A DNA stretch of 64,000 nt from the NCBI GenBank assembly GCA_014380615.1, contig JACMJM010000012.1, positions 1 to 64,000 of the forward strand, given 5' to 3'. How positions within the stretch are numbered: the stretch's first letter is position 1; each line of letters starts with the position of its first letter. The notes under the pieces are model-generated. The model worked only from the letters and a program-made list of their open reading frames with translations, was not told the DNA's origin and ran no database searches. This DNA comes from Sphingobacteriaceae bacterium (GTDB lineage Bacteria > Bacteroidota > Bacteroidia > Sphingobacteriales > Sphingobacteriaceae). Of this stretch, positions 1 through 64,000 are shown in pieces. A program made the translations under genes and the position numbers.

Positions 1-129
1 ACCAAATTTATGGCTCATGACGAAACTAACACTTGCGGTATCGGTGATACTGTAGTTATTATGGAAACTCGTCCGCTGAGTAAGACTAAAAACTGGAGAT
101 TAGTTGAAATTTTAGAAAGGGCTAAGTAA
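1..129 (+). CDS. rpsQ: 30S ribosomal protein S17, 3' part
   Basis: The window opens inside this gene; 42 codons remain, ending in TAA one base before the rplN start. The visible residues contain the S17 signature around [21 protein letters not shown], shown here at codons 12-32. S17 is a primary 16S rRNA-binding protein of the small subunit with an OB fold. Its place directly before rplN matches the standard S10/spc order (rplP-rpmC-rpsQ-rplN). The start lies outside the window. Confidence 0.93.
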
Positions 130-130
130 C

Positions 131-499
131 ATGGTACAACAGGAATCAAGACTGAATGTTGCTGACAACAGCGGAGCTAAAGAAGTTTTAGTTATCCGTG
201 TTCTTGGCGGTACCGGTAAGCGTTACGCATCTGTAGGCGACAAAATCGTAGTTACAGTAAAAAGCGCGCTACCATCAGGTAACGTTAAGAAAGGAACTGT
301 TTCGAAAGCAGTTGTTGTTAGAACTAAGAAAGAAATAAGACGCAAAGACGGCTCTTATATCCGCTTCGACGATAACGCGGCAGTATTATTAAACGCACAA
401 GACGAGCCACGTGGTACACGTATCTTTGGCCCGGTTGCGAGAGAGCTGCGCGAAAAGCAATTCATGAAAATTGTATCATTAGCACCGGAGGTACTATAA
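131..499 (+). CDS. rplN: 50S ribosomal protein L14
   Basis: This 122-residue protein has the full length expected for L14, which sits at the subunit interface of the 50S particle near the factor-binding region. It begins [18 protein letters not shown], the typical L14 N-terminus, and carries the conserved segment [13 protein letters not shown] near residues 95-107. It starts one base after the rpsQ stop and ends one base before rplX, so it is translated inside the spc operon. The start at 131 is fixed by the neighbour and by homologous N-termini. Confidence 0.97.
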
Positions 500-500
500 A

Positions 501-845
501 ATGCAAAAGAAATTAAATATAATTCCTAAACTAAAGATCCGTAAAGGAGACCTGGTGCAGGTAATGGCCGGAGATTCAAAGGGAAAGCAAGGCAAAATTA
601 CAGAGGTAATTCTTAAAAGTAACCGTGCGATTGTAGAAGGTGCTAATATGGTATCTAAACATACTAAGCCAAGCGCTACTAATCCTAACGGTGGTATTGT
701 TAAGAAGGAAGCTTCAATCCATGTATCTAACCTGATGGTTATTGACGCAAAGACTGGTAAGCCGAGCCGTGTAGGTAAAAAGCAAAACGCTGAAGGAAAG
801 TCGGTTCGTATAACCAAAAAATCTGGAGAGGAAATTAAGTTATGA
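501..845 (+). CDS. rplX: 50S ribosomal protein L24
   Basis: A 114-residue L24, an early assembly protein of the large subunit that binds the 5' region of 23S rRNA. The KOW motif is visible near residues 16-40 ([17 protein letters not shown]), followed by the lysine-rich region usual in the family. The gene overlaps the next one by four bases (TTATGA context), which suggests translational coupling with rplE. Length and order are ordinary. Confidence 0.97.
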
Positions 846-1408
846 CATACGTACCAAGATTAAAATCTAAATATAAAGAAGAGATTCGCACTGCTCTGAA
901 AGATAAATTTCAGTACAAAAGCGTAATGCAGGTTCCTAAACTTGCCAAAATCGCTATCAACCAGGGTGTTGGTGCAGCAACTACAGATAAGAAATTAATT
1001 GAAGTTGCTATTAACGAGCTTACTACCATTACTGGTCAGCAGGCTGTTGCATCAAAATCTAAGAAAGATATCTCAAACTTTAAATTGCGTAAAGGAATGC
1101 CGGTTGGTGTTCGTGTAACTTTACGCGATACTCAAATGTATGAGTTCCTTGATCGTTTGATCTCTGTAGCTTTACCTCGTATCCGCGATTTCAAAGGAAT
1201 CAATGATAAAGGTTTCGACGGACGTGGAAATTATACTTTAGGTATTACAGAGCAAATCATATTCCCTGAGATCAATATCGACAAGATCAATAAGATCATG
1301 GGTATGGATATTACATTTGTAACTTCTGCTGACAACGATGTTGAGGCACTTGAGTTACTTAAACAATTTGGTTTACCATTTAAAAATCAAGCAGTAAATA
1401 ATGGCTAA
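842..1408 (+). CDS. rplE: 50S ribosomal protein L5
   Basis: L5 of 188 residues, close to the 179-187 residues typical of bacteria. It is a central protuberance protein that binds 5S rRNA with L18 and contacts the P-site tRNA. Conserved segments are visible: [18 protein letters not shown] near residues 76-93 and [18 protein letters not shown] near residues 127-144. It overlaps rplX at its start and rpsN by eight bases at its end, as expected in a tightly packed operon. Confidence 0.97.
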
Positions 1409-1670
1409 GGAAGGTGTAAAAGCACGCGAAGTAAAACGTGCAAGATTAGTTGCTAAATACGCAGACAAAAGAGCAGCCCTTAAAGCTGAAGGTGATTTTG
1501 TTGGACTAGACAAATTACCTAAAAACTCTTCACCTGTACGTTTACACAATCGTTGTAAACTTACTGGCCGTCCTCGCGGATACATGCGTCAGTTCGGTAT
1601 TTCACGTGTAACATTCCGTGAAATGGCTCTTGCTGGTAAAATCCCGGGAGTAAAGAAAGCAAGCTGGTAA
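1401..1670 (+). CDS. rpsN: 30S ribosomal protein S14, zinc-free type
   Basis: An 89-residue S14, which assembles late in the head of the 30S subunit. The conserved C-terminal part with [17 protein letters not shown] is present. Only one cysteine is visible, so the protein lacks the CxxC pairs of the zinc-binding form and belongs to the longer zinc-independent type usual in Bacteroidota. It overlaps rplE by eight bases. A 132-bp repeat-bearing spacer follows, in contrast to the tight spacing before it. Confidence 0.96.
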
Positions 1671-1682
1671 GAATAGTATCAG

Positions 1683-1720
1683 GTATAAAGTATCAGGAAT
1701 CAAGTCATGATACTTTATAC
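1683..1720. repeat. Inverted repeat in the rpsN-rpsH spacer
   Basis: The arms GTATAAAGTATCA (1683-1695) and TGATACTTTATAC (1708-1720) are perfect 13-bp reverse complements around a 12-base loop. A further partial copy, GTACTTTATAC, lies at 1724-1734. There is no U-run after the hairpin and the ribosomal genes continue, so this is more likely a repeat element than a terminator. Confidence 0.8.
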
Positions 1721-1759
1721 TTCGTACTTTATACTTAAATATTAACCGATGGAAGGTCG

Positions 1760-1775
1760 TTCGCCAGCTGGCGAA
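1760..1775. repeat. Perfect 16-bp palindrome
   Basis: TTCGCCAGCTGGCGAA is a perfect loopless palindrome in the rpsN-rpsH spacer, GC-rich within AT-rich DNA. It could be a repeat fragment or a protein-binding site; nothing in the sequence decides between them. Confidence 0.7.
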
Positions 1776-1802
1776 AGGAAACCACCATCATAACAATAAA
1801 TA

Positions 1803-2201
1803 ATGAATACAGATCCAATAGCAGATTATCTTACGAGAGTAAGGAATGCCATTAAGGCCAACCACAGGGTTGTTGAAATTCCTGCATCAAACCTCAAAAA
1901 GGAAATTACAAAAGTACTTTTTGATAAAGGTTACATCGCCAACTATAAGTTTGACGAGAATATTGTACAAGGCACAATTAAAATCGCTTTGAAATATCAT
2001 CCGATAACTAAAGTTTCTGCTATTCGCACGTTATCTCGTGTGAGTAAGCCCGGTTTGAGAAAGTATGCAGGTGTTGATAAAATGCCACGAGTATTAAACG
2101 GTTTAGGGATCGCTATCCTGTCTACCTCAAGAGGAATCATGACAGACAAAGAGGCCCGCAACTTGAACATCGGTGGTGAAGTTTTATGTTACGTTTATTA
2201 A
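1803..2201 (+). CDS. rpsH: 30S ribosomal protein S8
   Basis: S8, 132 residues, a primary 16S rRNA-binding protein of the platform; in enterobacteria it also represses spc-operon translation, which is not shown here. It begins with NTDPIADYLTRVRNA and ends with the conserved GIAILSTSRGIMTDKEAR / GGEVLCYVY region. It starts 132 bases after rpsN, an unusually wide gap for this operon, and is followed 17 bases later by rplF with an AAAGGAG-like ribosome site. Confidence 0.97.
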   Translation: MNTDPIADYLTRVRNAIKANHRVVEIPASNLKKEITKVLFDKGYIANYKFDENIVQGTIKIALKYHPITKVSAIRTLSRVSKPGLRKYAGVDKMPRVLNGLGIAILSTSRGIMTDKEARNLNIGGEVLCYVY

Positions 2202-2218
2202 TCAAAGGAGATTAAACG

Positions 2219-2776
2219 ATGTCAAGAATAGGAAAAGCCCCAATCGCTATCCCAAGTGGAGTTACAGTTTCAGTTTCTGCTGATAACGTAGTAACCATCA
2301 AAGGAGCAAAAGGAGAGTTAACCCAGAAGGTTGATTCAGATATAACAATTTCTCAGGAAGACGGACACATTATTGTTCAGCGTCCATCAGAGCAAAAACG
2401 CCACAAAGCATTACACGGTTTATACCGTTCACTTTTAAACAATATGGTTAAAGGTGTAACAGAGGGTTATAAGCTAGAGCAGGAGTTAGTGGGTGTGGGT
2501 TACCGTGCTACTAATACTGGTAATACATTAGACCTTGTACTTGGTTATTCTCACCATTATGTATTTGAGTTGCCTAAAGAAATTAAGGTTGCTACAACTG
2601 CAGAAAAAGGTAAGAACCCAACAATTATATTAGAGAGTATCGACAAACAATTATTAGGACAAGTAGCTGCTAAGATCCGTTCGCTACGCGCTCCTGAGCC
2701 TTACAAAGGTAAAGGTATCAAGTTTGTAGGTGAAGAATTAAGAAGAAAAGCAGGTAAATCTGCAGCTAAAAAATAA
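2219..2776 (+). CDS. rplF: 50S ribosomal protein L6
   Basis: L6, 185 residues with the two tandem domains of the family. It lies near the sarcin-ricin loop at the factor-binding site. The N-terminus [15 protein letters not shown] and the C-terminal signature [11 protein letters not shown] near residues 160-170 are diagnostic. A purine-rich AAAGGAG stretch precedes the ATG, one of the few clear ribosome binding sites in the window. A lysine-rich tail ends the protein. Confidence 0.97.
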
Positions 2777-2781
2777 TAATC

Positions 2782-3135
2782 ATGGCAGGAATTAAATTAT
2801 CTCGCAGAGAGCGAATTAAACAAGGCATCAGAAAAAGATTGTCTGGTTCTGCTGAGCGTCCTCGTTTGTCAGTATACAGAAGCAATAAAGGCATTTACGC
2901 ACAGATTATTGATGATATCTCTGGCAAAACCTTAGTTTCAGCATCATCTTTATCTAAAGATTTTACTGGAAGCGGTGCCAAAATAGATCAATCAAAAGCA
3001 GTTGGTAAACTGGTTGCAGAGAAAGCTGTTGCAGCAGGAATTACTCAGGTAGTTTTCGATAGAAATGGTTATTTATATCACGGACGTGTTAAGTCACTGG
3101 CTGAAGGTGCACGTGAAGCTGGTTTACAATTTTAA
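2782..3135 (+). CDS. rplR: 50S ribosomal protein L18
   Basis: L18, 117 residues, the usual bacterial size. It binds 5S rRNA in the central protuberance together with L5. The segments [16 protein letters not shown] near residues 26-41 and the C-terminal [18 protein letters not shown] are typical. It starts five bases after rplF and ends 12 bases before rpsE. Confidence 0.97.
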
Positions 3136-3147
3136 TCTGGAACGGAA

Positions 3148-3666
3148 ATGTCAACAATAAATATAAAAAGAGTAAAATCAAGCGAAATCGAATTAAAAGA
3201 TCGCTTAGTAAGTATCCAGCGTGTAGCTAAAGTTACTAAAGGTGGTCGTACTTTCAGTTTCTCTGCAATCGTTGTGGTTGGTGATGAAAATGGAGTAGTA
3301 GGATATGGACTTGGTAAAGCAAAAGAGGTTACTGAAGCAATTGCTAAAGGTATCGATGATGCTAAAAAGAATCTGGTAAAAGTTCCTATCATTAACGGAA
3401 CTGTACCTCACGAACAATACGGAAAGTTCTCTGGTGGTTTTGTTTTCATTAAACCAGCATCAACTGGTACTGGTGTTATAGCTGGTGGTGCGATGCGTGC
3501 GGTTTTAGAGAGTGCCGGAGTACATAACGTATTGGCAAAATCAAAAGGTTCATCTAACCCTCACAACGTGGTTAAAGCAACTATTTCAGCATTATCGCAA
3601 ATGCGCGATGCGTATACAGTAGCTCAACATCGTGGTGTGGAACTTTCAAAAGTTTTTAACGGATAA
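3148..3666 (+). CDS. rpsE: 30S ribosomal protein S5
   Basis: S5, 172 residues, sits on the solvent side of the 30S subunit and helps decoding fidelity and mRNA unwinding. The double-stranded-RNA-binding S5 domain is seen near residues 19-82 with [20 protein letters not shown]. The C-terminal domain contains [19 protein letters not shown] and [12 protein letters not shown]. It is the typical Bacteroidota length. rpmD follows after six bases. Confidence 0.97.
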
Positions 3667-3672
3667 TAAGCC

Positions 3673-3852
3673 ATGGCGAAGATCAAAATAACACAGATTA
3701 AAAGCGTTATCGACAGAAGCGAGCGTCAGAAGAGAACTATGCAGGCTTTAGGTTTGAAAAAGATCAACCAGGCTGTTGAAGTAGAAGCTACCCCCGCAAT
3801 AATCGGGATGGTAAGAAAAGTGAATCATTTAGTAGCAGTAGAAAGTATCTAA
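3673..3852 (+). CDS. rpmD: 50S ribosomal protein L30
   Basis: A 59-residue gene between rpsE and rplO, read directly from the sequence: ATG at 3673, TAA at 3850-3852. The translation begins MAKIKITQIKSVIDR and contains the L30 core TMQALGLKKINQAVEV followed by GMVRKVNHLV. Size and position match L30, a small surface protein of the 50S subunit. Spacing is six bases from rpsE and two bases to rplO. Confidence 0.96.
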   Translation: MAKIKITQIKSVIDRSERQKRTMQALGLKKINQAVEVEATPAIIGMVRKVNHLVAVESI

Positions 3853-3854
3853 TC

Positions 3855-4301
3855 ATGAACTTAAGTAATTTAAAACCTGCAGAAGGTTCTACAAAAAATA
3901 GAAAACGTATCGGTAGAGGTACTGGTTCTGGCCGTGGTGGTACATCAACTCGCGGACATAAAGGAGCTGGATCTCGTTCAGGTACATCATCAAAAGTTGG
4001 ATTTGAAGGTGGTCAGATGCCTTTACAACGCCGTGTACCTAAAGTGGGTTTCAAAAACGTTAACCGCATAGAGTACGTTGGTATCAATCTTGACGTATTA
4101 CAAGCTTTAGCTGAGAAATTTAGTTTAACAACTATTGACTTTGCTTCATTAAAAGAACACGGATTAATTTCTAAAAACGACCTTGTTAAGATTCTTGGCA
4201 GAGGTGAGTTAAAAACGAAGTTAGATGTTTCTGCTCATGCTTTTACAGCTACGGCTCAGAAAGCAATTGAGGCAGCAGGTGGTGCAATTGTTAAAATCTA
4301 A
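3855..4301 (+). CDS. rplO: 50S ribosomal protein L15
   Basis: L15, 148 residues, a late assembly protein of the large subunit. The glycine/arginine-rich N-terminal region (RIGRGTGSGRGGTSTRGHKG near residues 18-37) and GFEGGQMPLQRRVPKVGF near residues 49-66 are the family hallmarks. It lies two bases after rpmD and three bases before secY, the conserved rplO-secY arrangement. Confidence 0.97.
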   Translation: MNLSNLKPAEGSTKNRKRIGRGTGSGRGGTSTRGHKGAGSRSGTSSKVGFEGGQMPLQRRVPKVGFKNVNRIEYVGINLDVLQALAEKFSLTTIDFASLKEHGLISKNDLVKILGRGELKTKLDVSAHAFTATAQKAIEAAGGAIVKI

Positions 4302-4304
4302 TTA

Positions 4305-5627
4305 ATGAAGAAGCTGTTCACTACACTTTCCAATATCTGGAAAATAGATGATCTAAGAGTGCGTATTTTAAACACACTCTTATTTCTTTTAATTTATCGT
4401 ATAGGCTCATTTATTGTGCTGCCCGGAATCAATCCGCTTGCCCTTGAGGCAAAGGGACAGGAAGGTTTATTAGGCCTTCTTAATATGTTTGCGGGGGGAT
4501 CATTCTCCAGAGCCTCAATTTTCGCTCTGGGTGTTATGCCGTATATTTCGGCGTCTATTGTTGTTCAGCTTCTGGGTATTGCCGTGCCTTACTTTCAGAA
4601 GATGCAGAAGGAAGGTGAAAGCGGACGGAAAAAGATTAATCAGATTACAAGGTATCTTACCGTTGCGATTACTTTGTTGCAGTCGGTTGCGTATGTGCGC
4701 ACCCAGATTCCTTTGGACGCGAAGGTAATGTCAGAGCCATTACTATCAATCTCTTCAATGTTTATACTTACAGCAGGAACATTATTTGTAATGTGGCTGG
4801 GCGAGAAAATAACTGATAAAGGGATCGGAAACGGTATTTCACTGATTATTATGGTGGGTATTATTGCACAGCTTCCTGGGAGTGTCGTTACCGAATTTAG
4901 GTCGCGATTGGCAGGTCAGGGTGGTATAATTCCTTTTATCGTTGAAATTGTAGCACTGTTTTTCATCATAATTTTTACCATTCTTATTGTTCAGGGAGTT
5001 CGAAGAATTCCAGTACAATACGCTAAAAAAATTGTTGGAAATAAGCAGTACGGTGGTGTTCGTCAGTATATCCCTTTAAAGGTTAACGCAGCAGGTGTTA
5101 TGCCAATCATTTTCGCGCAGGCTATTATGTTTGTGCCGGCAGCTATCGGGCAATTTTTCCCGGGTATGCAAGGCAATGTTTTAACATCGTTAAGTAATCC
5201 CTCGTCATGGCCATATAACCTTACGTTTGCGTTTCTTATTATAGCCTTTACTTTTTTCTATACGGCAATTACGGTTAATCCTGTACAAATGTCTGATGAC
5301 ATGAAGAAGAACGGAGGATTTATCCCGGGCATCAAACCTGGGCGGGCCACCGGAGACTATATTGATTCGGTAATATCTAAAATCACTATGCCGGGCTCAG
5401 TTTTTCTGGCGATAATCGCTATTCTTCCAGCATTGGCGATCATCTTGGGAGTTAATAGTCAGTTTGCTAATTTCTTCGGAGGTACTTCATTGTTGATTTT
5501 AGTAGGTGTAGTATTAGATACCTTACAGCAAATCGAAAGTCACCTTTTAATGCGCCACTATGATGGTTTGATGAAAACCGGCAGATTAAAAGGCCGTAAT
5601 CCGGTAGCTGCGGGCTCGGTAATTTAA
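4305..5627 (+). CDS. secY: Preprotein translocase subunit SecY
   Basis: SecY, 440 residues, the channel-forming subunit of the SecYEG translocon in the inner membrane. Ten hydrophobic segments can be traced. The plug/TM2 region around FAGGSFSRASIFALGVMPYI (residues 63-82) and the cytosolic loop with GGFIPGIKPGRATGDYID (near residues 338-355) are characteristic. It is co-translated with rplO three bases upstream, and map follows after seven bases, a common arrangement that puts export and N-terminal processing beside translation genes. Confidence 0.97.
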   Translation: MKKLFTTLSNIWKIDDLRVRILNTLLFLLIYRIGSFIVLPGINPLALEAKGQEGLLGLLNMFAGGSFSRASIFALGVMPYISASIVVQLLGIAVPYFQKMQKEGESGRKKINQITRYLTVAITLLQSVAYVRTQIPLDAKVMSEPLLSISSMFILTAGTLFVMWLGEKITDKGIGNGISLIIMVGIIAQLPGSVVTEFRSRLAGQGGIIPFIVEIVALFFIIIFTILIVQGVRRIPVQYAKKIVGNKQYGGVRQYIPLKVNAAGVMPIIFAQAIMFVPAAIGQFFPGMQGNVLTSLSNPSSWPYNLTFAFLIIAFTFFYTAITVNPVQMSDDMKKNGGFIPGIKPGRATGDYIDSVISKITMPGSVFLAIIAILPALAIILGVNSQFANFFGGTSLLILVGVVLDTLQQIESHLLMRHYDGLMKTGRLKGRNPVAAGSVI

Positions 5628-5634
5628 CTTTTAT

Positions 5635-6420
5635 ATGCCCAGGGTGTATTATAAAACCGACGAGGAAATCGAGCTTATTCGAAAGAGTTCATTGCTTGTA
5701 TCTAAAACCCTTGGGGAAGTAGCGAAGGTTATTAGCCCGGGTGTAAAAACTATAGAGCTAAATAAACTTGCCGAGACCTATATCAGAGACCATGGCGGAG
5801 TGCCCGCTTTCTTAAACTATAACGGATTTCCTTATTCGCTATGTATTTCGCCGAATGAACAGGTGGTACATGGTTTCCCGGGAGATTATGCTTTAAAAGA
5901 CGGGGATATTATTTCTGTGGATTGTGGTGTAATACTGAATAAATTTTACGGGGATTCTGCATATACGTTTGCAGTGGGTGAGGTGGCTGAGGAAACCCAA
6001 AAGCTTTTAGAGGTTACAAAAGAATGTTTAAAGCTGGGTATTTCAAAGGCCATAGCTGGTCTTAGAGTCGGGGATATCAGCTATGCGATTCAGGAACACG
6101 CAGAAAATAACGGTTATGGAATCGTTAAAGAATTAGTTGGCCACGGAGTGGGGTTTAAGCTGCATGAGAAACCTGAAGTGCCCAATTACGGGAAACGAGG
6201 ATCGGGTATAAAGCTTGAGGAAGGGATGGTTCTCGCGATTGAGCCGATGATTAATATGGGGCGTGCGGGAGTGAAATTTTGGAAAGACGGATGGACTGTT
6301 AGTTCAATCGATAACAAGCCCTCGGCTCATTTTGAACATACGGTAGCTATACGAAAAGGCGGGGCGGATATTTTATCTACTTTTGATTTTGTAGAAGAAG
6401 TTTTAAAACAAATTAATTAA
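5635..6420 (+). CDS. map: Methionine aminopeptidase, type I
   Basis: MetAP, 261 residues, removes the initiator methionine from nascent proteins in the cytoplasm and uses two divalent metal ions. Metal ligands are visible in context: DGDIISVDCGV (first Asp), FYGDSAYTF (second Asp), VGHGVGFKLHE (His), EPMINMG (Glu) and EHTVAI (Glu). It lacks the N-terminal zinc-finger extension of eukaryotic forms. It lies seven bases after secY; a TAATTTTG promoter element follows its stop codon. Confidence 0.96.
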   Translation: MPRVYYKTDEEIELIRKSSLLVSKTLGEVAKVISPGVKTIELNKLAETYIRDHGGVPAFLNYNGFPYSLCISPNEQVVHGFPGDYALKDGDIISVDCGVILNKFYGDSAYTFAVGEVAEETQKLLEVTKECLKLGISKAIAGLRVGDISYAIQEHAENNGYGIVKELVGHGVGFKLHEKPEVPNYGKRGSGIKLEEGMVLAIEPMINMGRAGVKFWKDGWTVSSIDNKPSAHFEHTVAIRKGGADILSTFDFVEEVLKQIN

Positions 6421-6438
6421 AATATTAAAATTTTTATT

Positions 6439-6446
6439 TAATTTTG
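6439..6446 (+). promoter_or_regulatory. Putative -7 element upstream of infA
   Basis: TAATTTTG matches the Bacteroidota -7 consensus TAnnTTTG and lies 45 bases before the infA start. It could give infA, rpmJ and the alpha-operon genes a promoter independent of the spc genes. No clear -33 TTTG is seen. Confidence 0.5.
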
Positions 6447-6490
6447 CAACCCCAAATGTAGGGACCTAAATTAATAGAAATCAATAAAAT

Positions 6491-6709
6491 ATGGCTAAAC
6501 AAGCCTCTATTGAACAAGACGGTATTATAAAGGAAGCATTATCGAACGCGATGTTTCGGGTGGAGTTGGAAAACGGCCACGAAATTATCGCACATATTTC
6601 CGGAAAAATGAGGATGCACTACATCAAGATTTTGCCTGGTGATAAAGTGAAGCTGGAAATGTCTCCTTATGATTTAACAAAAGGCAGAATAACTTATAGA
6701 TATAAATAA
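6491..6709 (+). CDS. infA: Translation initiation factor IF-1
   Basis: IF-1, 72 residues, exactly the standard length. It is a single S1-like OB-fold domain that binds the A site of the 30S subunit during initiation. The conserved stretch [20 protein letters not shown] and the C-terminal RITYRYK are present. It sits between map and rpmJ as in many bacteria. Confidence 0.97.
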
Positions 6710-6717
6710 GATACGAG

Positions 6718-6834
6718 ATGAAAGTTAGAGCATCAATAAAAAAACGTAGTGCTGATTGCAAGATAATCCGCCGTAAGGGGAAGCTTTACGTGATTAACAA
6801 GAAGAATCCAAAGTATAAACAGCGTCAGGGATAA
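6718..6834 (+). CDS. rpmJ: 50S ribosomal protein L36, zinc-free type
   Basis: A 38-residue gene read directly from the sequence, ATG 6718 to TAA 6834. The translation begins [19 protein letters not shown] and ends NPKYKQRQG, the L36 pattern. Of the four zinc ligands of the C+ form only one cysteine remains, so this is the zinc-independent paralog form. It lies eight bases after infA and 89 bases before rpsM. Confidence 0.95.
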
Positions 6835-6923
6835 AACCAATAATTGAAGGTAAGAGGGATTGGATGATAGAATACGTCATTCATTCATTCAATACTTCAA
6901 TCATTCAATCATTAAAATAAAAT

Positions 6924-7301
6924 ATGGCAAGGATAGCAGGTATTGATTTACCAAGAAACAAAAGAGGAGAAATCGGACTTACCTACATTTTCGGTATTGG
7001 ACGTACCACCGCTCAGAATATTTTAACTGAAGCTGGTATCGACTGGAGTGTTAAAGTACAAGACTGGACCGATGAGCAGTTAACTGCGATCCGTACAATC
7101 ATCAACGACAGAGTTAAAGTTGAAGGTGCTCTACGGTCTGAAGTTCAATTAAACATTAAACGTTTAATGGATATCGGATGTTACCGCGGACTTCGTCATC
7201 GTAAGGGGTTACCTGTACGCGGACAAAGAACAAAGAACAACACCCGTACCCGTAAGGGAAAACGTAAAACAGTTGCCAACAAAAAGAAGGCTACTAAATA
7301 A
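6924..7301 (+). CDS. rpsM: 30S ribosomal protein S13
   Basis: S13, 125 residues, in the head of the 30S subunit, contacting the P-site tRNA and bridging to the 50S subunit. The N-terminus [19 protein letters not shown] and the C-terminal [20 protein letters not shown] near residues 92-111 identify it. It is preceded by an 89-bp spacer rich in CATTCAATCA-like direct repeats and followed by a 138-bp spacer with a nested inverted repeat. Confidence 0.97.
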
Positions 7302-7306
7302 TTAAC

Positions 7307-7433
7307 AGATATGAGACTCTAGATTTGAGAATATTGAAGCTAGGTCTTATGGAATAGAAAAAGATAATATAAGATATAAGGTACCGGGATCTAAGAAACT
7401 CTCTCAAATCTCATCATCTCATATCTCAAATCT
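7307..7433. repeat. Nested inverted repeats in the rpsM-rpsK spacer
   Basis: AGATATGAGA (7307-7316) and AGATTTGAGA (7321-7330) are mirrored by TCTCAAATCT (7402-7411) and TCTCATATCT (7417-7426), giving a two-part stem around a 71-base loop. A further TCTCAAATCT lies at 7424-7433. The spacer fills nearly the whole gap between two ribosomal genes. Confidence 0.75.
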
Positions 7434-7439
7434 AAAAAT

Positions 7440-7829
7440 ATGGCTAAGACTAAAAAAGTTACCAAGAAACGTATTGTTGTTATCGAGCCGATAGGCCAGG
7501 CGCACATCAATGCTACATTCAATAACATTATCGTAACCCTAACCAACCTTCAGGGCCAGACTATTTCATGGTCTTCTGCCGGTAAAATGGGTTTCAAAGG
7601 TTCTAAGAAAAACACTCCTTATGCAGCTGGTCAGGCGGCTTCCGATTGTGGGAAAGTTGCTTTTGATTTGGGATTACGTAAGGTTGAAGTTTTTGTTAAA
7701 GGGCCAGGTTCTGGCCGTGAATCCGCTATACGCACACTACAGACCGCCGGAATCGAAGTAACCACTATAAAGGATATTACTCCGCTTCCTCATAACGGTT
7801 GTCGGCCGCCTAAAAGAAGAAGAGTTTAA
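7440..7829 (+). CDS. rpsK: 30S ribosomal protein S11
   Basis: S11, 129 residues, located on the platform near the mRNA exit and the Shine-Dalgarno helix. Conserved elements include [12 protein letters not shown] near residues 25-36, [15 protein letters not shown] near residues 83-97 and the C-terminal [14 protein letters not shown]. Length and place in the alpha operon are standard. It is bracketed by two wide spacers (138 and 132 bp). Confidence 0.97.
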
Positions 7830-7961
7830 TTGATAAGGTAAAAGCTGAAAGATAAAAGGCGAAAGCTGAATATCTGAGTGCTTATCAGTTTGAAAGATAA
7901 TAAATTAAATAAAGTTAAGATTCAGCGGCTGCGGGCCGTATGATACTTTAAGTAAACAAAC

Positions 7962-8570
7962 ATGGCAAGATACACAGGACCTAAGTCCAAAATCGCCCGT
8001 AAGTTCAAGGAACCAATTTTTGGTCCTGACAAGGCATTAGAAAGAAAAAACTATCCTCCCGGGATGCACGGCGTATCAAAACGCAGAGGTAAAAAATCTG
8101 AGTACGCAGTTCAGTTGATGGAGAAGCAAAAGGTAAAATACACGTATGGTGTATTAGAGCGTCAGTTCGAAAACCTATTCCATAAAGCATCTTCTAAAGA
8201 AGGTATCACAGGTGAGAACTTGTTGAAGTTTTTAGAAGCACGTTTAGATAATGCTGTTTATCGTTTAGGTATTGCTCCTACACGTTCAGGCGCTCGTCAA
8301 TTAGTTAGCCACAAACACATTACAGTAAACGGTGAGTTAGTAAACATTCCGTCTTATTCTTTACGTGCTGGCGATGTAATAGCTGTTCGTGAACGTTCAC
8401 AAACACTTGAGGCTATTACAAATTGTGTAGCAGGCAGAAGAATTAATAAGCATAGCTGGTTAGAGTGGGACGCAAATAATCTTACAGGAAAATTCCTGAA
8501 TTATCCAAACCGCGATGAGATTCCTGAAAATATTAAGGAAAACCTTATCGTCGAGTTATACTCTAAGTAA
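7962..8570 (+). CDS. rpsD: 30S ribosomal protein S4
   Basis: S4, 202 residues, a primary 16S rRNA-binding protein and assembly initiator. The N-terminal region [15 protein letters not shown] and the S4 RNA-binding domain near residues 94-155 ([34 protein letters not shown]) are clear. In enterobacteria S4 regulates the alpha operon; here only a short hairpin between rpsD and rpoA hints at local control. Confidence 0.97.
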
Positions 8571-8580
8571 GAAATTAATG

Positions 8581-8602
8581 CTGTTGGCCTCAAGGCCAAC
8601 AG
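8581..8602 (+). terminator. Hairpin between rpsD and rpoA
   Basis: CTGTTGGCC and GGCCAACAG form a perfect 9-bp stem with a four-base loop, followed by CTTTTACTTTT. The T-run is broken, so it may act as a partial terminator or RNA-stability element that lowers rpoA relative to the ribosomal genes. Confidence 0.5.
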
Positions 8603-8634
8603 CTTTTACTTTTAAAAACATTAACTGAACATAA

Positions 8635-9627
8635 ATGGCAATATTAGCATTCCAGAAACCTGATAAAGTTATCATGCAGAAATCTACGGATTTCGACGGT
8701 ACATTCGAATTTCGTCCGCTAGAACCAGGTTTCGGTATTACCATCGGTAATGCTTTACGTCGTATCCTTTTATCTTCTTTAGAAGGTTTCGCAATTACTT
8801 CTGTTCGTTTTTCAGGGGTATCTCACGAGTTCTCTACCATCAAGGGTGTGGTAGAAGATGTAACTGAGATTATTCTGAATTTGAAGCAAGTGCGTTTCAA
8901 AAAATCTGAGGAAGCCGGTGATACAGAAAAAATATTTGTAATCATTAACGGTCAGGATCAATTTAAAGCTGGTGATATCACACGTTTCTCTAATAACTTT
9001 ACGGTATTAAATCCGGATCATGTTATCTGTAACATGGATGCTTCTGTTACTCTGGAGTTAGAGTTAAGTGTAAACAAAGGCAGAGGTTATATACCAGCTG
9101 AGGAGAACAAAACCGCTGAAGGCCCATTAGGTGTGATCGCGATTGATTCGATTTTCACTCCTATCAAGAACGTTAAATACACTATTGAGAACTTCCGTGT
9201 TGAACAAAAAACTGACTATGAGAAGTTAGTTTTGGACATCACTACTGATGGTTCAATTCATCCGGAAGATGCTTTGAAGGAAGCGGCAAAGATCCTTATC
9301 CATCACTTCTTATTATTCTCTGATGAGAATATCATGCTTGAAGCACAGGCTAAAGAGGAGACTAAAGAAGTTGATGAGGAAATCCTTCACATGCGTAAGA
9401 TCTTAAAAACTGAATTAGTTGATTTAGACCTTTCTGTACGTGCTTTAAACTGCTTAAAAGCAGCTGATATCCGCACCTTAGCAGACTTGGTTTCTTACGA
9501 TGTGGCTGATATGTTAAAATTCAGAAACTTCGGTAAAAAATCATTAACTGAAATTCAGGACCTGGTTAAATCAAAAGGCCTTTCTTTTGGTATGAACCTA
9601 TCGAAATTTAAATTAGAAGAAGAATAG
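8635..9627 (+). CDS. rpoA: DNA-directed RNA polymerase subunit alpha
   Basis: RNA polymerase alpha, 330 residues. The N-terminal dimerisation domain contains [19 protein letters not shown] near residues 31-49. The C-terminal domain near residues 255-320 carries [19 protein letters not shown] and [12 protein letters not shown], the helix-hairpin region that binds UP elements and activators in other bacteria. Its position between rpsD and rplQ is the standard alpha-operon order. Confidence 0.97.
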
Positions 9628-9696
9628 CCCGCCCCGGCCCCTAAAGGGGAGTACTTGGCGGTTAATAAATAACAAATAAGCGATTTGCATAATTCC

Positions 9697-9721
9697 TTCC
9701 CGACAGCACAGCTGTCGGGAA
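9697..9721. repeat. Palindromic hairpin in the rpoA-rplQ spacer
   Basis: TTCCCGACAGC and GCTGTCGGGAA are perfect 11-bp arms around ACA. A second small hairpin, CCCCTAAAGGGG, lies at 9638-9649 in the same 125-bp spacer. Both are GC-rich and lack a T-run, so they look like dispersed intergenic repeats. Confidence 0.65.
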
Positions 9722-9752
9722 ACGGTATGCACGTGAAAAACGAAAAAACAAA

Positions 9753-10304
9753 ATGAGACACGGTAAAAAAAATAACCATTTAGGACGTACAACCAGCCAT
9801 CGCCGCGCGATGTTAGCTAACATGGCGTCGTCGCTTATTGAGCACAAGCGCATTACTACAACTTTAGCTAAAGCGAAAGCTTTACGTGTTTATGTAGAGC
9901 CTCTTATCACTAAATCTAAAAACGATACAACGCACTCTCGTCGTGTGGTTTTTAGTTATCTACAAAATAAAGAAGTTGTTGCCGAATTATTCCGCGATGT
10001 ATCAGCCAAAGTTGCTGATCGCCCGGGAGGTTACACCCGTATTATTAAACTGGAAAACAGGTTAGGTGATAATGCTGAAATGGCAATGATCGAGCTTGTA
10101 GATTATAACACGGTTTATACTAATGAAGCTCCGGCGCAGCCAGAGAAAAAGGCAACAAGAAGACGTGGTTCTTCTGGTAAAGCTAAAAAAGCTGATGCTC
10201 CGGTTGCCGCGGCAACTGAAGAGAAAGCTGCTGAGGCGGATACTGAGCCAACCGATGCACCAGAAGCAGAGGGAAGTGCAGATACAGCTGAAGAAAAAGC
10301 ATAA
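9753..10304 (+). CDS. rplQ: 50S ribosomal protein L17 with C-terminal tail
   Basis: L17, 183 residues. The core near residues 1-120 is typical ([20 protein letters not shown], then [19 protein letters not shown]). It sits near the polypeptide exit of the 50S subunit. From about residue 125 a low-complexity tail rich in Ala, Glu, Lys and Pro follows, which makes it longer than the 116-127 residues of many bacteria; such tails are common in Bacteroidota. It is the last gene of the operon, followed within 50 bases by a strong terminator. Confidence 0.96.
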
Positions 10305-10316
10305 ATTTACAAAGTC

Positions 10317-10354
10317 AAAAAAAATGCCTTTCGATTTCGAAGGGCATTTTTTTT
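10317..10354 (+). terminator. Rho-independent terminator of the ribosomal operon
   Basis: AAATGCC and GGGCATTT anchor a long stem with the TTTCGATTTCGAA region, flanked by A-runs on the left and an eight-T run on the right. It lies 15 bases after the rplQ stop. The A/T flanks make it usable from both sides, so it can also end the convergent nucleotidyltransferase gene. Confidence 0.85.
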
Positions 10355-10367
10355 GGTACGTATATGC

Positions 10368-11264
10368 TTACCAAAGTTTATTTGGATAAACTCCGTTTTC
10401 GATCAAATCAGCAATGCTTTTTTGAACAATCGGTTTGTCTTCTTTATAGGTTACGCCAAACCATTTTGAGGAAGTTGGAATAACTTTAAATTGTGCTTGT
10501 CCCGTTTTAACCAGTTCTTCTGCCATTAAAGGAATGAAAAACTCTGCCTTCGGATTGCTTTCATTCGCTTCTACAAAGCGTTTAAACATCGGCTCGGTTA
10601 GTTTAAATATAGCGGGGCTAAATCCCCAGAAATTCATAGATGCACGAGCATCAGTATCTAAAGGAGTGGTATTGCCGTTGTCGTCCTCATAAACAATCGC
10701 TCCGTCTTTAGCGTAAACTTTAGTACGCTCATTAATCTCCTGTAAATTGCCATCAGCTACTTTACAAATTCCGCGGGATACAGAACCATAATCTGATAAA
10801 GTTTTATCAACTTCATATCCCATTAAAGAGAAATAATCATCTCTTACTTCGTTATTTAAAAAGTTAGCCATCTTTTCGAAAGCGTCGTAACCATAATAAT
10901 CGTCGGCATTGATGACGCAAAACGGTTCGTTTATCTGTTTGCTTGCTTCAAGTACGGCATGACCGGTACCCCAGGGTTTTTGTCTTTCTATTACTTTATC
11001 AATTCCGTATTTGGTTAAATCGAACGTTTGAAATACATAATCAATTTCTACTTTGCCTTTAAGTTTAGGTTCGAAAATATTTTTAAAACTTTCGTGAAAT
11101 TCTTCTCTGATGATGAATGTTACTTTTCCAAATCCTGCTTTAATGGCATCGTGGATAGAATAATCAATGATGGTTTCATTGTTTGGACCAAATCCGTCCA
11201 CTTGTTTCATGCTTCCGTAGCGGCTGGCCATTCCGGCTGCTAATATTAATAAGGTTGGTTTCAT
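10368..11264 (-). CDS. Nucleotidyltransferase family protein (sugar-phosphate type)
   Basis: A 298-residue protein with the Rossmann-like nucleotidyltransferase fold. The N-terminal signature LILAAGMASRYGSMKQVDGF matches the nucleotide-binding loop GxGxR...K of NDP-sugar synthases, and FCVINADDYYG near residue 120 is the metal-binding Asp-containing segment. Families of this kind transfer NMP from NTP to sugar phosphates or related substrates. The specific substrate cannot be read from the sequence. It is convergent with rplQ and separated by a hairpin from the aminopeptidase gene upstream. Confidence 0.8.
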   Translation of the reverse strand: MKPTLLILAAGMASRYGSMKQVDGFGPNNETIIDYSIHDAIKAGFGKVTFIIREEFHESFKNIFEPKLKGKVEIDYVFQTFDLTKYGIDKVIERQKPWGTGHAVLEASKQINEPFCVINADDYYGYDAFEKMANFLNNEVRDDYFSLMGYEVDKTLSDYGSVSRGICKVADGNLQEINERTKVYAKDGAIVYEDDNGNTTPLDTDARASMNFWGFSPAIFKLTEPMFKRFVEANESNPKAEFFIPLMAEELVKTGQAQFKVIPTSSKWFGVTYKEDKPIVQKSIADLIENGVYPNKLW

Positions 11265-11355
11265 CCTGCTAAATTATGAAATGAATTTTAATTAAAACGA
11301 TGATTAATAAATGCCCTATTAAGAATAATTTCGAAAGGATTGTTTGAGTTAAAAG

Positions 11356-11393
11356 CAAAAAGGCAACGAAATATATTACTTCGCTGCCTTTTA
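11356..11393 (-). terminator. Terminator after the M42 aminopeptidase gene
   Basis: AAAGGCAACGAA and TTCGCTGCCTTT form a stem of about 12 bp with wobble pairs, flanked by A-rich and T-rich runs. It lies about 60 bases past the stop codon of the minus-strand aminopeptidase gene. Confidence 0.7.
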
Positions 11394-11454
11394 TTTGGGT
11401 CCTATGAATAAATATAAACGAGCCCCCCTGCTTATTATTTTACCAAAGGTGATT

Positions 11455-12564
11455 TTATTTTACATTTCTGAAATCCTGATCTACTTGTACTGCTAATAAT
11501 GCCTCATAAATTAAACGTATAACATTATCAACATCTTCTTTATGCACCATTTCTACTGTAGTGTGCATGTATCGTAAGGGTAGCGAAATTAAAGCAGAAA
11601 CTACACCGTCGTTAGAGTAAGCGAAAGCGTCGGTATCGGTGCCTGTCCAGCGAGAAGATGCTTGTCTTTGAAACGGGATTTCAGCAGCTTCAGCAGCTTT
11701 GATAAGGAGTTTGTTAAGGTTTATCTGCACTGATGGCGCATACGATACTACAGGGCCTTTTCCGCAAGCCAAATCGCCCTGTGCTGCCTTGTTAATCATC
11801 GGGGTTTGAGTGTCGTGGGTAACATCTGTAATAATGGCAAGATTGGGTTTGATTCTGTTGGCGATCATTTCCGCACCGCGTAAACCTACTTCTTCCTGTA
11901 CAGCATTTACGATATATAATCCGAAAGGAAGGGTTTTGTTGTTTTCTTTTAACAACCGTGCTACTTCTGCTATCATGAAACCACCCACACGGTTGTCAAG
12001 CGCTCTTCCAACGTAATATCGGTCGTTAAGTACCATAAATTCGTCTTCGTAAGTAATTACACAGCCAACGTGGATGCCAAGTGCTTCAACTTCTGCCTGG
12101 GTAGTGCAACCACAATCCAGAAAGATATTTTTTAAAGTAGGTGCTTCTTCCTTTTCTCCGTTTCGTGTGTGGATAGCCGGCCAGCCGAAAACCGCTTTTA
12201 CCATTCCTTTATCAGTATGAATGTTCACACGCTTTGAAGGTGCAATCTGATGATCCGATCCGCCGTTACGGATAACATAGATCAATCCGTCTTTAGTGAT
12301 GTAATTTACAAACCACGAAATCTCATCAGAATGTGCCTCGATAACCACTTTATACTTTGCGTCGGGATTGATTATGCCGACTGCGGTGCCGTAATTATCT
12401 ACATAGTGTTCATGGATATAGGGCTTTATGTAGTCAAGCCACAAGCGCTGACCTTCCCATTCAAAGCCTGTAGGAGAGGGATTGTTGATGTAAGTTTCTA
12501 AAAATTTTATGGAGTTTTCGGTTACAACAGGGATATGTTTCTTTTCTTCTTCTTTTTCACTCAT
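11455..12564 (-). CDS. M42 family metallopeptidase (aminopeptidase)
   Basis: A 369-residue cytoplasmic peptidase of the M42 (FrvX/glutamyl-aminopeptidase-like) family, which uses two metal ions and often forms tetrahedral dodecamers. Ligands and catalytic residues appear in order: VIEAHSDEISW (His, Asp), GRALDNRVGG (bridging Asp), NAVQEEVGLRGAE (general base and ligand Glu), IITDVTHDT (Asp) and a C-terminal MHTTVEM (His). It follows a TATATTTG promoter 22 bases upstream. Substrate is probably short peptides; some relatives were mis-annotated as endoglucanases. Confidence 0.87.
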   Translation of the reverse strand: MSEKEEEKKHIPVVTENSIKFLETYINNPSPTGFEWEGQRLWLDYIKPYIHEHYVDNYGTAVGIINPDAKYKVVIEAHSDEISWFVNYITKDGLIYVIRNGGSDHQIAPSKRVNIHTDKGMVKAVFGWPAIHTRNGEKEEAPTLKNIFLDCGCTTQAEVEALGIHVGCVITYEDEFMVLNDRYYVGRALDNRVGGFMIAEVARLLKENNKTLPFGLYIVNAVQEEVGLRGAEMIANRIKPNLAIITDVTHDTQTPMINKAAQGDLACGKGPVVSYAPSVQINLNKLLIKAAEAAEIPFQRQASSRWTGTDTDAFAYSNDGVVSALISLPLRYMHTTVEMVHKEDVDNVIRLIYEALLAVQVDQDFRNVK

Positions 12565-12585
12565 GATAATAAGTTTGCTTGGTCA

Positions 12586-12593
12586 CAAATATA
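12586..12593 (-). promoter_or_regulatory. Putative -7 element of the M42 peptidase gene
   Basis: On the minus strand the sequence reads TATATTTG, a match to TAnnTTTG, with its last base 22 bases before the ATG. Confidence 0.5.
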
Positions 12594-12628
12594 ATAAACC
12601 ACCTATAAGAGGAGCAGTTTTATGAATA

Positions 12629-13375
12629 TTAGATGTATGGGTATTTAATGCCGGTAAGATATAATCCGCAGGCCGGAACAGATGCGCCTGCATTTGAGCG
12701 GTTTTTGCTTTGGATGATTCTATTAATGTCTTCAGGGGCTAATTTGCCTTTTCCGATCTCGACCATGGTGCCCACAATGGCTCTTACCATGTTTCGCAGA
12801 AAGCGATCTGCCGAAATATAGAAGACCACACCGTTTTCGGATTCCAGCCACTCTGCACGCGATATTTTACAGTTGTTTGTAAAAACCTGGGTATTAGATT
12901 TACTGAAGCAACTGAAATCTGTATGATTTAATAGCTCGCCTGAGGCTTGATTCATAGCGTCGATATTCAATCTATCTCTTAACAACCAGGAAAATTCATT
13001 TAGGAATGGATTTTTAGTAAAATGGATACGGTATTCATACGATCTCATCGTTGCATCAAAGCGGGCATGAGCATTATGTGCGGTTGGTATAAGCCGTTGT
13101 ACCGCAATATCAAATGGCAGAAGTGAATTGATACTAGCTAAAGCATTGTCGGGTATCTCCTGGATTGAAAGGTCAAAGTGAGTAAAAAACTGGCTGGCAT
13201 GTACACCTGTATCAGTTCGGCCGCAGCCGAGAGTTTCTATTTTCTGTCTGAAAAAGGTAGAAAGGGCCTTATCTAAAACCTCCTGAACTGTTATTGCGTT
13301 AGGCTGAATTTGCCAGCCATGAAACTTGGTGCCTTTGTAGGATAATTCAATAAAGTATCTATGTGTATCTGCCAC
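12629..13375 (-). CDS. truA: tRNA pseudouridine(38-40) synthase TruA
   Basis: TruA, 248 residues, isomerises uridines 38-40 in the anticodon arm of many tRNAs. The catalytic Asp lies in GCGRTDTGVHASQ near residues 51-63. Other family segments are HGWQIQPNAITVQ near the N-terminus, HARFDATMRSYEYRI near residues 97-111 and FLRNMVRAIVGTM near residues 192-204. Length is typical. It is divergent from the DUF4293 gene, with the two starts 68 bp apart. Confidence 0.95.
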   Translation of the reverse strand: MADTHRYFIELSYKGTKFHGWQIQPNAITVQEVLDKALSTFFRQKIETLGCGRTDTGVHASQFFTHFDLSIQEIPDNALASINSLLPFDIAVQRLIPTAHNAHARFDATMRSYEYRIHFTKNPFLNEFSWLLRDRLNIDAMNQASGELLNHTDFSCFSKSNTQVFTNNCKISRAEWLESENGVVFYISADRFLRNMVRAIVGTMVEIGKGKLAPEDINRIIQSKNRSNAGASVPACGLYLTGIKYPYI

Positions 13376-13417
13376 TGTTCAAAGTTAAGGATAGTTAGTT
13401 CGGATAAAACACTTTTC

Positions 13418-13425
13418 TATATTTG
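13418..13425 (+). promoter_or_regulatory. Putative -7 element of the DUF4293 gene
   Basis: TATATTTG matches TAnnTTTG and ends 18 bases before the ATG at 13443. Confidence 0.5.
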
Positions 13426-13442
13426 TGCATTAATTAGCAATT

Positions 13443-13910
13443 ATGATACAACGAATTCAATCTGTCTGGTTCTTTTTAGCATCAGTTACCTTTTATGCCT
13501 TATTCTTATTCGCATATGTTCATGTTCCTCAAAACGGAGCCGCAAGGGCTTTAAAGGTTTCGGGGGTTTATGAGAATATAAACGGTCAGGTTGTAGTTAC
13601 AGAACAATTTCTGGGCCTCACTATCGCTACAGCCTTAATAGGGGCTCTTCCTTTTTTCGCCATATTCTTATTCAAGGATAGAAAGAAGCAAATAGCGATT
13701 GCTTATGTTGCGATAATCGCAGTATTGGGGCATTTTTTTTGGCTTTATAAATCTACGAAAGATGTTATTGGTGATTTTCAGTTACAGCCTGAAAATTATG
13801 GCATCGGTATATTTCTGCCATCCATTACTATTCTGTTTTTGATTTTTGCGATTAAGGGGATAAGGAAGGATGAAAAGCTAATACGGTCGACGGAGAGGTT
13901 GCGGGGGTAG
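13443..13910 (+). CDS. DUF4293 domain-containing membrane protein
   Basis: A 155-residue inner-membrane protein with four hydrophobic segments (about residues 7-28, 57-76, 84-103 and 122-142). It begins MIQRIQSVWFFLASV, the usual start of the DUF4293 family found in Bacteroidota. The family has no established function. In related genomes it lies near truA, as here, but in opposite orientation. A perfect 26-bp palindrome follows 12 bases after the stop. Confidence 0.82.
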   Translation: MIQRIQSVWFFLASVTFYALFLFAYVHVPQNGAARALKVSGVYENINGQVVVTEQFLGLTIATALIGALPFFAIFLFKDRKKQIAIAYVAIIAVLGHFFWLYKSTKDVIGDFQLQPENYGIGIFLPSITILFLIFAIKGIRKDEKLIRSTERLRG

Positions 13911-14361
13911 TGGATGTATAGTTTTGACAACTTTTAAAAGTTGTCAAAGTTTATTCTTCAATTCATGAAAATAGAACTAAACAAGTACATAAGAAAGAGC
14001 ATATCCGAATGGGAAGGTATTGCACACGCGACACGCATAAGTCATCAAGGGTGCGAAATGAAATATAGATTTAAATTTTTAAAGTGCTACGGACAGATAC
14101 GCTGTGAAACCATAATACATTGTTGATTGGTGCCTTCTTGGAATATATAAGTTAGGAGATAACTGTTACAGTGTTTTTGTACTTTGATTATCCGCACAAC
14201 TTATGGTTCAGATAAGAAAAAAAATCTTACTTTCGGCTACAAAATCGCCACAGCTACTTGTTTACCCTATTCTATTTTCTCTCTCTCGATGATGCGTTTT
14301 TTAAATTCATAGCTATTGCCTTTTTTGATATACTGAACCCTAAACTTCTTTCACAATCTTA
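13911..14361. other. 451-bp stretch without a supported gene
   Basis: Apart from the palindrome at 13923-13948 the stretch holds only short reading frames. One at 13965-14126 (53 codons) has no recognisable motif. Its AT-rich end probably holds the former promoter of the decayed NHL-type gene. It looks like decaying DNA. Confidence 0.5.
13923..13948. repeat. TTTGACAACTTTT palindrome, copy 1
   Basis: TTTGACAACTTTT is followed directly by its reverse complement, a perfect 26-bp palindrome. Related copies lie at 14958-14990 and 37285-37313. It may serve as a bidirectional terminator for the DUF4293 gene. Confidence 0.85.
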
Positions 14362-14768
14362 ATGAATAAACTTTTACTTATCACATTTTTATCCCTTACC
14401 GGGATACTGGCATTCGCGCAAGTGCCAAACATTACTTACAGCAGCCCGCAGGTGTATAGCACAGGAACAGCAATTACACCGCTCACACCCGCCAACACAG
14501 GCGGAGCCGTGCCCGCAACTGTTTATGGGCAGGTGAGTACTTTCGCCGGCGACGGGTTATCAGGCACCACTGATGGCGCCGGTACAAGTGCAAGATTCTA
14601 TAGCTGGGGAAAACAGCAGAACCGACACTTCTACAAAGTAACGTAACTGCCATGGTTCTTAATAATATACCAGTAATTCCGGGTAATACGTACTATTGGA
14701 AGATCAAAACAAAAGACCTTCAAGGAAATACATCCGACTCTCAGGTGTTTCAGTTTAAGATGAACTAG
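14362..14768 (+). pseudogene. Remnant of a secreted NHL/fibronectin-type protein
   Basis: The 5' part encodes a signal peptide (MNKLLLITFLSLTGILAFAQ), then VPNITYSSPQVYSTGTAITP and STFAGDGLSGTTDGAGTSARF, the usual opening of Bacteroidota NHL-repeat surface proteins. The frame then breaks near 14602. In another frame the sequence continues as TAEPTLLQSNVTAM and GNTYYWKIKTKDLQGNTSDS and stops at 14768, which is the end of a fibronectin-type domain. So a large central part has been lost and the two ends joined out of frame. The open frame of 94 codons (14362-14646) is not expected to be functional. Confidence 0.7.
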
Positions 14769-14790
14769 TGTATTAGGGGTTTTAATCATT

Positions 14791-14823
14791 ACTAGGGTTG
14801 GGATTTGTAATCCCGACCCTAGT
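14791..14823. repeat. Hairpin ACTAGGGTTGGGAT
   Basis: ACTAGGGTTGGGAT (14791-14804) pairs with ATCCCGACCCTAGT (14810-14823) with one G-T pair. It follows the decayed NHL gene by about 20 bases. No T-run follows. Confidence 0.65.
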
Positions 14824-14906
14824 AAATAAAGATTTTAAATCTGGGTTGATTAGCTTCCGATAGTGTGCTTTTTATTCTCATAGGATTAAAAATCCTTTTT
14901 TAAGAG

Positions 14907-14923
14907 CATCGGGATTCCCGATG
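14907..14923. repeat. Small palindrome CATCGGGA/TCCCGATG
   Basis: Eight-base arms around one T. It is a short GC-rich palindrome in AT-rich intergenic DNA, of the kind scattered through this window. Confidence 0.55.
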
Positions 14924-14957
14924 AGCATTAGATTAGTTTCGTGTTTTTCGTGTTTTC

Positions 14958-14990
14958 AGCTTTGACAACTTTTTAAAAGTTGTCAAAGCT
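14958..14990. repeat. TTTGACAACTTTT palindrome, copy 2
   Basis: The arms AGCTTTGACAACTTTT and AAAAGTTGTCAAAGCT are perfect 16-bp reverse complements around a single T. The core is the same as in the copy at 13923-13948. Confidence 0.85.
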
Positions 14991-15169
14991 TGTTCCCCAC
15001 AATGAAGTTTTCTAACATCGTAAACCTGACAGCCGCGGATACCGGCCTGTGGCTAAGGCTGGTGCAGTATGAGCAAATGGCAGGAACGAAGCATCCATAA
15101 AAACCAGAGCCCTCCTTTTCCGAAAATCCCCTTTTTACATTTAGAAAACCTCCCTTAGGAAATAAACCG

Positions 15170-15177
15170 TACCTTTG
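15170..15177 (+). promoter_or_regulatory. Putative -7 element of the RNA helicase gene
   Basis: TACCTTTG matches TAnnTTTG. It is 38 bases before the ATG at 15216, leaving a short leader that contains the small stem CCGG-related repeat CTTCCGGCAATTAAGCCGGAG. Confidence 0.55.
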
Positions 15178-15215
15178 CGGCTTCCGGCAATTAAGCCGGA
15201 GATATTATTATTATC

Positions 15216-17081
15216 ATGAACCCATTTAGTACCTTGGGTATCCGTCATGATATTGTTAATGCCATAGCTGAATTAGGATTCGAAAATCCTACACCAATCC
15301 AGGAACAAGCAATCCCGGTATTACTTTCAGGCAGCAACGATTTTGTCGGATTAGCTCAAACAGGAACCGGTAAGACGGCAGCATTTGGCCTGCCTCTATT
15401 AGAATTACTGGACTTTGAAAAGAATCACCCTCAGGCACTTATTCTGTGCCCAACCCGCGAACTTTGTTTACAGATCACTAACGACATAAACAACTACGCG
15501 AAAAATGTTAAAAATGTTAATGTAGTTGCCGTTTACGGTGGTGCGAACATCTCTGACCAATTACGTCAAATAAGACGTGGTGTGCAGATTGTAGTGGCAA
15601 CCCCAGGCCGTATGTTAGATATTATCAACCGCAAAGCGATTGATTTTTCTGAAGTACGTTACGTTGTATTAGACGAAGCGGATGAAATGCTCAATATGGG
15701 CTTTCAGGAAGACATTGACCAGATTTTATCGACCACTCCGGAAGATAAAAAAACCTGGTTGTTTTCTGCTACCATGCCTACAGAAGTTAGGCGGATTGCC
15801 AAAAAATACATGGACAATCCTTTCGAGCTTACCATGGGTACCAAAAATACTGGTAACGTTAATATCGACCACGAGTATTATGTGGTTCGTGCCCGTGATA
15901 AATATGCTGCGTTTAAACGTATTGTAGATTTTAATCCTGAGATTTTTGGTATCGTGTTTTGCCGTACTAAAATCGAAACTCAAGACATTGCTGAGTCTTT
16001 AATTAAAGACGGTTACAATGCTGATGCTTTGCACGGAGATTTGTCTCAGCAACAGCGCGATAAAGTAATGAAACGCTACCGTGAACGTAGTTTGCAACTG
16101 TTGATTGCTACCGATGTTGCGGCTAGAGGTATTGACGTTAATGACGTTACTCACGTTATCAATTACTCATTGCCTGATGAGATTGAAAATTATACTCACC
16201 GAAGTGGCCGTACGGCTCGTGCTGGTAAGTCTGGTGTTTCTATCTCAATTATCAACTCGAAAGAGGTTGGTAAGATCAGACAGATTGAGCGTATCATTGG
16301 TAAGAAATTTACTAAAGTTGAGATCCCTGGCGGATTTGACGTTTGTGAAAAACAGCTTTTTGCCCTGGTTCATAAAGTACATAATGTGGAGGTTAATACT
16401 GAGCAAATTGAGCAGTATATTCCTCGTATTATGGACGAGTTTAAGGATTTAAGTAAAGAAGAAGTGATAACACGTTTTGCTTCACTTGAATTTAATCGTT
16501 TCCTTGATTATTATCAAAATGCGCCTGATCTGAATGCTCCAGCTGATGATCGTGGTGACCGTGGTGAGCGGACTGAAAGAGGCGAACGCGGTGAAAGAGG
16601 AGAACGTTCAAGCCGCTTTGGTAGCGGACGAGGAGATTACACTCGTTTCTTTATCAACCTTGGCTCTGTAGATGATTTTACCCGTGGCGATATGCTTGGT
16701 TTTATCTGTAACAATGGCAAAATTAGTGGTAAAGCTGTCGGGAAAATTGATCTGAAAGGTGTTTTTACTTTTTTTGAAGTTGAAAACGACCAGTCAGAGG
16801 CGATTCAGCAGAGTTTTAAAGGCGTAGAATTTAACGGCCGTGCGGTAAGAATTGAACTTGCCGGCGATCGTGATGGCGGAAGCCGTGAACGCAGCGGTGG
16901 CGGTGGCTACTCTGGTGGCGGCCGTCGTGAAGGCGGTGGCGGTCGTGAGCGTAGCGGTGGTAGTGGCGGCGGCGGTTTCCGTGATTTCTCAGGAAAAAAA
17001 CGTGAGGAAAGAAGCGGTGGTTATAGTGGCGGCGGTGCCGGACGCAGCAGAGAAGGCGGAGAGAGAAGGAGGCGGTCTTAG
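15216..17081 (+). CDS. DEAD-box ATP-dependent RNA helicase (DeaD/CsdA-like)
   Basis: A 621-residue RNA helicase. The RecA-like core shows the Q motif (GFENPTPIQEQAIP, residues 21-34), motif I AQTGTGKT (47-54), PTREL, TPGR, DEAD (about 152), SAT, ATDVAARGID and HRSGRTARAG. A DbpA-type RNA-binding domain follows near residues 468-550 (FFINLGSVDDFTRGDMLGF). The last 70 residues are an Arg/Gly/Ser-rich tail. The layout fits helicases of ribosome assembly and cold adaptation. The stop codon overlaps the start of a palindromic element that is related to the insert in pheS. Confidence 0.93.
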   Translation: MNPFSTLGIRHDIVNAIAELGFENPTPIQEQAIPVLLSGSNDFVGLAQTGTGKTAAFGLPLLELLDFEKNHPQALILCPTRELCLQITNDINNYAKNVKNVNVVAVYGGANISDQLRQIRRGVQIVVATPGRMLDIINRKAIDFSEVRYVVLDEADEMLNMGFQEDIDQILSTTPEDKKTWLFSATMPTEVRRIAKKYMDNPFELTMGTKNTGNVNIDHEYYVVRARDKYAAFKRIVDFNPEIFGIVFCRTKIETQDIAESLIKDGYNADALHGDLSQQQRDKVMKRYRERSLQLLIATDVAARGIDVNDVTHVINYSLPDEIENYTHRSGRTARAGKSGVSISIINSKEVGKIRQIERIIGKKFTKVEIPGGFDVCEKQLFALVHKVHNVEVNTEQIEQYIPRIMDEFKDLSKEEVITRFASLEFNRFLDYYQNAPDLNAPADDRGDRGERTERGERGERGERSSRFGSGRGDYTRFFINLGSVDDFTRGDMLGFICNNGKISGKAVGKIDLKGVFTFFEVENDQSEAIQQSFKGVEFNGRAVRIELAGDRDGGSRERSGGGGYSGGGRREGGGGRERSGGSGGGGFRDFSGKKREERSGGYSGGGAGRSREGGERRRRS

Positions 17082-17268
17082 CCTCACCAAGTCTCCCTCT
17101 CCAAAGGAGAGGGAGACTTGGTGCCTATATACATAGCCTAAATGTTATAATGTAAAGTGCCCTGCAAACAGCAGGGCACTTCTTTTGAAATGTGTTTTCG
17201 ATAATTTAATCTGGCGCTCAACTAAGGCGTCATATCCCTCTCCGAAGGAGAGGGATCAAGGGTGAGGC
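17081..17268. repeat. Composite palindromic element between the helicase and small membrane protein genes
   Basis: The stretch begins GCCTCACC and ends GGTGAGGC. Inside are an 18-bp hairpin with three-base loop at 17085-17123 (CACCAAGTCTCCCTCTCC arm) and a 10-bp hairpin at 17234-17256 (ATCCCTCTCC arm). The same CCCTCTCC...GGAGAGGG hairpins and GCCTCA-type ends occur in the element inside pheS (52856-52983). Confidence 0.75.
17155..17181 (+). terminator. Terminator after the RNA helicase gene
   Basis: AAGTGCCCTGC and GCAGGGCACTT form a perfect 11-bp stem with a five-base loop, followed by CTTTTG. It lies about 75 bases past the helicase stop and may also serve the convergent gene. Confidence 0.75.
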
Positions 17269-17272
17269 CCCC

Positions 17273-17545
17273 CTAATTCGTATCCAAATAAACTCTTTGG
17301 CCCATTTCATTTTCATAAAACTGCCTGTCGTACATATCCAGGTAAACGGCTTCGCCGTTCGGGCCCTTAATGCTCATAAGCCTGTCTTTGATTTGACTGC
17401 CGTATTGAACCAGCTTGTCGCCAAGATTTCGGGCAGAATTCAGAGCGTTACCACCCAGTCGTGAAACTTGATTTCTTTTAACATATAATACAGCACCTGC
17501 CGCAACTGCTCCGGCAACGATGCCCCATAAAGTTGAGTTCTTCAT
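17273..17545 (-). CDS. Small membrane-anchored protein (YtxH-like), function unknown
   Basis: A 90-residue protein with one hydrophobic N-terminal segment (LWGIVAGAVAAGAVLYVKR, residues 6-24). A region of helix-like character follows (GGNALNSARNLGDKLVQYG), then a C-terminus rich in Tyr and Asp (YLDMYDRQFYENEMG). The overall plan resembles small YtxH-type proteins, but the family is not certain. It ends against the palindromic element shared with the helicase gene and lies 52 bases downstream of gpsA in the same orientation. Confidence 0.65.
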   Translation of the reverse strand: MKNSTLWGIVAGAVAAGAVLYVKRNQVSRLGGNALNSARNLGDKLVQYGSQIKDRLMSIKGPNGEAVYLDMYDRQFYENEMGQRVYLDTN

Positions 17546-17597
17546 ATAGATAGTGTTTTATAGAGAACAAAATTTGAGGCCGCAGGTTTCGAAAAAC

Positions 17598-18602
17598 TCA
17601 GGATAGTTGTTCGGCCAGTAATTTCATTTCAATATGAGGGGAATGTTTTTCATATAAAATGGCATACACCGCACGGCAAATGGGCATATTAACTTTATAG
17701 TTTTTATTGATCTGGTGCAGCGAATTAACCGCGTAATATCCTTCTGCTATCATGTTCATCTCTAGTTGTGCCGACTTTACCGTATACCCTTTTCCAATCA
17801 TATTTCCAAACATCCGGTTGCGGCTAAATTGGGAATAAGCGGTTACCAGTAAATCGCCCAGGTATGCCGATTCCTTAATGTCACGGTCGATAGGGTGCAC
17901 CACATCTACAAAGTTTTTTATTTCTTTAATTGCGTTAGAGATTAATACAGCCTGGAAATTATCTCCATAACCAACTCCATGGCAGATCCCGCTGGCAACA
18001 GCATAGATGTTTTTTAAAACCGCGGCATATTCTGTTCCATAAATATCATCCGAAATATTAGTTTTGATATACCGGGTGTTTAACATACCCGCGAATTTGG
18101 TTGCCAATTCGATATCAAGGGAAGCAATGGTAAGGAAGGAGAGTTTTTCAAGCGCAACTTCTTCGGCATGGCAGGGGCCGCTTATTACCACAATATCCTG
18201 TAATGGGATATCGAATTTGTTATGCATAAATTCAGCAATAATCATATTGTCATCAGGTACAATACCTTTAATGGCAGAAATGATTTTTTTACCTTTCAGC
18301 ATTTCGGGAGTTACCAGTTCAAGTACTTCTTTTAAAAAGGCTGCCGGAACGTTCAGCAGAATCATATCGGATTGACTGATCACCCTAACAATATCGCTTG
18401 AGATATTTTGTTCGGGAACCCGGATCTCTACGGAACTGAGATAGTTTGGATTATGCCTGTATTTTTGCAGATGCTCTATGCTTGCTTCATTACGCATCCA
18501 CCAAAACACTTCTTTGGCTGCAGTATTATCAAGCAGCATTTTAATATTAGCTGTTGCCCAGCTTCCCCCACCTATAACTGCTATTTTTGTAGCTTGGTCC
18601 AT
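17598..18602 (-). CDS. gpsA: NAD(P)H-dependent glycerol-3-phosphate dehydrogenase
   Basis: GpsA, 334 residues, reduces dihydroxyacetone phosphate to sn-glycerol 3-phosphate, the backbone for phospholipid synthesis. The N-terminal nucleotide-binding loop is GGGSWATANIKML near residues 11-23. Further family segments are ISAIKGIVPDD near residues 109-119, VISGPCHAEEVA near residues 140-151 and the catalytic-lysine region AAVLKNIYAVASGIC near residues 194-208. Length is typical. It is divergent from the deacetylase gene. Confidence 0.93.
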   Translation of the reverse strand: MDQATKIAVIGGGSWATANIKMLLDNTAAKEVFWWMRNEASIEHLQKYRHNPNYLSSVEIRVPEQNISSDIVRVISQSDMILLNVPAAFLKEVLELVTPEMLKGKKIISAIKGIVPDDNMIIAEFMHNKFDIPLQDIVVISGPCHAEEVALEKLSFLTIASLDIELATKFAGMLNTRYIKTNISDDIYGTEYAAVLKNIYAVASGICHGVGYGDNFQAVLISNAIKEIKNFVDVVHPIDRDIKESAYLGDLLVTAYSQFSRNRMFGNMIGKGYTVKSAQLEMNMIAEGYYAVNSLHQINKNYKVNMPICRAVYAILYEKHSPHIEMKLLAEQLS

Positions 18603-18723
18603 GCGAATACTTCTAAATTTCTAGCGGAACAAGTTTACTGAATTATAACAAAACATCCATTTTAAACTTATACTTAAGAATAGTTATAAAATAGCTAGCA
18701 TTGTATAACAAAAAACAACGAGT

Positions 18724-19338
18724 ATGTATTTTGTAAAAACACCCTTTTTTTTAAGGTGGATTTATCCGGGTCTGACTTGGAGGAAACCTGTTAAGAATAC
18801 AATTTTTCTCACTTTTGACGACGGGCCCATTCCGGTTGTCACTCCATTTGTATTGAATGTTTTATCAGAATACCAGGCAAAAGCTACTTTTTTTTGCATT
18901 GGCGATAATGTAAGAAAGTACCCCGAAATTTATAAGCAGGTATTAGATGGGGGACATTCGGTAGGTAACCATACTTTTAATCATTTAAAAGGCTGGGAAA
19001 CCGCTGACGAAGCTTACATCGACAACTATGATTTGTGCCGGCAATATGTTGATTCGAATATGTTTCGCCCGCCTTACGGGAAGATCAAGAAATCGCAGAT
19101 CGCTAAACTGCAGCAGGCAAATCCCGAAGTTGAAATTGTTATGTGGGATGTATTAAGCGGTGACTTCGATGCGGACTTGAAAGCTGAGAAATGTTTAAGG
19201 AAAACAGTAAATAAAACCTGTTCTGGATCTATAGTTGTTTTTCATGATAGTTTAAAAGCTTTTCCGATTCTGGAAGATGTTTTGCCCAAAGCTCTGGAGT
19301 TCTGGAAAAGGAAAGGCTATACTTTCGATGCTTTGTAA
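18724..19338 (+). CDS. Polysaccharide deacetylase family protein (NodB domain)
   Basis: A 204-residue carbohydrate esterase family 4 protein. The NodB motifs are in order: TFDDGPIPVVTP near residues 30-41 (catalytic base and metal Asp), SVGNHTFNH near residues 80-88 (the two metal-binding His), RPPYGK near residue 117 and a C-terminal FHDS near residue 175. It removes N- or O-acetyl groups from a glycan such as peptidoglycan or an exopolysaccharide; the substrate cannot be fixed. No signal peptide is obvious. Confidence 0.87.
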   Translation: MYFVKTPFFLRWIYPGLTWRKPVKNTIFLTFDDGPIPVVTPFVLNVLSEYQAKATFFCIGDNVRKYPEIYKQVLDGGHSVGNHTFNHLKGWETADEAYIDNYDLCRQYVDSNMFRPPYGKIKKSQIAKLQQANPEVEIVMWDVLSGDFDADLKAEKCLRKTVNKTCSGSIVVFHDSLKAFPILEDVLPKALEFWKRKGYTFDAL

Positions 19339-19508
19339 AACACGAAATTCAAAAAAAAGCATTTTTATCTCCGTATAAAATTTTGTTTTGGGAATTATTT
19401 TACCTCTCACTGCAATGGCGGAATTGCCTGATGCAATTGTTTTTTAACAGATGCTTGCGTAATGTAAAAAAGCCCCCTTGCTGGATTACATCTGTCGATG
19501 ATTTTTTG

Positions 19509-19516
19509 TAATTTCG
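19509..19516 (+). promoter_or_regulatory. Putative -7 element upstream of acnB
   Basis: TAATTTCG is close to TAnnTTTG and is followed by GCAAAAAAAA. If used, it gives a leader of about 325 bases before the acnB ATG at 19849. Confidence 0.45.
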
Positions 19517-19618
19517 CAAAAAAAATGTCATTACTTAGTTGTTTTTGAATTTTAAATTAAAAAATCAACTGTTTCTTTGGTATTTAGTTAGAAAAGGCTC
19601 GGTAATTTTAAGGGGATT

Positions 19619-19755
19619 CTGCATATCGTGTTGATATGGCAGGGGAAAAGCCGACAGTCACTAGCAATAACATAAAAATAGCTTTTTCTGATAAAAAGAA
19701 AATGCAGCGTAAACCTGTGTGATTGATGTTTCTTTTTCGGTTTTTGCCGAAAGAG
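19619..19755 (+). promoter_or_regulatory. Structured leader of acnB (candidate)
   Basis: CTGCATATC and GATATGGCAG (19619-19642) form a stem with one bulge and a GTGTT loop. TCGG (19600-19603) could pair with CCGA (19651-19654) around it. A second hairpin, TCTTTTTCGG against GCCGAAAGAGA, lies at 19727-19755. No known riboswitch consensus was recognised. Confidence 0.35.
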
Positions 19756-19848
19756 ATTCTGATTTTAATGAAGGTTTATAAAAATATTAAGTCAAATAAA
19801 CATACCAGGATTATTTACAATCTGGGTTTAACATCAAAAAGAATTGTT

Positions 19849-22620
19849 ATGAACACTTATAAGGAATATCTCCAGGAGATCGAAGAACGGCAGGCACAAG
19901 GGCTCCATCCAAAGCCTATAGACGGTGCCGAATTATTAAGCGAAATCATTGCGCAAATAAAAGATTTAGGCAGCCCATACCGGGAAGATTCTCTTAATTT
20001 TTTTATTTACAATACATTACCAGGAACTACAAGTGCCGCTGGTGTTAAGGCTACATTTTTAAAAGAAATTATTCTTGGCCAGTCAGCAGTAAAAGAAATC
20101 ACACCTGCTTTTGCATTTGAGTTATTGTCTCATATGAAAGGCGGACCATCAATAGAGGTTTTACTTGATTTAGCTTTAGGAGAAGATAGCTCTATCGCGA
20201 AAGAAGCTGCAAGTGTTCTTAAAACGCAAGTTTACCTATATGACGCAGATACAGACCGTTTGAAGGAGGCATTTAAAGCCGAAAACGAAATCGCTAAAGA
20301 AATTATTGAAAGTTACGCGAAGGCCGAATTCTTTACTAAGCTTCCAGACGTAGCCGAAGAAATTAAAGTAGTTACTTTTATTGCCGGCGAAGGAGATATT
20401 TCTACCGATTTACTTTCTCCTGGCAACCAGGCGCATTCCCGTTCAGACCGCGAACTTCATGGTAAGTGTATGATTTCTCTTCAGGCGCAAGCGGAAATCA
20501 AAGCACTTCAAGCAAAACATCCAGACACGCGTGTGATGCTGATTGCTGAAAAAGGGACCATGGGTGTGGGTTCATCAAGAATGTCGGGTGTAAATAATGT
20601 GGCCCTGTGGACAGGAAAACCGGCGAGTCCATACATTCCATTCGTAAATATTGCTCCAATTGTTGGCGGTACAAACGGTATTTCTCCGATATTTCTTACA
20701 ACAGTTGACGTTACCGGTGGTATTGGTATCGATCTTAAAAACTGGGTTAAAAAGCAGGATGCGGATGGTAACATCATTCGCAACGAAAAAGGTGAGCCTG
20801 TTTTAGAGCAAGTGTATTCTGTTGCTACCGGAACCGTTCTTACTATCAATACCAAAACCAAGAAACTTTATAAGGCTGACCAGGAATTGATCGACATTTC
20901 TAAGGCATTTACGCCTCAGAAAATGGAGTTCATCAAGGCAGGCGGATCATACGCGATAGTATTTGGTAAAAAGCTTCAAACATTCGCGGCGAAGCTTCTG
21001 GAGATTGAAATACCTCTTGTATATGCTCCTTCAAAGGAGATTTCTTATGAGGGACAAGGTCTTACGGCAGCAGAAAAAATCTTCAACAGAAACGCAGTTG
21101 GTACAATTTCAGGTAAAGTACTGCACGCCGGTTCGGATGTTCGTGTACAGGTTAACATTGTAGGTTCTCAGGATACAACTGGTCTTATGACTGCTCAGGA
21201 ACTGGAGTCTATGGCAGCTACAACAATTTCGCCCATAGTTGACGGTGCGTACCAATCGGGTTGTCACACCGCTTCAGTATGGGATAAGAAAGCCCAGGCC
21301 AACATTCCAAAGTTGATGAAATTTATGAACGACTTCGGTTTGATCACCGCTCGTGACCCAAAAGGTGCTTATCACTCAATGACTGATGTAATTCATAAAG
21401 TGCTCAACGATATCGTTGTAGACGAGTGGGCTATCATCATCGGCGGCGACTCTCATACCAGAATGTCTAAAGGTGTCGCTTTTGGTGCCGATTCGGGAAC
21501 CGTTGCACTTGCGCTTGCTACGGGTGAAGCCTCAATGCCGATTCCTGAATCTGTAAAGGTCACTTTCAAAGGTGAGATGAAAGATTACATGGATTTTCGT
21601 GATGTGGTTCATGCTACACAAGCACAAATGCTTCAGAAGTTTGGTGGTGAAAACGTATTTCAGGGAAGAATTATTGAGGTTCACATCGGAACTCTTACGG
21701 CTGATCAGGCCTTTACATTTACTGACTGGACTGCGGAAATGAAGGCAAAAGCTTCGATCTGTATATCCGAAGACGACACCTTGATTGAATCTTTGGAAAT
21801 TGCCAAGGGTAGAATCCAGATCATGATCGACAAGGGCATGGACAATCATAAACAAGTTCTTCAAGGATTGATTAATAAAGCAGATAAGCGAATCGCGGAG
21901 ATTAAGTCAGGCGAGAAGCCAGTGCTTACTCCGGATGAAAATGCGAAATATTACGCAGAGGTTGTGGTTGATCTTGATCTGATTGCTGAACCGATGATTG
22001 CCGATCCGGACGTAAATAACGCAGATGTTTCTAAACGATATACTCACGATACTATCAGACCTTTGTCGTTCTATGGTGGAGAGAAAAAGGTAGATCTTGG
22101 ATTTATCGGTTCTTGCATGGTTCACAAAGGTGATATGAAGATTCTTGCTCAAATGCTTAAAAATATAGAAGAGCAACAAGGTGAGGTTGTGTTCCAGGCA
22201 CCGCTTGTAGTTGCTCCTCCTACTTATAACATCGTTGATGAGCTAAAAGCTGAAGGCGACTGGGATGTTTTACAAAAATACGCGGGTTTCGAATTTAACG
22301 ATAGTGCCCCTAAATTGGCAGCACGTACAGAATACGAGAAGATGTTGTATCTGGAGCGTCCGGGATGTAACCTTTGCATGGGTAACCAGGAAAAAGCTGC
22401 TAAAGGCGATACCGTAATGGCAACTTCAACCCGTTTGTTCCAGGGAAGGGTAGTAGAAGATACTGAAGGTAAAAAGGGCGAGTCGCTGCTTTCCTCCACT
22501 CCGGTTGTAGTTCTGTCGACCATCCTTGGCAGAACTCCCACTATTGAAGAATATAAAACTGCTGTAGAGGGTATTAACTTAACTAAATTCGCACCTTCTC
22601 ATAAGCAGTTGGTAAACTAG
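19849..22620 (+). CDS. acnB: Bifunctional aconitate hydratase 2 / 2-methylisocitrate dehydratase
   Basis: AcnB, 923 residues from the start chosen here. It interconverts citrate and isocitrate through cis-aconitate in the TCA cycle and can act on 2-methylisocitrate. The start at 19849 (MNTYKEYLQEIEERQ) matches family N-termini, while the open frame upstream adds 42 unrelated codons. The HEAT-like N-terminal domain is followed by the catalytic domains. The 4Fe-4S ligands are Cys in GFIGSCMVHKG and the pair in RPGCNLCMGNQ near the C-terminus. A clear terminator separates it from a second aconitase gene, acnA. Confidence 0.94.
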   Translation: MNTYKEYLQEIEERQAQGLHPKPIDGAELLSEIIAQIKDLGSPYREDSLNFFIYNTLPGTTSAAGVKATFLKEIILGQSAVKEITPAFAFELLSHMKGGPSIEVLLDLALGEDSSIAKEAASVLKTQVYLYDADTDRLKEAFKAENEIAKEIIESYAKAEFFTKLPDVAEEIKVVTFIAGEGDISTDLLSPGNQAHSRSDRELHGKCMISLQAQAEIKALQAKHPDTRVMLIAEKGTMGVGSSRMSGVNNVALWTGKPASPYIPFVNIAPIVGGTNGISPIFLTTVDVTGGIGIDLKNWVKKQDADGNIIRNEKGEPVLEQVYSVATGTVLTINTKTKKLYKADQELIDISKAFTPQKMEFIKAGGSYAIVFGKKLQTFAAKLLEIEIPLVYAPSKEISYEGQGLTAAEKIFNRNAVGTISGKVLHAGSDVRVQVNIVGSQDTTGLMTAQELESMAATTISPIVDGAYQSGCHTASVWDKKAQANIPKLMKFMNDFGLITARDPKGAYHSMTDVIHKVLNDIVVDEWAIIIGGDSHTRMSKGVAFGADSGTVALALATGEASMPIPESVKVTFKGEMKDYMDFRDVVHATQAQMLQKFGGENVFQGRIIEVHIGTLTADQAFTFTDWTAEMKAKASICISEDDTLIESLEIAKGRIQIMIDKGMDNHKQVLQGLINKADKRIAEIKSGEKPVLTPDENAKYYAEVVVDLDLIAEPMIADPDVNNADVSKRYTHDTIRPLSFYGGEKKVDLGFIGSCMVHKGDMKILAQMLKNIEEQQGEVVFQAPLVVAPPTYNIVDELKAEGDWDVLQKYAGFEFNDSAPKLAARTEYEKMLYLERPGCNLCMGNQEKAAKGDTVMATSTRLFQGRVVEDTEGKKGESLLSSTPVVVLSTILGRTPTIEEYKTAVEGINLTKFAPSHKQLVN

Positions 22621-22660
22621 TTTTTCTTTGCTTTAAGACTAAAATATATTACAAAATTGG

Positions 22661-22687
22661 AAACCATCCTGCAAAACAGGATGGTTT
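22661..22687 (+). terminator. Terminator after acnB
   Basis: AAACCATCCTG and CAGGATGGTTT form a perfect 11-bp stem with a CAAAA loop, running into a T-run. It lies about 40 bases past the acnB stop, so acnA is likely transcribed on its own. Confidence 0.85.
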
Positions 22688-22778
22688 TTTGTTTGTTCAT
22701 TTTTATAGAAAATGCGCTGGGAATGTCATTTTATAGCTGTCTTATTTTCGCATGGCAAATTTTCTGTACTCAATTTTA

Positions 22779-22786
22779 TATTTTTG
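22779..22786 (+). promoter_or_regulatory. Putative -7 element of acnA
   Basis: TATTTTTG matches TAnnTTTG and ends 18 bases before the ATG. A TTCTG about 19 bases upstream may stand in for the -33 element. Confidence 0.5.
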
Positions 22787-22804
22787 TAGATATTCAAGTA
22801 TTTT

Positions 22805-25072
22805 ATGGCTTTTGATTTGGAAATGATTAAAGCTGTTTATTCCCGTTTAGGCGATAGAATAGAGGCAGCTAAAAAAACAGTTGGTAAACCACTTACCTTA
22901 ACTGAAAAAATCCTTTATTCCCACCTTTGGGATGGGAATCCTACTCAAGTATATCAGAGAGGTGTTTCTTATGTAGATTTTGCTCCCGATCGCGTAGCGA
23001 TGCAGGATGCAACTGCTCAAATGGCTCTTTTGCAGTTTATGCAAGCCGGCCGACCACAAGTAGCGGTTCCATCTACAGTACATTGCGATCACCTGATCCA
23101 GGCCAAAGTTGGAGCTACACAAGATTTGCAAATAGCTAATGATACAAACAAAGAGGTTTACGATTTTCTTGCATCAGTATCTAATAAATATGGTATTGGT
23201 TTCTGGAAACCGGGTGCGGGTATTATTCACCAGGTAGTTCTTGAAAACTATGCGTTTCCGGGCGGGATGATGATCGGTACGGATTCGCACACTCCTAACG
23301 CTGGTGGTCTTGGAATGATAGCTATCGGAGTTGGTGGTGCGGATGCCTGCGATGTTATGGCGGGTTTTGCATGGGAACTTAAATTTCCTAAACTTATTGG
23401 TGTAAAACTAACCGGGAAAATGTCTGGCTGGACCGCCGCAAAAGATATTATCCTTAAGGTTGCGGGTATCTTAACTGTTAAAGGTGGTACAGGTGCAATT
23501 GTTGAATACTTTGGCGAAGGCGCACGCTCACTTTCTGCAACAGGTAAAGCAACTATTTGTAACATGGGAGCTGAAATCGGCGCAACTACCTCAATTTTCG
23601 GGTACGATGAAAAAGCTGAAGTTTATTTACGTGGCACAGAACGAGGCGATATCGCAGATCTTGCTAATACTATAAAGCAACATTTAACAGGTGATGATGA
23701 AGTTTACGCTAATCCTGAGCAATATTTTGATCAGGTAATTGAAATTAACCTATCTGAACTTGAGCCACACATTAACGGTCCGTTTACACCAGATCTGGCA
23801 TGGCCGCTTTCTAAATTTGCTGAGGCGGTTAGAACTCACGACTGGCCAGCTAAATTGGAGGTGGGATTAATCGGATCTTGTACCAACTCATCATACGAAG
23901 ATATAACCCGTGCGGCTTCTCTCGCACAACAGGCAGTAGATAAGAATCTTAAAGCTAAAGCTGAATACACTGTAACGCCCGGCTCTGAGTTGGTACGTTA
24001 TACAGTAGAACGCGATGGTTATTTAAATACTTTTGAGAAAATTGGTGGTGTGGTTCTGGCGAATGCTTGCGGTCCGTGTATCGGACAGTGGGCTCGTCAT
24101 ACTGATGATCCAACCCGTAAAAATTCTATCATTACGTCATTTAACAGAAACTTTGCGAAACGCCAGGATGGAAATCCTAATACTCACGCTTTCGTAGCAT
24201 CTCCGGAAATTGTAACTGCTTTGGCTATTGCGGGTGACTTAACTTTCAACCCGATGACGGATACACTAACCAACGAAGCTGGTGAGCAGGTTAGACTGGA
24301 TGAACCTCAGGGCCTGGAAATGCCTATTAAGGGATTTGCTGTTGAGGATGCGGGATATCAGGCTCCGGCCGAGGATGGAAGCGGCGTAAATGTTATTGTG
24401 GATGAAAAATCCAGCCGCCTTCAGCTTCTTGAGCCTTTCCCTGTTTGGGAAGGTACAGATCTTCATGGTTTGCGTCTTTTGATTAAAGCCAGAGGAAAAT
24501 GTACTACCGATCATATTTCTATGGCTGGCCCTTGGTTGAAATTCCGTGGCCATATCGACAATATTTCTAATAACATGCTTATTGGCGCGGTTAACTATTT
24601 TAATGATAAAACTGATTTAGTTAAGAACCAGTTGACCGGAGAATATGGCCCGGTTCCAGCCACACAAAGGGCATACAAGGCTTCTGGTATCGGTACTATA
24701 GTTGTTGGCGACGAGAATTATGGTGAAGGATCATCTCGTGAACACGCAGCAATGGAACCTCGTCATTTAGGGGTAAGAGTGATATTGGTGAAATCGTTCG
24801 CCCGTATTCACGAAACCAATCTGAAAAAACAGGGTATGCTGGGAATTACCTTCGCTGACCCTGCGGATTACGATAAAATTCAGGAGAATGATGTGATTGA
24901 TGTAGAAGGATTAACAAGCTTTGCTCCAGGAAAACAGTTAAAAGTTGTTTTGCATCATGCTGACGGAAGTAAAGACTCTTTCCATGTGAATCATACGTAT
25001 AATGAGCAGCAGATAGAATGGTTTAAGGCTGGTGCGGCGTTGAATATTATTAGGATGAAGCAACAGGCGTAG
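22805..25072 (+). CDS. acnA: Aconitate hydratase (mitochondrial-type AcnA)
   Basis: A 755-residue aconitase of the mitochondrial/AcnA branch, distinct from the AcnB next to it. The N-terminal domains carry the substrate-site regions HCDHLIQAK and [15 protein letters not shown]. The 4Fe-4S ligands are Cys in [11 protein letters not shown] and the pair in [10 protein letters not shown]. The swivelling C-terminal domain shows [19 protein letters not shown]. It performs the same citrate-isocitrate step as AcnB. Separate promoter and terminator suggest the two enzymes are used under different conditions, as known for E. coli AcnA and AcnB. Confidence 0.95.
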
Positions 25073-25094
25073 GCAAGAGCTTAGCTGGAATATA

Positions 25095-25126
25095 GAAGCC
25101 TCAATCAGTAATGGTTGGGGTTTTTT
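25095..25126 (+). terminator. Weak terminator after acnA
   Basis: AGCCTCAATC and GGTTGGGGTT pair with one wobble around a short loop, followed by TTTTTG. It lies 25 bases past the acnA stop. Confidence 0.55.
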
Positions 25127-25151
25127 GTTGGCTGGAGTTATATGTGCACCC

Positions 25152-25565
25152 TTACTGTATATTTAAGTATTCTGCTGCCGTCATAACCGGTAATTTGGAA
25201 TGTTTAAAGTCCTTTTTATTGCGGGTTATAATCATATCAAGATTACCTTCGAGAGCAGTGTGATATTGAATTGCATCTTCAAAATCATTAAAGTCTGAAA
25301 CGAGGGCTAGTTCTAGTATTTTATCGTCTACGGGAAGAACCTCAATGAGAATTTTGAATTTAATCAATATTTTCTTAGCATCATCAGCCTTATAATGCCT
25401 GGAAAGAAGGTAATAGGTGTTTGCGAATGTAAGTGCAGAAATATAGATCTTCACCTGTTTATTATCGGCCAAGGTGAAAAGCTGTTGAGCTTCTGGAAGA
25501 AAGGCTTCTCGCTTTGATAGCAGGTCAATAACATTATTGGTATCGGCGAGAAGATTATCCTCTAC
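25152..25565 (-). CDS. PIN-domain toxin without a conventional start codon
   Basis: The frame encodes a complete PIN ribonuclease domain: VEDNLLADTNNVIDLL (first catalytic Asp), then NDFEDAIQYHTA (central acidic residues) and MIITRNKKDF (third Asp region). The domain frame has no ATG, GTG or TTG before the first catalytic Asp; the codon where a start is expected is GTA (25565-25563). The first usable start is TTG at 25472, which would delete the catalytic Asp. An A7 run at the end of the antitoxin gene would lead into this frame by a -1 slip. The gene is therefore either silenced, frameshift-expressed or uses a rare start. VapC-like toxins cleave RNA. Confidence 0.6.
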   Translation of the reverse strand, partial: VEDNLLADTNNVIDLLSKREAFLPEAQQLFTLADNKQVKIYISALTFANTYYLLSRHYKADDAKKILIKFKILIEVLPVDDKILELALVSDFNDFEDAIQYHTALEGNLDMIITRNKKDFKHSKLPVMTAAEYLNIQ

Positions 25566-25804
25566 TGGTGTTTTTTTGAAAGGTAATCCTGATAATCTTT
25601 CTGGAAATCTGCTGTTTCACGGGGAATTACCCCCGTAAGACTCTCCACCAATGGACTTATCTTTGGTTTTTTGCCTGATTCAGGGGTAAGTGAATTAAGA
25701 TAATTCTCAATAAGTTTTGAAAGGCTTACGCGATGTTGTTTAGCGTAGGTCTTTGCATGTTCAATAATGGCTTTATCTACATTAAGTGTCAGCTTAGTGT
25801 TCAT
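25562..25804 (-). CDS. DUF6364-type antitoxin-like protein
   Basis: An 80-residue protein beginning MNTKLTLNVDKAIIEHAKTY, a ribbon-helix-helix-like N-terminus followed by RVSLSKLIENYLNSL, as in the DUF6364 family that accompanies PIN toxins in Bacteroidota. The C-terminal part would bind the toxin. The ATG at 25804 fits the family better than an upstream frame that adds 14 residues. Its last codons contain TCAAAAAAACAC, and the reading frame ends four bases into the expected toxin start. It lies 38 bases downstream of recQ. Confidence 0.75.
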   Translation of the reverse strand: MNTKLTLNVDKAIIEHAKTYAKQHRVSLSKLIENYLNSLTPESGKKPKISPLVESLTGVIPRETADFQKDYQDYLSKKHQ

Positions 25805-25842
25805 ACGGTTAAAGATACGTATGAAATGCAAAAATTTATACC

Positions 25843-27972
25843 TCAATCCACCACCATCCTTTTCCGCTCAAGCACAGCCATAGCCAACCTAATTTTATGA
25901 TAAGGCACTTGTTCCTGCAAATGATCGAACACAGGCTTTAAAGCTTTAGCTTCCCCTGTAACTTCAATTGCGCGCTTCACAATTTTTACTTCTTCATCCG
26001 AAACTAACGACGCAATGCTGCCTATTTTACTGTTTATGTACAGGTGAGCAATGTGAGAGTAAATAGTCGTCTCATGAAGCCCTCTTTTTTCGGCAGCTTG
26101 TGCTGGGGTCATCCCGGCTTTTAATAATTCAAGGGTATCCTGGTAAGTATCCACTTTCGATTTTTTGGTAGTGCTTCCATCCAGAAAATTGCTGATCGCA
26201 TCTAAAAAGGCCTGGCCATATTTATACATCTTATGTTCCCCCACTCCCGAAATTAACAGCATTTCTTCCTGCGTTAAAGGCTTCTCCTTTACCATTTCCT
26301 GCAATACCGCATCACTGAAAATAATATAGGCCGGTACATCTTCCTGAGCTGCAAAACGCAAACGAACTTGCTTTAGGCGACTAAATAAGTCTTCTTGCGG
26401 CTTTACCGAAACCTTTGTGCGTTTTTGGATCGCTTGTTTTTCAACTTTTACCAAAGGCTGAAGCGTTGTTAGCTCCACCGTTTTTCTGCCAAAAAGTATG
26501 TCTTTGCCGGAAGGAGTGATCTTCAAAGCAAAACCTTCGTCGTAGGCCATTTCAATAATCCCGAGATTCAGCATTTGCATCAGGTATCGCTGCCAGTCAA
26601 CTGCTCCTATCTCTGCTCCGGCCCCGTGGGTTTTTAAGGTGTCATAGCCCGCTTGCAGTATTTCCGCTTTACGCGATCCTCGCAAAACGTCGATGATCAT
26701 ATTGGCTCCCTCGGTTTCTCCCGTGCGGTAAATGGCCGACAATGCCTTTTGAACCAAAATAGTTCCGTCAAAATGCTTTCGCGGATTTTTACATACATCA
26801 CAGTTTCCGCAGTTTTCGTCCAGACTTTCTGAAAAGTAGTTGAGCAAAATTTTACGTCGGCAAAAATCAGCTTCAGCATAATGCTGGATACGTTTTAACT
26901 TTTCTAAATTAATTTCCGACTGAGCACTTTGAGCCGCAAACTTATTCAGCATGGTGAGGTCGGCGTAGTTATAATAAAGGATGGTCTCAGATGGAAGTCC
27001 GTCGCGGCCGGCCCGCCCAATTTCTTGGTAATAACCCTCCATGTTTTTCGGCAGATTATAGTGAATCACCCATCGCACATTCGATTTGTCGATTCCCATT
27101 CCAAATGCGATGGTGGCACAAACCACCTGCAGTTTGTCATTTATAAAATCCTCCTGAACTTTTGCCCGTGATTCTGATTTCATGCCGGCATGGTAGTAAC
27201 CGGCGTTTATCCCATAGTTTTTTAAAGCCTCGGCCACATCCTCGCAATTATTACGGCTCAGGCAATAAATAATGCCCGACTGATCTTCACGTTTATCAAT
27301 GAAGGCGGCTATTTCCTGAAGTTTTTCTTTTGTTTTTACTCCTGTTCGTACATCAAGGCTTAAATTTTTCCTGTCGAACGACGAGATAAATACGTTGGGA
27401 GAATTTAATTTGAGCTGTTTAAGGATGTCTTTGCGGGTAACTTTATCGGCCGTAGCGGTTAAAGCAATAAAAGGTACATGACTGAATTTCTTTCGCAGCA
27501 AGCCCAGTTGGGTGTATTCGGGCCGGAAATCATGGCCCCAGGATGAAATACAATGCGCTTCATCAATAGCAAACATAGAAGGTTTTGCCATTTGGGTAAT
27601 CATCTGCAGGTCAGAAATCAACTTTTCCGGGGAAACGTACAGTAAGCCTATTTCATTTCTATAGCAGGCTTCCAAAATAGTCTGCTGTTCTTCCTGCGAT
27701 TGCGAACTGTTTAGAAATGCCGCGGCTATTCCGTTTGCTCTTAAAGCATCCACCTGATCTTTCATTAAGGATATCAGCGGAGAAACTACTATACAGATGC
27801 CATCCAGCATTAATGCGGGGATTTGATAACACACAGACTTCCCGCCGCCAGTAGGCATCAATACCAATATATCGCGGCCAGAAACTACCTGCTGAATAAT
27901 TTCTTCCTGCGGAGGCCGGAACGTATCATATCCAAAATATTTTTTTAAAATTTGGCTGGCAGAAGATGGCAT
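25843..27972 (-). CDS. recQ: ATP-dependent DNA helicase RecQ
   Basis: RecQ, 709 residues from the ATG chosen here, a 3'-5' DNA helicase for recombination and fork repair. Walker A is LMPTGGGKS near residues 39-47; motif II is DEAHCISSWGHDFRPEY; motif VI is YYQEIGRAGRDGLPS. The zinc-binding RQC region has CRRKILLNYF and CGNCDVC. The HRDC domain follows (LISGVGEHKMYKYG). The C-terminal 100 residues form an extra helix-turn-helix region (TPAQAAEKRGLHETTIYSHI), common in Bacteroidota RecQ. A TATTTTTG element lies 16 bases before the ATG. Confidence 0.94.
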   Translation of the reverse strand: MPSSASQILKKYFGYDTFRPPQEEIIQQVVSGRDILVLMPTGGGKSVCYQIPALMLDGICIVVSPLISLMKDQVDALRANGIAAAFLNSSQSQEEQQTILEACYRNEIGLLYVSPEKLISDLQMITQMAKPSMFAIDEAHCISSWGHDFRPEYTQLGLLRKKFSHVPFIALTATADKVTRKDILKQLKLNSPNVFISSFDRKNLSLDVRTGVKTKEKLQEIAAFIDKREDQSGIIYCLSRNNCEDVAEALKNYGINAGYYHAGMKSESRAKVQEDFINDKLQVVCATIAFGMGIDKSNVRWVIHYNLPKNMEGYYQEIGRAGRDGLPSETILYYNYADLTMLNKFAAQSAQSEINLEKLKRIQHYAEADFCRRKILLNYFSESLDENCGNCDVCKNPRKHFDGTILVQKALSAIYRTGETEGANMIIDVLRGSRKAEILQAGYDTLKTHGAGAEIGAVDWQRYLMQMLNLGIIEMAYDEGFALKITPSGKDILFGRKTVELTTLQPLVKVEKQAIQKRTKVSVKPQEDLFSRLKQVRLRFAAQEDVPAYIIFSDAVLQEMVKEKPLTQEEMLLISGVGEHKMYKYGQAFLDAISNFLDGSTTKKSKVDTYQDTLELLKAGMTPAQAAEKRGLHETTIYSHIAHLYINSKIGSIASLVSDEEVKIVKRAIEVTGEAKALKPVFDHLQEQVPYHKIRLAMAVLERKRMVVD

Positions 27973-27987
27973 TTTGAAAGATTTGCT

Positions 27988-27995
27988 CAAAAATA
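27988..27995 (-). promoter_or_regulatory. Putative -7 element of recQ
   Basis: On the minus strand TATTTTTG matches TAnnTTTG and ends 16 bases before the ATG at 27972. This supports the ATG start over the TTG at 27990, which overlaps the element. Confidence 0.5.
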
Positions 27996-28255
27996 AGAAT
28001 TTATAGGCGTGCTTATATCGAAGGGGGAGATTTATCTAAAGAGTGTATTACTTAAATTTATTCAAATTATCTGAAGGAAGAAATGATTATTTGTGAGCCG
28101 AGAATAGATTATCGCAAGCCTATGATTTTTTTGATTTGAGACATCCCGAACCATTTCTAAAATAAGCCGTATCAGGGATAGAACCATCAATCTGGCATTG
28201 GCTTTTGCTTTAAAAGATATTATAAGTAACTTCCGAATGTTGTTTGCTACATACT

Positions 28256-29119
28256 ATGCATATTTTAAATAGTCCGGCCTGGCTTAATCAGTTTCAATAC
28301 GCTTATTCGAGGTTCGAAGAAATTCCTCAATCTGTATTTGATGAAATAAATAATGATCTGGATAAGATTATATCGCCCCAACCGGAAGTAACTATTCTTA
28401 TATCGGCCTGGAACGAAGAGATTAATATTTTGCGTTGTATAGCCAGTCTTTCGAAAACGAAAACAACACGGCCCATCGAGATTATTGTAGTGAACAATAA
28501 TTCGAAGGATAAAACGCAGGCTACTCTTGATAAATTACATATTAGGTCATTGTTTGAAGAGGCCCAGGGCTGTGGCCCTGCAAGGCAAACCGGACAGCAA
28601 AATGCCTTGGGAAAATATATTCTGTTGGCTGATGCCGATTGCTTTTACCCTGACTGCTGGGTAGATAAAATGATCAATGTGTTATCAAAACCCGGTGTTG
28701 TTTGTGTTTACGGAAGATATTCGTTTATAAGCGAGCCCGGTTTCCCCAGATGGAAGCTAAAGTTGCTTGAGACGATGAAAGATGTGATCGCAGAATTCAG
28801 GCACCTTAACCAGCCTTATTTAAACACATACGGGATAAGTATGGGCTATATCAGGGAATTTGGATTGAAAGTAGGCTTTATCAGAACAAAGTTTTGGGGA
28901 GACGACGGCCAACTTGCCTTGGGCTTACTTGACTATGGAAAAATAAAGCAAGTGCGATCGAACCGGGCCAGGGCATGGACAGGCCCCAGAAGCCTGCAAA
29001 GAGACGGTACTTTATATGAGGCCCTAAAGCTTCGGCTGAATAAGGAGTTTAAACGTTTCTTTGCCAATTTTAAAAAGCATTCTCCCGAAAGAATGAAAAC
29101 AGATGAGCCTTTAGACTAG
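28256..29119 (+). CDS. Family 2 glycosyltransferase
   Basis: A 287-residue GT-A fold glycosyltransferase. The family 2 core is seen from residue 44: VTILISAWNEEINILRCIASL, then IIVVNNNSKDKT and the metal-binding LLADADCFYPD near residues 123-133 (DxD). The later WGDDGQLALGLLDYGKI contains the catalytic-base region. No transmembrane segment is evident, so it acts at the cytoplasmic face of the membrane. ATG 28256 is preferred to a TTG 12 bases upstream. It is followed after one base by a second glycosyltransferase. Confidence 0.85.
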   Translation: MHILNSPAWLNQFQYAYSRFEEIPQSVFDEINNDLDKIISPQPEVTILISAWNEEINILRCIASLSKTKTTRPIEIIVVNNNSKDKTQATLDKLHIRSLFEEAQGCGPARQTGQQNALGKYILLADADCFYPDCWVDKMINVLSKPGVVCVYGRYSFISEPGFPRWKLKLLETMKDVIAEFRHLNQPYLNTYGISMGYIREFGLKVGFIRTKFWGDDGQLALGLLDYGKIKQVRSNRARAWTGPRSLQRDGTLYEALKLRLNKEFKRFFANFKKHSPERMKTDEPLD

Positions 29120-29120
29120 T

Positions 29121-29885
29121 ATGGCGAGCCATTTCGATAGTGTTACCTTATTAATTACGCATTACAACAGAAGCAGCTCGCTTGAGCATTTGTTAAAGTC
29201 GTATAGAGCCCTTGGCTGTTCATTCGGAGATATTGTGGTTTCTGATGACGGCAGCAAACCCGAACACCTGAGCCGGTTGAATGAACTTAAAGAAGAATAT
29301 TCCTTTAACCTGATTACAACACCCGAAAACAGGGGACTGGGAAATAATATCAATAAGGGACAGGATGCAGTTAAAACATCCTACACGCTTTACGTACAAG
29401 AGGATTTTGAACCGGCAGCCGATTTTGCGCTGCACTTTGGCAATGCCCTTAACATGATGGATGAGAAAGAGGAGTTGGATATTGTTCGCTTTTATTCTTA
29501 TCTGAAATACCCTTATTTAAGGCCTTACAAAAATGGCTTCTCCGAAATGCTTATCAAGCCCTGGGGTTTTAATTATAAGAAAATCTACTATTACAGCGAT
29601 CATCCTCATTTAAGAAGGACATCTTTTTTTGAAAAATTCGGCCGTTACCCTGAGGGTTTAAAAGGCGACCGAACCGAATATCTGATGTGCGTTTCTTTTA
29701 TCAGAAACAAAGGAAAGGGGTTGTTTTTCGACGATTACAAAGCATTGTTTTACCAAAAAAATTCTGAAGCTGAGCCCAGCACCATGACCTATCGAAGCAA
29801 GTGGACGCAGAGTAATAATTTTTTTATCTCAATGGTGAGGGACCTTTACCGACAGCTTAAATATAATTACGATTTAAACAGGTAG
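29121..29885 (+). CDS. Family 2 glycosyltransferase
   Basis: A 254-residue glycosyltransferase. The N-terminal nucleotide-sugar region is VTLLITHYNRSSSLEHLLKS, followed by DIVVSDDGSKPEHL near residues 37-50. The expected DxD position is occupied by YVQEDFEPA near residues 92-100, a divergent variant. The later part is unlike standard family 2 proteins. It begins one base after the preceding glycosyltransferase gene, so the two probably act on the same glycan; the product cannot be named. Confidence 0.8.
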   Translation: MASHFDSVTLLITHYNRSSSLEHLLKSYRALGCSFGDIVVSDDGSKPEHLSRLNELKEEYSFNLITTPENRGLGNNINKGQDAVKTSYTLYVQEDFEPAADFALHFGNALNMMDEKEELDIVRFYSYLKYPYLRPYKNGFSEMLIKPWGFNYKKIYYYSDHPHLRRTSFFEKFGRYPEGLKGDRTEYLMCVSFIRNKGKGLFFDDYKALFYQKNSEAEPSTMTYRSKWTQSNNFFISMVRDLYRQLKYNYDLNR

Positions 29886-29983
29886 GTGGAGTTGATCCTT
29901 CATCGTGCTCGTTTGCACACATCCCGGCACAAAACTGCAAGAGCCAGAGTTAGCGAGTCCAGTTTTCATTTCTTCCATTATAG

Positions 29984-30015
29984 GCTCTATTCATTGCCAG
30001 CCCGGCATACTTGCG
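29984..30015 (+). repeat. 32-bp direct repeat, left copy
   Basis: The segment contains CATTGCCAGCCCGGCATAC and ends ACTTGCG. It matches 30826-30857 in 29 of 32 positions. The two copies flank the lipoprotein gene at 30083-30658. Confidence 0.7.
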
Positions 30016-30082
30016 TCAGCCCGAAGTTCGCAGTGAAGGTTATTAAAAGTTGGCAATCGTAACATAAGTGTCAGCGATGGTT

Positions 30083-30658
30083 TTACTTTTTCTTGATGAT
30101 TACTTTCCATGTTTCTAATTTGCTTTTTTCAAGTTCGTTAGAAACTTCAAAATCATTTACTTCTCCTTTATAGTCCTTTGATGCAAGAATTGCTTTTGTC
30201 AAATCAGTCGGAACGGTTGAGCTGAGTGAAACGAAAGTTTTTTCTGTTACATCTGCTAAAAACTTTAACGCATTTTTCTTGTCAGAAGAATTGTTGATGT
30301 TTAAGTTTATTGTAAGGTTTGATACGGCTGTTTCAGTTCCTTCAAGGTAATAAGCAATATTGTTCTGCATACCTACACCGTCTTTTTGTGGTCCAAATTG
30401 ATAGTAGTCAGTCAGCGAACCCCAGCCCATCTCCATAGGGTTTTTCCATTCCTTTAGTTCACCAATTCCGTTTTGCGATAATGTCGCACAGAGTTTATTT
30501 GGATTGTCAAAAGCTCCTTCATTTTTCGGTGCCTTTGTTTTGGTCTCACTTGAAGAACTATTGTTAGCAGCAGTAGAACTATTACTGTCGGATTGATTGC
30601 AACTTGTCAAAGCGAAAATTGCGAACGCTGTCAGAATTAGGAATTGTTTTTTCGTCAT
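30083..30658 (-). CDS. Putative lipoprotein, function unknown
   Basis: A 191-residue protein with a lipoprotein signal: a hydrophobic segment to about residue 18 and the lipobox LTSC at residues 17-20. A Ser/Asn-rich linker follows (SDSNSSTAANNSSSSETK), then a globular domain with LCATLSQNGIGELKEW and YQFGPQKDGVGMQNN. No known domain is recognised. The gene stands alone between two copies of a 32-bp repeat in an accessory stretch with other small genes of unknown role. Confidence 0.7.
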   Translation of the reverse strand: MTKKQFLILTAFAIFALTSCNQSDSNSSTAANNSSSSETKTKAPKNEGAFDNPNKLCATLSQNGIGELKEWKNPMEMGWGSLTDYYQFGPQKDGVGMQNNIAYYLEGTETAVSNLTINLNINNSSDKKNALKFLADVTEKTFVSLSSTVPTDLTKAILASKDYKGEVNDFEVSNELEKSKLETWKVIIKKK

Positions 30659-30825
30659 GTAGTTTAAATTTATTTTTGTCCAAATGTTCGTTTAATGCTC
30701 GTCAGTTCAAAGTTATGCGCCAGAGCCCGGTGCGGTTGTGTACCTGTGCCCACCATATTTAAACTGTTATTGATCCTGAAATTTGTATTTGCTGTTCATT
30801 GTTGCTTCTGTTAAAGCACAAGTAC

Positions 30826-30857
30826 GCTCTGCTCATTGCCAGCCCTGCATACTTGCG
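30826..30857 (+). repeat. 32-bp direct repeat, right copy
   Basis: Second copy of the 29984-30015 repeat, with CATTGCCAGCCCTGCATAC and ACTTGCG; three mismatches. Confidence 0.7.
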
Positions 30858-30904
30858 CTAAACGGGCACCTCATCGCTTACAAGCGGTGAGGCCGTCTAC
30901 TCGA

Positions 30905-31288
30905 TTACCTGTAGTTAATTTTTTGATACTCAGTTTTGTCGACTATCAGTTTCCTCTGCGACAGATATTTAATTGTAACACTTGTTTCTCCCCCCATTGA
31001 TACTAACCTAATTCTAACAGTGTCACTTTCTGTAAACAGCTCGAAATAGTCTGGATTAGTTTCGATGAGTATGTTATCCTCGCCGCGTTTTATTCCATAT
31101 TCTCTATACCCCTGAAAGTCTTTGATGAATTCAAATTTATTAGTCGTACGCTCGTCACTTTGAAGCCAAGTTCCACTTAAATGTTTCTTGACGCTATCTA
31201 ATGAGGAAATATCCGTAGGATTATCGCTTATTGAAGAACATCCACTTAGAAAGGTGATAATTGCGAGTCCGAAGAAGCGACCGATCAT
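30905..31288 (-). CDS. Small putative lipoprotein, function unknown
   Basis: A 127-residue protein with a signal peptide and lipobox (LAIITFLSGCSSISDN; Cys at residue 17). The mature part, about 110 residues, has repeated beta-strand-like stretches (GTWLQSDERTTNKFEFI, DTVRIRLVSMGGETSVTI), resembling lipocalin-like lipoproteins of Bacteroidota, though no family can be named with confidence. The gene is bracketed by 14-bp inverted repeats (30905-30918 and 31296-31309). Confidence 0.65.
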   Translation of the reverse strand: MIGRFFGLAIITFLSGCSSISDNPTDISSLDSVKKHLSGTWLQSDERTTNKFEFIKDFQGYREYGIKRGEDNILIETNPDYFELFTESDTVRIRLVSMGGETSVTIKYLSQRKLIVDKTEYQKINYR

Positions 31289-31430
31289 GGCTTGTTTAAT
31301 TACAGGTAACGTTAAGGCTTTACGTTGGGCTGGATTAGAAAGCGCCTTCGTATCGCAAGCACTAAATTAATTTAATTGTAGAAACTTACATAAATCACGT
31401 CAACCAGCCTAATGTAAAGATGGTTATGCC

Positions 31431-32000
31431 TCAGTTATTTTTTATTCCAATTCCCCCATATTTTGGAAGCATAAGGATAAAGTTTTCCATTAAATTGGGT
31501 TCAGCAAGTATGTCTTTCTTGTATTTTTGAATTGAGCTTTCAAAGCTATTTAAAAGTAGTATAACTGAGATTACATAGTTTGTGTCGTCAAGTTTTTTTA
31601 CGATTAAGTTATTGCCCCGATCTAAAATGAAATTATATACTTTACCATTTCTGTCTTTTGAATATAGTCCGAATGAATGGAGCAGCGAATTTCTTAATTG
31701 ATATAAAATTTCTTGATTTTGGCTATCAATATATTTAGCCACATAGCCTTTGAAACGGTCACCTGATTTATTTCCTTTAGTATCATTGTCGGTGAAGTAA
31801 AATTTCGATAAAAGGTCAATTCCAGCCATAATAGCCATTGTACCGGGGAATAATACTTGGAACTCAATTTTAGAATTGTCGTTCGGGTTTATTCCAAAAC
31901 TTGTCAAAATATCACGTCTTAACAAAAACAATATCGAGTAAGCTTGTTGCTTCTCGTTAAAGTCATTGGGACGTTGGAAGAAAAAATCAATTTGATTCAT
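31431..32000 (-). CDS. HEPN-like protein of a two-gene accessory unit
   Basis: A 189-residue, mainly helical protein. It contains QLRNSLLHSFGLY near residues 113-125, which matches the RNxxxH form of the HEPN ribonuclease motif (R, four residues, H). The ATG at 32000 lies five bases after the stop of the gene upstream and is preferred to an earlier start at 32054 that overlaps it by 49 bases. HEPN proteins often serve as RNase toxins in toxin-antitoxin and phage-defence systems. The family was not recognised as a whole, so the assignment rests on the motif and fold impression only. Confidence 0.5.
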   Translation of the reverse strand: MNQIDFFFQRPNDFNEKQQAYSILFLLRRDILTSFGINPNDNSKIEFQVLFPGTMAIMAGIDLLSKFYFTDNDTKGNKSGDRFKGYVAKYIDSQNQEILYQLRNSLLHSFGLYSKDRNGKVYNFILDRGNNLIVKKLDDTNYVISVILLLNSFESSIQKYKKDILAEPNLMENFILMLPKYGGIGIKNN

Positions 32001-32005
32001 ACCTA

Positions 32006-32476
32006 TTATTCTCTCACTTTTATTTTCAGTTGGCTTTCGAAATAGCTCTTCCAAAAACTTATTACGTTTTCAATTTCATCAAGAAAATAAAGAATACAAC
32101 CGTCTGCCATTTCTATTTGAAGAGTTGTTTGCGAAAAAGCTCTACTGAAAACAGAAGAAAAAGGTCCAATGCGTCTTTTAGTCTCTTTTATTAATGCTTT
32201 AGGTCTAGAGACTTTTGAATGCTTCGAACCATTAGCAATATCATGCATGATTTTTAGTGAAGGGCACTCTGGATACAAGGTTTCTCTAAAATCTCCTAAA
32301 GTCAGCATTAAATGAACTACCTTAAATTCTTCAAAAACCCAGTCAGTTAGATGCCATGCATTTGTACTTAATTCCGCAGCTTTAGCAGAAGAAGTGTTGT
32401 TTTGTTTAAAGTCTTCGTACTGATTAAGCAATTCTTTCAATTTATCTTCAGAAGTCCTTGTATCAAATGAGTACAT
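32006..32476 (-). CDS. Helical protein, partner of the HEPN-like gene, function unknown
   Basis: A 156-residue protein. It has an N-terminal helical part with NAWHLTDWVFEEF near residues 40-52 and the conserved-looking MHDIANGSKHSKVSRPK near residues 77-93, followed by a beta-rich second half. The ANGSKH segment is reminiscent of uncharacterised HEPN-like accessory proteins, but the RX4-6H motif is not intact. It lies five bases upstream of the HEPN-like gene on the same strand, so the two are probably co-expressed. No neighbours give a further clue. Confidence 0.5.
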   Translation of the reverse strand: MYSFDTRTSEDKLKELLNQYEDFKQNNTSSAKAAELSTNAWHLTDWVFEEFKVVHLMLTLGDFRETLYPECPSLKIMHDIANGSKHSKVSRPKALIKETKRRIGPFSSVFSRAFSQTTLQIEMADGCILYFLDEIENVISFWKSYFESQLKIKVRE

Positions 32477-32596
32477 GTTTTTTTATAATTGCCACTAACA
32501 TCCAGCTTTTCGCACCCCCGCGCAAATACCTCCCATAAATGTAACTTTTTTTTATTTCGTCGAACCAGACTTACCCACAAAATCCCTTAAAACAAA

Positions 32597-32620
32597 GAAT
32601 CCCGGCCTAAGCCAGGATTT
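32597..32620 (-). terminator. Terminator after sucD
   Basis: On the minus strand AATCCTGGC and GCCGGGATT pair with one wobble around TTAG, followed by CTTTGTTTT. It lies about 20 bases past the sucD stop. Confidence 0.6.
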
Positions 32621-32642
32621 CAATATCGTATAGTAATAAGAA

Positions 32643-33524
32643 TTAAGCCAAAACTTTGCTCAATTCTTCAGCCATTGCAGCACCAATTTCAGCAGGCGAT
32701 TCTACCACGCGGATTCCGCATTCGGCCATAATTCTCATTTTTGCGGCAGCGGTATCGTCAGCGCCGCCAACAATTGCTCCGGCGTGGCCCATGCGGCGTC
32801 CCGGAGGCGCTGTTTGGCCCGCGATGAAACCTACAACCGGTTTCGTTCCGTTTTCTTTGATCCAGTATGCTGCTTCAGCTTCCATGCCTCCGCCTATTTC
32901 ACCAATCATGATGATTCCTTTAGTTTCAGGGTCGTTCATAAGGAGTTTAACAGCTTCAACTGTTGGAGTTCCGATGATCGGGTCGCCACCGATACCGATA
33001 GCTGTGGTGATACCTAAGCCGGCTTTTACTACCTGATCTACCGCTTCGTAGGTTAGGGTTCCTGATTTTGAAACCACACCTACTGTACCTTTTTTGAAGA
33101 TGAATCCCGGCATAATGCCAATTTTTGATTCATCGGCAGTAATAATTCCAGGGCAGTTAGGGCCTATTAAGCGGCAATCTCTGTCGCTGATATATTCTTT
33201 CACCAGAATCATGTCCTTAGTAGGAATGCCTTCTGTGATACAAACGATAACTTTAATTCCTGCTTCAGCAGCTTCCATAATGGCGTCGGCCGCAAACGCC
33301 GGAGGTACGAAAATGATAGAAACATCGGCACCGGTTTTATCAACAGCATCCTTAACAGTGTTAAAAACTGGTCTTTCAAGGTGTGTTTGTCCACCTTTTC
33401 CAGGAGTAACCCCACCAACTACCTGGGTTCCGTACTCAATCATTTGAGATGCGTGGTACGTTCCTTCGTTGCCGGTAAAGCCTTGAACGATAACTTTTGA
33501 ATCTTTATTTACTAATACACTCAT
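32643..33524 (-). CDS. sucD: Succinate-CoA ligase subunit alpha
   Basis: SucD, 293 residues, the ADP/GDP-forming succinyl-CoA synthetase alpha subunit of the TCA cycle. The CoA-binding N-terminus shows [16 protein letters not shown] near residues 13-28. The phosphohistidine lies in [10 protein letters not shown] near residue 245, and [17 protein letters not shown] near residues 125-140 is typical. The beta subunit gene sucC is not adjacent in this window. A TAAGTTTG promoter element lies 26 bases upstream. Confidence 0.95.
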
Positions 33525-33549
33525 TTTGACGTTTTTTTCTAAAGTTTTG

Positions 33550-33557
33550 CAAACTTA
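33550..33557 (-). promoter_or_regulatory. Putative -7 element of sucD
   Basis: On the minus strand TAAGTTTG matches TAnnTTTG, with its last base 26 bases before the sucD ATG. Confidence 0.5.
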
Positions 33558-33776
33558 GATATTTTTTTTCCAAATAAATTTGAGAAATGGAGAATTTTTG
33601 AAGCTTTTTGAATGAAAACAGAGGCATTTATAAGGTTCTTGGTTTACTTCAGGTTTAATTGCTGAAATATCACAGCCTTCACCGCATCATCCTAATTTCA
33701 ACGTTTCCCCGGGTTGTGCTGCTTTAGATTTCTCCCTTTGGTCGAAAGGATAAGCAAGCTGAATGGCCCGGTACCG

Positions 33777-35570
33777 TTATACCGGACTCTTTTCTATGCC
33801 TGTGGAGTTGAACTGCAAATCGTATAATCGCTTATAATAGCCATTCAACTTTAACAATTCCTGGTGCGATCCTGTTTCTTTTATTTCACCATGGTCAAGC
33901 ACGATAATTTTATCGGCGTTTTGGATGGTTGATAACCGGTGCGCAATTACGATGGAGGTACGGCCTTTCATCAATTTTTCGATGGTTTGTTGTATCAGGT
34001 ATTCGGTTTCGGTATCTACCGAGGAAGTGGCTTCATCCAGCACCAGAATTTTCGGGTTGTAAACCATCGCCCGGATAAAGGAAATTAATTGTGCCTGTCC
34101 TGAGGAGAGGGTAGAACCTCGTTCCATTACATCGTAATCGTAGCCTCCCGGCAGGCGTTCAATAAAATCGTGCGCGCCAGCTTCTTTGGCCGCTGCTATA
34201 AGCTGTTCTCTGGTAATCTCCGGATTATTAAGTGTTATATTATTCGATACCGAATCAGAAAAAAGGAATACATCCTGAATAACAGTAGCAATTTGGGTTC
34301 TCAGATAATTAAGGCGGTATTCACGAATATCCACTCCGTCTATTTTTACGCTTCCTTTGCTGATCTGGTAAAATCTGTTTAAAATGTTGATTACCGAGGA
34401 TTTTCCGGCTCCGGTGGCACCCACCAGCGCAAGTGTTTCGCCTGATTTAATTGAAAAATTAAGGCCTTTAAGAATCCAGTTTTCGTTTTCGGCTCCTTGG
34501 GTTTCGGGCTGGTAGGTAAACCATACATTCTCAAATGAGATTTCACCTTTTAGGTTTTTGGGCGCGAGTTTGCCGTTATCTTCTTCAATATCGGGGTGGT
34601 CTAAAACACTAAAAACACGCTCTGCGCCCACCATTCCCATTTGCAGGGTGTTGAATTTATCCGCAAGCTCGCGAATAGGGCGAAACATCATGTTAATATA
34701 CATAATGAATGATACCACCACTCCTGCAGAAATATCATGCTGGATAATCAGTTTGGATCCGTACCATACCAACAAACCCATGGATAACGACGAGATGATC
34801 TCTACTACCGGAAAGAAAATGGAATAATACCAGTTAGAGCGGATGTTTGCATCGCGATGCCTTCCGTTAATTTGTTTGAATTTTCGCATTTCCTGGTTCT
34901 CGCGTGCGAAGTATTTGATGATACTCATGCCCGAGATATGTTCCTGGAGAAAGGTGTTCAGGTTTCCTACCTGAGTTCTTACCTCCTGAAAAGCCGACTT
35001 TATCGCTTCTTTGAAAATGTAACTGGCTAAGATCAGCAGAGGCATAGGGGCGAGTACTACCAGGGTAAGTTCCCAATCGGTATAAAGCATTACGCCCAGG
35101 ATGACCGATAATTGAAGAATATCTCCGATGATGACGATTAGCCCTTCGGAAAAGATTTCGGCGATGGTTTCGAGGTCGGATACGGTTCTGGTAATTAACT
35201 GCCCTATTGGGGTGCGGTCGAAATATCTGAGTTTTAGTTTGCTGATGTGATTAAAAACGGCAATGCGCAAATCGCGAATGGTTGACTGGCCTAAGGTGTT
35301 TGTTAAAAAGGTATGAAAGTACTGTACAATAGTTTGAACCGCTAACAGAGCCAGTAATAAAAGAGTGATAGTAACAAGTCCATGATAGTTGTTTGTGAAG
35401 ATATGCTTATCGAGTGTGTACTGAATAAGCAAGGGGCGCAAAGGCGCGATGAGAGCCAAAGCTATAGTAAGCACCACCGACCAGATAAAAATGCCCATGT
35501 AAGGTTTTACGTACTGAAAAACACGTTTGAGTAAGTTTATATCGTAAGCTTTACCTGCTACTTTTGCCAT
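33777..35570 (-). CDS. ABC transporter, fused permease and ATPase (exporter type)
   Basis: A 597-residue half-exporter of the MsbA/MdlB type. Six hydrophobic segments span residues 1-310, then a nucleotide-binding domain with Walker A GATGAGKSSV near residues 383-392, signature LSSGQAQLISFIRA, Walker B ILVLDEATSSVD and the switch His in IVIAHRLSTI. It works as a homo- or heterodimer in the inner membrane and pumps a lipid or hydrophobic compound outward; the substrate cannot be read. It begins nine bases after the carboxylase gene and is probably co-transcribed with it. Confidence 0.9.
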   Translation of the reverse strand: MAKVAGKAYDINLLKRVFQYVKPYMGIFIWSVVLTIALALIAPLRPLLIQYTLDKHIFTNNYHGLVTITLLLLALLAVQTIVQYFHTFLTNTLGQSTIRDLRIAVFNHISKLKLRYFDRTPIGQLITRTVSDLETIAEIFSEGLIVIIGDILQLSVILGVMLYTDWELTLVVLAPMPLLILASYIFKEAIKSAFQEVRTQVGNLNTFLQEHISGMSIIKYFARENQEMRKFKQINGRHRDANIRSNWYYSIFFPVVEIISSLSMGLLVWYGSKLIIQHDISAGVVVSFIMYINMMFRPIRELADKFNTLQMGMVGAERVFSVLDHPDIEEDNGKLAPKNLKGEISFENVWFTYQPETQGAENENWILKGLNFSIKSGETLALVGATGAGKSSVINILNRFYQISKGSVKIDGVDIREYRLNYLRTQIATVIQDVFLFSDSVSNNITLNNPEITREQLIAAAKEAGAHDFIERLPGGYDYDVMERGSTLSSGQAQLISFIRAMVYNPKILVLDEATSSVDTETEYLIQQTIEKLMKGRTSIVIAHRLSTIQNADKIIVLDHGEIKETGSHQELLKLNGYYKRLYDLQFNSTGIEKSPV

Positions 35571-35579
35571 TGGGATGTA

Positions 35580-37121
35580 TCAGAGCGGAATATTTCCGTG
35601 CTTCTTTTTTGGGTGATTAACCACTTTGTTTTGCAGCATACTAAAGGCTTTTATCAGTTTGCTCCGCGTTTGCGAAGGTTCAATTACTTCGTCTATAAAG
35701 CCTCGTTCTGCCGCCCGGTAAGGGTTGGCAAAAATATCCGAATATTCTTTTTCTTTCTCAAGCCATTTTGCATTATGGTCTTGGGCTGACGCAATTTCTT
35801 TTTTAAAGATGATTTCGGCCGCGCCTTTTGCCCCCATAACCGCTATTTCCGCAGTTGGCCAGGCATAATTCATGTCAGATCCGATGTGCTTTGAATTCAT
35901 AACATCATACGCTCCGCCATAAGCTTTACGGGTAATTACGGTAATACGCGGTACTGTAGCTTCGCAGAAAGCGTAAAGCAGTTTTGCACCATTAACAATT
36001 ATGCCGTTCCACTCCTGGTCGGTTCCGGGTAAAAATCCGGGTACGTCTTCGAAAACCAAAAGAGGGATATTGAAGCAATCGCAAAAGCGAACAAACCGGG
36101 CCGCTTTTGTAGAGGCTTTAATATCAAGTACACCCGCCAGGAAAGCCGGTTGGTTGGCTACAATGCCGATACTTCGTCCCGCAAGGCGGCCAAAACCTAC
36201 TACAATATTTTCGGCAAAATCTTTATGCACTTCGAAAAAGGTGCCGTCATCTATAGCATGGTTAATCACATCACGGATATCGTAAGGCTGATTCGCGTTT
36301 TCGGGAAGGATGTTGTTTAGCTCGGGCCTCTCTTCGCTTGCGGCTTGATAGGGCAGGAGAGGAGCGGTTTCTTCGCAATTCTGCGGAACGTAACTCAGCA
36401 GCTTTTTAATATTTTCAATCGCTTCAATTTCGTTAGCACAGGCAAAATGCGTTACCCCTGATTTGACCGCATGTGTAGATGCCCCTCCAAGCTCTTCCGA
36501 AGTAACTTCTTCGTGGGTAACGGTTTTAACTACATTCGGCCCGGTTACGAACATGTACGAAGTGTGTTCAACCATAAGAATGAAGTCGGTAATAGCGGGA
36601 GAATAAACTGCTCCGCCTGCGCAGGGGCCCATAATCGCCGAAATTTGCGGAACCACACCAGAGGCCAGTGTGTTGCGGTAGAATATATCTGCATAGCCTC
36701 CAAGCGATACTACTCCTTCCTGTATTCTGGCCCCTCCTGAATCGTTAAGGCCAACTACCGGGGCTCCGTTTTTAAGAGCGAGATCCATAATCTTACAAAT
36801 TTTTTCGGCATGAGTTTCGGATAGAGAACCTCCGAATACCGTAAAATCCTGTGAAAATACATAGACCAGACGTCCGTTTATAGTGCCGTATCCGGTAACA
36901 ACGCCATCACCCGGGTACTTTTCCTGCTCCATTCCGAAGTCGGTAGAGCGATGGCTTACCAGCATGCCGATTTCTTCGAACGAATTTTCATCCAAAAGGA
37001 AATGCAGGCGTTCGCGGGCAGTTAGCTTTCCTTTTTTGTGCTGACTCTCAATGCGTTGCTGGCCACCTCCCTTAAGGGCTTGCTGGCGTTTTTCCTGTAG
37101 TTGAGTAAGTTTATTTTTCAA
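35580..37121 (-). CDS. Acyl-CoA carboxylase beta subunit (propionyl-CoA type)
   Basis: A 513-residue carboxyltransferase with the two crotonase-like domains of the PccB/MmdA family. It moves a carboxyl group from biotin to propionyl-CoA or methylmalonyl-CoA. Visible segments are [17 protein letters not shown] near residues 93-109, [20 protein letters not shown] near residues 124-143, [14 protein letters not shown] and a C-terminal [12 protein letters not shown]. The start is TTG (37121), because an in-frame stop lies just upstream and no early ATG exists. Biotin carrier and carboxylase genes are not in the window. Confidence 0.9.
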
Positions 37122-37284
37122 GGTTCAATTATAAAAAAGCAAAGTACAGAATAATTATACAGAATGCCTTATGGAGGAAGCACAAACTGGCGGCGAATTT
37201 TTATCGTTTTCTGGCAGACAGGGATATTGGTTCGGTGATTTTCAAATTAACAATTTTAAACGTTGGAACTTTCAAGTTTGACAA

Positions 37285-37313
37285 CTTTGACAACTTTTAG
37301 AAAGTTGTTAAAG
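37285..37313. repeat. TTTGACAACTTT palindrome, copy 3
   Basis: CTTTGACAACTTT and AAAGTTGTTAAAG form the arms around TAG with one mismatch. An additional partial unit, TTTGACAACTTTGACAAC, begins at 37277. The core matches the copies at 13923 and 14958. Confidence 0.75.
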
Positions 37314-37443
37314 TTAGGCCTCCCTGCATATTGCTCATTGTTGCCATAGATTATCCTCCGAAACTTATCTCAAATATCCAATGATCTGAATTTAATTTTT
37401 GTGTAAAAAAACTGTTAGAGAGTAAAACATATTTCAATTTTAA

Positions 37444-37451
37444 TACTTTTG
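37444..37451 (+). promoter_or_regulatory. Putative -7 element of the SulP unit
   Basis: TACTTTTG matches TAnnTTTG and ends 15 bases before the ATG at 37466. Confidence 0.5.
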
Positions 37452-37465
37452 CATCTGTAAAGTTT

Positions 37466-37795
37466 ATGGAAAGAGAAAAATCGATAAAACTCTTCAGTAT
37501 TATTTTTTTAGCTGTCTTCTTTATGAAGATGGTTATTTCTGCTGCTCCATTAATTATTTCTCATTTTGACAAGAAGGCTGTTAACGCTGTTATCATGCAG
37601 CTTGAGATTGAGAATCACGCAAAATCAAATGATGTAAAGGAAACCTCTGTAAAAGAATATTTTACTATGAGTAGTTTTCGCTTTACTTTGCTCCACCCCA
37701 CACAACTTATGCTTTCGGAGATGATTACTGTTGATCATGATAAGCATATTCGGGCATTTTACCCTCCTGTACCTACACCGCCACCCAACGTTTAA
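37466..37795 (+). CDS. Small membrane-anchored protein upstream of SulP
   Basis: A 109-residue protein of unknown family. One hydrophobic segment (LFSIIFLAVFFMKMVISAA, residues 9-27) is followed by a hydrophilic part of about 75 residues, probably periplasmic, ending in a proline-rich tail (FYPPVPTPPPNV). It lies 86 bases upstream of the SulP transporter gene and has its own promoter element. Co-transcription with the transporter is likely since no strong terminator intervenes, but its role is not known. Confidence 0.65.
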   Translation: MEREKSIKLFSIIFLAVFFMKMVISAAPLIISHFDKKAVNAVIMQLEIENHAKSNDVKETSVKEYFTMSSFRFTLLHPTQLMLSEMITVDHDKHIRAFYPPVPTPPPNV

Positions 37796-37881
37796 GATTA
37801 ATTTCTTTCATTTGTTTTATACCCTGAATTCCTCAGGGCACTTAACTGTTATTTATTAATTTTTTACAAAACGTATTTTAT

Positions 37882-39486
37882 ATGGAAGCGAATTATGCTC
37901 CAGCTACTTCTGGTATTAAAAATTATCTCTCATCCCATAATTTAAAAAAGGATCTTCCCGCCAGTATTGTTGTTTTTTTAGTAGCACTACCATTATGTCT
38001 GGGTATAGCTTTAGCATCGGGGGCACCTTTATTTGCCGGATTGTTAACGGGTATAATTGGCGGAATAGTTGTGGCTTCGGCAAGTGGGTCGCAACTCAGC
38101 GTTAGTGGCCCTGCGGCAGGTTTAACGGTAATTGTATTTGGCGCAATTGCGCAGTTGGGATCTTATCCAACTTTTCTTCTGGCGATTGTATTAGCGGGAG
38201 TTTTTCAGATCATACTCGGACTTATAAAGGCCGGAACGATAGCGAATTATTTCCCATCGTCTGTTATTGAGGGAATGCTTGCCGCAATAGGTATTATCCT
38301 GATTTTAAAACAAATACCGCACGCTGTTGGGTATGATGCTGATTTCGAAGGCGACGAAAGTTTTCAGCAGCAAGGCAATGAAAATACGTTTTCAACTCTT
38401 ACAACTGCTTTGAGCAGGATTAGCTATGGTGCGGTAATAATTAGTGCGCTATCTCTGCTGGTTCTTATTTACTGGCCAAATGTTAAAAAGCTAAGCAACG
38501 TTCCAGCAGCTCTTGTGGTAGTAGCGATAGGAATACTTTTCAATCAATTGTTTAAGGGTACCGATTTTGCGATTCAGAGCGAACATCTGGTGAAGATTCC
38601 GATTGTGGGCTCTTTCACAGAGTTTACAAATCTTTTTATGTTTCCTGATTTTTCGCAGATAGGCAATAAAGATGTATGGATTGTTGCTTTAACGATTGCT
38701 ATTGTAGCTAGTTTGGAAACTTTATTAAGCCTGGAGGCGGTTGATAAAATTGACCCTTTAAAACGTGTATCGCCAACAAACAAAGAGTTATGGGCGCAGG
38801 GACTTGGGAACATGACCAGTGGTTTATTAGGCGGTATGCCTATGACGGCGGTTATTGTGCGTTCTTCAGCCAACGTTAATTCGGGTGGACGAACAAAAAT
38901 GAGTGCGATATTTCACGGACTCTGGCTCTTGGTAGCTTTGTTGGCTATTCCCGGGCTTATCAATCTCATTCCCTTGTCGTGCCTTGCCGCAATACTCTTA
39001 ATGACCGGATATAAACTGGCTAAAATTGGTTTGTTCGCTAAAATGTGGAGAAGCGGATACAGCCAATTCGTGCCTTTCGTGGTTACGGTTTTGGCGGTTG
39101 TTTTTACCGACTTGTTAAAAGGAGTAGCCATAGGTATGATGGTGTCGATTTATTTTATATTGAGAAATAATCTTCGTAACCCATATTTTTACCGGATAGG
39201 CTCGCACGGAGACAAAAAAGTAATCGACATTAAATTGGCCGAGGAAGTTTCTTTTTTAAATAAGGCGGCTATACAATATACCTTAGCTCATTTGCCTTAC
39301 GAAACAAATGTTAGAATAGACGGAAGCAATTGCCGGTATATCGATCCGGATGTATTGGAGGTAATTCATAATTTTAAACATAATGCCTATACAAAAGCTA
39401 TTATTGTAGAATTGGTAGACATTAAGGAAAAGTATGATATACCTAAGCTTAATGAATTGATTTATAAACCCGAAAATGTTAATTAA
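37882..39486 (+). CDS. SulP family anion transporter with STAS domain
   Basis: A 534-residue inner-membrane transporter. It begins with a segment typical of SulP proteins (KKDLPASIVVFLVALPLCLGI, residues 20-40) and has 10-12 membrane segments; SVSGPAAGLTVIV near residue 73 lies in the substrate site. From about residue 455 a short STAS domain follows (NVRIDGSNCRYIDPDVLEVI). The family carries sulfate, bicarbonate or other anions. The beta-carbonic anhydrase gene two bases downstream argues for bicarbonate. Confidence 0.9.
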   Translation: MEANYAPATSGIKNYLSSHNLKKDLPASIVVFLVALPLCLGIALASGAPLFAGLLTGIIGGIVVASASGSQLSVSGPAAGLTVIVFGAIAQLGSYPTFLLAIVLAGVFQIILGLIKAGTIANYFPSSVIEGMLAAIGIILILKQIPHAVGYDADFEGDESFQQQGNENTFSTLTTALSRISYGAVIISALSLLVLIYWPNVKKLSNVPAALVVVAIGILFNQLFKGTDFAIQSEHLVKIPIVGSFTEFTNLFMFPDFSQIGNKDVWIVALTIAIVASLETLLSLEAVDKIDPLKRVSPTNKELWAQGLGNMTSGLLGGMPMTAVIVRSSANVNSGGRTKMSAIFHGLWLLVALLAIPGLINLIPLSCLAAILLMTGYKLAKIGLFAKMWRSGYSQFVPFVVTVLAVVFTDLLKGVAIGMMVSIYFILRNNLRNPYFYRIGSHGDKKVIDIKLAEEVSFLNKAAIQYTLAHLPYETNVRIDGSNCRYIDPDVLEVIHNFKHNAYTKAIIVELVDIKEKYDIPKLNELIYKPENVN

Positions 39487-39488
39487 AA

Positions 39489-40175
39489 ATGGCTATCACG
39501 AATAAAAAATATAATATGGACCCCAATACTGAAATCAACAAACCAAGGCAGAGTTACGAGCAATTACTTAAAGGAAATAGAGATTTTGTTGAATCTACTA
39601 TAAGTGAAGACCCTGAGTATTTTAAAAAACTGGCCGAAGGCCAAAATCCTGAAGTGCTCTGGATAGGTTGTTCAGATAGTCGCGTGCCTGCTAACCAGCT
39701 TACAGGAACAAAGCCGGGCGAAGTTTTTGTACACCGCAACATTGCCAACGTATGTGTGCATACCGACATGAATATGCTAAGTGTACTCGATTATGCGGTG
39801 AATGTTCTAAAAGTTAAACATGTAATTGTTGCCGGACATTACGGTTGTGGTGGTGTTATCGCTGCGATGGGAAGCAAACAGTTCGGCGTAATTGATAACT
39901 GGCTTCGTCATATAAAAGATGTTTATCGTTTGCACGCACATGAGCTTGATTTAATATCGAATGAACAACAACGTGCGGACAGACTCGTAGAGTTAAATGT
40001 TCTTGAGCAGGTTTATAATTTGTGTAAAACCACTATCGTTCAAAACGCATGGCGTGAGCGTGAAGATCTTGAAATTCACGGCTGGGTGGTCGACATTCGG
40101 AGCGGATATGTAAAAGACCTTAAAATAAGCTGCAAAAATACCGATAATATGGCCAAGGTATTCGCATTGGATTAA
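39489..40175 (+). CDS. Beta-class carbonic anhydrase
   Basis: A 228-residue carbonic anhydrase, a cytoplasmic zinc enzyme for CO2-bicarbonate exchange. Zinc ligands and the Asp-Arg pair are in WIGCSDSRVPANQ near residues 57-69 and in AGHYGCGGV near residues 117-125 (His, Cys). It begins two bases after the SulP stop; another ATG nine codons later (39516) is a possible start. The pairing with SulP suggests joint supply of bicarbonate to carboxylases. Confidence 0.93.
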   Translation: MAITNKKYNMDPNTEINKPRQSYEQLLKGNRDFVESTISEDPEYFKKLAEGQNPEVLWIGCSDSRVPANQLTGTKPGEVFVHRNIANVCVHTDMNMLSVLDYAVNVLKVKHVIVAGHYGCGGVIAAMGSKQFGVIDNWLRHIKDVYRLHAHELDLISNEQQRADRLVELNVLEQVYNLCKTTIVQNAWREREDLEIHGWVVDIRSGYVKDLKISCKNTDNMAKVFALD

Positions 40176-40194
40176 TCTGATCGAAGGCCAAATT

Positions 40195-40230
40195 ATAAAG
40201 CCCTTTATGCTGCTGCATGAAGGGCTTTAT
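40195..40230. terminator. Bidirectional terminator between the carbonic anhydrase gene and gcvP
   Basis: ATAAAGCCCTTTATGC and GCATGAAGGGCTTTAT form a long stem with one wobble and a four-base loop, followed by TTTT on the plus strand and preceded by A-rich sequence. It lies between the ends of two convergent genes. Confidence 0.85.
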
Positions 40231-40245
40231 TTTTAGGTTAGATGT

Positions 40246-43131
40246 TTACACCAATGCTTCTTCCGCGTAGGCTTCCAGCGGAGGGCAAGAACAAATCAGT
40301 GTTCTGTCTCCATGGGTGTCGTTAACTCTTCCAACCGAGGGCCAGAACTTATGTTCGGCAACGTATGGTAAGGGAAATGCCGCCGCTTGTCTGGAGTACG
40401 GCCTTTCCCAGTCGTTGCTTGTTATTACAGCCGCTGTATGCGGAGCATTCTTTAGCAGATTGTTTAGTTTATCGATAGAGCCGTTTTCAACCTCGGTTAT
40501 TTCTTTACGGATAGCAATCATGGCATCACAAAAACGGTCGAGTTCATGCTTGGGCTCCGATTCTGTGGGCTCGATCATTAAAGTTCCGGGTACAGGGAAG
40601 GAGACAGTAGGAGCATGGAAGCCATAGTCCATTAATCTTTTAGCGATATCTGTAACCTCAATTCCGAAGTTTTTAAAAGCCCTGCAATCTAAAATCATCT
40701 CGTGCGCACAGCGGCCATTGCTGCCCGCATACAATACAGGATAATCTGTTTCCAGCCTTGCTTTAATATAGTTCGCGTTTAGAATTGCATATTTTGTTGC
40801 ATTAGTAAGGCCTTCTGCTCCCATCATCGCTATATAAGCGTGAGAGATGATTAAAATTGAAGCCGAACCCCAGGGAGCGGCAGATACCGCATGGATTGAT
40901 TGTTCATTGTTGATATCCACTACAGGATGTCCGGGCAGGAATGGAACGAGATGCTTAGCAACACCGATAGGCCCCATGCCTGGTCCGCCGCCTCCGTGCG
41001 GAATGCAAAAGGTTTTGTGAAGATTTAAGTGGCATACATCCGCACCTATATTGGCCGGGCTTGTTAATCCAACCTGTGCGTTCATATTGGCTCCATCCAT
41101 ATAAACCTGGCCGCCATTTTCGTGGATAATATCGCAGACTTCGATTATGGATTCCTCGAAAACACCATGTGTGGATGGATAGGTTACCATTAAACAAGAC
41201 AGGTCATCTTTGTGTTCTTCAGCCCTGGCTTTTAGATCGGCCACATCAATATTTCCATTTACATCACACTTCACTACCACTACTTTCATTCCCGCCATAG
41301 CGGCAGAAGCAGGGTTTGTTCCATGCGCAGATGCAGGGATAAGGGCAATGTTACGTTTTCCTTCCCCTCTGCTTTGATGAAATGCGCGAATAACCATCAA
41401 GCCAGCATACTCGCCCTGTGCGCCCGAATTGGGCTGGAGACTCATCGCCGCAAAGCCAGTAATTTCACTAAGCCATTTATTAAGTTCGTCGAAAATTTGC
41501 ATGTACCCGCCGGTTTGATCCAGAGGGGCAAATGGGTGCATCTTGCTAAATTCCGGCCATGTTACAGGAATCATTTCGCTGGTAGCATTCAGCTTCATGG
41601 TACACGAGCCCAAAGGAATCATTGAATCGCAAAGCGACAGATCTTTGCTTTCTAAAGACTTAATATAACGAAGCATTTCATGCTCCGAATGATGGGTGTT
41701 AAATACCGGATGGGATAAAAACTCTGATGAACGCAGCAGTTGGCCCGAAATTCTGGCCTCAAGCTTAATTTTTAGTTCATCGATGTTCAGGTCGTTGATG
41801 TTTTTTGCTTTCACCTTCGCAAATACCCTGATAATAGTTAATACATCCTGAAGGTTACTCGTTTCATCCAGTGAAATTGTTATTTCAGATCCCTGATAAT
41901 GAAAGTTCATTTCATTATTAATAGCCTCACCGTGGATAGCATTAGTTAGTTCTCCCGCATCTATTTTAATGGTGTCGAAAAAAGATTTGTTCTCTTGATT
42001 ATAACCTAAAGATTCAAGCGCGTCTGAAAGAAATACACTTAAACCGTGTACACGTTCGGCTATCGCTTTTAGGCCCTCTTTACCATGGTACGCAGCGTAC
42101 ATTCCGGCCATTATAGCTAATAAAGCTTGCGCGGTACAAATATTAGAAGTGGCTTTATCGCGTCGGATATGTTGCTCACGGGTTTGAAGGGCCATTCTAA
42201 GAGCATAATTTCCGGCCGAATCGATGCTTACTCCGATAATCCGCCCTGGCATACTTCGTTTGTATTCTTCTTTTGTGGCAAAGTAGGCGGCATGGGGGCC
42301 GCCGAATCCCATTGGTATGCCAAAACGTTGGGTGCTTCCAACCACAATGTCTGCTCCCCATTCTCCCGGGGGAGTTAATAATGTAAGGCTCAATATGTCG
42401 GCAACTACAGTAAGTTTAATGCCTTTTTCGTGAGCTTTATTTGCGAATTCGGTATAGTTGTATACCGTTCCGCTTGCCGCGGGATATTGAACAATCGCTC
42501 CGAATAAATCATCTGTTAATTCTGCGGTTTCATGATTACCAATTTGTAAGCTTATTCCGTAAGGAGCAGAGCGGGTTTTTAAAATGTCGATGGTTTGAGG
42601 GAAGATATCTTCGGAAACGAAGAACGTTTTTGCCAGCTGATTTTTACGAAGGCTGTATTGCATAAACATCGCTTCGGCGGCGGCGGTACCTTCGTCAAGC
42701 AGCGAGGCGTTTGCTATTTCCATTCCGGTTAGGTCGATAACCATAGTTTGGAAATTAAGTAAAGCCTGCAAACGTCCCTGCGAAATTTCGGCCTGATAAG
42801 GCGTGTATTGAGTATACCATCCCGGGTTCTCGAATATATTTCTAAGTATTACAGGTGGCGTAATGGTATCGTAATATCCCTGCCCGATATATGATTTGAA
42901 TACTTTATTTTTTGAAGCAGTATTTTTTAACCCGTTCAAATAATCAATCTCACTTTTAGGCGCAGGAAGATTAAGAGGTTGCTTCAATCTGATCTGATGT
43001 GGAATAGTTTGTTCTACTAATTCATCCATTGATGCAGCACCAACTTTTTTCAGCATTTCGGCTGTTTCTGTGGCGTTTGGAGCAATGTGACGAGATTCGA
43101 ATTTTTCCTGGAAATCTATATTTAAACTCAT
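40246..43131 (-). CDS. gcvP: Glycine dehydrogenase (aminomethyl-transferring)
   Basis: GcvP, 961 residues, the P protein of the glycine cleavage system with both halves fused. It decarboxylates glycine with pyridoxal phosphate and passes the aminomethyl group to the H protein. The PLP lysine is in [18 protein letters not shown] near residues 696-713. The N-terminal half has [15 protein letters not shown] and [16 protein letters not shown]. The other subunits are not in the window. A TACCTTTG element precedes it, and pdxJ (PLP synthesis) lies upstream. Confidence 0.96.
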
Positions 43132-43156
43132 GAAATTGAAAGAATTGTGGGTGCCG

Positions 43157-43164
43157 CAAAGGTA
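43157..43164 (-). promoter_or_regulatory. Putative -7 element of gcvP
   Basis: On the minus strand TACCTTTG matches TAnnTTTG and ends 26 bases before the gcvP ATG. Confidence 0.5.
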
Positions 43165-43325
43165 GGAAAAATAGCCCTGTTGGCGAAGGATGACAACCTA
43201 TATGTGGAAAAACTGTGTTTGGTTAACAACTCTCCGACAGGGCAACGTATTGGAATTCAAGGGAACTTTATTTTCTCGATATCCGCCCTGTAGATTAACG
43301 ATCAACGCGACCTGAAGTATTTCAT

Positions 43326-44069
43326 CTAAAGAAAATCCCTCTCCAGCACCGCGTCTTCTATTTGTCTTAAATAAAGTTTTATAGTATGCTCCAATCCATA
43401 ATAAAGGGCATCGCAAATTAGAGCATGGCCTATGCTTACTTCCAGAAGATTAGGGATATGAATAGTGAAATGTTTAAGATTATTGAGGTCTAAATCATGG
43501 CCGGCATTTAAACCTAAGCCACAAGCTTGAGCCACCTTGGCTGCCTCAATGTAGGGCGCGATGGCCTTCTCTTTATCCTGATTAAAGCGATGGGCGTATG
43601 CTTCGGTATATAATTCAATCCTGTCGGTGCCGGTAGTTGCGGCTGCTTCAACCATTTTCGGGTCGGGATCAACAAAAATTGAAACGCGTATTCCTGCTTC
43701 TTTAAACTGAGCAATCACATCCCTCAAATACTGCTGATTGGCTATAGTATCCCAGCCATGGTTCGATGTGATTTGATTCAGGGCATCAGGAACCAAAGTA
43801 ACTTGCTCTGGTTGGTTATTGAGTACTAAATCTACAAAGCTTTGTTCCTGACAATTGCCCTCAATGTTAAACTCGGTAGTTATTGCCGCTTTTAACGCAT
43901 AAACATCCCGGTAACGAATATGCCTTTCATCCGGCCGCGGATGTATGGTTATTCCCTGGGCCCCAAACCGCTCGCAATCAAGAGCAACTTCAACCAAATT
44001 AGGATTATTGCCACCTCTGGAATTTCGAAGCGTAGCTATTTTATTGATGTTTACCGAAAGTTTTGTCAT
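43326..44069 (-). CDS. pdxJ: Pyridoxine 5'-phosphate synthase
   Basis: PdxJ, 247 residues, condenses 1-deoxyxylulose 5-phosphate with 3-amino-2-oxopropyl phosphate to give pyridoxine 5'-phosphate, the last ring-forming step of the DXP-dependent B6 route. Family segments are [17 protein letters not shown] near residues 4-20, [13 protein letters not shown] near residues 39-51, the catalytic TEFNIEGN region and [13 protein letters not shown] near residues 194-206. Its product feeds PLP enzymes such as GcvP downstream, but a 194-bp gap makes co-transcription uncertain. Confidence 0.94.
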
Positions 44070-44262
44070 AACATAGATTATTTATCATTTTAAAACGAAG
44101 AAAACCGCCAGGTTGTAGAGTATGAAAACCACCGGAAAATTCCAGCCATACTTTTCGCTCCTGAAAATACAACAGTAAAGAACGAAAAGATAATGATGTA
44201 AAGCGATTCCTTTATCAATTTAATTGCGGAAGACTGAATGACCCGACTTATAAAAATGATGA

Positions 44263-45255
44263 TTATTGAGACGGTAAAGTTCCGGTTTCCTTTAGTTCGG
44301 ACAGAAAATCGGCCCGGCCTTTTTTGTTTACGTTTACCTGTTGCGGAATTTTAACATAATATCCGGTTCCATCGTAAGTGCGCTTGCGCGGATGTTCTTT
44401 ACATGTGTCAGAACAGCAGCCATCAAGATCCCAACCGCAATCATCGCACTGAGTGAAGTGTTCGTTGCACTCTGGATTAGCGCAATTAATCATTTTCGCA
44501 GTAATTTTACCGCAATTATAGCATTGCGAAATTACTACCGGGTTTACCGAATTAACATCAACAGCCACCCGGTTATCAAACACATAGCACTTTCCTTCAA
44601 AATCTTTTCCGCCGGCTTCTTTACCATATTTGATAATTCCGCCATGGAGTTGGTAAACTTCCGGAAAGCCTTCATGAAGAAGAAGGGCTGAAGCCTTTTC
44701 ACATTTAATTCCGCCGGTGCAGTAAGTCAGGATTTTTTTGTCCTTGTATTTTGCCAACTCATTAATTTGTGCCGGAAAATCACGGAAGTTATCAATGTCC
44801 AGAGTTATGGCATTTTTAAATTTCCCAAGCGAATGCTCGTAGTTCGAACGTACATCAAGTACCACCACATCATCTCTGTCTTTCATCTCCATGAAATCAG
44901 CAGGCTCTAAATGAATTCCGGTTTTCTTTTTGGGATCGATGATATTAGGATCGCGTAAGCCCGAATGCACAATTTCAGATTTATAACGGCAGTGCATTTT
45001 GATGAATGAAGGTTCTTCTACATCATCAATTTTGAATTCAGTAGACGCAAAACGAGGATCGCTGTGTATCGCTTCCATATAAGTTTTGCATGATTCTACG
45101 GTGCCCGACACGGTGCCATTTAAACCCTCGTCGGCAACAATGATACGGCCAACAAGATCTAGTGATTTGCAAAACTTAAGGTGTTCAGGGGCAAATTGCT
45201 CCGCATTTTCTATTGTGGCGTAACAATAGTAAAGTAAGGTGTGATATCTTTTCAT
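44263..45255 (-). CDS. trhO: tRNA uridine(34) hydroxylase (rhodanese-related)
   Basis: A 330-residue TrhO/YceA-type protein. It has an N-terminal acylphosphatase-like domain (GRIIVADEGLNGTVSG near residues 36-51), then a rhodanese domain with the active-site Cys in ILTYCTGGIKCEKAS near residues 155-169. A cysteine-rich C-terminus follows (CYNCGKITAKMINCANPEC, CDDCGWDLDGCC). TrhO adds the oxygen that forms 5-hydroxyuridine at wobble position 34 of some tRNAs. A TATCTTTG element lies 40 bases upstream. Confidence 0.9.
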   Translation of the reverse strand: MKRYHTLLYYCYATIENAEQFAPEHLKFCKSLDLVGRIIVADEGLNGTVSGTVESCKTYMEAIHSDPRFASTEFKIDDVEEPSFIKMHCRYKSEIVHSGLRDPNIIDPKKKTGIHLEPADFMEMKDRDDVVVLDVRSNYEHSLGKFKNAITLDIDNFRDFPAQINELAKYKDKKILTYCTGGIKCEKASALLLHEGFPEVYQLHGGIIKYGKEAGGKDFEGKCYVFDNRVAVDVNSVNPVVISQCYNCGKITAKMINCANPECNEHFTQCDDCGWDLDGCCSDTCKEHPRKRTYDGTGYYVKIPQQVNVNKKGRADFLSELKETGTLPSQ

Positions 45256-45294
45256 AATTCATCGATACTGCTGCAAACAGCGTTAAATGCGGGG

Positions 45295-45302
45295 CAAAGA
45301 TA
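45295..45302 (-). promoter_or_regulatory. Putative -7 element of trhO
   Basis: On the minus strand TATCTTTG matches TAnnTTTG and ends 40 bases before the ATG at 45255. Confidence 0.45.
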
Positions 45303-45313
45303 AGATTTTGATT

Positions 45314-47766
45314 CTAAAGTTTAAACGCCAGCCTGAAGCCTGATTCTGTTTTTTTGCCATTGGAATAAACAATTCCATACTGTGCAACCATATTTAGGTA
45401 TTGAAGGCCGGTGTAAACTTCTGTATGATTTTTAAGAACCTCGGTGTTTAAATAGTTTGCACCCACTATTTCTTGCAATTTTAACTTCCTGATTAGCGGG
45501 ACCTTGCTCATAATAAGCCCCGAAAAGTTGTGCTGGTAATGGCCCTCTAAATACTGGCCTTTTGTGCTGAAAGTATACAAATTGAGGAAAAGAAAGCTGT
45601 TGATGTGAGATTGATAACTGATACTTTGATTGCCCGAAAAGTGCCTGTAGTCGGTATAGTTGATGTTTTTTACATCGAAGAATTTGCCCGCACCCAGCCA
45701 AAAGGAACTCTTGCCATACAATCCCAGGAGTATATTGCTTTTTGATGCGCTAAGCGATAACTGTTTGAAACTTAGGTCGGAGCCCAAAAGGTTATTTATA
45801 CCTGCGCGGTATGATAGTGTTACTGTGGGGTAATTTGACGGAAGGAAGTATTTTCCATTCGGATAAGTGACGTATTTGTTGCTGAAGTTTAGCTTAAATT
45901 CAGGTTTAAAATAAACGCCTGATGTTGTGCGAACAGGGGAGTTTCCATACTGGGCGAAAACGGGTTATTGGAGCTGAAGCTTCGGTTCTCAACATCTCTC
46001 CAACTATAATCGGTAGAGTTAGGGAGCCATTTTCGTTCGGACCATTCGGTGCTTATATATCCGCGCAAGCCACCCGCCAATCTTCTTGAAAGCGAGAGTT
46101 CCGCAAAGCGTTTCTGGTAGATTTTGAGATAATTACGCTCGTAAACCAACGAGTTGTATGAGTTCGCTAATGCCGGAATGGGGCTTTGAGAGTTCATGTC
46201 TAACATATCAGAACCCATTTTGAAACCAATATTAGCGAATTTAAAGGGCAGATTTCCCGACAAAGAGGCATTAAACCGTTTAGCGGAAAACGCATATCGG
46301 GCCTTTGCGGACAAGTTCATATAGCGGTTAGTTACCGTATCTATAGGTTTAAAGTATGAAACGCCATAGTCGAGGCCCCAGCCTTCAACCGTGTTAAAAT
46401 ATGTAGAGCCGAGGATAGAATTGAAGCGATAAGTTTCCTTGTTATAGCGGTTTCTGTGGGTATAGCCTCCCAGTAAAAGAAAGCGGCTAAACTTAAACTT
46501 GTTTTTGGCTTTATCAACCGAATCGAGATAGGGCTTTGATTCTTTTTTGGTAGCGAGTACCTGTTTTTTGCTGTAATCGGTTTCTTCTTCACCAGTCAGC
46601 GGAACCGGCCTCGCCTGGTTCCAATAAACCGAGTCTTTTTTACTCACATCCTTGCTTATGCGCATCACCTCTCTGAAGGCTTTTTTGTCCATCTTGGTCC
46701 CCAACTCATAATTACGGTACACCGCTATAAAGTATCCCCCAAAATCAAAACCCATAATACGGGCACGGAAGTCGAAGCGGGTTAATGAGGGATACCAGTC
46801 TTTTTCGGCGATCGGTGTAAAATCCTGCCTGATGGTGAGGGTGTCGACAAAGTTAATACCGGCACTTTTAGTTAGCGATAGGTTTGCGCTGTGAATACGC
46901 CAACTGTCTTCTATAATATAGATATCGCCGCTAAATACCGGCTCAGCTTTTCTTTTCGGGATAACTCTGATTTTATTCACTTCTAATCCGTTCTCGGTGG
47001 TAGTGCCAAGCCATTTGTAATTGTAGTAGGAGAGGGCATTATCCGCAATGGGCGAAATTACCGGCCGATTGCTAAGCCCTTCCCAGTTTTGATGATTGGC
47101 ATAAAAATCTACATTCATCGCGGTTGCACGGTTAAAGCTAAAAGCCTTACTGCTGCCCGAAACTTTTGAAGAGATCATTTCTTCCTTAAAATCATTTGGC
47201 GGCATAAAGCTTAGCTTAGATTCAGATTCGGAGAGGTAATAAATTCCTCGCCGGTTAGAATCCAGGCCCAGGGCATTGGCATCTACATCTATACCTAAAA
47301 TTTTCTTTGGGGCTTTGTACATGCGCTGCAATCCTTTTATATATACATCAGCATTGTACCCTTTAAGCTGTTTATGATAAATCGCTCTTTGGCGGATTGC
47401 TTTGCGGATGATGGCATATGCCGGATCTTCTGCGTTAGATTTGATGACAATATCTTTAAGTTGGAAGGATTCGGATTTTAGAGTGATAGTAATAATTTGA
47501 TCTTCTGTTAATTTTACTTTCTCAGTTCTCGAGCTATATCCGATTGCTTTAAACGTAAGCTCATAGTTGCCCTTTTCAAGTTTTATGGAAAATTCTCCCT
47601 CGCTATTGGCAGAGGTGCCTTTGCTGGTATTGCTGATGTAAATACTCGCGAATGGAACATGCTGTTTTTGCTCGTCTTTTATTTTCCCTTTTAAAGTTAG
47701 TGTTTGAGAAATTGAAGCTGCGGGAAGAAAAAGTAAAACCAGAAATATAAACGGAAGATGTTTCAT
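45314..47766 (-). pseudogene. DUF5686 outer-membrane protein, frameshifted
   Basis: The first part (45889-47766, 625 codons) has a signal peptide (LVLLFLPAASISQ), a carboxypeptidase-like regulatory domain (TLKGKIKDEQKQHVPFASIY) and most of the DUF5686 region. It ends in FILNLNLS and a stop where the intact neighbour continues. In another frame the missing part starts at about 45925 (GVYFKPEFKLNFSNKY) and runs to 45314 (157 codons from a later ATG), ending with GFRLAFKL like the neighbour. One base gained or lost near 45889-45925 explains this. Such proteins are outer-membrane beta-barrels of unknown role, and the intact paralog lies directly upstream. Confidence 0.85.
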
Positions 47767-47838
47767 CGATCAAAAGTTTCGTAAATATGGAAACAATTGC
47801 CAGTAATGAAAATTGAAATGTGTTAAAGAAAGTTAAAG

Positions 47839-50292
47839 TTAAAACCCGTAAAAAAGCCGGAATGCTTTATATGACTGGCCCGTTGAGGTCCAGGCATACC
47901 CATAATCAGCTCGTACAACTAAACGCTGAAGCCCAAAATAAACTTCCCTATAGGAATTGTGAGGTTGAATCAAGCAAGCTCCTCCGGCAATCTCTTCTAG
48001 TTTGAGTTTTCGGATAAGAGGAATTTTTCTGAGGAAAAGGCCCAGGAAATTATGCTCGTAATGTCCCTCGAAATACTTGTTGTTGGTTGCGTAGGCATAG
48101 TAATCCAGAAAATGAAAATTGGGAAATAGCGGATTATAGATAGCCGTTTGGTTACCGGTGAAATGTTTAATATCCGGATAGTAAAGTGATTTAGTGTTGA
48201 TAAATTGCCCGGCTGATAAATAGAAAGAGCTATAACCAAAAAGCCCGGTTTTTACCTTGTCCTGAAAAAGGTCGACGGCGATAAAATCATAGTTTACCGC
48301 CGAGTTTAGCACATTTGGGATACCCTTCCGGTAGTTAAGTTTTATGGTAGGATATCGTGCGTTTTCATATATTTTGCCGTCGGGGCGGGTAGTGTAACGC
48401 TGGCCATACGTATACGAAAGCTTGGCTTCAATGCTAAACGCATTGTTAACCGGGAACAGGTTTTCATCGAATGTAGGAGTAAGCGGATTATTCGATGTTA
48501 GAATTTTTGCCGCGTTATCGAAAACGGGTTTGTGTGATGCGTTTCGCAATGGAAACCTTCTCGCTATTTCTGCTCCACCCGTTACAAGCAAGCCATCAGA
48601 AATTTCTCTTTGAGCACTTAAAGCAAAGAAGTTTGCCTTGTAAAGTTTGAGGAAGTTTCGGCCGTCGAAAAGCGTGGTTAAGGTGTTATAAAAAAGGTTG
48701 ATGGTGCCTTTGTTATTTAAATCAAGAAAATCACTGCCTGCGTTAAGGCTGAAACTTTCGTGATGTAAGGTGTCTCGGAGATAATCAATCCGAACATTGG
48801 TGTTTATGGTGTTACTGCTAAAACCATACCTAAACCTTGGCCTTATATCGATAGAGCGCCGTGGAGAATACTCTTTTCTGAAATGTGGTTTCAAGTCTAT
48901 CGCCCAGCCTTCAACGGTATTAAAAAACACGGTACGGTTAATGGCGTTAAAGTGCCAATAACTGTTTCTCGAATAATTATGAAGCGTGTATCCGCTGAAA
49001 ACGAATTTCAGCGGTTTAAATCTGTTCCGTTTCTTTTGTAGGGAGTCGAGTACCGACTTAGACCGGGCTTTTGCTGCGGCTGTGTCTTTTAGGCGGTAAT
49101 TAATATCTTCTTCGAAAGTTAAGGGCACGGGCCGGTTTTGCAACCAGTATTGGTTGTCTTTTCGGTTCGCGTCCGAGGGGATTTTCATTATCTCATCCTT
49201 GAAGAAGTTATCCGGAAAAGAAGGGTTTATCTGATAATTGCTATACAAACCAGTAAAAAAACCCGCAAACTTAAACCCAAGAACTTTACCCTTAAAGTTG
49301 AAGGTTATATCTGAGGGGAGCCAGTAGCTTTCACCCACTTCAATAAAATTCTGACTTATTCTAAGCGTATCAACAAAATTAATCCTCGCTTCTTCGGTAA
49401 TCATCAGGTTTACACTGTAAAGGCGCCAGTCGCCCTCTACAAGGTAAATATGTCCGCTAAAAACCGGATCGAACCTGTTTTTGGGCTGTATGGCAATCTT
49501 GTAAATAGTATGTCCATTTTGGATGCTGGTGCCCTCTAACTGATAGGTGTAATAATTAAAAGCATTGTCGGCTACCGGAGATACGTAGCTTTGATTGCCA
49601 AGCGGTGCCCACTGCAGCAGGTTATCGTAAAGGTTAATCTGCAAATCGAGCGCCCTGTTAAAACTAAATCCCTCCCTGTCGCCCGCCACTTTCGATGCCT
49701 CCATTACTTCTTTTACATTGGGGTATTTATAATGAAATTTAGATTTAGTTTCTGAGAGATAGAGAATTCCCCGCCTGTTCGAATCCAGGTTCAGTGCTTC
49801 GGCAACATCCTGTCCGAGAATTTTTTTCGGGGCGCCTACCAGCCGCTGCACTCCTTTGGTATAAACATCGCAGGTGTACGCCGGTGTAGACCTAAGTGTT
49901 TTTCTTTTTGAGATTACCTGCCTGATTAAATTGTATGCAGGGTCTTCTTTTTTATTGCTGGAAATTATCACTTCTTCAAGCGTATACGATTCTTTTTCAA
50001 GCACGGCATTTACCATAACACCCTTTTTTACTTCAAACTCGATCTGCTCTTGCCTATAGCCCACAAATCTGAAAATCATGGTATGCCTGCCTGGTGGAAG
50101 TGCAATTTTGTACTCGCCGTTTTGGTTGGCCATAGTACTGTTGCTCGAATTTTTGATAAAAACAGAAGTAAAAGCTATAGGATTTCCCCGGGTATCGCTT
50201 ATTCTGCCGGTAATGTCAATAAGTTCCTGCGAAAAGGCCCTGGAAGTAAATAGGAGTAAAATCAGTAAAATTCTTTTCAAAGCTCTGAACAC
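47839..50292 (-). CDS. DUF5686 and carboxypeptidase-like regulatory domain protein
   Basis: About 817 residues, the intact paralog of the broken gene that follows it. The start is uncertain: a GTG at 50292 gives the signal peptide VFRALKRILLILLLFTSRAFSQ region, whereas a TTG at 50364 would add 24 residues. The N-terminal domain (ITGRISDTRGNPIAFTSVFI) is a beta-sandwich often found on TonB-linked receptors. The large DUF5686 region ends with DYGYAWTSTGQSYKAFRLFYGF, alternating strands typical of an outer-membrane barrel. The function is unknown. Confidence 0.8.
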   Translation of the reverse strand: MFRALKRILLILLLFTSRAFSQELIDITGRISDTRGNPIAFTSVFIKNSSNSTMANQNGEYKIALPPGRHTMIFRFVGYRQEQIEFEVKKGVMVNAVLEKESYTLEEVIISSNKKEDPAYNLIRQVISKRKTLRSTPAYTCDVYTKGVQRLVGAPKKILGQDVAEALNLDSNRRGILYLSETKSKFHYKYPNVKEVMEASKVAGDREGFSFNRALDLQINLYDNLLQWAPLGNQSYVSPVADNAFNYYTYQLEGTSIQNGHTIYKIAIQPKNRFDPVFSGHIYLVEGDWRLYSVNLMITEEARINFVDTLRISQNFIEVGESYWLPSDITFNFKGKVLGFKFAGFFTGLYSNYQINPSFPDNFFKDEIMKIPSDANRKDNQYWLQNRPVPLTFEEDINYRLKDTAAAKARSKSVLDSLQKKRNRFKPLKFVFSGYTLHNYSRNSYWHFNAINRTVFFNTVEGWAIDLKPHFRKEYSPRRSIDIRPRFRYGFSSNTINTNVRIDYLRDTLHHESFSLNAGSDFLDLNNKGTINLFYNTLTTLFDGRNFLKLYKANFFALSAQREISDGLLVTGGAEIARRFPLRNASHKPVFDNAAKILTSNNPLTPTFDENLFPVNNAFSIEAKLSYTYGQRYTTRPDGKIYENARYPTIKLNYRKGIPNVLNSAVNYDFIAVDLFQDKVKTGLFGYSSFYLSAGQFINTKSLYYPDIKHFTGNQTAIYNPLFPNFHFLDYYAYATNNKYFEGHYEHNFLGLFLRKIPLIRKLKLEEIAGGACLIQPHNSYREVYFGLQRLVVRADYGYAWTSTGQSYKAFRLFYGF

Positions 50293-50432
50293 AAAATCGT
50301 ATAAAAACCCCCGTGTGGATTGATTTGTTTCTATACTGGCTATAACGTATTTATAATATAGCAAGTATATACAACATATACGACTTTTAAGATAACAGAG
50401 TTGCTGAAATTAACCGGGAGCCAGAGGCAGGC

Positions 50433-50990
50433 TTAATAACTTAATCCGAAGCGAATAGTTATGCGGTTGAAACTGTACTCACGTTTTGTGGTATACAACT
50501 GGTTAAACCCTTCTTCTGCCGATGCCAGCTGGTGTCTGTAACCAACGCTTAGGGTAGTTTTATTCGGTTTTAAGTTCCCGAATCTTAATCCGACGACAGG
50601 ATTTAACATATAGCCGCCCCCGAACTTTAAGTCACTGGTTTCTTTTTCAACCCAATCGAAACTGTACCCGGCATCCATGCCAAAATAAGGAGCGGTTTTA
50701 GCATGATTAAGGTAGCACCTAAGCCCTGCGGCAACCGGAACTAATACAATTTGCTGGTAGGAGTCTATCCCGATTGTTAGTCCCGCCTCCAGTTGTAGCT
50801 TTTTGAACCTTATTCCGTTAAATGTTTGGAAATTAACCGGCAGGCCGCCCAAAGTTCCCACCATAATTCCCGCCTCGGTATGATTAGCATAGGTGTACGA
50901 TTGCGCATAGCCATTGGCGGCCGATAACAGGGCAAACAGCCAGGCTAAGGCGAAAAAATTTATCCTTCGTTTAATAATATATGCGGTCAT
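50433..50990 (-). CDS. Outer-membrane beta-barrel protein, function unknown
   Basis: A 185-residue protein with a signal peptide (LAWLFALLSAANGYAQ, residues 15-30) followed by alternating strands of a small barrel. Examples are VGLRFGNLKPNKTTLSVGYR and the last strand FNRITIRFGLSY, which ends in an aromatic residue as outer-membrane proteins do. It resembles OmpA/OmpX-like porin-family barrels of Bacteroidota. Its start overlaps the end of the LVIVD-type lipoprotein gene by 20 bases, so the two are probably translated together. Confidence 0.78.
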   Translation of the reverse strand: MTAYIIKRRINFFALAWLFALLSAANGYAQSYTYANHTEAGIMVGTLGGLPVNFQTFNGIRFKKLQLEAGLTIGIDSYQQIVLVPVAAGLRCYLNHAKTAPYFGMDAGYSFDWVEKETSDLKFGGGYMLNPVVGLRFGNLKPNKTTLSVGYRHQLASAEEGFNQLYTTKREYSFNRITIRFGLSY

Positions 50991-52230
50991 ATTGAGGCTT
51001 GCTTAGCTGTAAATGACTTAATTCGATTAGTTTAGAAGGGTTACTGTAATCATATTGGTGAATGCCGTCATAAGCCGTAACTATCAGCGATTTGGGTGTC
51101 GCTAATACATCTGTAGGGTAGATTTCTTTTATTTGATGAAGTAAGTTAGGTGTTGTTTTGAGGCTTGTTTTATTAAAAACTTTTAATCCTGACGCACCAT
51201 CACATAAATATAAACTCTCTCCCGAAATGGTAAGGCCGTGCGGATTGTTCATTGGGTTTGATCTAATTAGTGCCGGACTTTTCGGGTTTTCAATATTAAT
51301 TACCTGAAGCTGATTGCTGCCCGCCTGGCACATATTACCCGAGCGAAGCGTAACGTAAGCAAGTTTTCCGTCTACTATTACCGGATCGCAGCTGCTTACG
51401 TGAGTGTAGGTGGATAAAAACGCTGGTTGAGAGGGGATAGCCGCATCATAAATATGCATGCCGGTGGTTGAACCGATAAAGAGCTTATCATCGGCAGGAA
51501 AGATAGTTTCTATGCCGGCACCCAGAGTTATTTTTTTAAGATATTTCGGACTGGACGCATTGCTAACCGAAAATAACCGCATATCGTTATGGTCTATCGC
51601 ATACAAGTGATCATTTAAAAGTGTAAAGCGGGCTAATGACCCTCCTTGTCCGTAACTTCCGGAAGAACTTAAATACAATAAGTCTTCAACTCGTTTGTTG
51701 TAACTTATTTCTTCTTTATAAGTGTTGGTAATAATCGTGTCCTTATATAGTCTGATGCGGGTTTTCTGGTTGTCGGAATAAGCTTCCAAAAATACATCTT
51801 CAACTCGTTTTACAAGTTTGATGTTTTGCGGATCGCTGATATCAAAAGCTAGCAGGTCTATATAATTGTCGGCATACAAAATATTACTGTTCACAGCCAT
51901 ATTTTGGTTACCTTCAATAGGCAGAAAGCTTAGGTTTTTAGGAATAGAGGGGTTAGTGTTATCTACAATATGAATCCCTTTGCCTCTTTCATTTATAAAA
52001 AGATAGTTTCCGTAAACATAAATCGCGCCCGAGTTTGATAACTCTGTTGGTGGCTGTTGCGAAACCGACAAAGCTCTAAAGGTGCTGAGATCAACTTCGT
52101 AAGATATTTTTCCAAAATAAGTGGTAGTTCTTTTTTCGGTATCACACGAACTCAAAAAAGTCAGGGAAATAAACAGTGATACTGCAAGGAAATACCTAAA
52201 GGTGAGTGGGGTTTGTAATTTAGCTTCCAT
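50971..52230 (-). CDS. LVIVD-repeat beta-propeller lipoprotein
   Basis: A 419-residue lipoprotein with a signal and lipobox (VSLFISLTFLSSCDTEK; Cys near residue 29). Repeated blades with phrases such as GIHIVDNTNPSIPKNLSFLP, LLAFDISDPQNIKLVKRV and MHIYDAAIPSQPAFLSTY follow the LVIVD pattern of propeller proteins found at the outer membrane. It probably sits at the membrane as a binding or scaffold protein. The downstream barrel gene overlaps it by 20 bases, which suggests a surface pair. The ligand is unknown. Confidence 0.82.
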   Translation of the reverse strand: MEAKLQTPLTFRYFLAVSLFISLTFLSSCDTEKRTTTYFGKISYEVDLSTFRALSVSQQPPTELSNSGAIYVYGNYLFINERGKGIHIVDNTNPSIPKNLSFLPIEGNQNMAVNSNILYADNYIDLLAFDISDPQNIKLVKRVEDVFLEAYSDNQKTRIRLYKDTIITNTYKEEISYNKRVEDLLYLSSSGSYGQGGSLARFTLLNDHLYAIDHNDMRLFSVSNASSPKYLKKITLGAGIETIFPADDKLFIGSTTGMHIYDAAIPSQPAFLSTYTHVSSCDPVIVDGKLAYVTLRSGNMCQAGSNQLQVINIENPKSPALIRSNPMNNPHGLTISGESLYLCDGASGLKVFNKTSLKTTPNLLHQIKEIYPTDVLATPKSLIVTAYDGIHQYDYSNPSKLIELSHLQLSKPQYDRIYY

Positions 52231-52387
52231 ATGTGTCGGTTAGAGTTTAAGTAATTACGCAGCTCAATTACAAAATGATACTAATGTCAAAATAATTCAT
52301 TTGAATTTTAAGTAATTGAATGCTTTGCAAGTTTATATGTAGATTTGCCGATTAAGACGACGGGTAATTTGAATATTAGGTAATAGA

Positions 52388-53527
52388 ATGCAAGAGAAGA
52401 TCAATTTATATACAGCTGAAATTAAATCTTTTGTTCCCCAAAACGCCGAAGAGCTGGAGACTTTCAGAATTAAATTTTTAGGTTCAAAAGGGATTATTAA
52501 AGATATTTTTGACGAATTTAAATCTGTTACACCCGAAGAAAAACGGACACTTGGGAAAGTACTGAATGAATTTAAGGTTCTTGCTGAGCAAACTTATCAA
52601 TCGTTTAAAGATAACATCGAATCACAAACGGTAACTAGCGGTTCTCAACTGGATGCCACGCTTCCTGGGGATGGCTTTGAACTTGGCTCACGTCATCCTT
52701 TATCGCTTGTACGAAAAGAGATCATCGAAATTTTTAAGAAACTCGGATTCTCTGTTGCGGAAGGGCCTGAAATTGAAGACGACTGGCATAACTTCTCTGC
52801 ATTGAATTTTCCGCCCGAGCATCCTGCGCGAGATATGCAGGATACTTTTTTTGTGGCCTCAGCCCGGCCCTCTCCAAAAGAGAGGGAGTCGTACGCCACA
52901 AATGATGCTCAAAACAACCTCTCCGAAGGAGAGAAAGAAATTATGCCCCCCCTCTCCCCCGGGAGAGGGGCCGGGGCTGAGGCTTTTGCACTGCGTACCC
53001 ACACTTCATCAGTACAGGTGAGGATGATGGAAAACGGAAAGCCGCCTTTTCGCGCTTTAATGCCCGGAAGGGTTTATCGGAATGAAGCGATTTCCGCACG
53101 TGCGCATTGCTTCTTTCATCAGGTTGAAGGATTATATGTAGATGAAAATGTTTCATTCGCCGATTTAAAGCAAACTCTTTTCTATTTTGTACAGGAACTT
53201 TTTGGCGAAGGAACTAAGGTTCGTTTCCGCCCTTCATATTTCCCTTTCACAGAACCATCCGCCGAAATGGATATTTCCTGCAGTATCTGCAAAGGTGGCG
53301 GGTGCCAAATGTGTAAGCAAAGCGGATGGGTAGAGATACTGGGTTGCGGGATGGTAGATCCTAACGTTTTGGAAAACTGCGGGATCGACGGAACAAAATT
53401 CACGGGTTTTGCGTTCGGTATGGGGATAGAGCGTATTACCAATTTGAAATATCAGATACGGGATTTACGTTTATTCTCTGAAAATGATATTCGTTTTCTT
53501 AAACAGTTTCAGTCTGAATTGATTTGA
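52388..53527 (+). CDS. pheS: Phenylalanine-tRNA ligase subunit alpha with in-frame insert
   Basis: PheS, 379 residues, the catalytic subunit of the alpha2-beta2 enzyme that attaches Phe to tRNA. The N-terminal coiled coil is followed by class II motifs: the segment ending QDTFFV near residue 155, LRTHTSSVQVRMM near residues 202-214, and GCGMVDPNVLENCGID and GFAFGMGIERI near the C-terminus. Residues about 157-199 (ARPSPKERES ... LSPGRGAGAEA) are encoded by a palindromic element and have no counterpart in family members; without them the protein has the usual length of about 336. The frame stays open, and an inactive essential gene is not likely. Confidence 0.93.
   Translation: MQEKINLYTAEIKSFVPQNAEELETFRIKFLGSKGIIKDIFDEFKSVTPEEKRTLGKVLNEFKVLAEQTYQSFKDNIESQTVTSGSQLDATLPGDGFELGSRHPLSLVRKEIIEIFKKLGFSVAEGPEIEDDWHNFSALNFPPEHPARDMQDTFFVASARPSPKERESYATNDAQNNLSEGEKEIMPPLSPGRGAGAEAFALRTHTSSVQVRMMENGKPPFRALMPGRVYRNEAISARAHCFFHQVEGLYVDENVSFADLKQTLFYFVQELFGEGTKVRFRPSYFPFTEPSAEMDISCSICKGGGCQMCKQSGWVEILGCGMVDPNVLENCGIDGTKFTGFAFGMGIERITNLKYQIRDLRLFSENDIRFLKQFQSELI
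52856..52983. repeat. Palindromic element inserted in pheS
   Basis: The 128-bp segment begins GCCTCAGCCCGGCCC and ends GGCCGGGGCTGAGGC, near-perfect terminal inverted repeats of about 20 bp. Inside are small hairpins CCCTCTCC/GAGAGGG (52868-52886), CCTCTCC/GGAGAG (52918-52933) and CCCCTCTCCC/GGGAGAGGGG (52949-52970). It stays in the pheS frame. The same hairpins occur at 17085-17123 and 17234-17256. Confidence 0.8.
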
Positions 53528-53940
53528 TGAAGAGAGGTGGAATACTTTTAGTTTTTGTGTTTGCGCTTTTGTCTTGTGCTAAAGATGACGGGAGTCGTAT
53601 TCCAGAAACCTTCGTAGATTATAAAACTACAGTGCAGGAATTTGAAAGCCTCAAAGGTGAGTATGATATTTTGTTGGTAGAGGGGCATGGAATTGCCGGA
53701 CTATTGATTTATAAAGCAGGTGCCTACGATTACAGAGCTTATGATCGTTGCAGTTCTTACGAACCCGAAAAAAGATGTGCGGTAGTTCGCCAGACGGCAT
53801 TTACGGTTAAGGATCCATGTAGCGGATCGGTATTTTCCCTTTCAGACGGTGCGGTACAACAAGGGCCTGCTGTAAGAAATTTAAAAAGATACAGGGTACG
53901 GGTAGTAAATAATTTTAACATACTAGTATCCAACGACTAA
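53527..53940 (+). CDS. Rieske-like lipoprotein lacking the cluster ligands
   Basis: A 137-residue lipoprotein: a signal with lipobox (FVFALLSCAKDDG; Cys near residue 18). The rest has the pattern of Rieske-fold proteins: AYDRCSSYEPEKRC where the first ligand loop should be, and DPCSGSVFSLSDGAVQQGPA where the second should be. The two histidines expected of a 2Fe-2S Rieske centre are replaced by serine, so a cluster is not expected. The ATG overlaps the last base of the pheS stop (TGATG), which suggests translational coupling. Function unknown. Confidence 0.7.
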   Translation: MKRGGILLVFVFALLSCAKDDGSRIPETFVDYKTTVQEFESLKGEYDILLVEGHGIAGLLIYKAGAYDYRAYDRCSSYEPEKRCAVVRQTAFTVKDPCSGSVFSLSDGAVQQGPAVRNLKRYRVRVVNNFNILVSND

Positions 53941-54516
53941 ATGGAAATCGACAAGATAAAGGAAAGTATTGTTAAGGCCGCCCAAGAGCTTTTCAGGAAG
54001 TATGGTTACCATAAAACCAGCGTAAATGAAATCGCTAAAAAAGCCAAAATAGCAAAAGCCACCATTTATAAATATTTCGACAGTAAAGAAGTTCTGTTGC
54101 ACTCTATCCTGATGGATTACATCCGCATCAGCGTAAATGAAATTATCGAAAACTCATCAGAAGAAACAAACAAGGAAGCATATCTCAGTAACCTCATTTT
54201 ACAAACCAGCCGCCTTTCGTACACCATTTGTAATGAATTTATCGGTTGGGATTTTATCCGCGAATCAACCAACGCTCAGGAATTTCTGAAGCTTTTATCA
54301 GACGATCTGGAGGTTTTTCTGATTCAATCGTACCGCGAAACACATCTGTTTAAAGGCGAAACTAATTATACAGAACGCTTGCGATTTTTAATTAAATCCA
54401 GTAAAGCAATTGTTTTTTCTTTTGCATTCACCTCGGTAAGCGACTCTGATATCCGCAAAAATTTCGTTAGTTTTCAAAAAGAAATACTGCCGTATCTGGT
54501 GAAAGCAGCTATTTAA
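53941..54516 (+). CDS. TetR/AcrR family transcriptional regulator
   Basis: A 191-residue regulator. The N-terminal helix-turn-helix domain is clear: AAQELFRKYGYHKTSVNEIA near residues 12-31 and KATIYKYFDSKEVLLHS near residues 38-54. The ligand-binding C-terminal part (residues 60-191) is divergent, so the inducer cannot be named. It starts directly after the Rieske-like lipoprotein gene, with no base between, and rlmD follows after 88 bases with its own promoter element. Targets may be its neighbours or distant genes. Confidence 0.88.
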   Translation: MEIDKIKESIVKAAQELFRKYGYHKTSVNEIAKKAKIAKATIYKYFDSKEVLLHSILMDYIRISVNEIIENSSEETNKEAYLSNLILQTSRLSYTICNEFIGWDFIRESTNAQEFLKLLSDDLEVFLIQSYRETHLFKGETNYTERLRFLIKSSKAIVFSFAFTSVSDSDIRKNFVSFQKEILPYLVKAAI

Positions 54517-54590
54517 CAGGCTGAAGCTTCATCATTTCAGCAAGCACTAACAAGGCTTTTTAATCTCATACAATCCCTGTTAAAATTTAT

Positions 54591-54598
54591 TAATTTTG
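54591..54598 (+). promoter_or_regulatory. Putative -7 element of the RlmD-type gene
   Basis: TAATTTTG matches TAnnTTTG and ends only six bases before the ATG at 54605. If transcription starts at the usual distance, the mRNA is leaderless or nearly so. Confidence 0.5.
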
Positions 54599-54604
54599 CC
54601 GCTC

Positions 54605-56038
54605 ATGAAAAAAATTCCGGCAGATAAAAAGCGTATAGAAAATATACTGGTAACAGATATTGCTGAAGGAGGCAAGGGTGTAGGAAAGTCAGATGATTTG
54701 GTCCTTTTTATCGAAAAAGCCGTTCCAGGCGATGTGGTAAATGTGGAGTTGTTCAAGAAAAAGAAAAACTTCGCTGAAGCGAAAGTTACTCAACTCATAA
54801 AACCTTCCGAATATAGAACAGAGCCTTTTTGTCCGCACTTTGGCGTTTGTGGCGGTTGTAAATGGCAGCACATGACCTACGATGCGCAATTGCGTTTTAA
54901 GCAAAAGAGTGTGCTTGATGCTCTTGAGCGAATGGCTAAAGTGGACGTGTTAACCGCCGAGCCTATTCTCGCATCTTTTGAAACGAGATATTACCGAAAT
55001 AAGTTAGAATTTACCTTTTCGAACAAGCGCTGGCTTACCGACGGCGATATGGCTGAAGCTGATGAAGGACGTCAGATGAACGCCCTGGGCTTTCATGTTC
55101 CATTGCGTTTTGATAAGATTTTGGATATTGATGTATGTTATTTACAGTCATCTCCCTCGAACGAAATAAGAAACGCCATCAGAGATTTCGCGTTAAGCGA
55201 AAATATAAGCTTTTATGATTTACGGAACCATGAAGGTGCTTTAAGAAATTTAATCATCAGGACATCAACCACCGGAGAATTGATGGTGATAGTGGTTTTT
55301 GCCTATGCTTCGGAGGAGGAGGTGAATAAAGTTATGATGTTTGTAAAAGAGCACTTCTCTACTATTACCTCTTTATTGTACATCCTCAATCAAAAAAAGA
55401 ACGATACCATTTTCGATCAGGAGATCCATTTATTCGATGGGCGTGATTTTATTTTTGAGCAAATGGGCGATGTCGCCGGTTCGGAAGATTTGAAGTTCAA
55501 AATCGGCCCGAAGTCTTTTTATCAAACCAACTCGCTGCAGGCGCACCAGTTATACTTAATTACCAGGGAGTTCGCCGGCTTTAAGGGAGATGAATTGGTG
55601 TACGACCTTTATACAGGTGCGGGTACTATCGCAAATTTTATCGCCCGGCATGTTAGAGAAGTAGTGGGCGTTGAATATGTTCCTACGGCTATTGATGATG
55701 CTGTTATAAACTCCGGGATAAATAATATCACCAACACCAAGTTTTTCGCCGGGGATATGAAGGATGTTTTAACTCCCGAATTTGTGATCGAACACGGTAA
55801 GCCGGATGTAATTATTACCGACCCGCCACGTGCGGGTATGCACGCGGATGTGGTTGCCCGGATCCTTGAGATTGAGGCACCAAAAGTAGTTTACGTAAGT
55901 TGTAATGCCGCAACGCAGGCAAGGGATATCGCATTGCTTAAAGAAAAATATACAGTAGCACGTATTCGCCCTGTTGATATGTTTCCTCATACACAGCACG
56001 TGGAAAATGTTGTATTACTGGAATTAAATCAGTCATAA
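54605..56038 (+). CDS. rlmD: 23S rRNA (uracil-5-)-methyltransferase RlmD-type
   Basis: A 477-residue class I methyltransferase of the TrmA/RlmD family that makes 5-methyluridine in 23S rRNA. An N-terminal TRAM domain (residues 10-65) is followed by a 4Fe-4S site (CPHFGVCGGCKWQH near residues 77-90). The SAM-binding domain shows LYTGAGTIANFIARH near residues 340-354, DPPRAGMH and the catalytic VSCNAATQARD near residues 430-440. The ATG at 54605 is chosen over a TTG nine bases upstream. RlmD and RlmC type cannot be separated with certainty by sequence alone. Confidence 0.88.
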   Translation: MKKIPADKKRIENILVTDIAEGGKGVGKSDDLVLFIEKAVPGDVVNVELFKKKKNFAEAKVTQLIKPSEYRTEPFCPHFGVCGGCKWQHMTYDAQLRFKQKSVLDALERMAKVDVLTAEPILASFETRYYRNKLEFTFSNKRWLTDGDMAEADEGRQMNALGFHVPLRFDKILDIDVCYLQSSPSNEIRNAIRDFALSENISFYDLRNHEGALRNLIIRTSTTGELMVIVVFAYASEEEVNKVMMFVKEHFSTITSLLYILNQKKNDTIFDQEIHLFDGRDFIFEQMGDVAGSEDLKFKIGPKSFYQTNSLQAHQLYLITREFAGFKGDELVYDLYTGAGTIANFIARHVREVVGVEYVPTAIDDAVINSGINNITNTKFFAGDMKDVLTPEFVIEHGKPDVIITDPPRAGMHADVVARILEIEAPKVVYVSCNAATQARDIALLKEKYTVARIRPVDMFPHTQHVENVVLLELNQS

Positions 56039-56039
56039 C

Positions 56040-56435
56040 ATGGAAATCAAAGATTTAATTAATCAGCCTGAAGGCGAAGGAGGTTCGCCGCAAAAGGAGA
56101 GCCCTTTAAAAAGTCTGGAGATTGATTTAAAACTGTATAATGAATCAATAAAAGAAATTGCTTTTGAAATATTAAATGAGGGTTTATCTGTGTATCCGAT
56201 TTTTGTTGCCCACCAGCATGAGGTTGCGTTGGGGGAATTGATTCTTGATAAAGACGAGCTTAATACTCAATGGTCCATACAGGCATCAATGCTGGAAGAG
56301 TTTGTACAAAAAGAGATTATTCACAAGGATAAGAAAGACAGGTTTATTAAACAATATAAAGACCCGAATAAATACATGTGTTTATTTGTAATAGTACCAG
56401 AAGGGGCTAATTTTGTGTTTTATCCCTATATTTAA
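56040..56435 (+). CDS. Conserved small protein, function unknown
   Basis: A 131-residue soluble protein with no signal peptide or membrane segment. It starts one base after the rlmD stop and is probably translated in the same mRNA. The N-terminal 25 residues are Gly/Glu/Ser-rich (NQPEGEGGSPQKESPLK) and the rest is a compact domain of mixed strands and helices (YPIFVAHQHEVALGELIL, FVQKEIIHKDKKDRF, MCLFVIVPEGANFVFYPYI). The domain resembles uncharacterised Bacteroidota proteins, but no family name is recognised. Confidence 0.65.
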   Translation: MEIKDLINQPEGEGGSPQKESPLKSLEIDLKLYNESIKEIAFEILNEGLSVYPIFVAHQHEVALGELILDKDELNTQWSIQASMLEEFVQKEIIHKDKKDRFIKQYKDPNKYMCLFVIVPEGANFVFYPYI

Positions 56436-56474
56436 TGCAATAATGTTATTTTGGAGCCCTAACATAAAATAAGG

Positions 56475-56978
56475 ATGTCTGATAAAAAAATTCTGATTCT
56501 AGACAAAAATCAAATTCGTCAAAAAATCACCCGCATGTCTTATCAGATCTGGGAAGACAATCTTGAAGAATCTGAATTGATTATCGCGGGTATTATCGAT
56601 TCGGGTTATACGCTTGCGGGCCGTTTGCAAAAGGAACTGCAAAAGGTTTCGGGCATTAAAGTTACTCTGATGAAGATAACATTAGACAAAGACAGCTCGC
56701 ACCTGGAAGCAACCACCGATGTACCGGTAGAGAATTGTACCAATAAAGTTGTTGTATTGGCTGATGATGTATTAAACAGCGGCCGCACATTAGCGTATGG
56801 CCTTGGGGTGTTTCTCAATACACCTTTAAAAAAATTACGTACAGCTGTATTGGTTAATCGCAGCCACCGCAAATTTCCCATCTCACCCGATTTTACAGGG
56901 CTCGATCTGGCTACAATTATTAAGGAACATGTAGATGTAATTCTCGAAGGCGAAGAAGACGCCGTTTATTTAAGGTAG
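56475..56978 (+). CDS. Phosphoribosyltransferase family protein (PyrR-like)
   Basis: A 167-residue type I phosphoribosyltransferase. The PRPP-binding motif is VVVLADDVLNSGRTLAYGL near residues 92-110, and the flexible loop region comes before it. In the PyrR group such proteins control pyrimidine gene expression or act as weak uracil phosphoribosyltransferases, but no pyrimidine genes are near. The gene ends inside aroK, which is convergent and overlaps it by 13 bases. The substrate is not certain. Confidence 0.83.
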   Translation: MSDKKILILDKNQIRQKITRMSYQIWEDNLEESELIIAGIIDSGYTLAGRLQKELQKVSGIKVTLMKITLDKDSSHLEATTDVPVENCTNKVVVLADDVLNSGRTLAYGLGVFLNTPLKKLRTAVLVNRSHRKFPISPDFTGLDLATIIKEHVDVILEGEEDAVYLR

Positions 56979-57481
56979 CCTTTTTCTTTAAGTATCCCGA
57001 TTACTCTTTCAGGCGTTTGATCTGCGCCCATAATAGTAAGTTTTGCCTGTGTGTAAAATGAATCGCGGGCCTTCAGTCTTTCAGCTATGAAAGCTTCCAG
57101 TAATTCGCCTTTTAAATTCTTTAATATCGGCCGCTCGTCGGTAGCATTTGCCAGCCGAAGTGCCAGCGCTTTTGGGGATAAGGATAGATAGATGGTCAGC
57201 CCGTTTTTATTCATCCACTCCAGGTTGTCAAAAAAGCAGGGTGCGCCGCCGCCCGTAGCAATTATCGCATCAACTGGTAAATCGCTTGATTTTAAAATTT
57301 TATTTTCGGTTTCCCGGAAGGCATCCTCACCAAAATCACTGAAATACTGGCTAATAGACATGTTAGTTGCGGTTTCGATTTCTTTATCCATATCTATAAA
57401 CCGGTATCCTAATTTCAAAGCAAGTCTTTTGCCGAGAGTAGTTTTGCCGCTGCCCATAAAACCAATCAGAAAAATTTTCAT
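56966..57481 (-). CDS. aroK: Shikimate kinase
   Basis: AroK, 171 residues, phosphorylates shikimate at the 3-hydroxyl in aromatic amino-acid synthesis. The P-loop is FMGSGKTTLGKRLALKLG near residues 8-25; the shikimate-binding DMDKEIE near residue 31 and FRETENKIL near residue 55 follow, and the second binding loop is IIATGGGAPC near residues 74-83. Its start overlaps the DinB gene by four bases (ATGA), so they are co-translated. The tail overlaps the convergent phosphoribosyltransferase gene by 13 bases. Confidence 0.94.
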   Translation of the reverse strand: MKIFLIGFMGSGKTTLGKRLALKLGYRFIDMDKEIETATNMSISQYFSDFGEDAFRETENKILKSSDLPVDAIIATGGGAPCFFDNLEWMNKNGLTIYLSLSPKALALRLANATDERPILKNLKGELLEAFIAERLKARDSFYTQAKLTIMGADQTPERVIGILKEKGYLK

Positions 57482-57921
57482 AAAACGCCTTCCCGTTTAA
57501 GAACGATTAAATCTGTTACCGGCGGTTGAACGTTGTTTTGCTTTAAAAGCGATGCAACCTGCCCTCGGTGGTAACCGGAATGATTCGTTATATGCAACAA
57601 AATATCTCGCACGGTATTCTCCAGCCTGTCGCCGGTAAAAGTGGAGTAACTAATAATCTTATCCAGATCTTCCTGAGTTGCCACCCTATTCATTTCGGCG
57701 ATATTTTTGGTGTGAAGTTCTTTGAAATCGGCTACAGGATGAATGTCCCATGGCTTGTATTCTGGTTTAATGCCATTAATTCTGCTTAGCCAAACATGCT
57801 GTGAGTTAAGTATATGGCTAAACAGAGCTTCAGCCTTGGGAATACTATTACCAGCGTTTATAAACGCTTCAATATATCGGGCATCGGCCACTTCTGTATA
57901 GCGGATGAGGTCAGGCAGCAT
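57478..57921 (-). CDS. DinB family protein
   Basis: A 147-residue four-helix-bundle protein of the DinB/YfiT type. The metal-binding histidines expected in the family are seen in FSHILNSQHVWLSRI (helix 2) and in LLHITNHSGYHRGQVASLL near residues 112-130 (the HxxxH-like motif). Members use a metal and may act as thiol S-transferases or in stress response, but the role here is not known. It overlaps aroK by four bases and the DoxX-family gene lies one base upstream, so all are probably one operon. Confidence 0.87.
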   Translation of the reverse strand: MLPDLIRYTEVADARYIEAFINAGNSIPKAEALFSHILNSQHVWLSRINGIKPEYKPWDIHPVADFKELHTKNIAEMNRVATQEDLDKIISYSTFTGDRLENTVRDILLHITNHSGYHRGQVASLLKQNNVQPPVTDLIVLKREGVL

Positions 57922-57922
57922 A

Positions 57923-59077
57923 TTAAGGTTTCTTAAAATAGTTTTCCTCCAATTGCTGATATGAAGGGAGATTACGATAATGCCATTTATTTATCACCTC
58001 GCCATCCTTTAATAAAAGTAGGCCAGGGTTTGCCCTCACCATGCTTTTTAAGGGAACAGCATCCGCATGAAAGGATTCCATCACTAATTTATTTTGATTC
58101 TTAAAACTCTCTACATTTTCCGGCGAAGCTGAAGTAAGTAAAACTGTTCTGATGTTATAATTTTCCGCACCGTTAATCGCTAACGCGTTTAAATCGCCGA
58201 TCGCGTTTTTATTCGTCCCCATTAAATCATAAGCTACGATTACCAGATTATAATAGGGGTTTTCAATAATTTCGGCGGTATAATCGGTGCCGAAGGAGTC
58301 CATTATTTTAAGATCCTTGATTTTGGGTTCGTAACCCTTTTTTACAAGCTTACTTTCGGGTGTGCCCGTTATTTCCCAGTTACTGTCTTTCCAGATCTCG
58401 GTTTTAAGGTATTCCTTGTCCGACATGCTTTTCGTTTCGCCGGTTTTTTTGTGTTTGAGTATATAAGTAATTTCATATTCGTCCTGCGCTGCACCGGGTG
58501 GAACCTTCATGTATTCGGGAAGGTTGGCACCAACATGGTAAGGAAGAAAATCTTTAACCGGAAGGTAGTTGTAGGTGTAAATCCCAAACCCGAAGGCGAT
58601 GATGCTGGTGATCCATAATGCCGTGTTTTCGGCTTTGCCAGATTTAAATAGCGGCCTGATCTTTTCTTTGTTGATATAAAGTATAATAATGAAAAACAGC
58701 AAAACCAGATCTTTGGTAAAAGATTGCCAGGGGGTAAGCGGGATAGCGTCTCCGAAACAGCCGCAGCTTCTAACCACATCGAAAGCCGCAGAATAAAAAG
58801 TTAAGAAAGTGAAGAAGATAACCAATAACAGTAAGCCAATGGTGACTTGTTTTGCTTTGGTACCCAAAAGAAGAGCAGCACCTAAAATGATTTCCAAAGC
58901 GCAAAGAAAAATGGCTAAGGCCACCGCGAAATCATTAAGGAATGTCATGTGAAATACTTCGAAATATTCTTCGAGCTTATAGCCAAAACCAAGTGGGTCG
59001 TTGGCTTTAATAAACCCGGAAATTATAAAAAGTATCCCTACAAAAATTCTTGAAAAGTTTACCAAAAGCTTGTTCAT
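57923..59077 (-). CDS. DoxX/BT_3928-family membrane protein
   Basis: A 384-residue inner-membrane protein. Four transmembrane segments lie in the first 160 residues (INKLLVNFSRIFVGILFIIS-type start, residues 1-28, then 47-72, 78-102 and 120-138), with SGFIKANDPLGFGYKLEEYF as in BT_3928-like proteins. The C-terminal half is soluble and thioredoxin-like in arrangement (NLVIVAYDLMGTNKNA, NIRTVLLTSASPENVE, KDGEVINKWHYRNLPS), but lacks a CxxC motif. It starts two bases after the DUF1599 gene, which argues for a shared function that is not yet known. Confidence 0.83.
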   Translation of the reverse strand: MNKLLVNFSRIFVGILFIISGFIKANDPLGFGYKLEEYFEVFHMTFLNDFAVALAIFLCALEIILGAALLLGTKAKQVTIGLLLLVIFFTFLTFYSAAFDVVRSCGCFGDAIPLTPWQSFTKDLVLLFFIIILYINKEKIRPLFKSGKAENTALWITSIIAFGFGIYTYNYLPVKDFLPYHVGANLPEYMKVPPGAAQDEYEITYILKHKKTGETKSMSDKEYLKTEIWKDSNWEITGTPESKLVKKGYEPKIKDLKIMDSFGTDYTAEIIENPYYNLVIVAYDLMGTNKNAIGDLNALAINGAENYNIRTVLLTSASPENVESFKNQNKLVMESFHADAVPLKSMVRANPGLLLLKDGEVINKWHYRNLPSYQQLEENYFKKP

Positions 59078-59079
59078 TT

Positions 59080-59622
59080 TTATTTCAGGTCGAGTTTAAT
59101 TAAAGCAAAAACCGAATAATTTAACATGTCCTGGTAATTAGCTTTCACACCTTCCGAAGCAAGGGTTTGCCCGGCGTTATCTTCAATCTGTTTAACCCGG
59201 AAGATTTTCATCAAAATCAGATCGGTTAGCGAGCTTATTCTCATATCTCTCCAGGCTTCTCCATAATCATGATTTTTAGCGAACATCAGTTCTTTGGTTT
59301 CTGTAGCCTTTTGATCAAATTGACGTTCTACCTGCTCCAAAGGAAGTTCGGAAGGAGCTCTTTCATCCAGTTCAAGTTGCATCATTGCAATAATGCAATA
59401 ATTAATAATTCCGATGTATTCTGATATGATATCCTCACCAACCTTCGAGATTTTTTTTTCTTCAAGCGTTCTAATTCGTTGAGCCTTAATAAAAATCTGG
59501 TCTGTAATAGAACTAGGGCGGAGAATCCGCCAGGCTGTACCGTAATCTTTGGTTTTTTTAATAAAGAGGTCGCGGCAGATTTTTATCACTGCATCGTATT
59601 CTCCGGTGGTATTTTTTATCAA
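59080..59622 (-). CDS. DUF1599 domain-containing protein
   Basis: A 180-residue protein made of two similar halves: KKTKDYGTAWRILRPSSITD near residues 18-37 and FAKNHDYGEAWRDMRISSLT near residues 112-131. These are the two copies of the DUF1599 unit, a Bacteroidota family (nucleotide-modification/MazG-like suggestions exist, not proven). The start codon is TTG (59622); no ATG is available in frame nearby. It is first in a run with the DoxX-family, DinB and aroK genes. Confidence 0.85.
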   Translation of the reverse strand: MIKNTTGEYDAVIKICRDLFIKKTKDYGTAWRILRPSSITDQIFIKAQRIRTLEEKKISKVGEDIISEYIGIINYCIIAMMQLELDERAPSELPLEQVERQFDQKATETKELMFAKNHDYGEAWRDMRISSLTDLILMKIFRVKQIEDNAGQTLASEGVKANYQDMLNYSVFALIKLDLK

Positions 59623-59671
59623 AACAGATTTTATTTGATTGTAAGATGAATAAAGCTGTATTTTGCCATTA

Positions 59672-60568
59672 ATGGCGGATAAAAATACAGAAATTCATCT
59701 GAATAATAAGCCTTTCGCGATAGATGCTTCCGGGCAATTCGTAAAGAAAAGTATAAATGTCGCGGGCCGGATAATCGACTTCGATAAGCCTAAAGTGATG
59801 GGCATCCTAAATATCACACCCGACTCATTTTATGAAGGCAGCCGGGTTGGTTCTCCGGAAAATGCGCTGGCCAGGGCGCAAAGAATGCTCGAAGAGGGGG
59901 CCGACTTTATTGATATCGGTGCTTATTCGTCTCGGCCGGGTGCCCTGGATATTTCGGAAAGCGAAGAACAGAGCCGTTTGCTTCCTGTATTAAAACTTCT
60001 GGTAAAAGAATTCCCTCAGGCAGTTTTATCTGTAGATACCTTCAGATCGAATGTTGCTGAAGCTGCTATCGCGGAAGGCGCGCATATTATAAACGATATA
60101 TCAGGGGGAGATTTAGATGTAACTATGATAAGCACAGTGGCGCGGCTTAAAGTTCCCTACATTATCATGCACATGAAAGGTACTCCTCAAACCATGAAAG
60201 AACTGGCCCAATATGATGATGTATTAACGGAAGTTTTTAGAAGCCTGCATACAAAGATTTCCATATTGAAGCAGGCCGGCGTTAAGGATTGTATAGTTGA
60301 TCCTGGCTTTGGTTTTGCCAAAACAATAGAACATAATTATGAACTATTAAATCACTTCGAGTTATTCAAGGCTCTCGGTGCGCCGGTTTTAGCGGGCTTG
60401 TCAAGAAAGTCTATGATTTGGAAAGTTCTCGATATAGACAGCAAAGACGCGTTGAACGGCACCACCGTTTTAAATACAGTCGCATTGATGAAAGGAGCCG
60501 ATATTCTGCGGGTTCACGATGTAAAACCAGCCGTAGAGGCAATCGAACTGGTGGAGAGAATGCGTTGA
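59672..60568 (+). CDS. folP: Dihydropteroate synthase
   Basis: FolP, 298 residues, condenses p-aminobenzoate with the pterin pyrophosphate in folate synthesis and is the target of sulfonamides. The TIM-barrel signatures are GILNITPDSFYEGSR near residues 43-57, DIGAYSSRPGA near residues 85-95, DPGFGFAKT near residues 206-214 and GLSRKSM near residues 245-251. The ATG at 59672 is preferred to a TTG nine bases upstream. cdaA follows after 57 bases in the same direction, a common order in Bacteroidota. Confidence 0.95.
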   Translation: MADKNTEIHLNNKPFAIDASGQFVKKSINVAGRIIDFDKPKVMGILNITPDSFYEGSRVGSPENALARAQRMLEEGADFIDIGAYSSRPGALDISESEEQSRLLPVLKLLVKEFPQAVLSVDTFRSNVAEAAIAEGAHIINDISGGDLDVTMISTVARLKVPYIIMHMKGTPQTMKELAQYDDVLTEVFRSLHTKISILKQAGVKDCIVDPGFGFAKTIEHNYELLNHFELFKALGAPVLAGLSRKSMIWKVLDIDSKDALNGTTVLNTVALMKGADILRVHDVKPAVEAIELVERMR

Positions 60569-60625
60569 ACTATTAACACTTACTAATTACCTGAGAAACC
60601 GATCTAAATTATTAATTTCATCCCC

Positions 60626-61417
60626 ATGGAAGGTTTCGACATAAGTTTCCTGCACCTTAGGTTCCTTGACCTGATAGATATAGTTTGCGTAGCTATTATT
60701 ATCTACTATGTGTACAGTCTTTTAAGAGGTACTATCGCTTTAAATATCTTGCTGGGGCTTGTAATTATTTACCTTGTATTTCTACTGGTTTCTCAATTGC
60801 AGATGAAGCTATTGTCTGAGATTTTGGGAGGATTTGTAAGTGTGGGGGTAATTGCGCTGATCGTGGTTTTTCAGCAGGAAATAAGGCGGTTTTTGTTGCT
60901 TATCGGGAAGAATGCTTCTTTACAGCAAACCAAGCTTTGGAGAAATTACTTTATCGGAAAAAAAGAGCTGGAGAAAGCAAATTTTATTTTTATCCGGCCA
61001 GTAGTTGAGGCATGTAAAAGCATGCAAAATAGTAAAACAGGGGCACTAATCGTGTTCGCCAAATATTTCGACGAGCAATACTTTCAAAACAGCGGCGAAA
61101 CGCTTAACTCTGCTATATCGAAACGCTTACTCGAAAGTATCTTTCAAAAATACAGCCCTTTGCACGACGGTGCCGTGGTTATATCGGAAGGCCGTATTAA
61201 ATCGGCAAGTTCTATTTTGCCGCTTACAGACAATGAGAAACTTCCTGCGCAGTTTGGTTTAAGACACCGGGCGGGAATTGGGATTTCGGAGATGAGCGAT
61301 GCCGTTGCGGTAATTATTTCCGAGGAAACTGGCGAGATCTCGTATGCAAAGCAGGGTAGGGTGAAGATGAATGTATCTCTGCCTGAGCTGGAGAGGTTGT
61401 TGAATAAGGATATTTGA
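60626..61417 (+). CDS. cdaA: Diadenylate cyclase CdaA
   Basis: CdaA, 263 residues, joins two ATP to make cyclic di-AMP, a second messenger for potassium and osmotic balance. Three membrane segments cover residues 12-90 (DLIDIVCVAIIIYYVYSLL, IALNILLGLVIIYLVFLLV and following). The DAC domain then shows the catalytic LHDGAVVISEGRI near residues 178-190 and RHRAGIGISEMSDA near residues 214-227. It lies downstream of folP, with a short gap, and is likely co-transcribed. Confidence 0.94.
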   Translation: MEGFDISFLHLRFLDLIDIVCVAIIIYYVYSLLRGTIALNILLGLVIIYLVFLLVSQLQMKLLSEILGGFVSVGVIALIVVFQQEIRRFLLLIGKNASLQQTKLWRNYFIGKKELEKANFIFIRPVVEACKSMQNSKTGALIVFAKYFDEQYFQNSGETLNSAISKRLLESIFQKYSPLHDGAVVISEGRIKSASSILPLTDNEKLPAQFGLRHRAGIGISEMSDAVAVIISEETGEISYAKQGRVKMNVSLPELERLLNKDI

Positions 61418-61507
61418 TCATAAATAAGAAGCCACAAAGTCTCGAAGACACTAAGGCTGTGGGCATATATCTTAGTGCCTTTGAGCCTTTGTGGCTATAA
61501 ACTCTTC

Positions 61508-61918
61508 CTAGCAATACTGCTCAAACGCCCCAATCAAATTATCTGCAATCATCTGTGCAGGGCGCCCCTCAATCTGATGACGCTCAATAATATGAACTAG
61601 TTTTCCATCCTTAAATAAAGCCATAGACGGCGATGATGGAGGATAAGGCAACATATAACTTCTTGCTTTATCTACAGCTTCCTTTTCTACACCGGCAAAA
61701 ACGGTAACCAATTTACCAGGGTGTTTTGCGTGTTGAGATGCAATTTTAGCCGCCGGACGAGCATTTGCTGCAGCGCAACCACAAACAGAGTTTACTACTA
61801 CGAATACCGTTCCTTCACCTTTTATTACTGCGTCAACCTCTTCCGCAGACTTTAAATCCTGGAAACCAACCTTTGTTAAATCTTCCCTCATAGGGGCCAC
61901 TAAATATTCTGGGTACAT
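61508..61918 (-). CDS. BrxA/BrxB family bacilliredoxin
   Basis: A 136-residue bacilliredoxin-like protein (YphP/YqiW type). The active site is VCGCAAANARPAA near residues 51-63, the CGC motif of the family. It contains the thioredoxin-like strands VFVVVNSV and KLVTVFAGVEKEAVDKA. In Bacillus such proteins remove bacillithiol from protein thiols; Bacteroidota make bacillithiol, so that role is reasonable here but inferred. A TATTTTTG promoter element lies at 61967-61974. Confidence 0.9.
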   Translation of the reverse strand: MYPEYLVAPMREDLTKVGFQDLKSAEEVDAVIKGEGTVFVVVNSVCGCAAANARPAAKIASQHAKHPGKLVTVFAGVEKEAVDKARSYMLPYPPSSPSMALFKDGKLVHIIERHQIEGRPAQMIADNLIGAFEQYC

Positions 61919-61966
61919 ATTTTTTGATTTGCGATTTTTGATTTACGAATTACGATTGAATCCGTA

Positions 61967-61974
61967 CAAAAATA
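61967..61974 (-). promoter_or_regulatory. Putative -7 element of the bacilliredoxin gene
   Basis: On the minus strand TATTTTTG matches TAnnTTTG, 49 bases before the ATG at 61918. The short leader contains direct repeats of TTTTTGATTT. Confidence 0.45.
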
Positions 61975-62081
61975 ATGTTATGGTAACAAAGGTAAAAATA
62001 AGCTTATCAATGCTTTGTCACATTTAACAAACCTTGAAAAGATACTCCCCGTAATAAGTTGATATTCATAAGGCAATGCCT

Positions 62082-62089
62082 TACTTTTG
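62082..62089 (+). promoter_or_regulatory. Putative -7 element of ahcY
   Basis: TACTTTTG matches TAnnTTTG, with its last base 25 bases before the ahcY ATG. A TTG at about 62059 is spaced like a -33 element. Confidence 0.55.
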
Positions 62090-62113
62090 TAATTCATTTA
62101 AAAAACACAAACT

Positions 62114-63430
62114 ATGTCATCAGTAGAGACAACTTACGTACCTTACAAAGTTAAGGACATTTCCCTTGCAGAATGGGGCCGCAAAGAGATTGGATTAGCA
62201 GAAGCAGAAATGCCAGGCTTAATGTCACTTCGCGAAGAATTTGGCGCTTCACAGCCATTAAAAGGTGCACGCATCGCAGGATGTTTGCACATGACAATTC
62301 AAACTGCTGTACTTATCGAAACACTTGTTGCTTTAGGTGCTGAAGTTACCTGGTCATCATGTAACATCTTTTCAACACAAGATCACGCTGCTGCTGCAAT
62401 CGCTGCTGCTGGTATTCAGGTTTATGCTTGGAAAGGTCTTAACGAAGAAGAATTTGACTGGTGTATCGAGCAAACTTTATTCTTTGGCGAAAGCCGCCAG
62501 CCACTAAACATGATCTTAGATGATGGTGGTGATTTAACTAATATGGTATTCGACAGATATCCTGAGCTAATAGCAGCTATCAAAGGGTTATCAGAAGAAA
62601 CTACAACAGGAGTTCACCGTTTGTACGAGCGTATGAAAAACGGAACATTGCATTTACCTGCAATCAACGTGAACGACTCGGTTACAAAATCGAAATTCGA
62701 CAATAAATACGGTTGCCGTGAGTCGTTAGTAGACGCTATCCGTCGTGCTACTGATATCATGATGGCTGGTAAAGTTGCTGTTGTTTGCGGTTATGGCGAT
62801 GTGGGCAAAGGTTCAGCAGAGTCTTTGAGCTCACAAGGTGTACGTGTAATCGTTACCGAAATCGATCCTATCTGCGCTTTACAGGCGGCTATGGAAGGTT
62901 ACGAAGTAAAGAAATTCGCTACAGCAGTTCTTGAGGCTGACATCATCGTTACTACTACAGGTAACTGCGATATCGTTCGCGGCGAGCACTTCAAAGTAAT
63001 GAAAGATAAAGCGATCGTTTGTAACATTGGTCACTTCGATAACGAAATCGATATGGCTTGGTTGAACCAAAATTACGGTCATTCTAAAATCGAAATCAAA
63101 CCTCAGGTAGATAAATACACTATCGACGGAAAAGATATCATTGTATTAGCAGAGGGCCGTTTGGTAAACCTTGGTTGCGCAACTGGTCACCCGTCATTCG
63201 TAATGTCGAACTCATTTACCAACCAAACTTTAGCTCAATTAGAGCTTTGGACAAACCCTGGTAAATACGAGAATAAGGTTTATACGCTTCCTAAATTTTT
63301 AGATGAGAAAGTTGCCCGTTTGCACCTTGCTAAAATCGGTGTAGAACTAGATGTACTTGATCAGCATCAGGCTGATTATATCGGTGTACCTGTTCAAGGT
63401 CCGTTCAAGCCGGAAGCATACAGATACTAA
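62114..63430 (+). CDS. ahcY: Adenosylhomocysteinase
   Basis: AhcY, 438 residues, splits S-adenosylhomocysteine into adenosine and homocysteine and so relieves inhibition of methyltransferases. It binds NAD tightly: [16 protein letters not shown] near residues 223-238 is the Rossmann loop. The substrate domain shows [16 protein letters not shown] near residues 56-71 and [18 protein letters not shown] near residues 191-208, and the C-terminal tail ends PFKPEAYRY. The promoter and the terminator flanking it suggest a single-gene unit. Confidence 0.97.
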
Positions 63431-63451
63431 GAGTTTTTGTTGTCTCAATAG

Positions 63452-63482
63452 AAAGCCATTCGTTATTATAGCGAGTGGCTTT
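63452..63482 (+). terminator. Terminator after ahcY
   Basis: AAAGCCATTCG and CGAGTGGCTTT form a stem of 11 bp with one wobble pair, followed by a T-run. It begins 22 bases past the ahcY stop. Confidence 0.8.
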
Positions 63483-63703
63483 TTTTGGTGGATAAACTTG
63501 CCAAAAGTTTGGAACTTTTGGAATTTAGACGCTGTAAATATTTAGATTGATTTTTGTTTGGAAAAGGTACTTGCGTTTTTATAGGATATTGCAGCCCTGC
63601 TGTTTCTCCAAGTCCTCGCCTTAGCCGATCAATGCCCAGGTCACGCTGCGGGCTCAGTGCCATCAGGTTTAATTTAAGAGTTTCCTTCTTCGAACTTCCG
63701 GGT

Positions 63704-63736
63704 AAACCTATAAGGTTTCTGAAACCTTATAGGTTT
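63704..63736. repeat. Palindrome AAACCTATAAGGTTTC
   Basis: Perfect 16-bp arms around one T, followed by TT. Could act as a terminator; it also has the look of the dispersed palindromes in this window. Confidence 0.7.
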
Positions 63737-63879
63737 TTATCATCAGACTTCGGCTTAATATTCTTCAAATTAAACTTCGGCTTATAGGCGGGCTTAGGTT
63801 TTTCTTCTTCGCTCTTTCGTCATCATCCTGTTAACTCCAGATCATTATCCAGGATCTATTGTTCTTGTGTCTTCTACAA

Positions 63880-63908
63880 CGCAGACAGCGTTTAGAACGC
63901 TGTCTACG
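63880..63908. repeat. Palindrome CGCAGACAGCGTT/AACGCTGTCTACG
   Basis: Thirteen-base arms with one mismatch around TAG. GC-rich in AT-rich DNA. Confidence 0.65.
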
Positions 63909-64000
63909 TTTATTCTCTTCCGGCTCGATATTTTTCCACCGAAACATCCGCTTATAACAGGATGGGATTTTTATCTAAGTTTACCCTCATCGTTCCCTAT

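Follow-up and report, generated by a model that had tools for sequence, protein, structure and literature searches.

Within the window, a 64,000-nucleotide stretch of DNA from a Sphingobacteriaceae bacterium, pheS occupies positions 52388–53527 of the forward strand and encodes a phenylalanine--tRNA ligase alpha subunit of 379 residues, which scored 321.9 bits against the TIGR00468 pheS model (cut-off 237.45). Its closest listed PheS proteins are from Sphingobacteriaceae, Pedobacter and Daejeonella, which puts the genome in Bacteroidota. The original prediction placed a palindromic element in frame inside this gene. Indeed, a 128-bp element without a nuclease lies at 52856–52983 (+) and encodes PheS residues of about 157–199, with the inverted ends and the three CTCTCC hairpins described there, as judged from matches to a covariance model of the repeat (R1), from its fold and from the native loop of the related genome G001. 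The left hairpin unit, GCCTCAGCCCGGCCCTCTCCAAAAGAGAGGGAG, is found at 52856–52890 on the forward strand (R1, 49 bits, E 3.5e-8) and the inverted right unit at 52946–52983 on the reverse strand (34.3 bits, E 3.3e-5), both being among the 14 units used to build R1. The middle small hairpin between them, CTCTCCGAAGGAGAG (52919–52933, +), gave a weak match to the unit core (14.6 bits, E 0.34) and is also present in the fold. As single-stranded DNA, the element was predicted to fold at −29.1 kcal/mol, compared with −17.8 (s.d. 2.6) for shuffled versions (z −4.3; 0/200 as good), and Rfam gave no match at E ≤ 1 in 52700–53100.

The junctions were defined by comparison with the DNA of G001, the sole same-genus genome examined, whose PheS is 93.4% identical outside the loop and has the native loop IKKDAENGDIA. 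As a result, 30 host nucleotides (encoding I K K D A E N G D I) were found to be exchanged for 135 nucleotides, consisting of a left junction codon GTG (52853–52855, +; ATA in G001), the 128-bp element and a right junction TTTT (52984–52987, +), followed by GCA CTG CGT. Host bases were thus lost at the edges, as had been anticipated, and the net gain of 105 nucleotides, or 35 codons, kept the frame. The flanking motifs QDTFF and LRTHTS, which had been said to lie normally close together, are separated by two to four residues in the solved structures 3pco and 4p71 to which PheS was aligned; the loop position was taken from this alignment, and a predicted PheS model with a mean pLDDT of only 46 was not used. 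The proposed alignment across relatives revealed that the insert is not unique to the species, since the loop of the window aligns lengthwise with that of the database protein P0001 (PheS 88.9% identical; score 82, 0/500 shuffles), and this clear homology also makes an assembly error, named as a refutation in the original prediction, unlikely. The closer PheS relatives G001 and P0003 have the native loop. The insert thus predates this species, and where it is present calls for either losses by allele exchange or several gains.

The pheS element belongs to a family dispersed over the genome, the repeat unit of which is a 35-nt hairpin, GCCTCACCCCGGCCCTCTCCnnnGGAGAGGGAG. R1 is a 35-position covariance model derived from 14 aligned own-genome units, including those in pheS. 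All 14 carry the GCCTCA end, most of them having been chosen by a pattern with a GC[CT]TCA end; some weaker units begin otherwise, and none was seen by eye to begin with GTAG or CGTC. The genome-wide search that had been suggested returned 26 matches at E ≤ 1, two of which were reverse readings of the 17-kb hairpins, and thus 24 units, located in genes and in spacers, three of them weak (E 0.015–0.11). Counted from their coordinates, they occupy 20 places, four being inverted pairs, and single units without a partner are common. The intergenic hairpins at 17081–17268, to which the pheS element had been likened, proved to be a unit at 17081–17117 (+; E 1.9e-7) with its inverted partner at 17232–17268 (−; E 1.1e-6). 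The pair begins on the final base of the TAG stop codon that ends the upstream gene, which is DEAD-box-helicase-like with a long Gly/Arg-rich tail, and a terminator-like stem separates the two units. A second palindromic repeat family of the GACAACTTTTTAAAAGTTGTC type, unrelated to the CCTCTCC units, is located at 13918–13949, 14957–14988 and 37273–37313, and a similar palindrome occurs in L019.

Units lie in frame and internally in five genes of this genome, pheS, leuS, metH, argC and an N-acyl-ornithine-carbamoyltransferase gene (argF-like), whose identities are backed by family models and solved-structure alignments; murC (L073), with a unit only upstream of its conserved domain, was not counted. 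The leuS insert measures about 96 bp, while metH, argC and the argF-like gene hold single units. The unit is absent from the argF-like gene, argC, leuS and metH of G001, G047 and G007 (the metH of G047 has a different, longer loop), and each insert appears, from this comparison, to have replaced some host codons. Translation occurs in several frames, to give peptides such as ASPxPSPKERE, SLSxGEGRGEA, PSPxERAGVRP and SLTPALSKGEG.

Across 100 genomes, 38, with ours among them, have R1 units at E ≤ 0.01. Forty unit loci were chosen from the listed matches of G026 (16), G053 (5), G043 (9) and G003 (10), eight of which lie within long frames: leuS twice, an AspS-like frame, the N-terminus of a MurD-like frame, two FecR-like frames, an Lhr-like helicase and a Type ISP specificity domain. 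L278, L281 and L307 were taken with a default stretch, the unit pattern giving no match, and L281, one of the two FecR-like cases, is hence weaker. In leuS, the unit of G026 sits at the same loop as in our genome and that of G053 at another loop. The genome G086 gave 65 unit matches with a best E of 6.5e-4, and probably holds a diverged sub-family.

The PheS loop itself is a repeated target. It was readable in 59 of the 61 genomes of the family, this one included, and measured at least 25 residues from DTFF to THTS in eight of them; genomes with a long loop hold more units (Mann–Whitney p 3.2e-4, with the pheS units counted and phylogeny ignored). Among 120 PheS homologues listed for the insert-bearing query, and thus biased, the loop exceeds the common 21 in 54. 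In a quick PheS tree of 189 rows, calculated without the loop and with SH-aLRT support only, the 44 rows with loops of at least 20 need 18 changes, and no fewer than 8 gains or losses are required by the branches with support of at least 95. In the part of the tree around G000, PheS with the insert is interspersed with native-loop PheS from close relatives, which suggests that pheS alleles are exchanged among them.

Unit peptides from several frames were found at the same PheS site (ASPQPSPKE, SLTPALSKGEG, RLTPDPSPGGEG and SLSPGEGRGEA), and the pheS DNA of G026, G043 and G053 contains hairpin pieces with differing junctions (R1 E 0.023, 0.011 and 0.015). Of 53 long PheS loops from the database, 12 contained strict unit peptides in a regular-expression scan (0.2% in shuffles), and the remaining 41 are decayed or unrelated. 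The scan detected none in the genome-derived loops, including those of the window, G026 and G043, though their DNA shows units. Among 80 loci listed from a PheS scan of genome contigs, at least four (L165, L211, L221 and L230) exceed 23 residues between DTFF and THTS, and inspection by eye showed no unit-like peptide in them. Two of these are from Hymenobacter (L211 and L221, 39 and 42 residues), and their long loops indicate that the site is tolerant beyond this element too. The long loop could alternatively be a selected insertion that adds a synthetase function, with the palindrome secondary, and loops of 26–55 residues are indeed kept in 25 of the 28 rows of one supported clade. However, the loop is free to vary in both length and sequence, close sisters show the native form again and the same peptides turn up in unrelated enzymes, so that we regard selection for function as highly improbable.

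A likely full-length form of the element came to light, unexpectedly, with leuS. A search with our own LeuRS including its insert revealed that relatives carry the Pfam domain DUF559 inside LeuRS, where the loop before VFTTR consists of a unit peptide, about 115 residues of DUF559 and an inverted unit peptide. Among 120 LeuRS listed, a set biased towards inserts, this first loop holds a nuclease in 28, a unit peptide only in 49, the native short sequence in 8 and other sequence in 35. Unit peptides are present on both sides in 24 of the 28 nuclease-bearing proteins, and DF..EVDG is kept in all 28 (shuffled controls ≤0.35%). One LeuRS, P0155 (1229 residues), contains two DUF559 nucleases, one per LeuRS site. 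Our own leuS insert, SLIPDAIKKKLEESEDRKVLSFGEDLGEA, has the left GCCTCA end, a stretch like the C-terminal tail of the nuclease and the right unit, and has 42 identical nucleotides in common with the nuclease-bearing insert of L313, from another family. It thus resembles an internal-deletion derivative, and is the clearest sign that the short elements would arise by deletion of the nuclease.

DUF559 occurs in 56 of the 100 genomes, this one included. A unit was found within 250 bp (E ≤ 0.1) at 17 of the 30 DUF559 loci returned, the other 13 having none, and 12 of the 30 carry an inverted unit pair (L310, L311, L313, L316, L317, L318, L319, L321, L322, L326, L328 and L332), four of these 12 lying outside long frames. 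The paired elements of L313, L318 and L321 measure about 430, 464 and 507 bp. In 20 further DUF559 loci, chosen for large open frames or from our own genome (L345 repeats L337), a pair was present at E ≤ 0.1 in L341, L343, L344 and L350, and a unit on one side in L339, L342, L345 and L348. The DUF559 genes of our own genome lack a clear adjoining unit (E 0.64 for L324; none for L353 and L354).

Pfam identified as hosts HsdR (L308) and MetH (L309), with one clear unit each, and, with both units clear, LeuRS at two sites (L311 and L313; L321) and a frame of the MeaB–methylmalonyl-CoA mutase type (L318, L319). DUF559 was also found at the N-terminus of HisF (L324, L325), and DUF559 and HisF form one open frame in four genomes, by Pfam in our own (L324, C29:82135–82452) and L325, and by flanking residues in L312 and L315. 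RecG-, RecJ-, SpoIIE- and CaiB-like hosts were presumed from motifs in the flanking residues, and RecG and RecJ are probably also hosts of unit-linked DUF559, with one clear unit. In a DUF559 tree of 71 rows with few informative columns, copies tend to group by site (14 changes, against 35.6 after shuffling). Even so, supported branches demand two or more changes for each of the two LeuRS sites, and the copies from the mutase fall within those of LeuRS site 1 (support 94). Such a pattern would be expected if the spread were for the most part faithful to the site, with occasional jumps.

These data also bear on a passive origin, in which slippage during replication, or a switch of template, would copy the hairpin units without any enzyme of their own, and they would build up in tolerant loops. 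Partnerless single units are common, as such spread would have it, and the use of several reading frames implies that no one peptide is favoured. It would not account, however, for the order unit–nuclease–unit at 12 of 30 DUF559 loci, nor for the invariance of the candidate active-site residues in 23 of 23 aligned DUF559 sequences, and we thus consider it distinctly unlikely.

Alternatively, a Y1/HUH (RAYT) transposase might mobilise REP-type units in trans, in which case the DUF559 frame would be a passenger caught between two units. All 14 element-rich genomes (at least 9 units, this one included) have a Y1 match, while 13 of the 14 have DUF559, and Y1 transposase and unit counts correlate within the family (rho 0.64, phylogeny ignored). 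A RAYT subclass with the motif YIH[QN]NP is described in PMC6006769 as mainly from Bacteroidetes, its genes being flanked by atypical hairpins; the RAYT-like genes of our genome contain YIHNNP, which fits, but their other motif is SHVH, as opposed to the NH[LIV]H given there for the subclass. Moreover, no class-level correlation of the counts was seen, and a unit at E ≤ 1 was present in none of 20 Y1_Tnp stretches from seven element-rich genomes (Fisher 1.3e-5 versus the DUF559 loci, the two sets coming from partly different genomes) and in none of five own Y1 loci examined out of seven. On the basis of these Y1 stretches, RAYT was rejected as the mobiliser in spite of its co-occurrence within the family, and this reading appears rather unlikely.

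We thus consider that the pheS insert is probably a nuclease-less copy of a family whose full-length members, found in related genomes, carry a DUF559 (Vsr-like) frame between the same inverted GCCTCA hairpin ends, in frame in other enzymes. The shared ends, the dispersed copies and the native sites in relatives can be read directly from the sequences, as can the nuclease-bearing and nuclease-less versions at one LeuRS loop and the resemblance of our own leuS copy to the nuclease tail. Because no nuclease-bearing PheS was found, among 120 proteins listed for a chimeric PheS+DUF559 query (8000 candidates sharing most words scored), the link of the pheS element to the nuclease is made through the shared ends; such a protein, if present, would have been expected near the top of the list for that query. 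In the proposed course, the nuclease would be made as part of the host protein and would cleave alleles that lack the insert, and occasionally other sites, whereupon the element would be copied in during repair. The surviving copies would be those that kept the frame and landed in a tolerant surface loop. Later loss of the nuclease by in-frame deletion would leave the palindromic units, which may then decay into plain loop sequence, as has probably happened in the Pelobium/Pedobacter PheS clade. Against this homing-like reading, the single-unit insertions in the argF-like gene, argC and metH are not explained by simple homing, and it has to be set beside our own DUF559 genes without a clear unit, the 13 of 30 unit-free loci, the co-occurrence with Y1 and the absence of a DUF559 match in 6 of the 38 unit-bearing genomes, including G018 with nine units. 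DUF559 was found in five phage records, all of less than 60% identity.

In its broadest form, which we hold to be an even proposition, Bacteroidota would carry splicing-free analogues of inteins, namely Vsr-like homing nucleases with palindromic ends that become permanent translated loops in essential enzymes (LeuRS, MetH, probably RecG and RecJ, and others), and the scattered CCTCTCC palindromes, including that of pheS, would be their dead, nuclease-less descendants. If so, neither an intron nor an intein would be required for homing-like nucleases to enter essential genes, since an in-frame element and a loop that tolerates it would suffice. This would indicate where protein-coding palindromes come from, which has been puzzling ever since the Rickettsia elements, tie a DUF family to a lifestyle, and reveal a route by which selfish DNA lengthens loops in essential enzymes. 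Since both stages, with and without the nuclease, occur at one LeuRS loop in related bacteria, the proposal is directly testable.

No paper on these elements was found among those listed from the open-licence PMC literature, which is no proof of absence. Among known systems, REP and REPIN sequences are described in PMC3733652 as palindromic units of 20–40 nt, also in inverted pairs, with known intragenic GTAG/CGTC copies. The present units are of similar size and share the inverted pairs and intragenic copies, but their ends are GCCTCA rather than GTAG or CGTC, and they adjoin no tyrosine transposase in the stretches and own loci described above, a Vsr-like nuclease being linked instead.

Rickettsia palindromic elements, as presented in PMC10969869, are short palindromic DNAs translated in frame in unrelated genes. 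The likeness, an in-frame palindrome of about 150 bp in unrelated protein genes, extends to the pheS element of 128 bp, the leuS insert of about 96 bp and the single units of metH, argC and the argF-like gene. Here, however, several reading frames and both orientations are used, whereas each Rickettsia family has one conserved peptide, and the elements belong to Bacteroidota and are tied to a nuclease-bearing full-length form; the comparison is one of features. The original suggestion of a Rickettsia-like element thus holds for a family that enters protein genes in frame, but the Rickettsia elements alone serve less well as a reference than an element of the nuclease-bearing, homing-like kind, because in relatives the same inverted ends enclose a DUF559 frame, several frames are translated, insertions also reach leuS and other enzymes and the PheS loop is a repeat target.

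The EDxHD or Vsr-like homing endonucleases, such as I-Bth0305I, are reported in PMC3943268 to occupy the same sites of conserved genes in different genera. The DUF559 elements of relatives, though not the pheS copy, share with I-Bth0305I the nuclease fold and similar conserved residues, and LeuRS loop 1 is likewise occupied or empty at the same allelic site among relatives. A relative with a solved structure, 3r3p, bears the name of a mobile intron protein, whereas the nuclease of the present elements is an in-frame part of the host enzyme, with no splicing domain seen. Inteins also place in-frame, nuclease-bearing inserts in conserved enzymes, but Pfam (E ≤ 1e-5) listed no intein/Hint domain in nine host frames, and the insert would stay in the mature protein. 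Our inference is that the pheS insert is a copy, lacking the nuclease, of a homing-like element that does without splicing and would otherwise work as an intein does.
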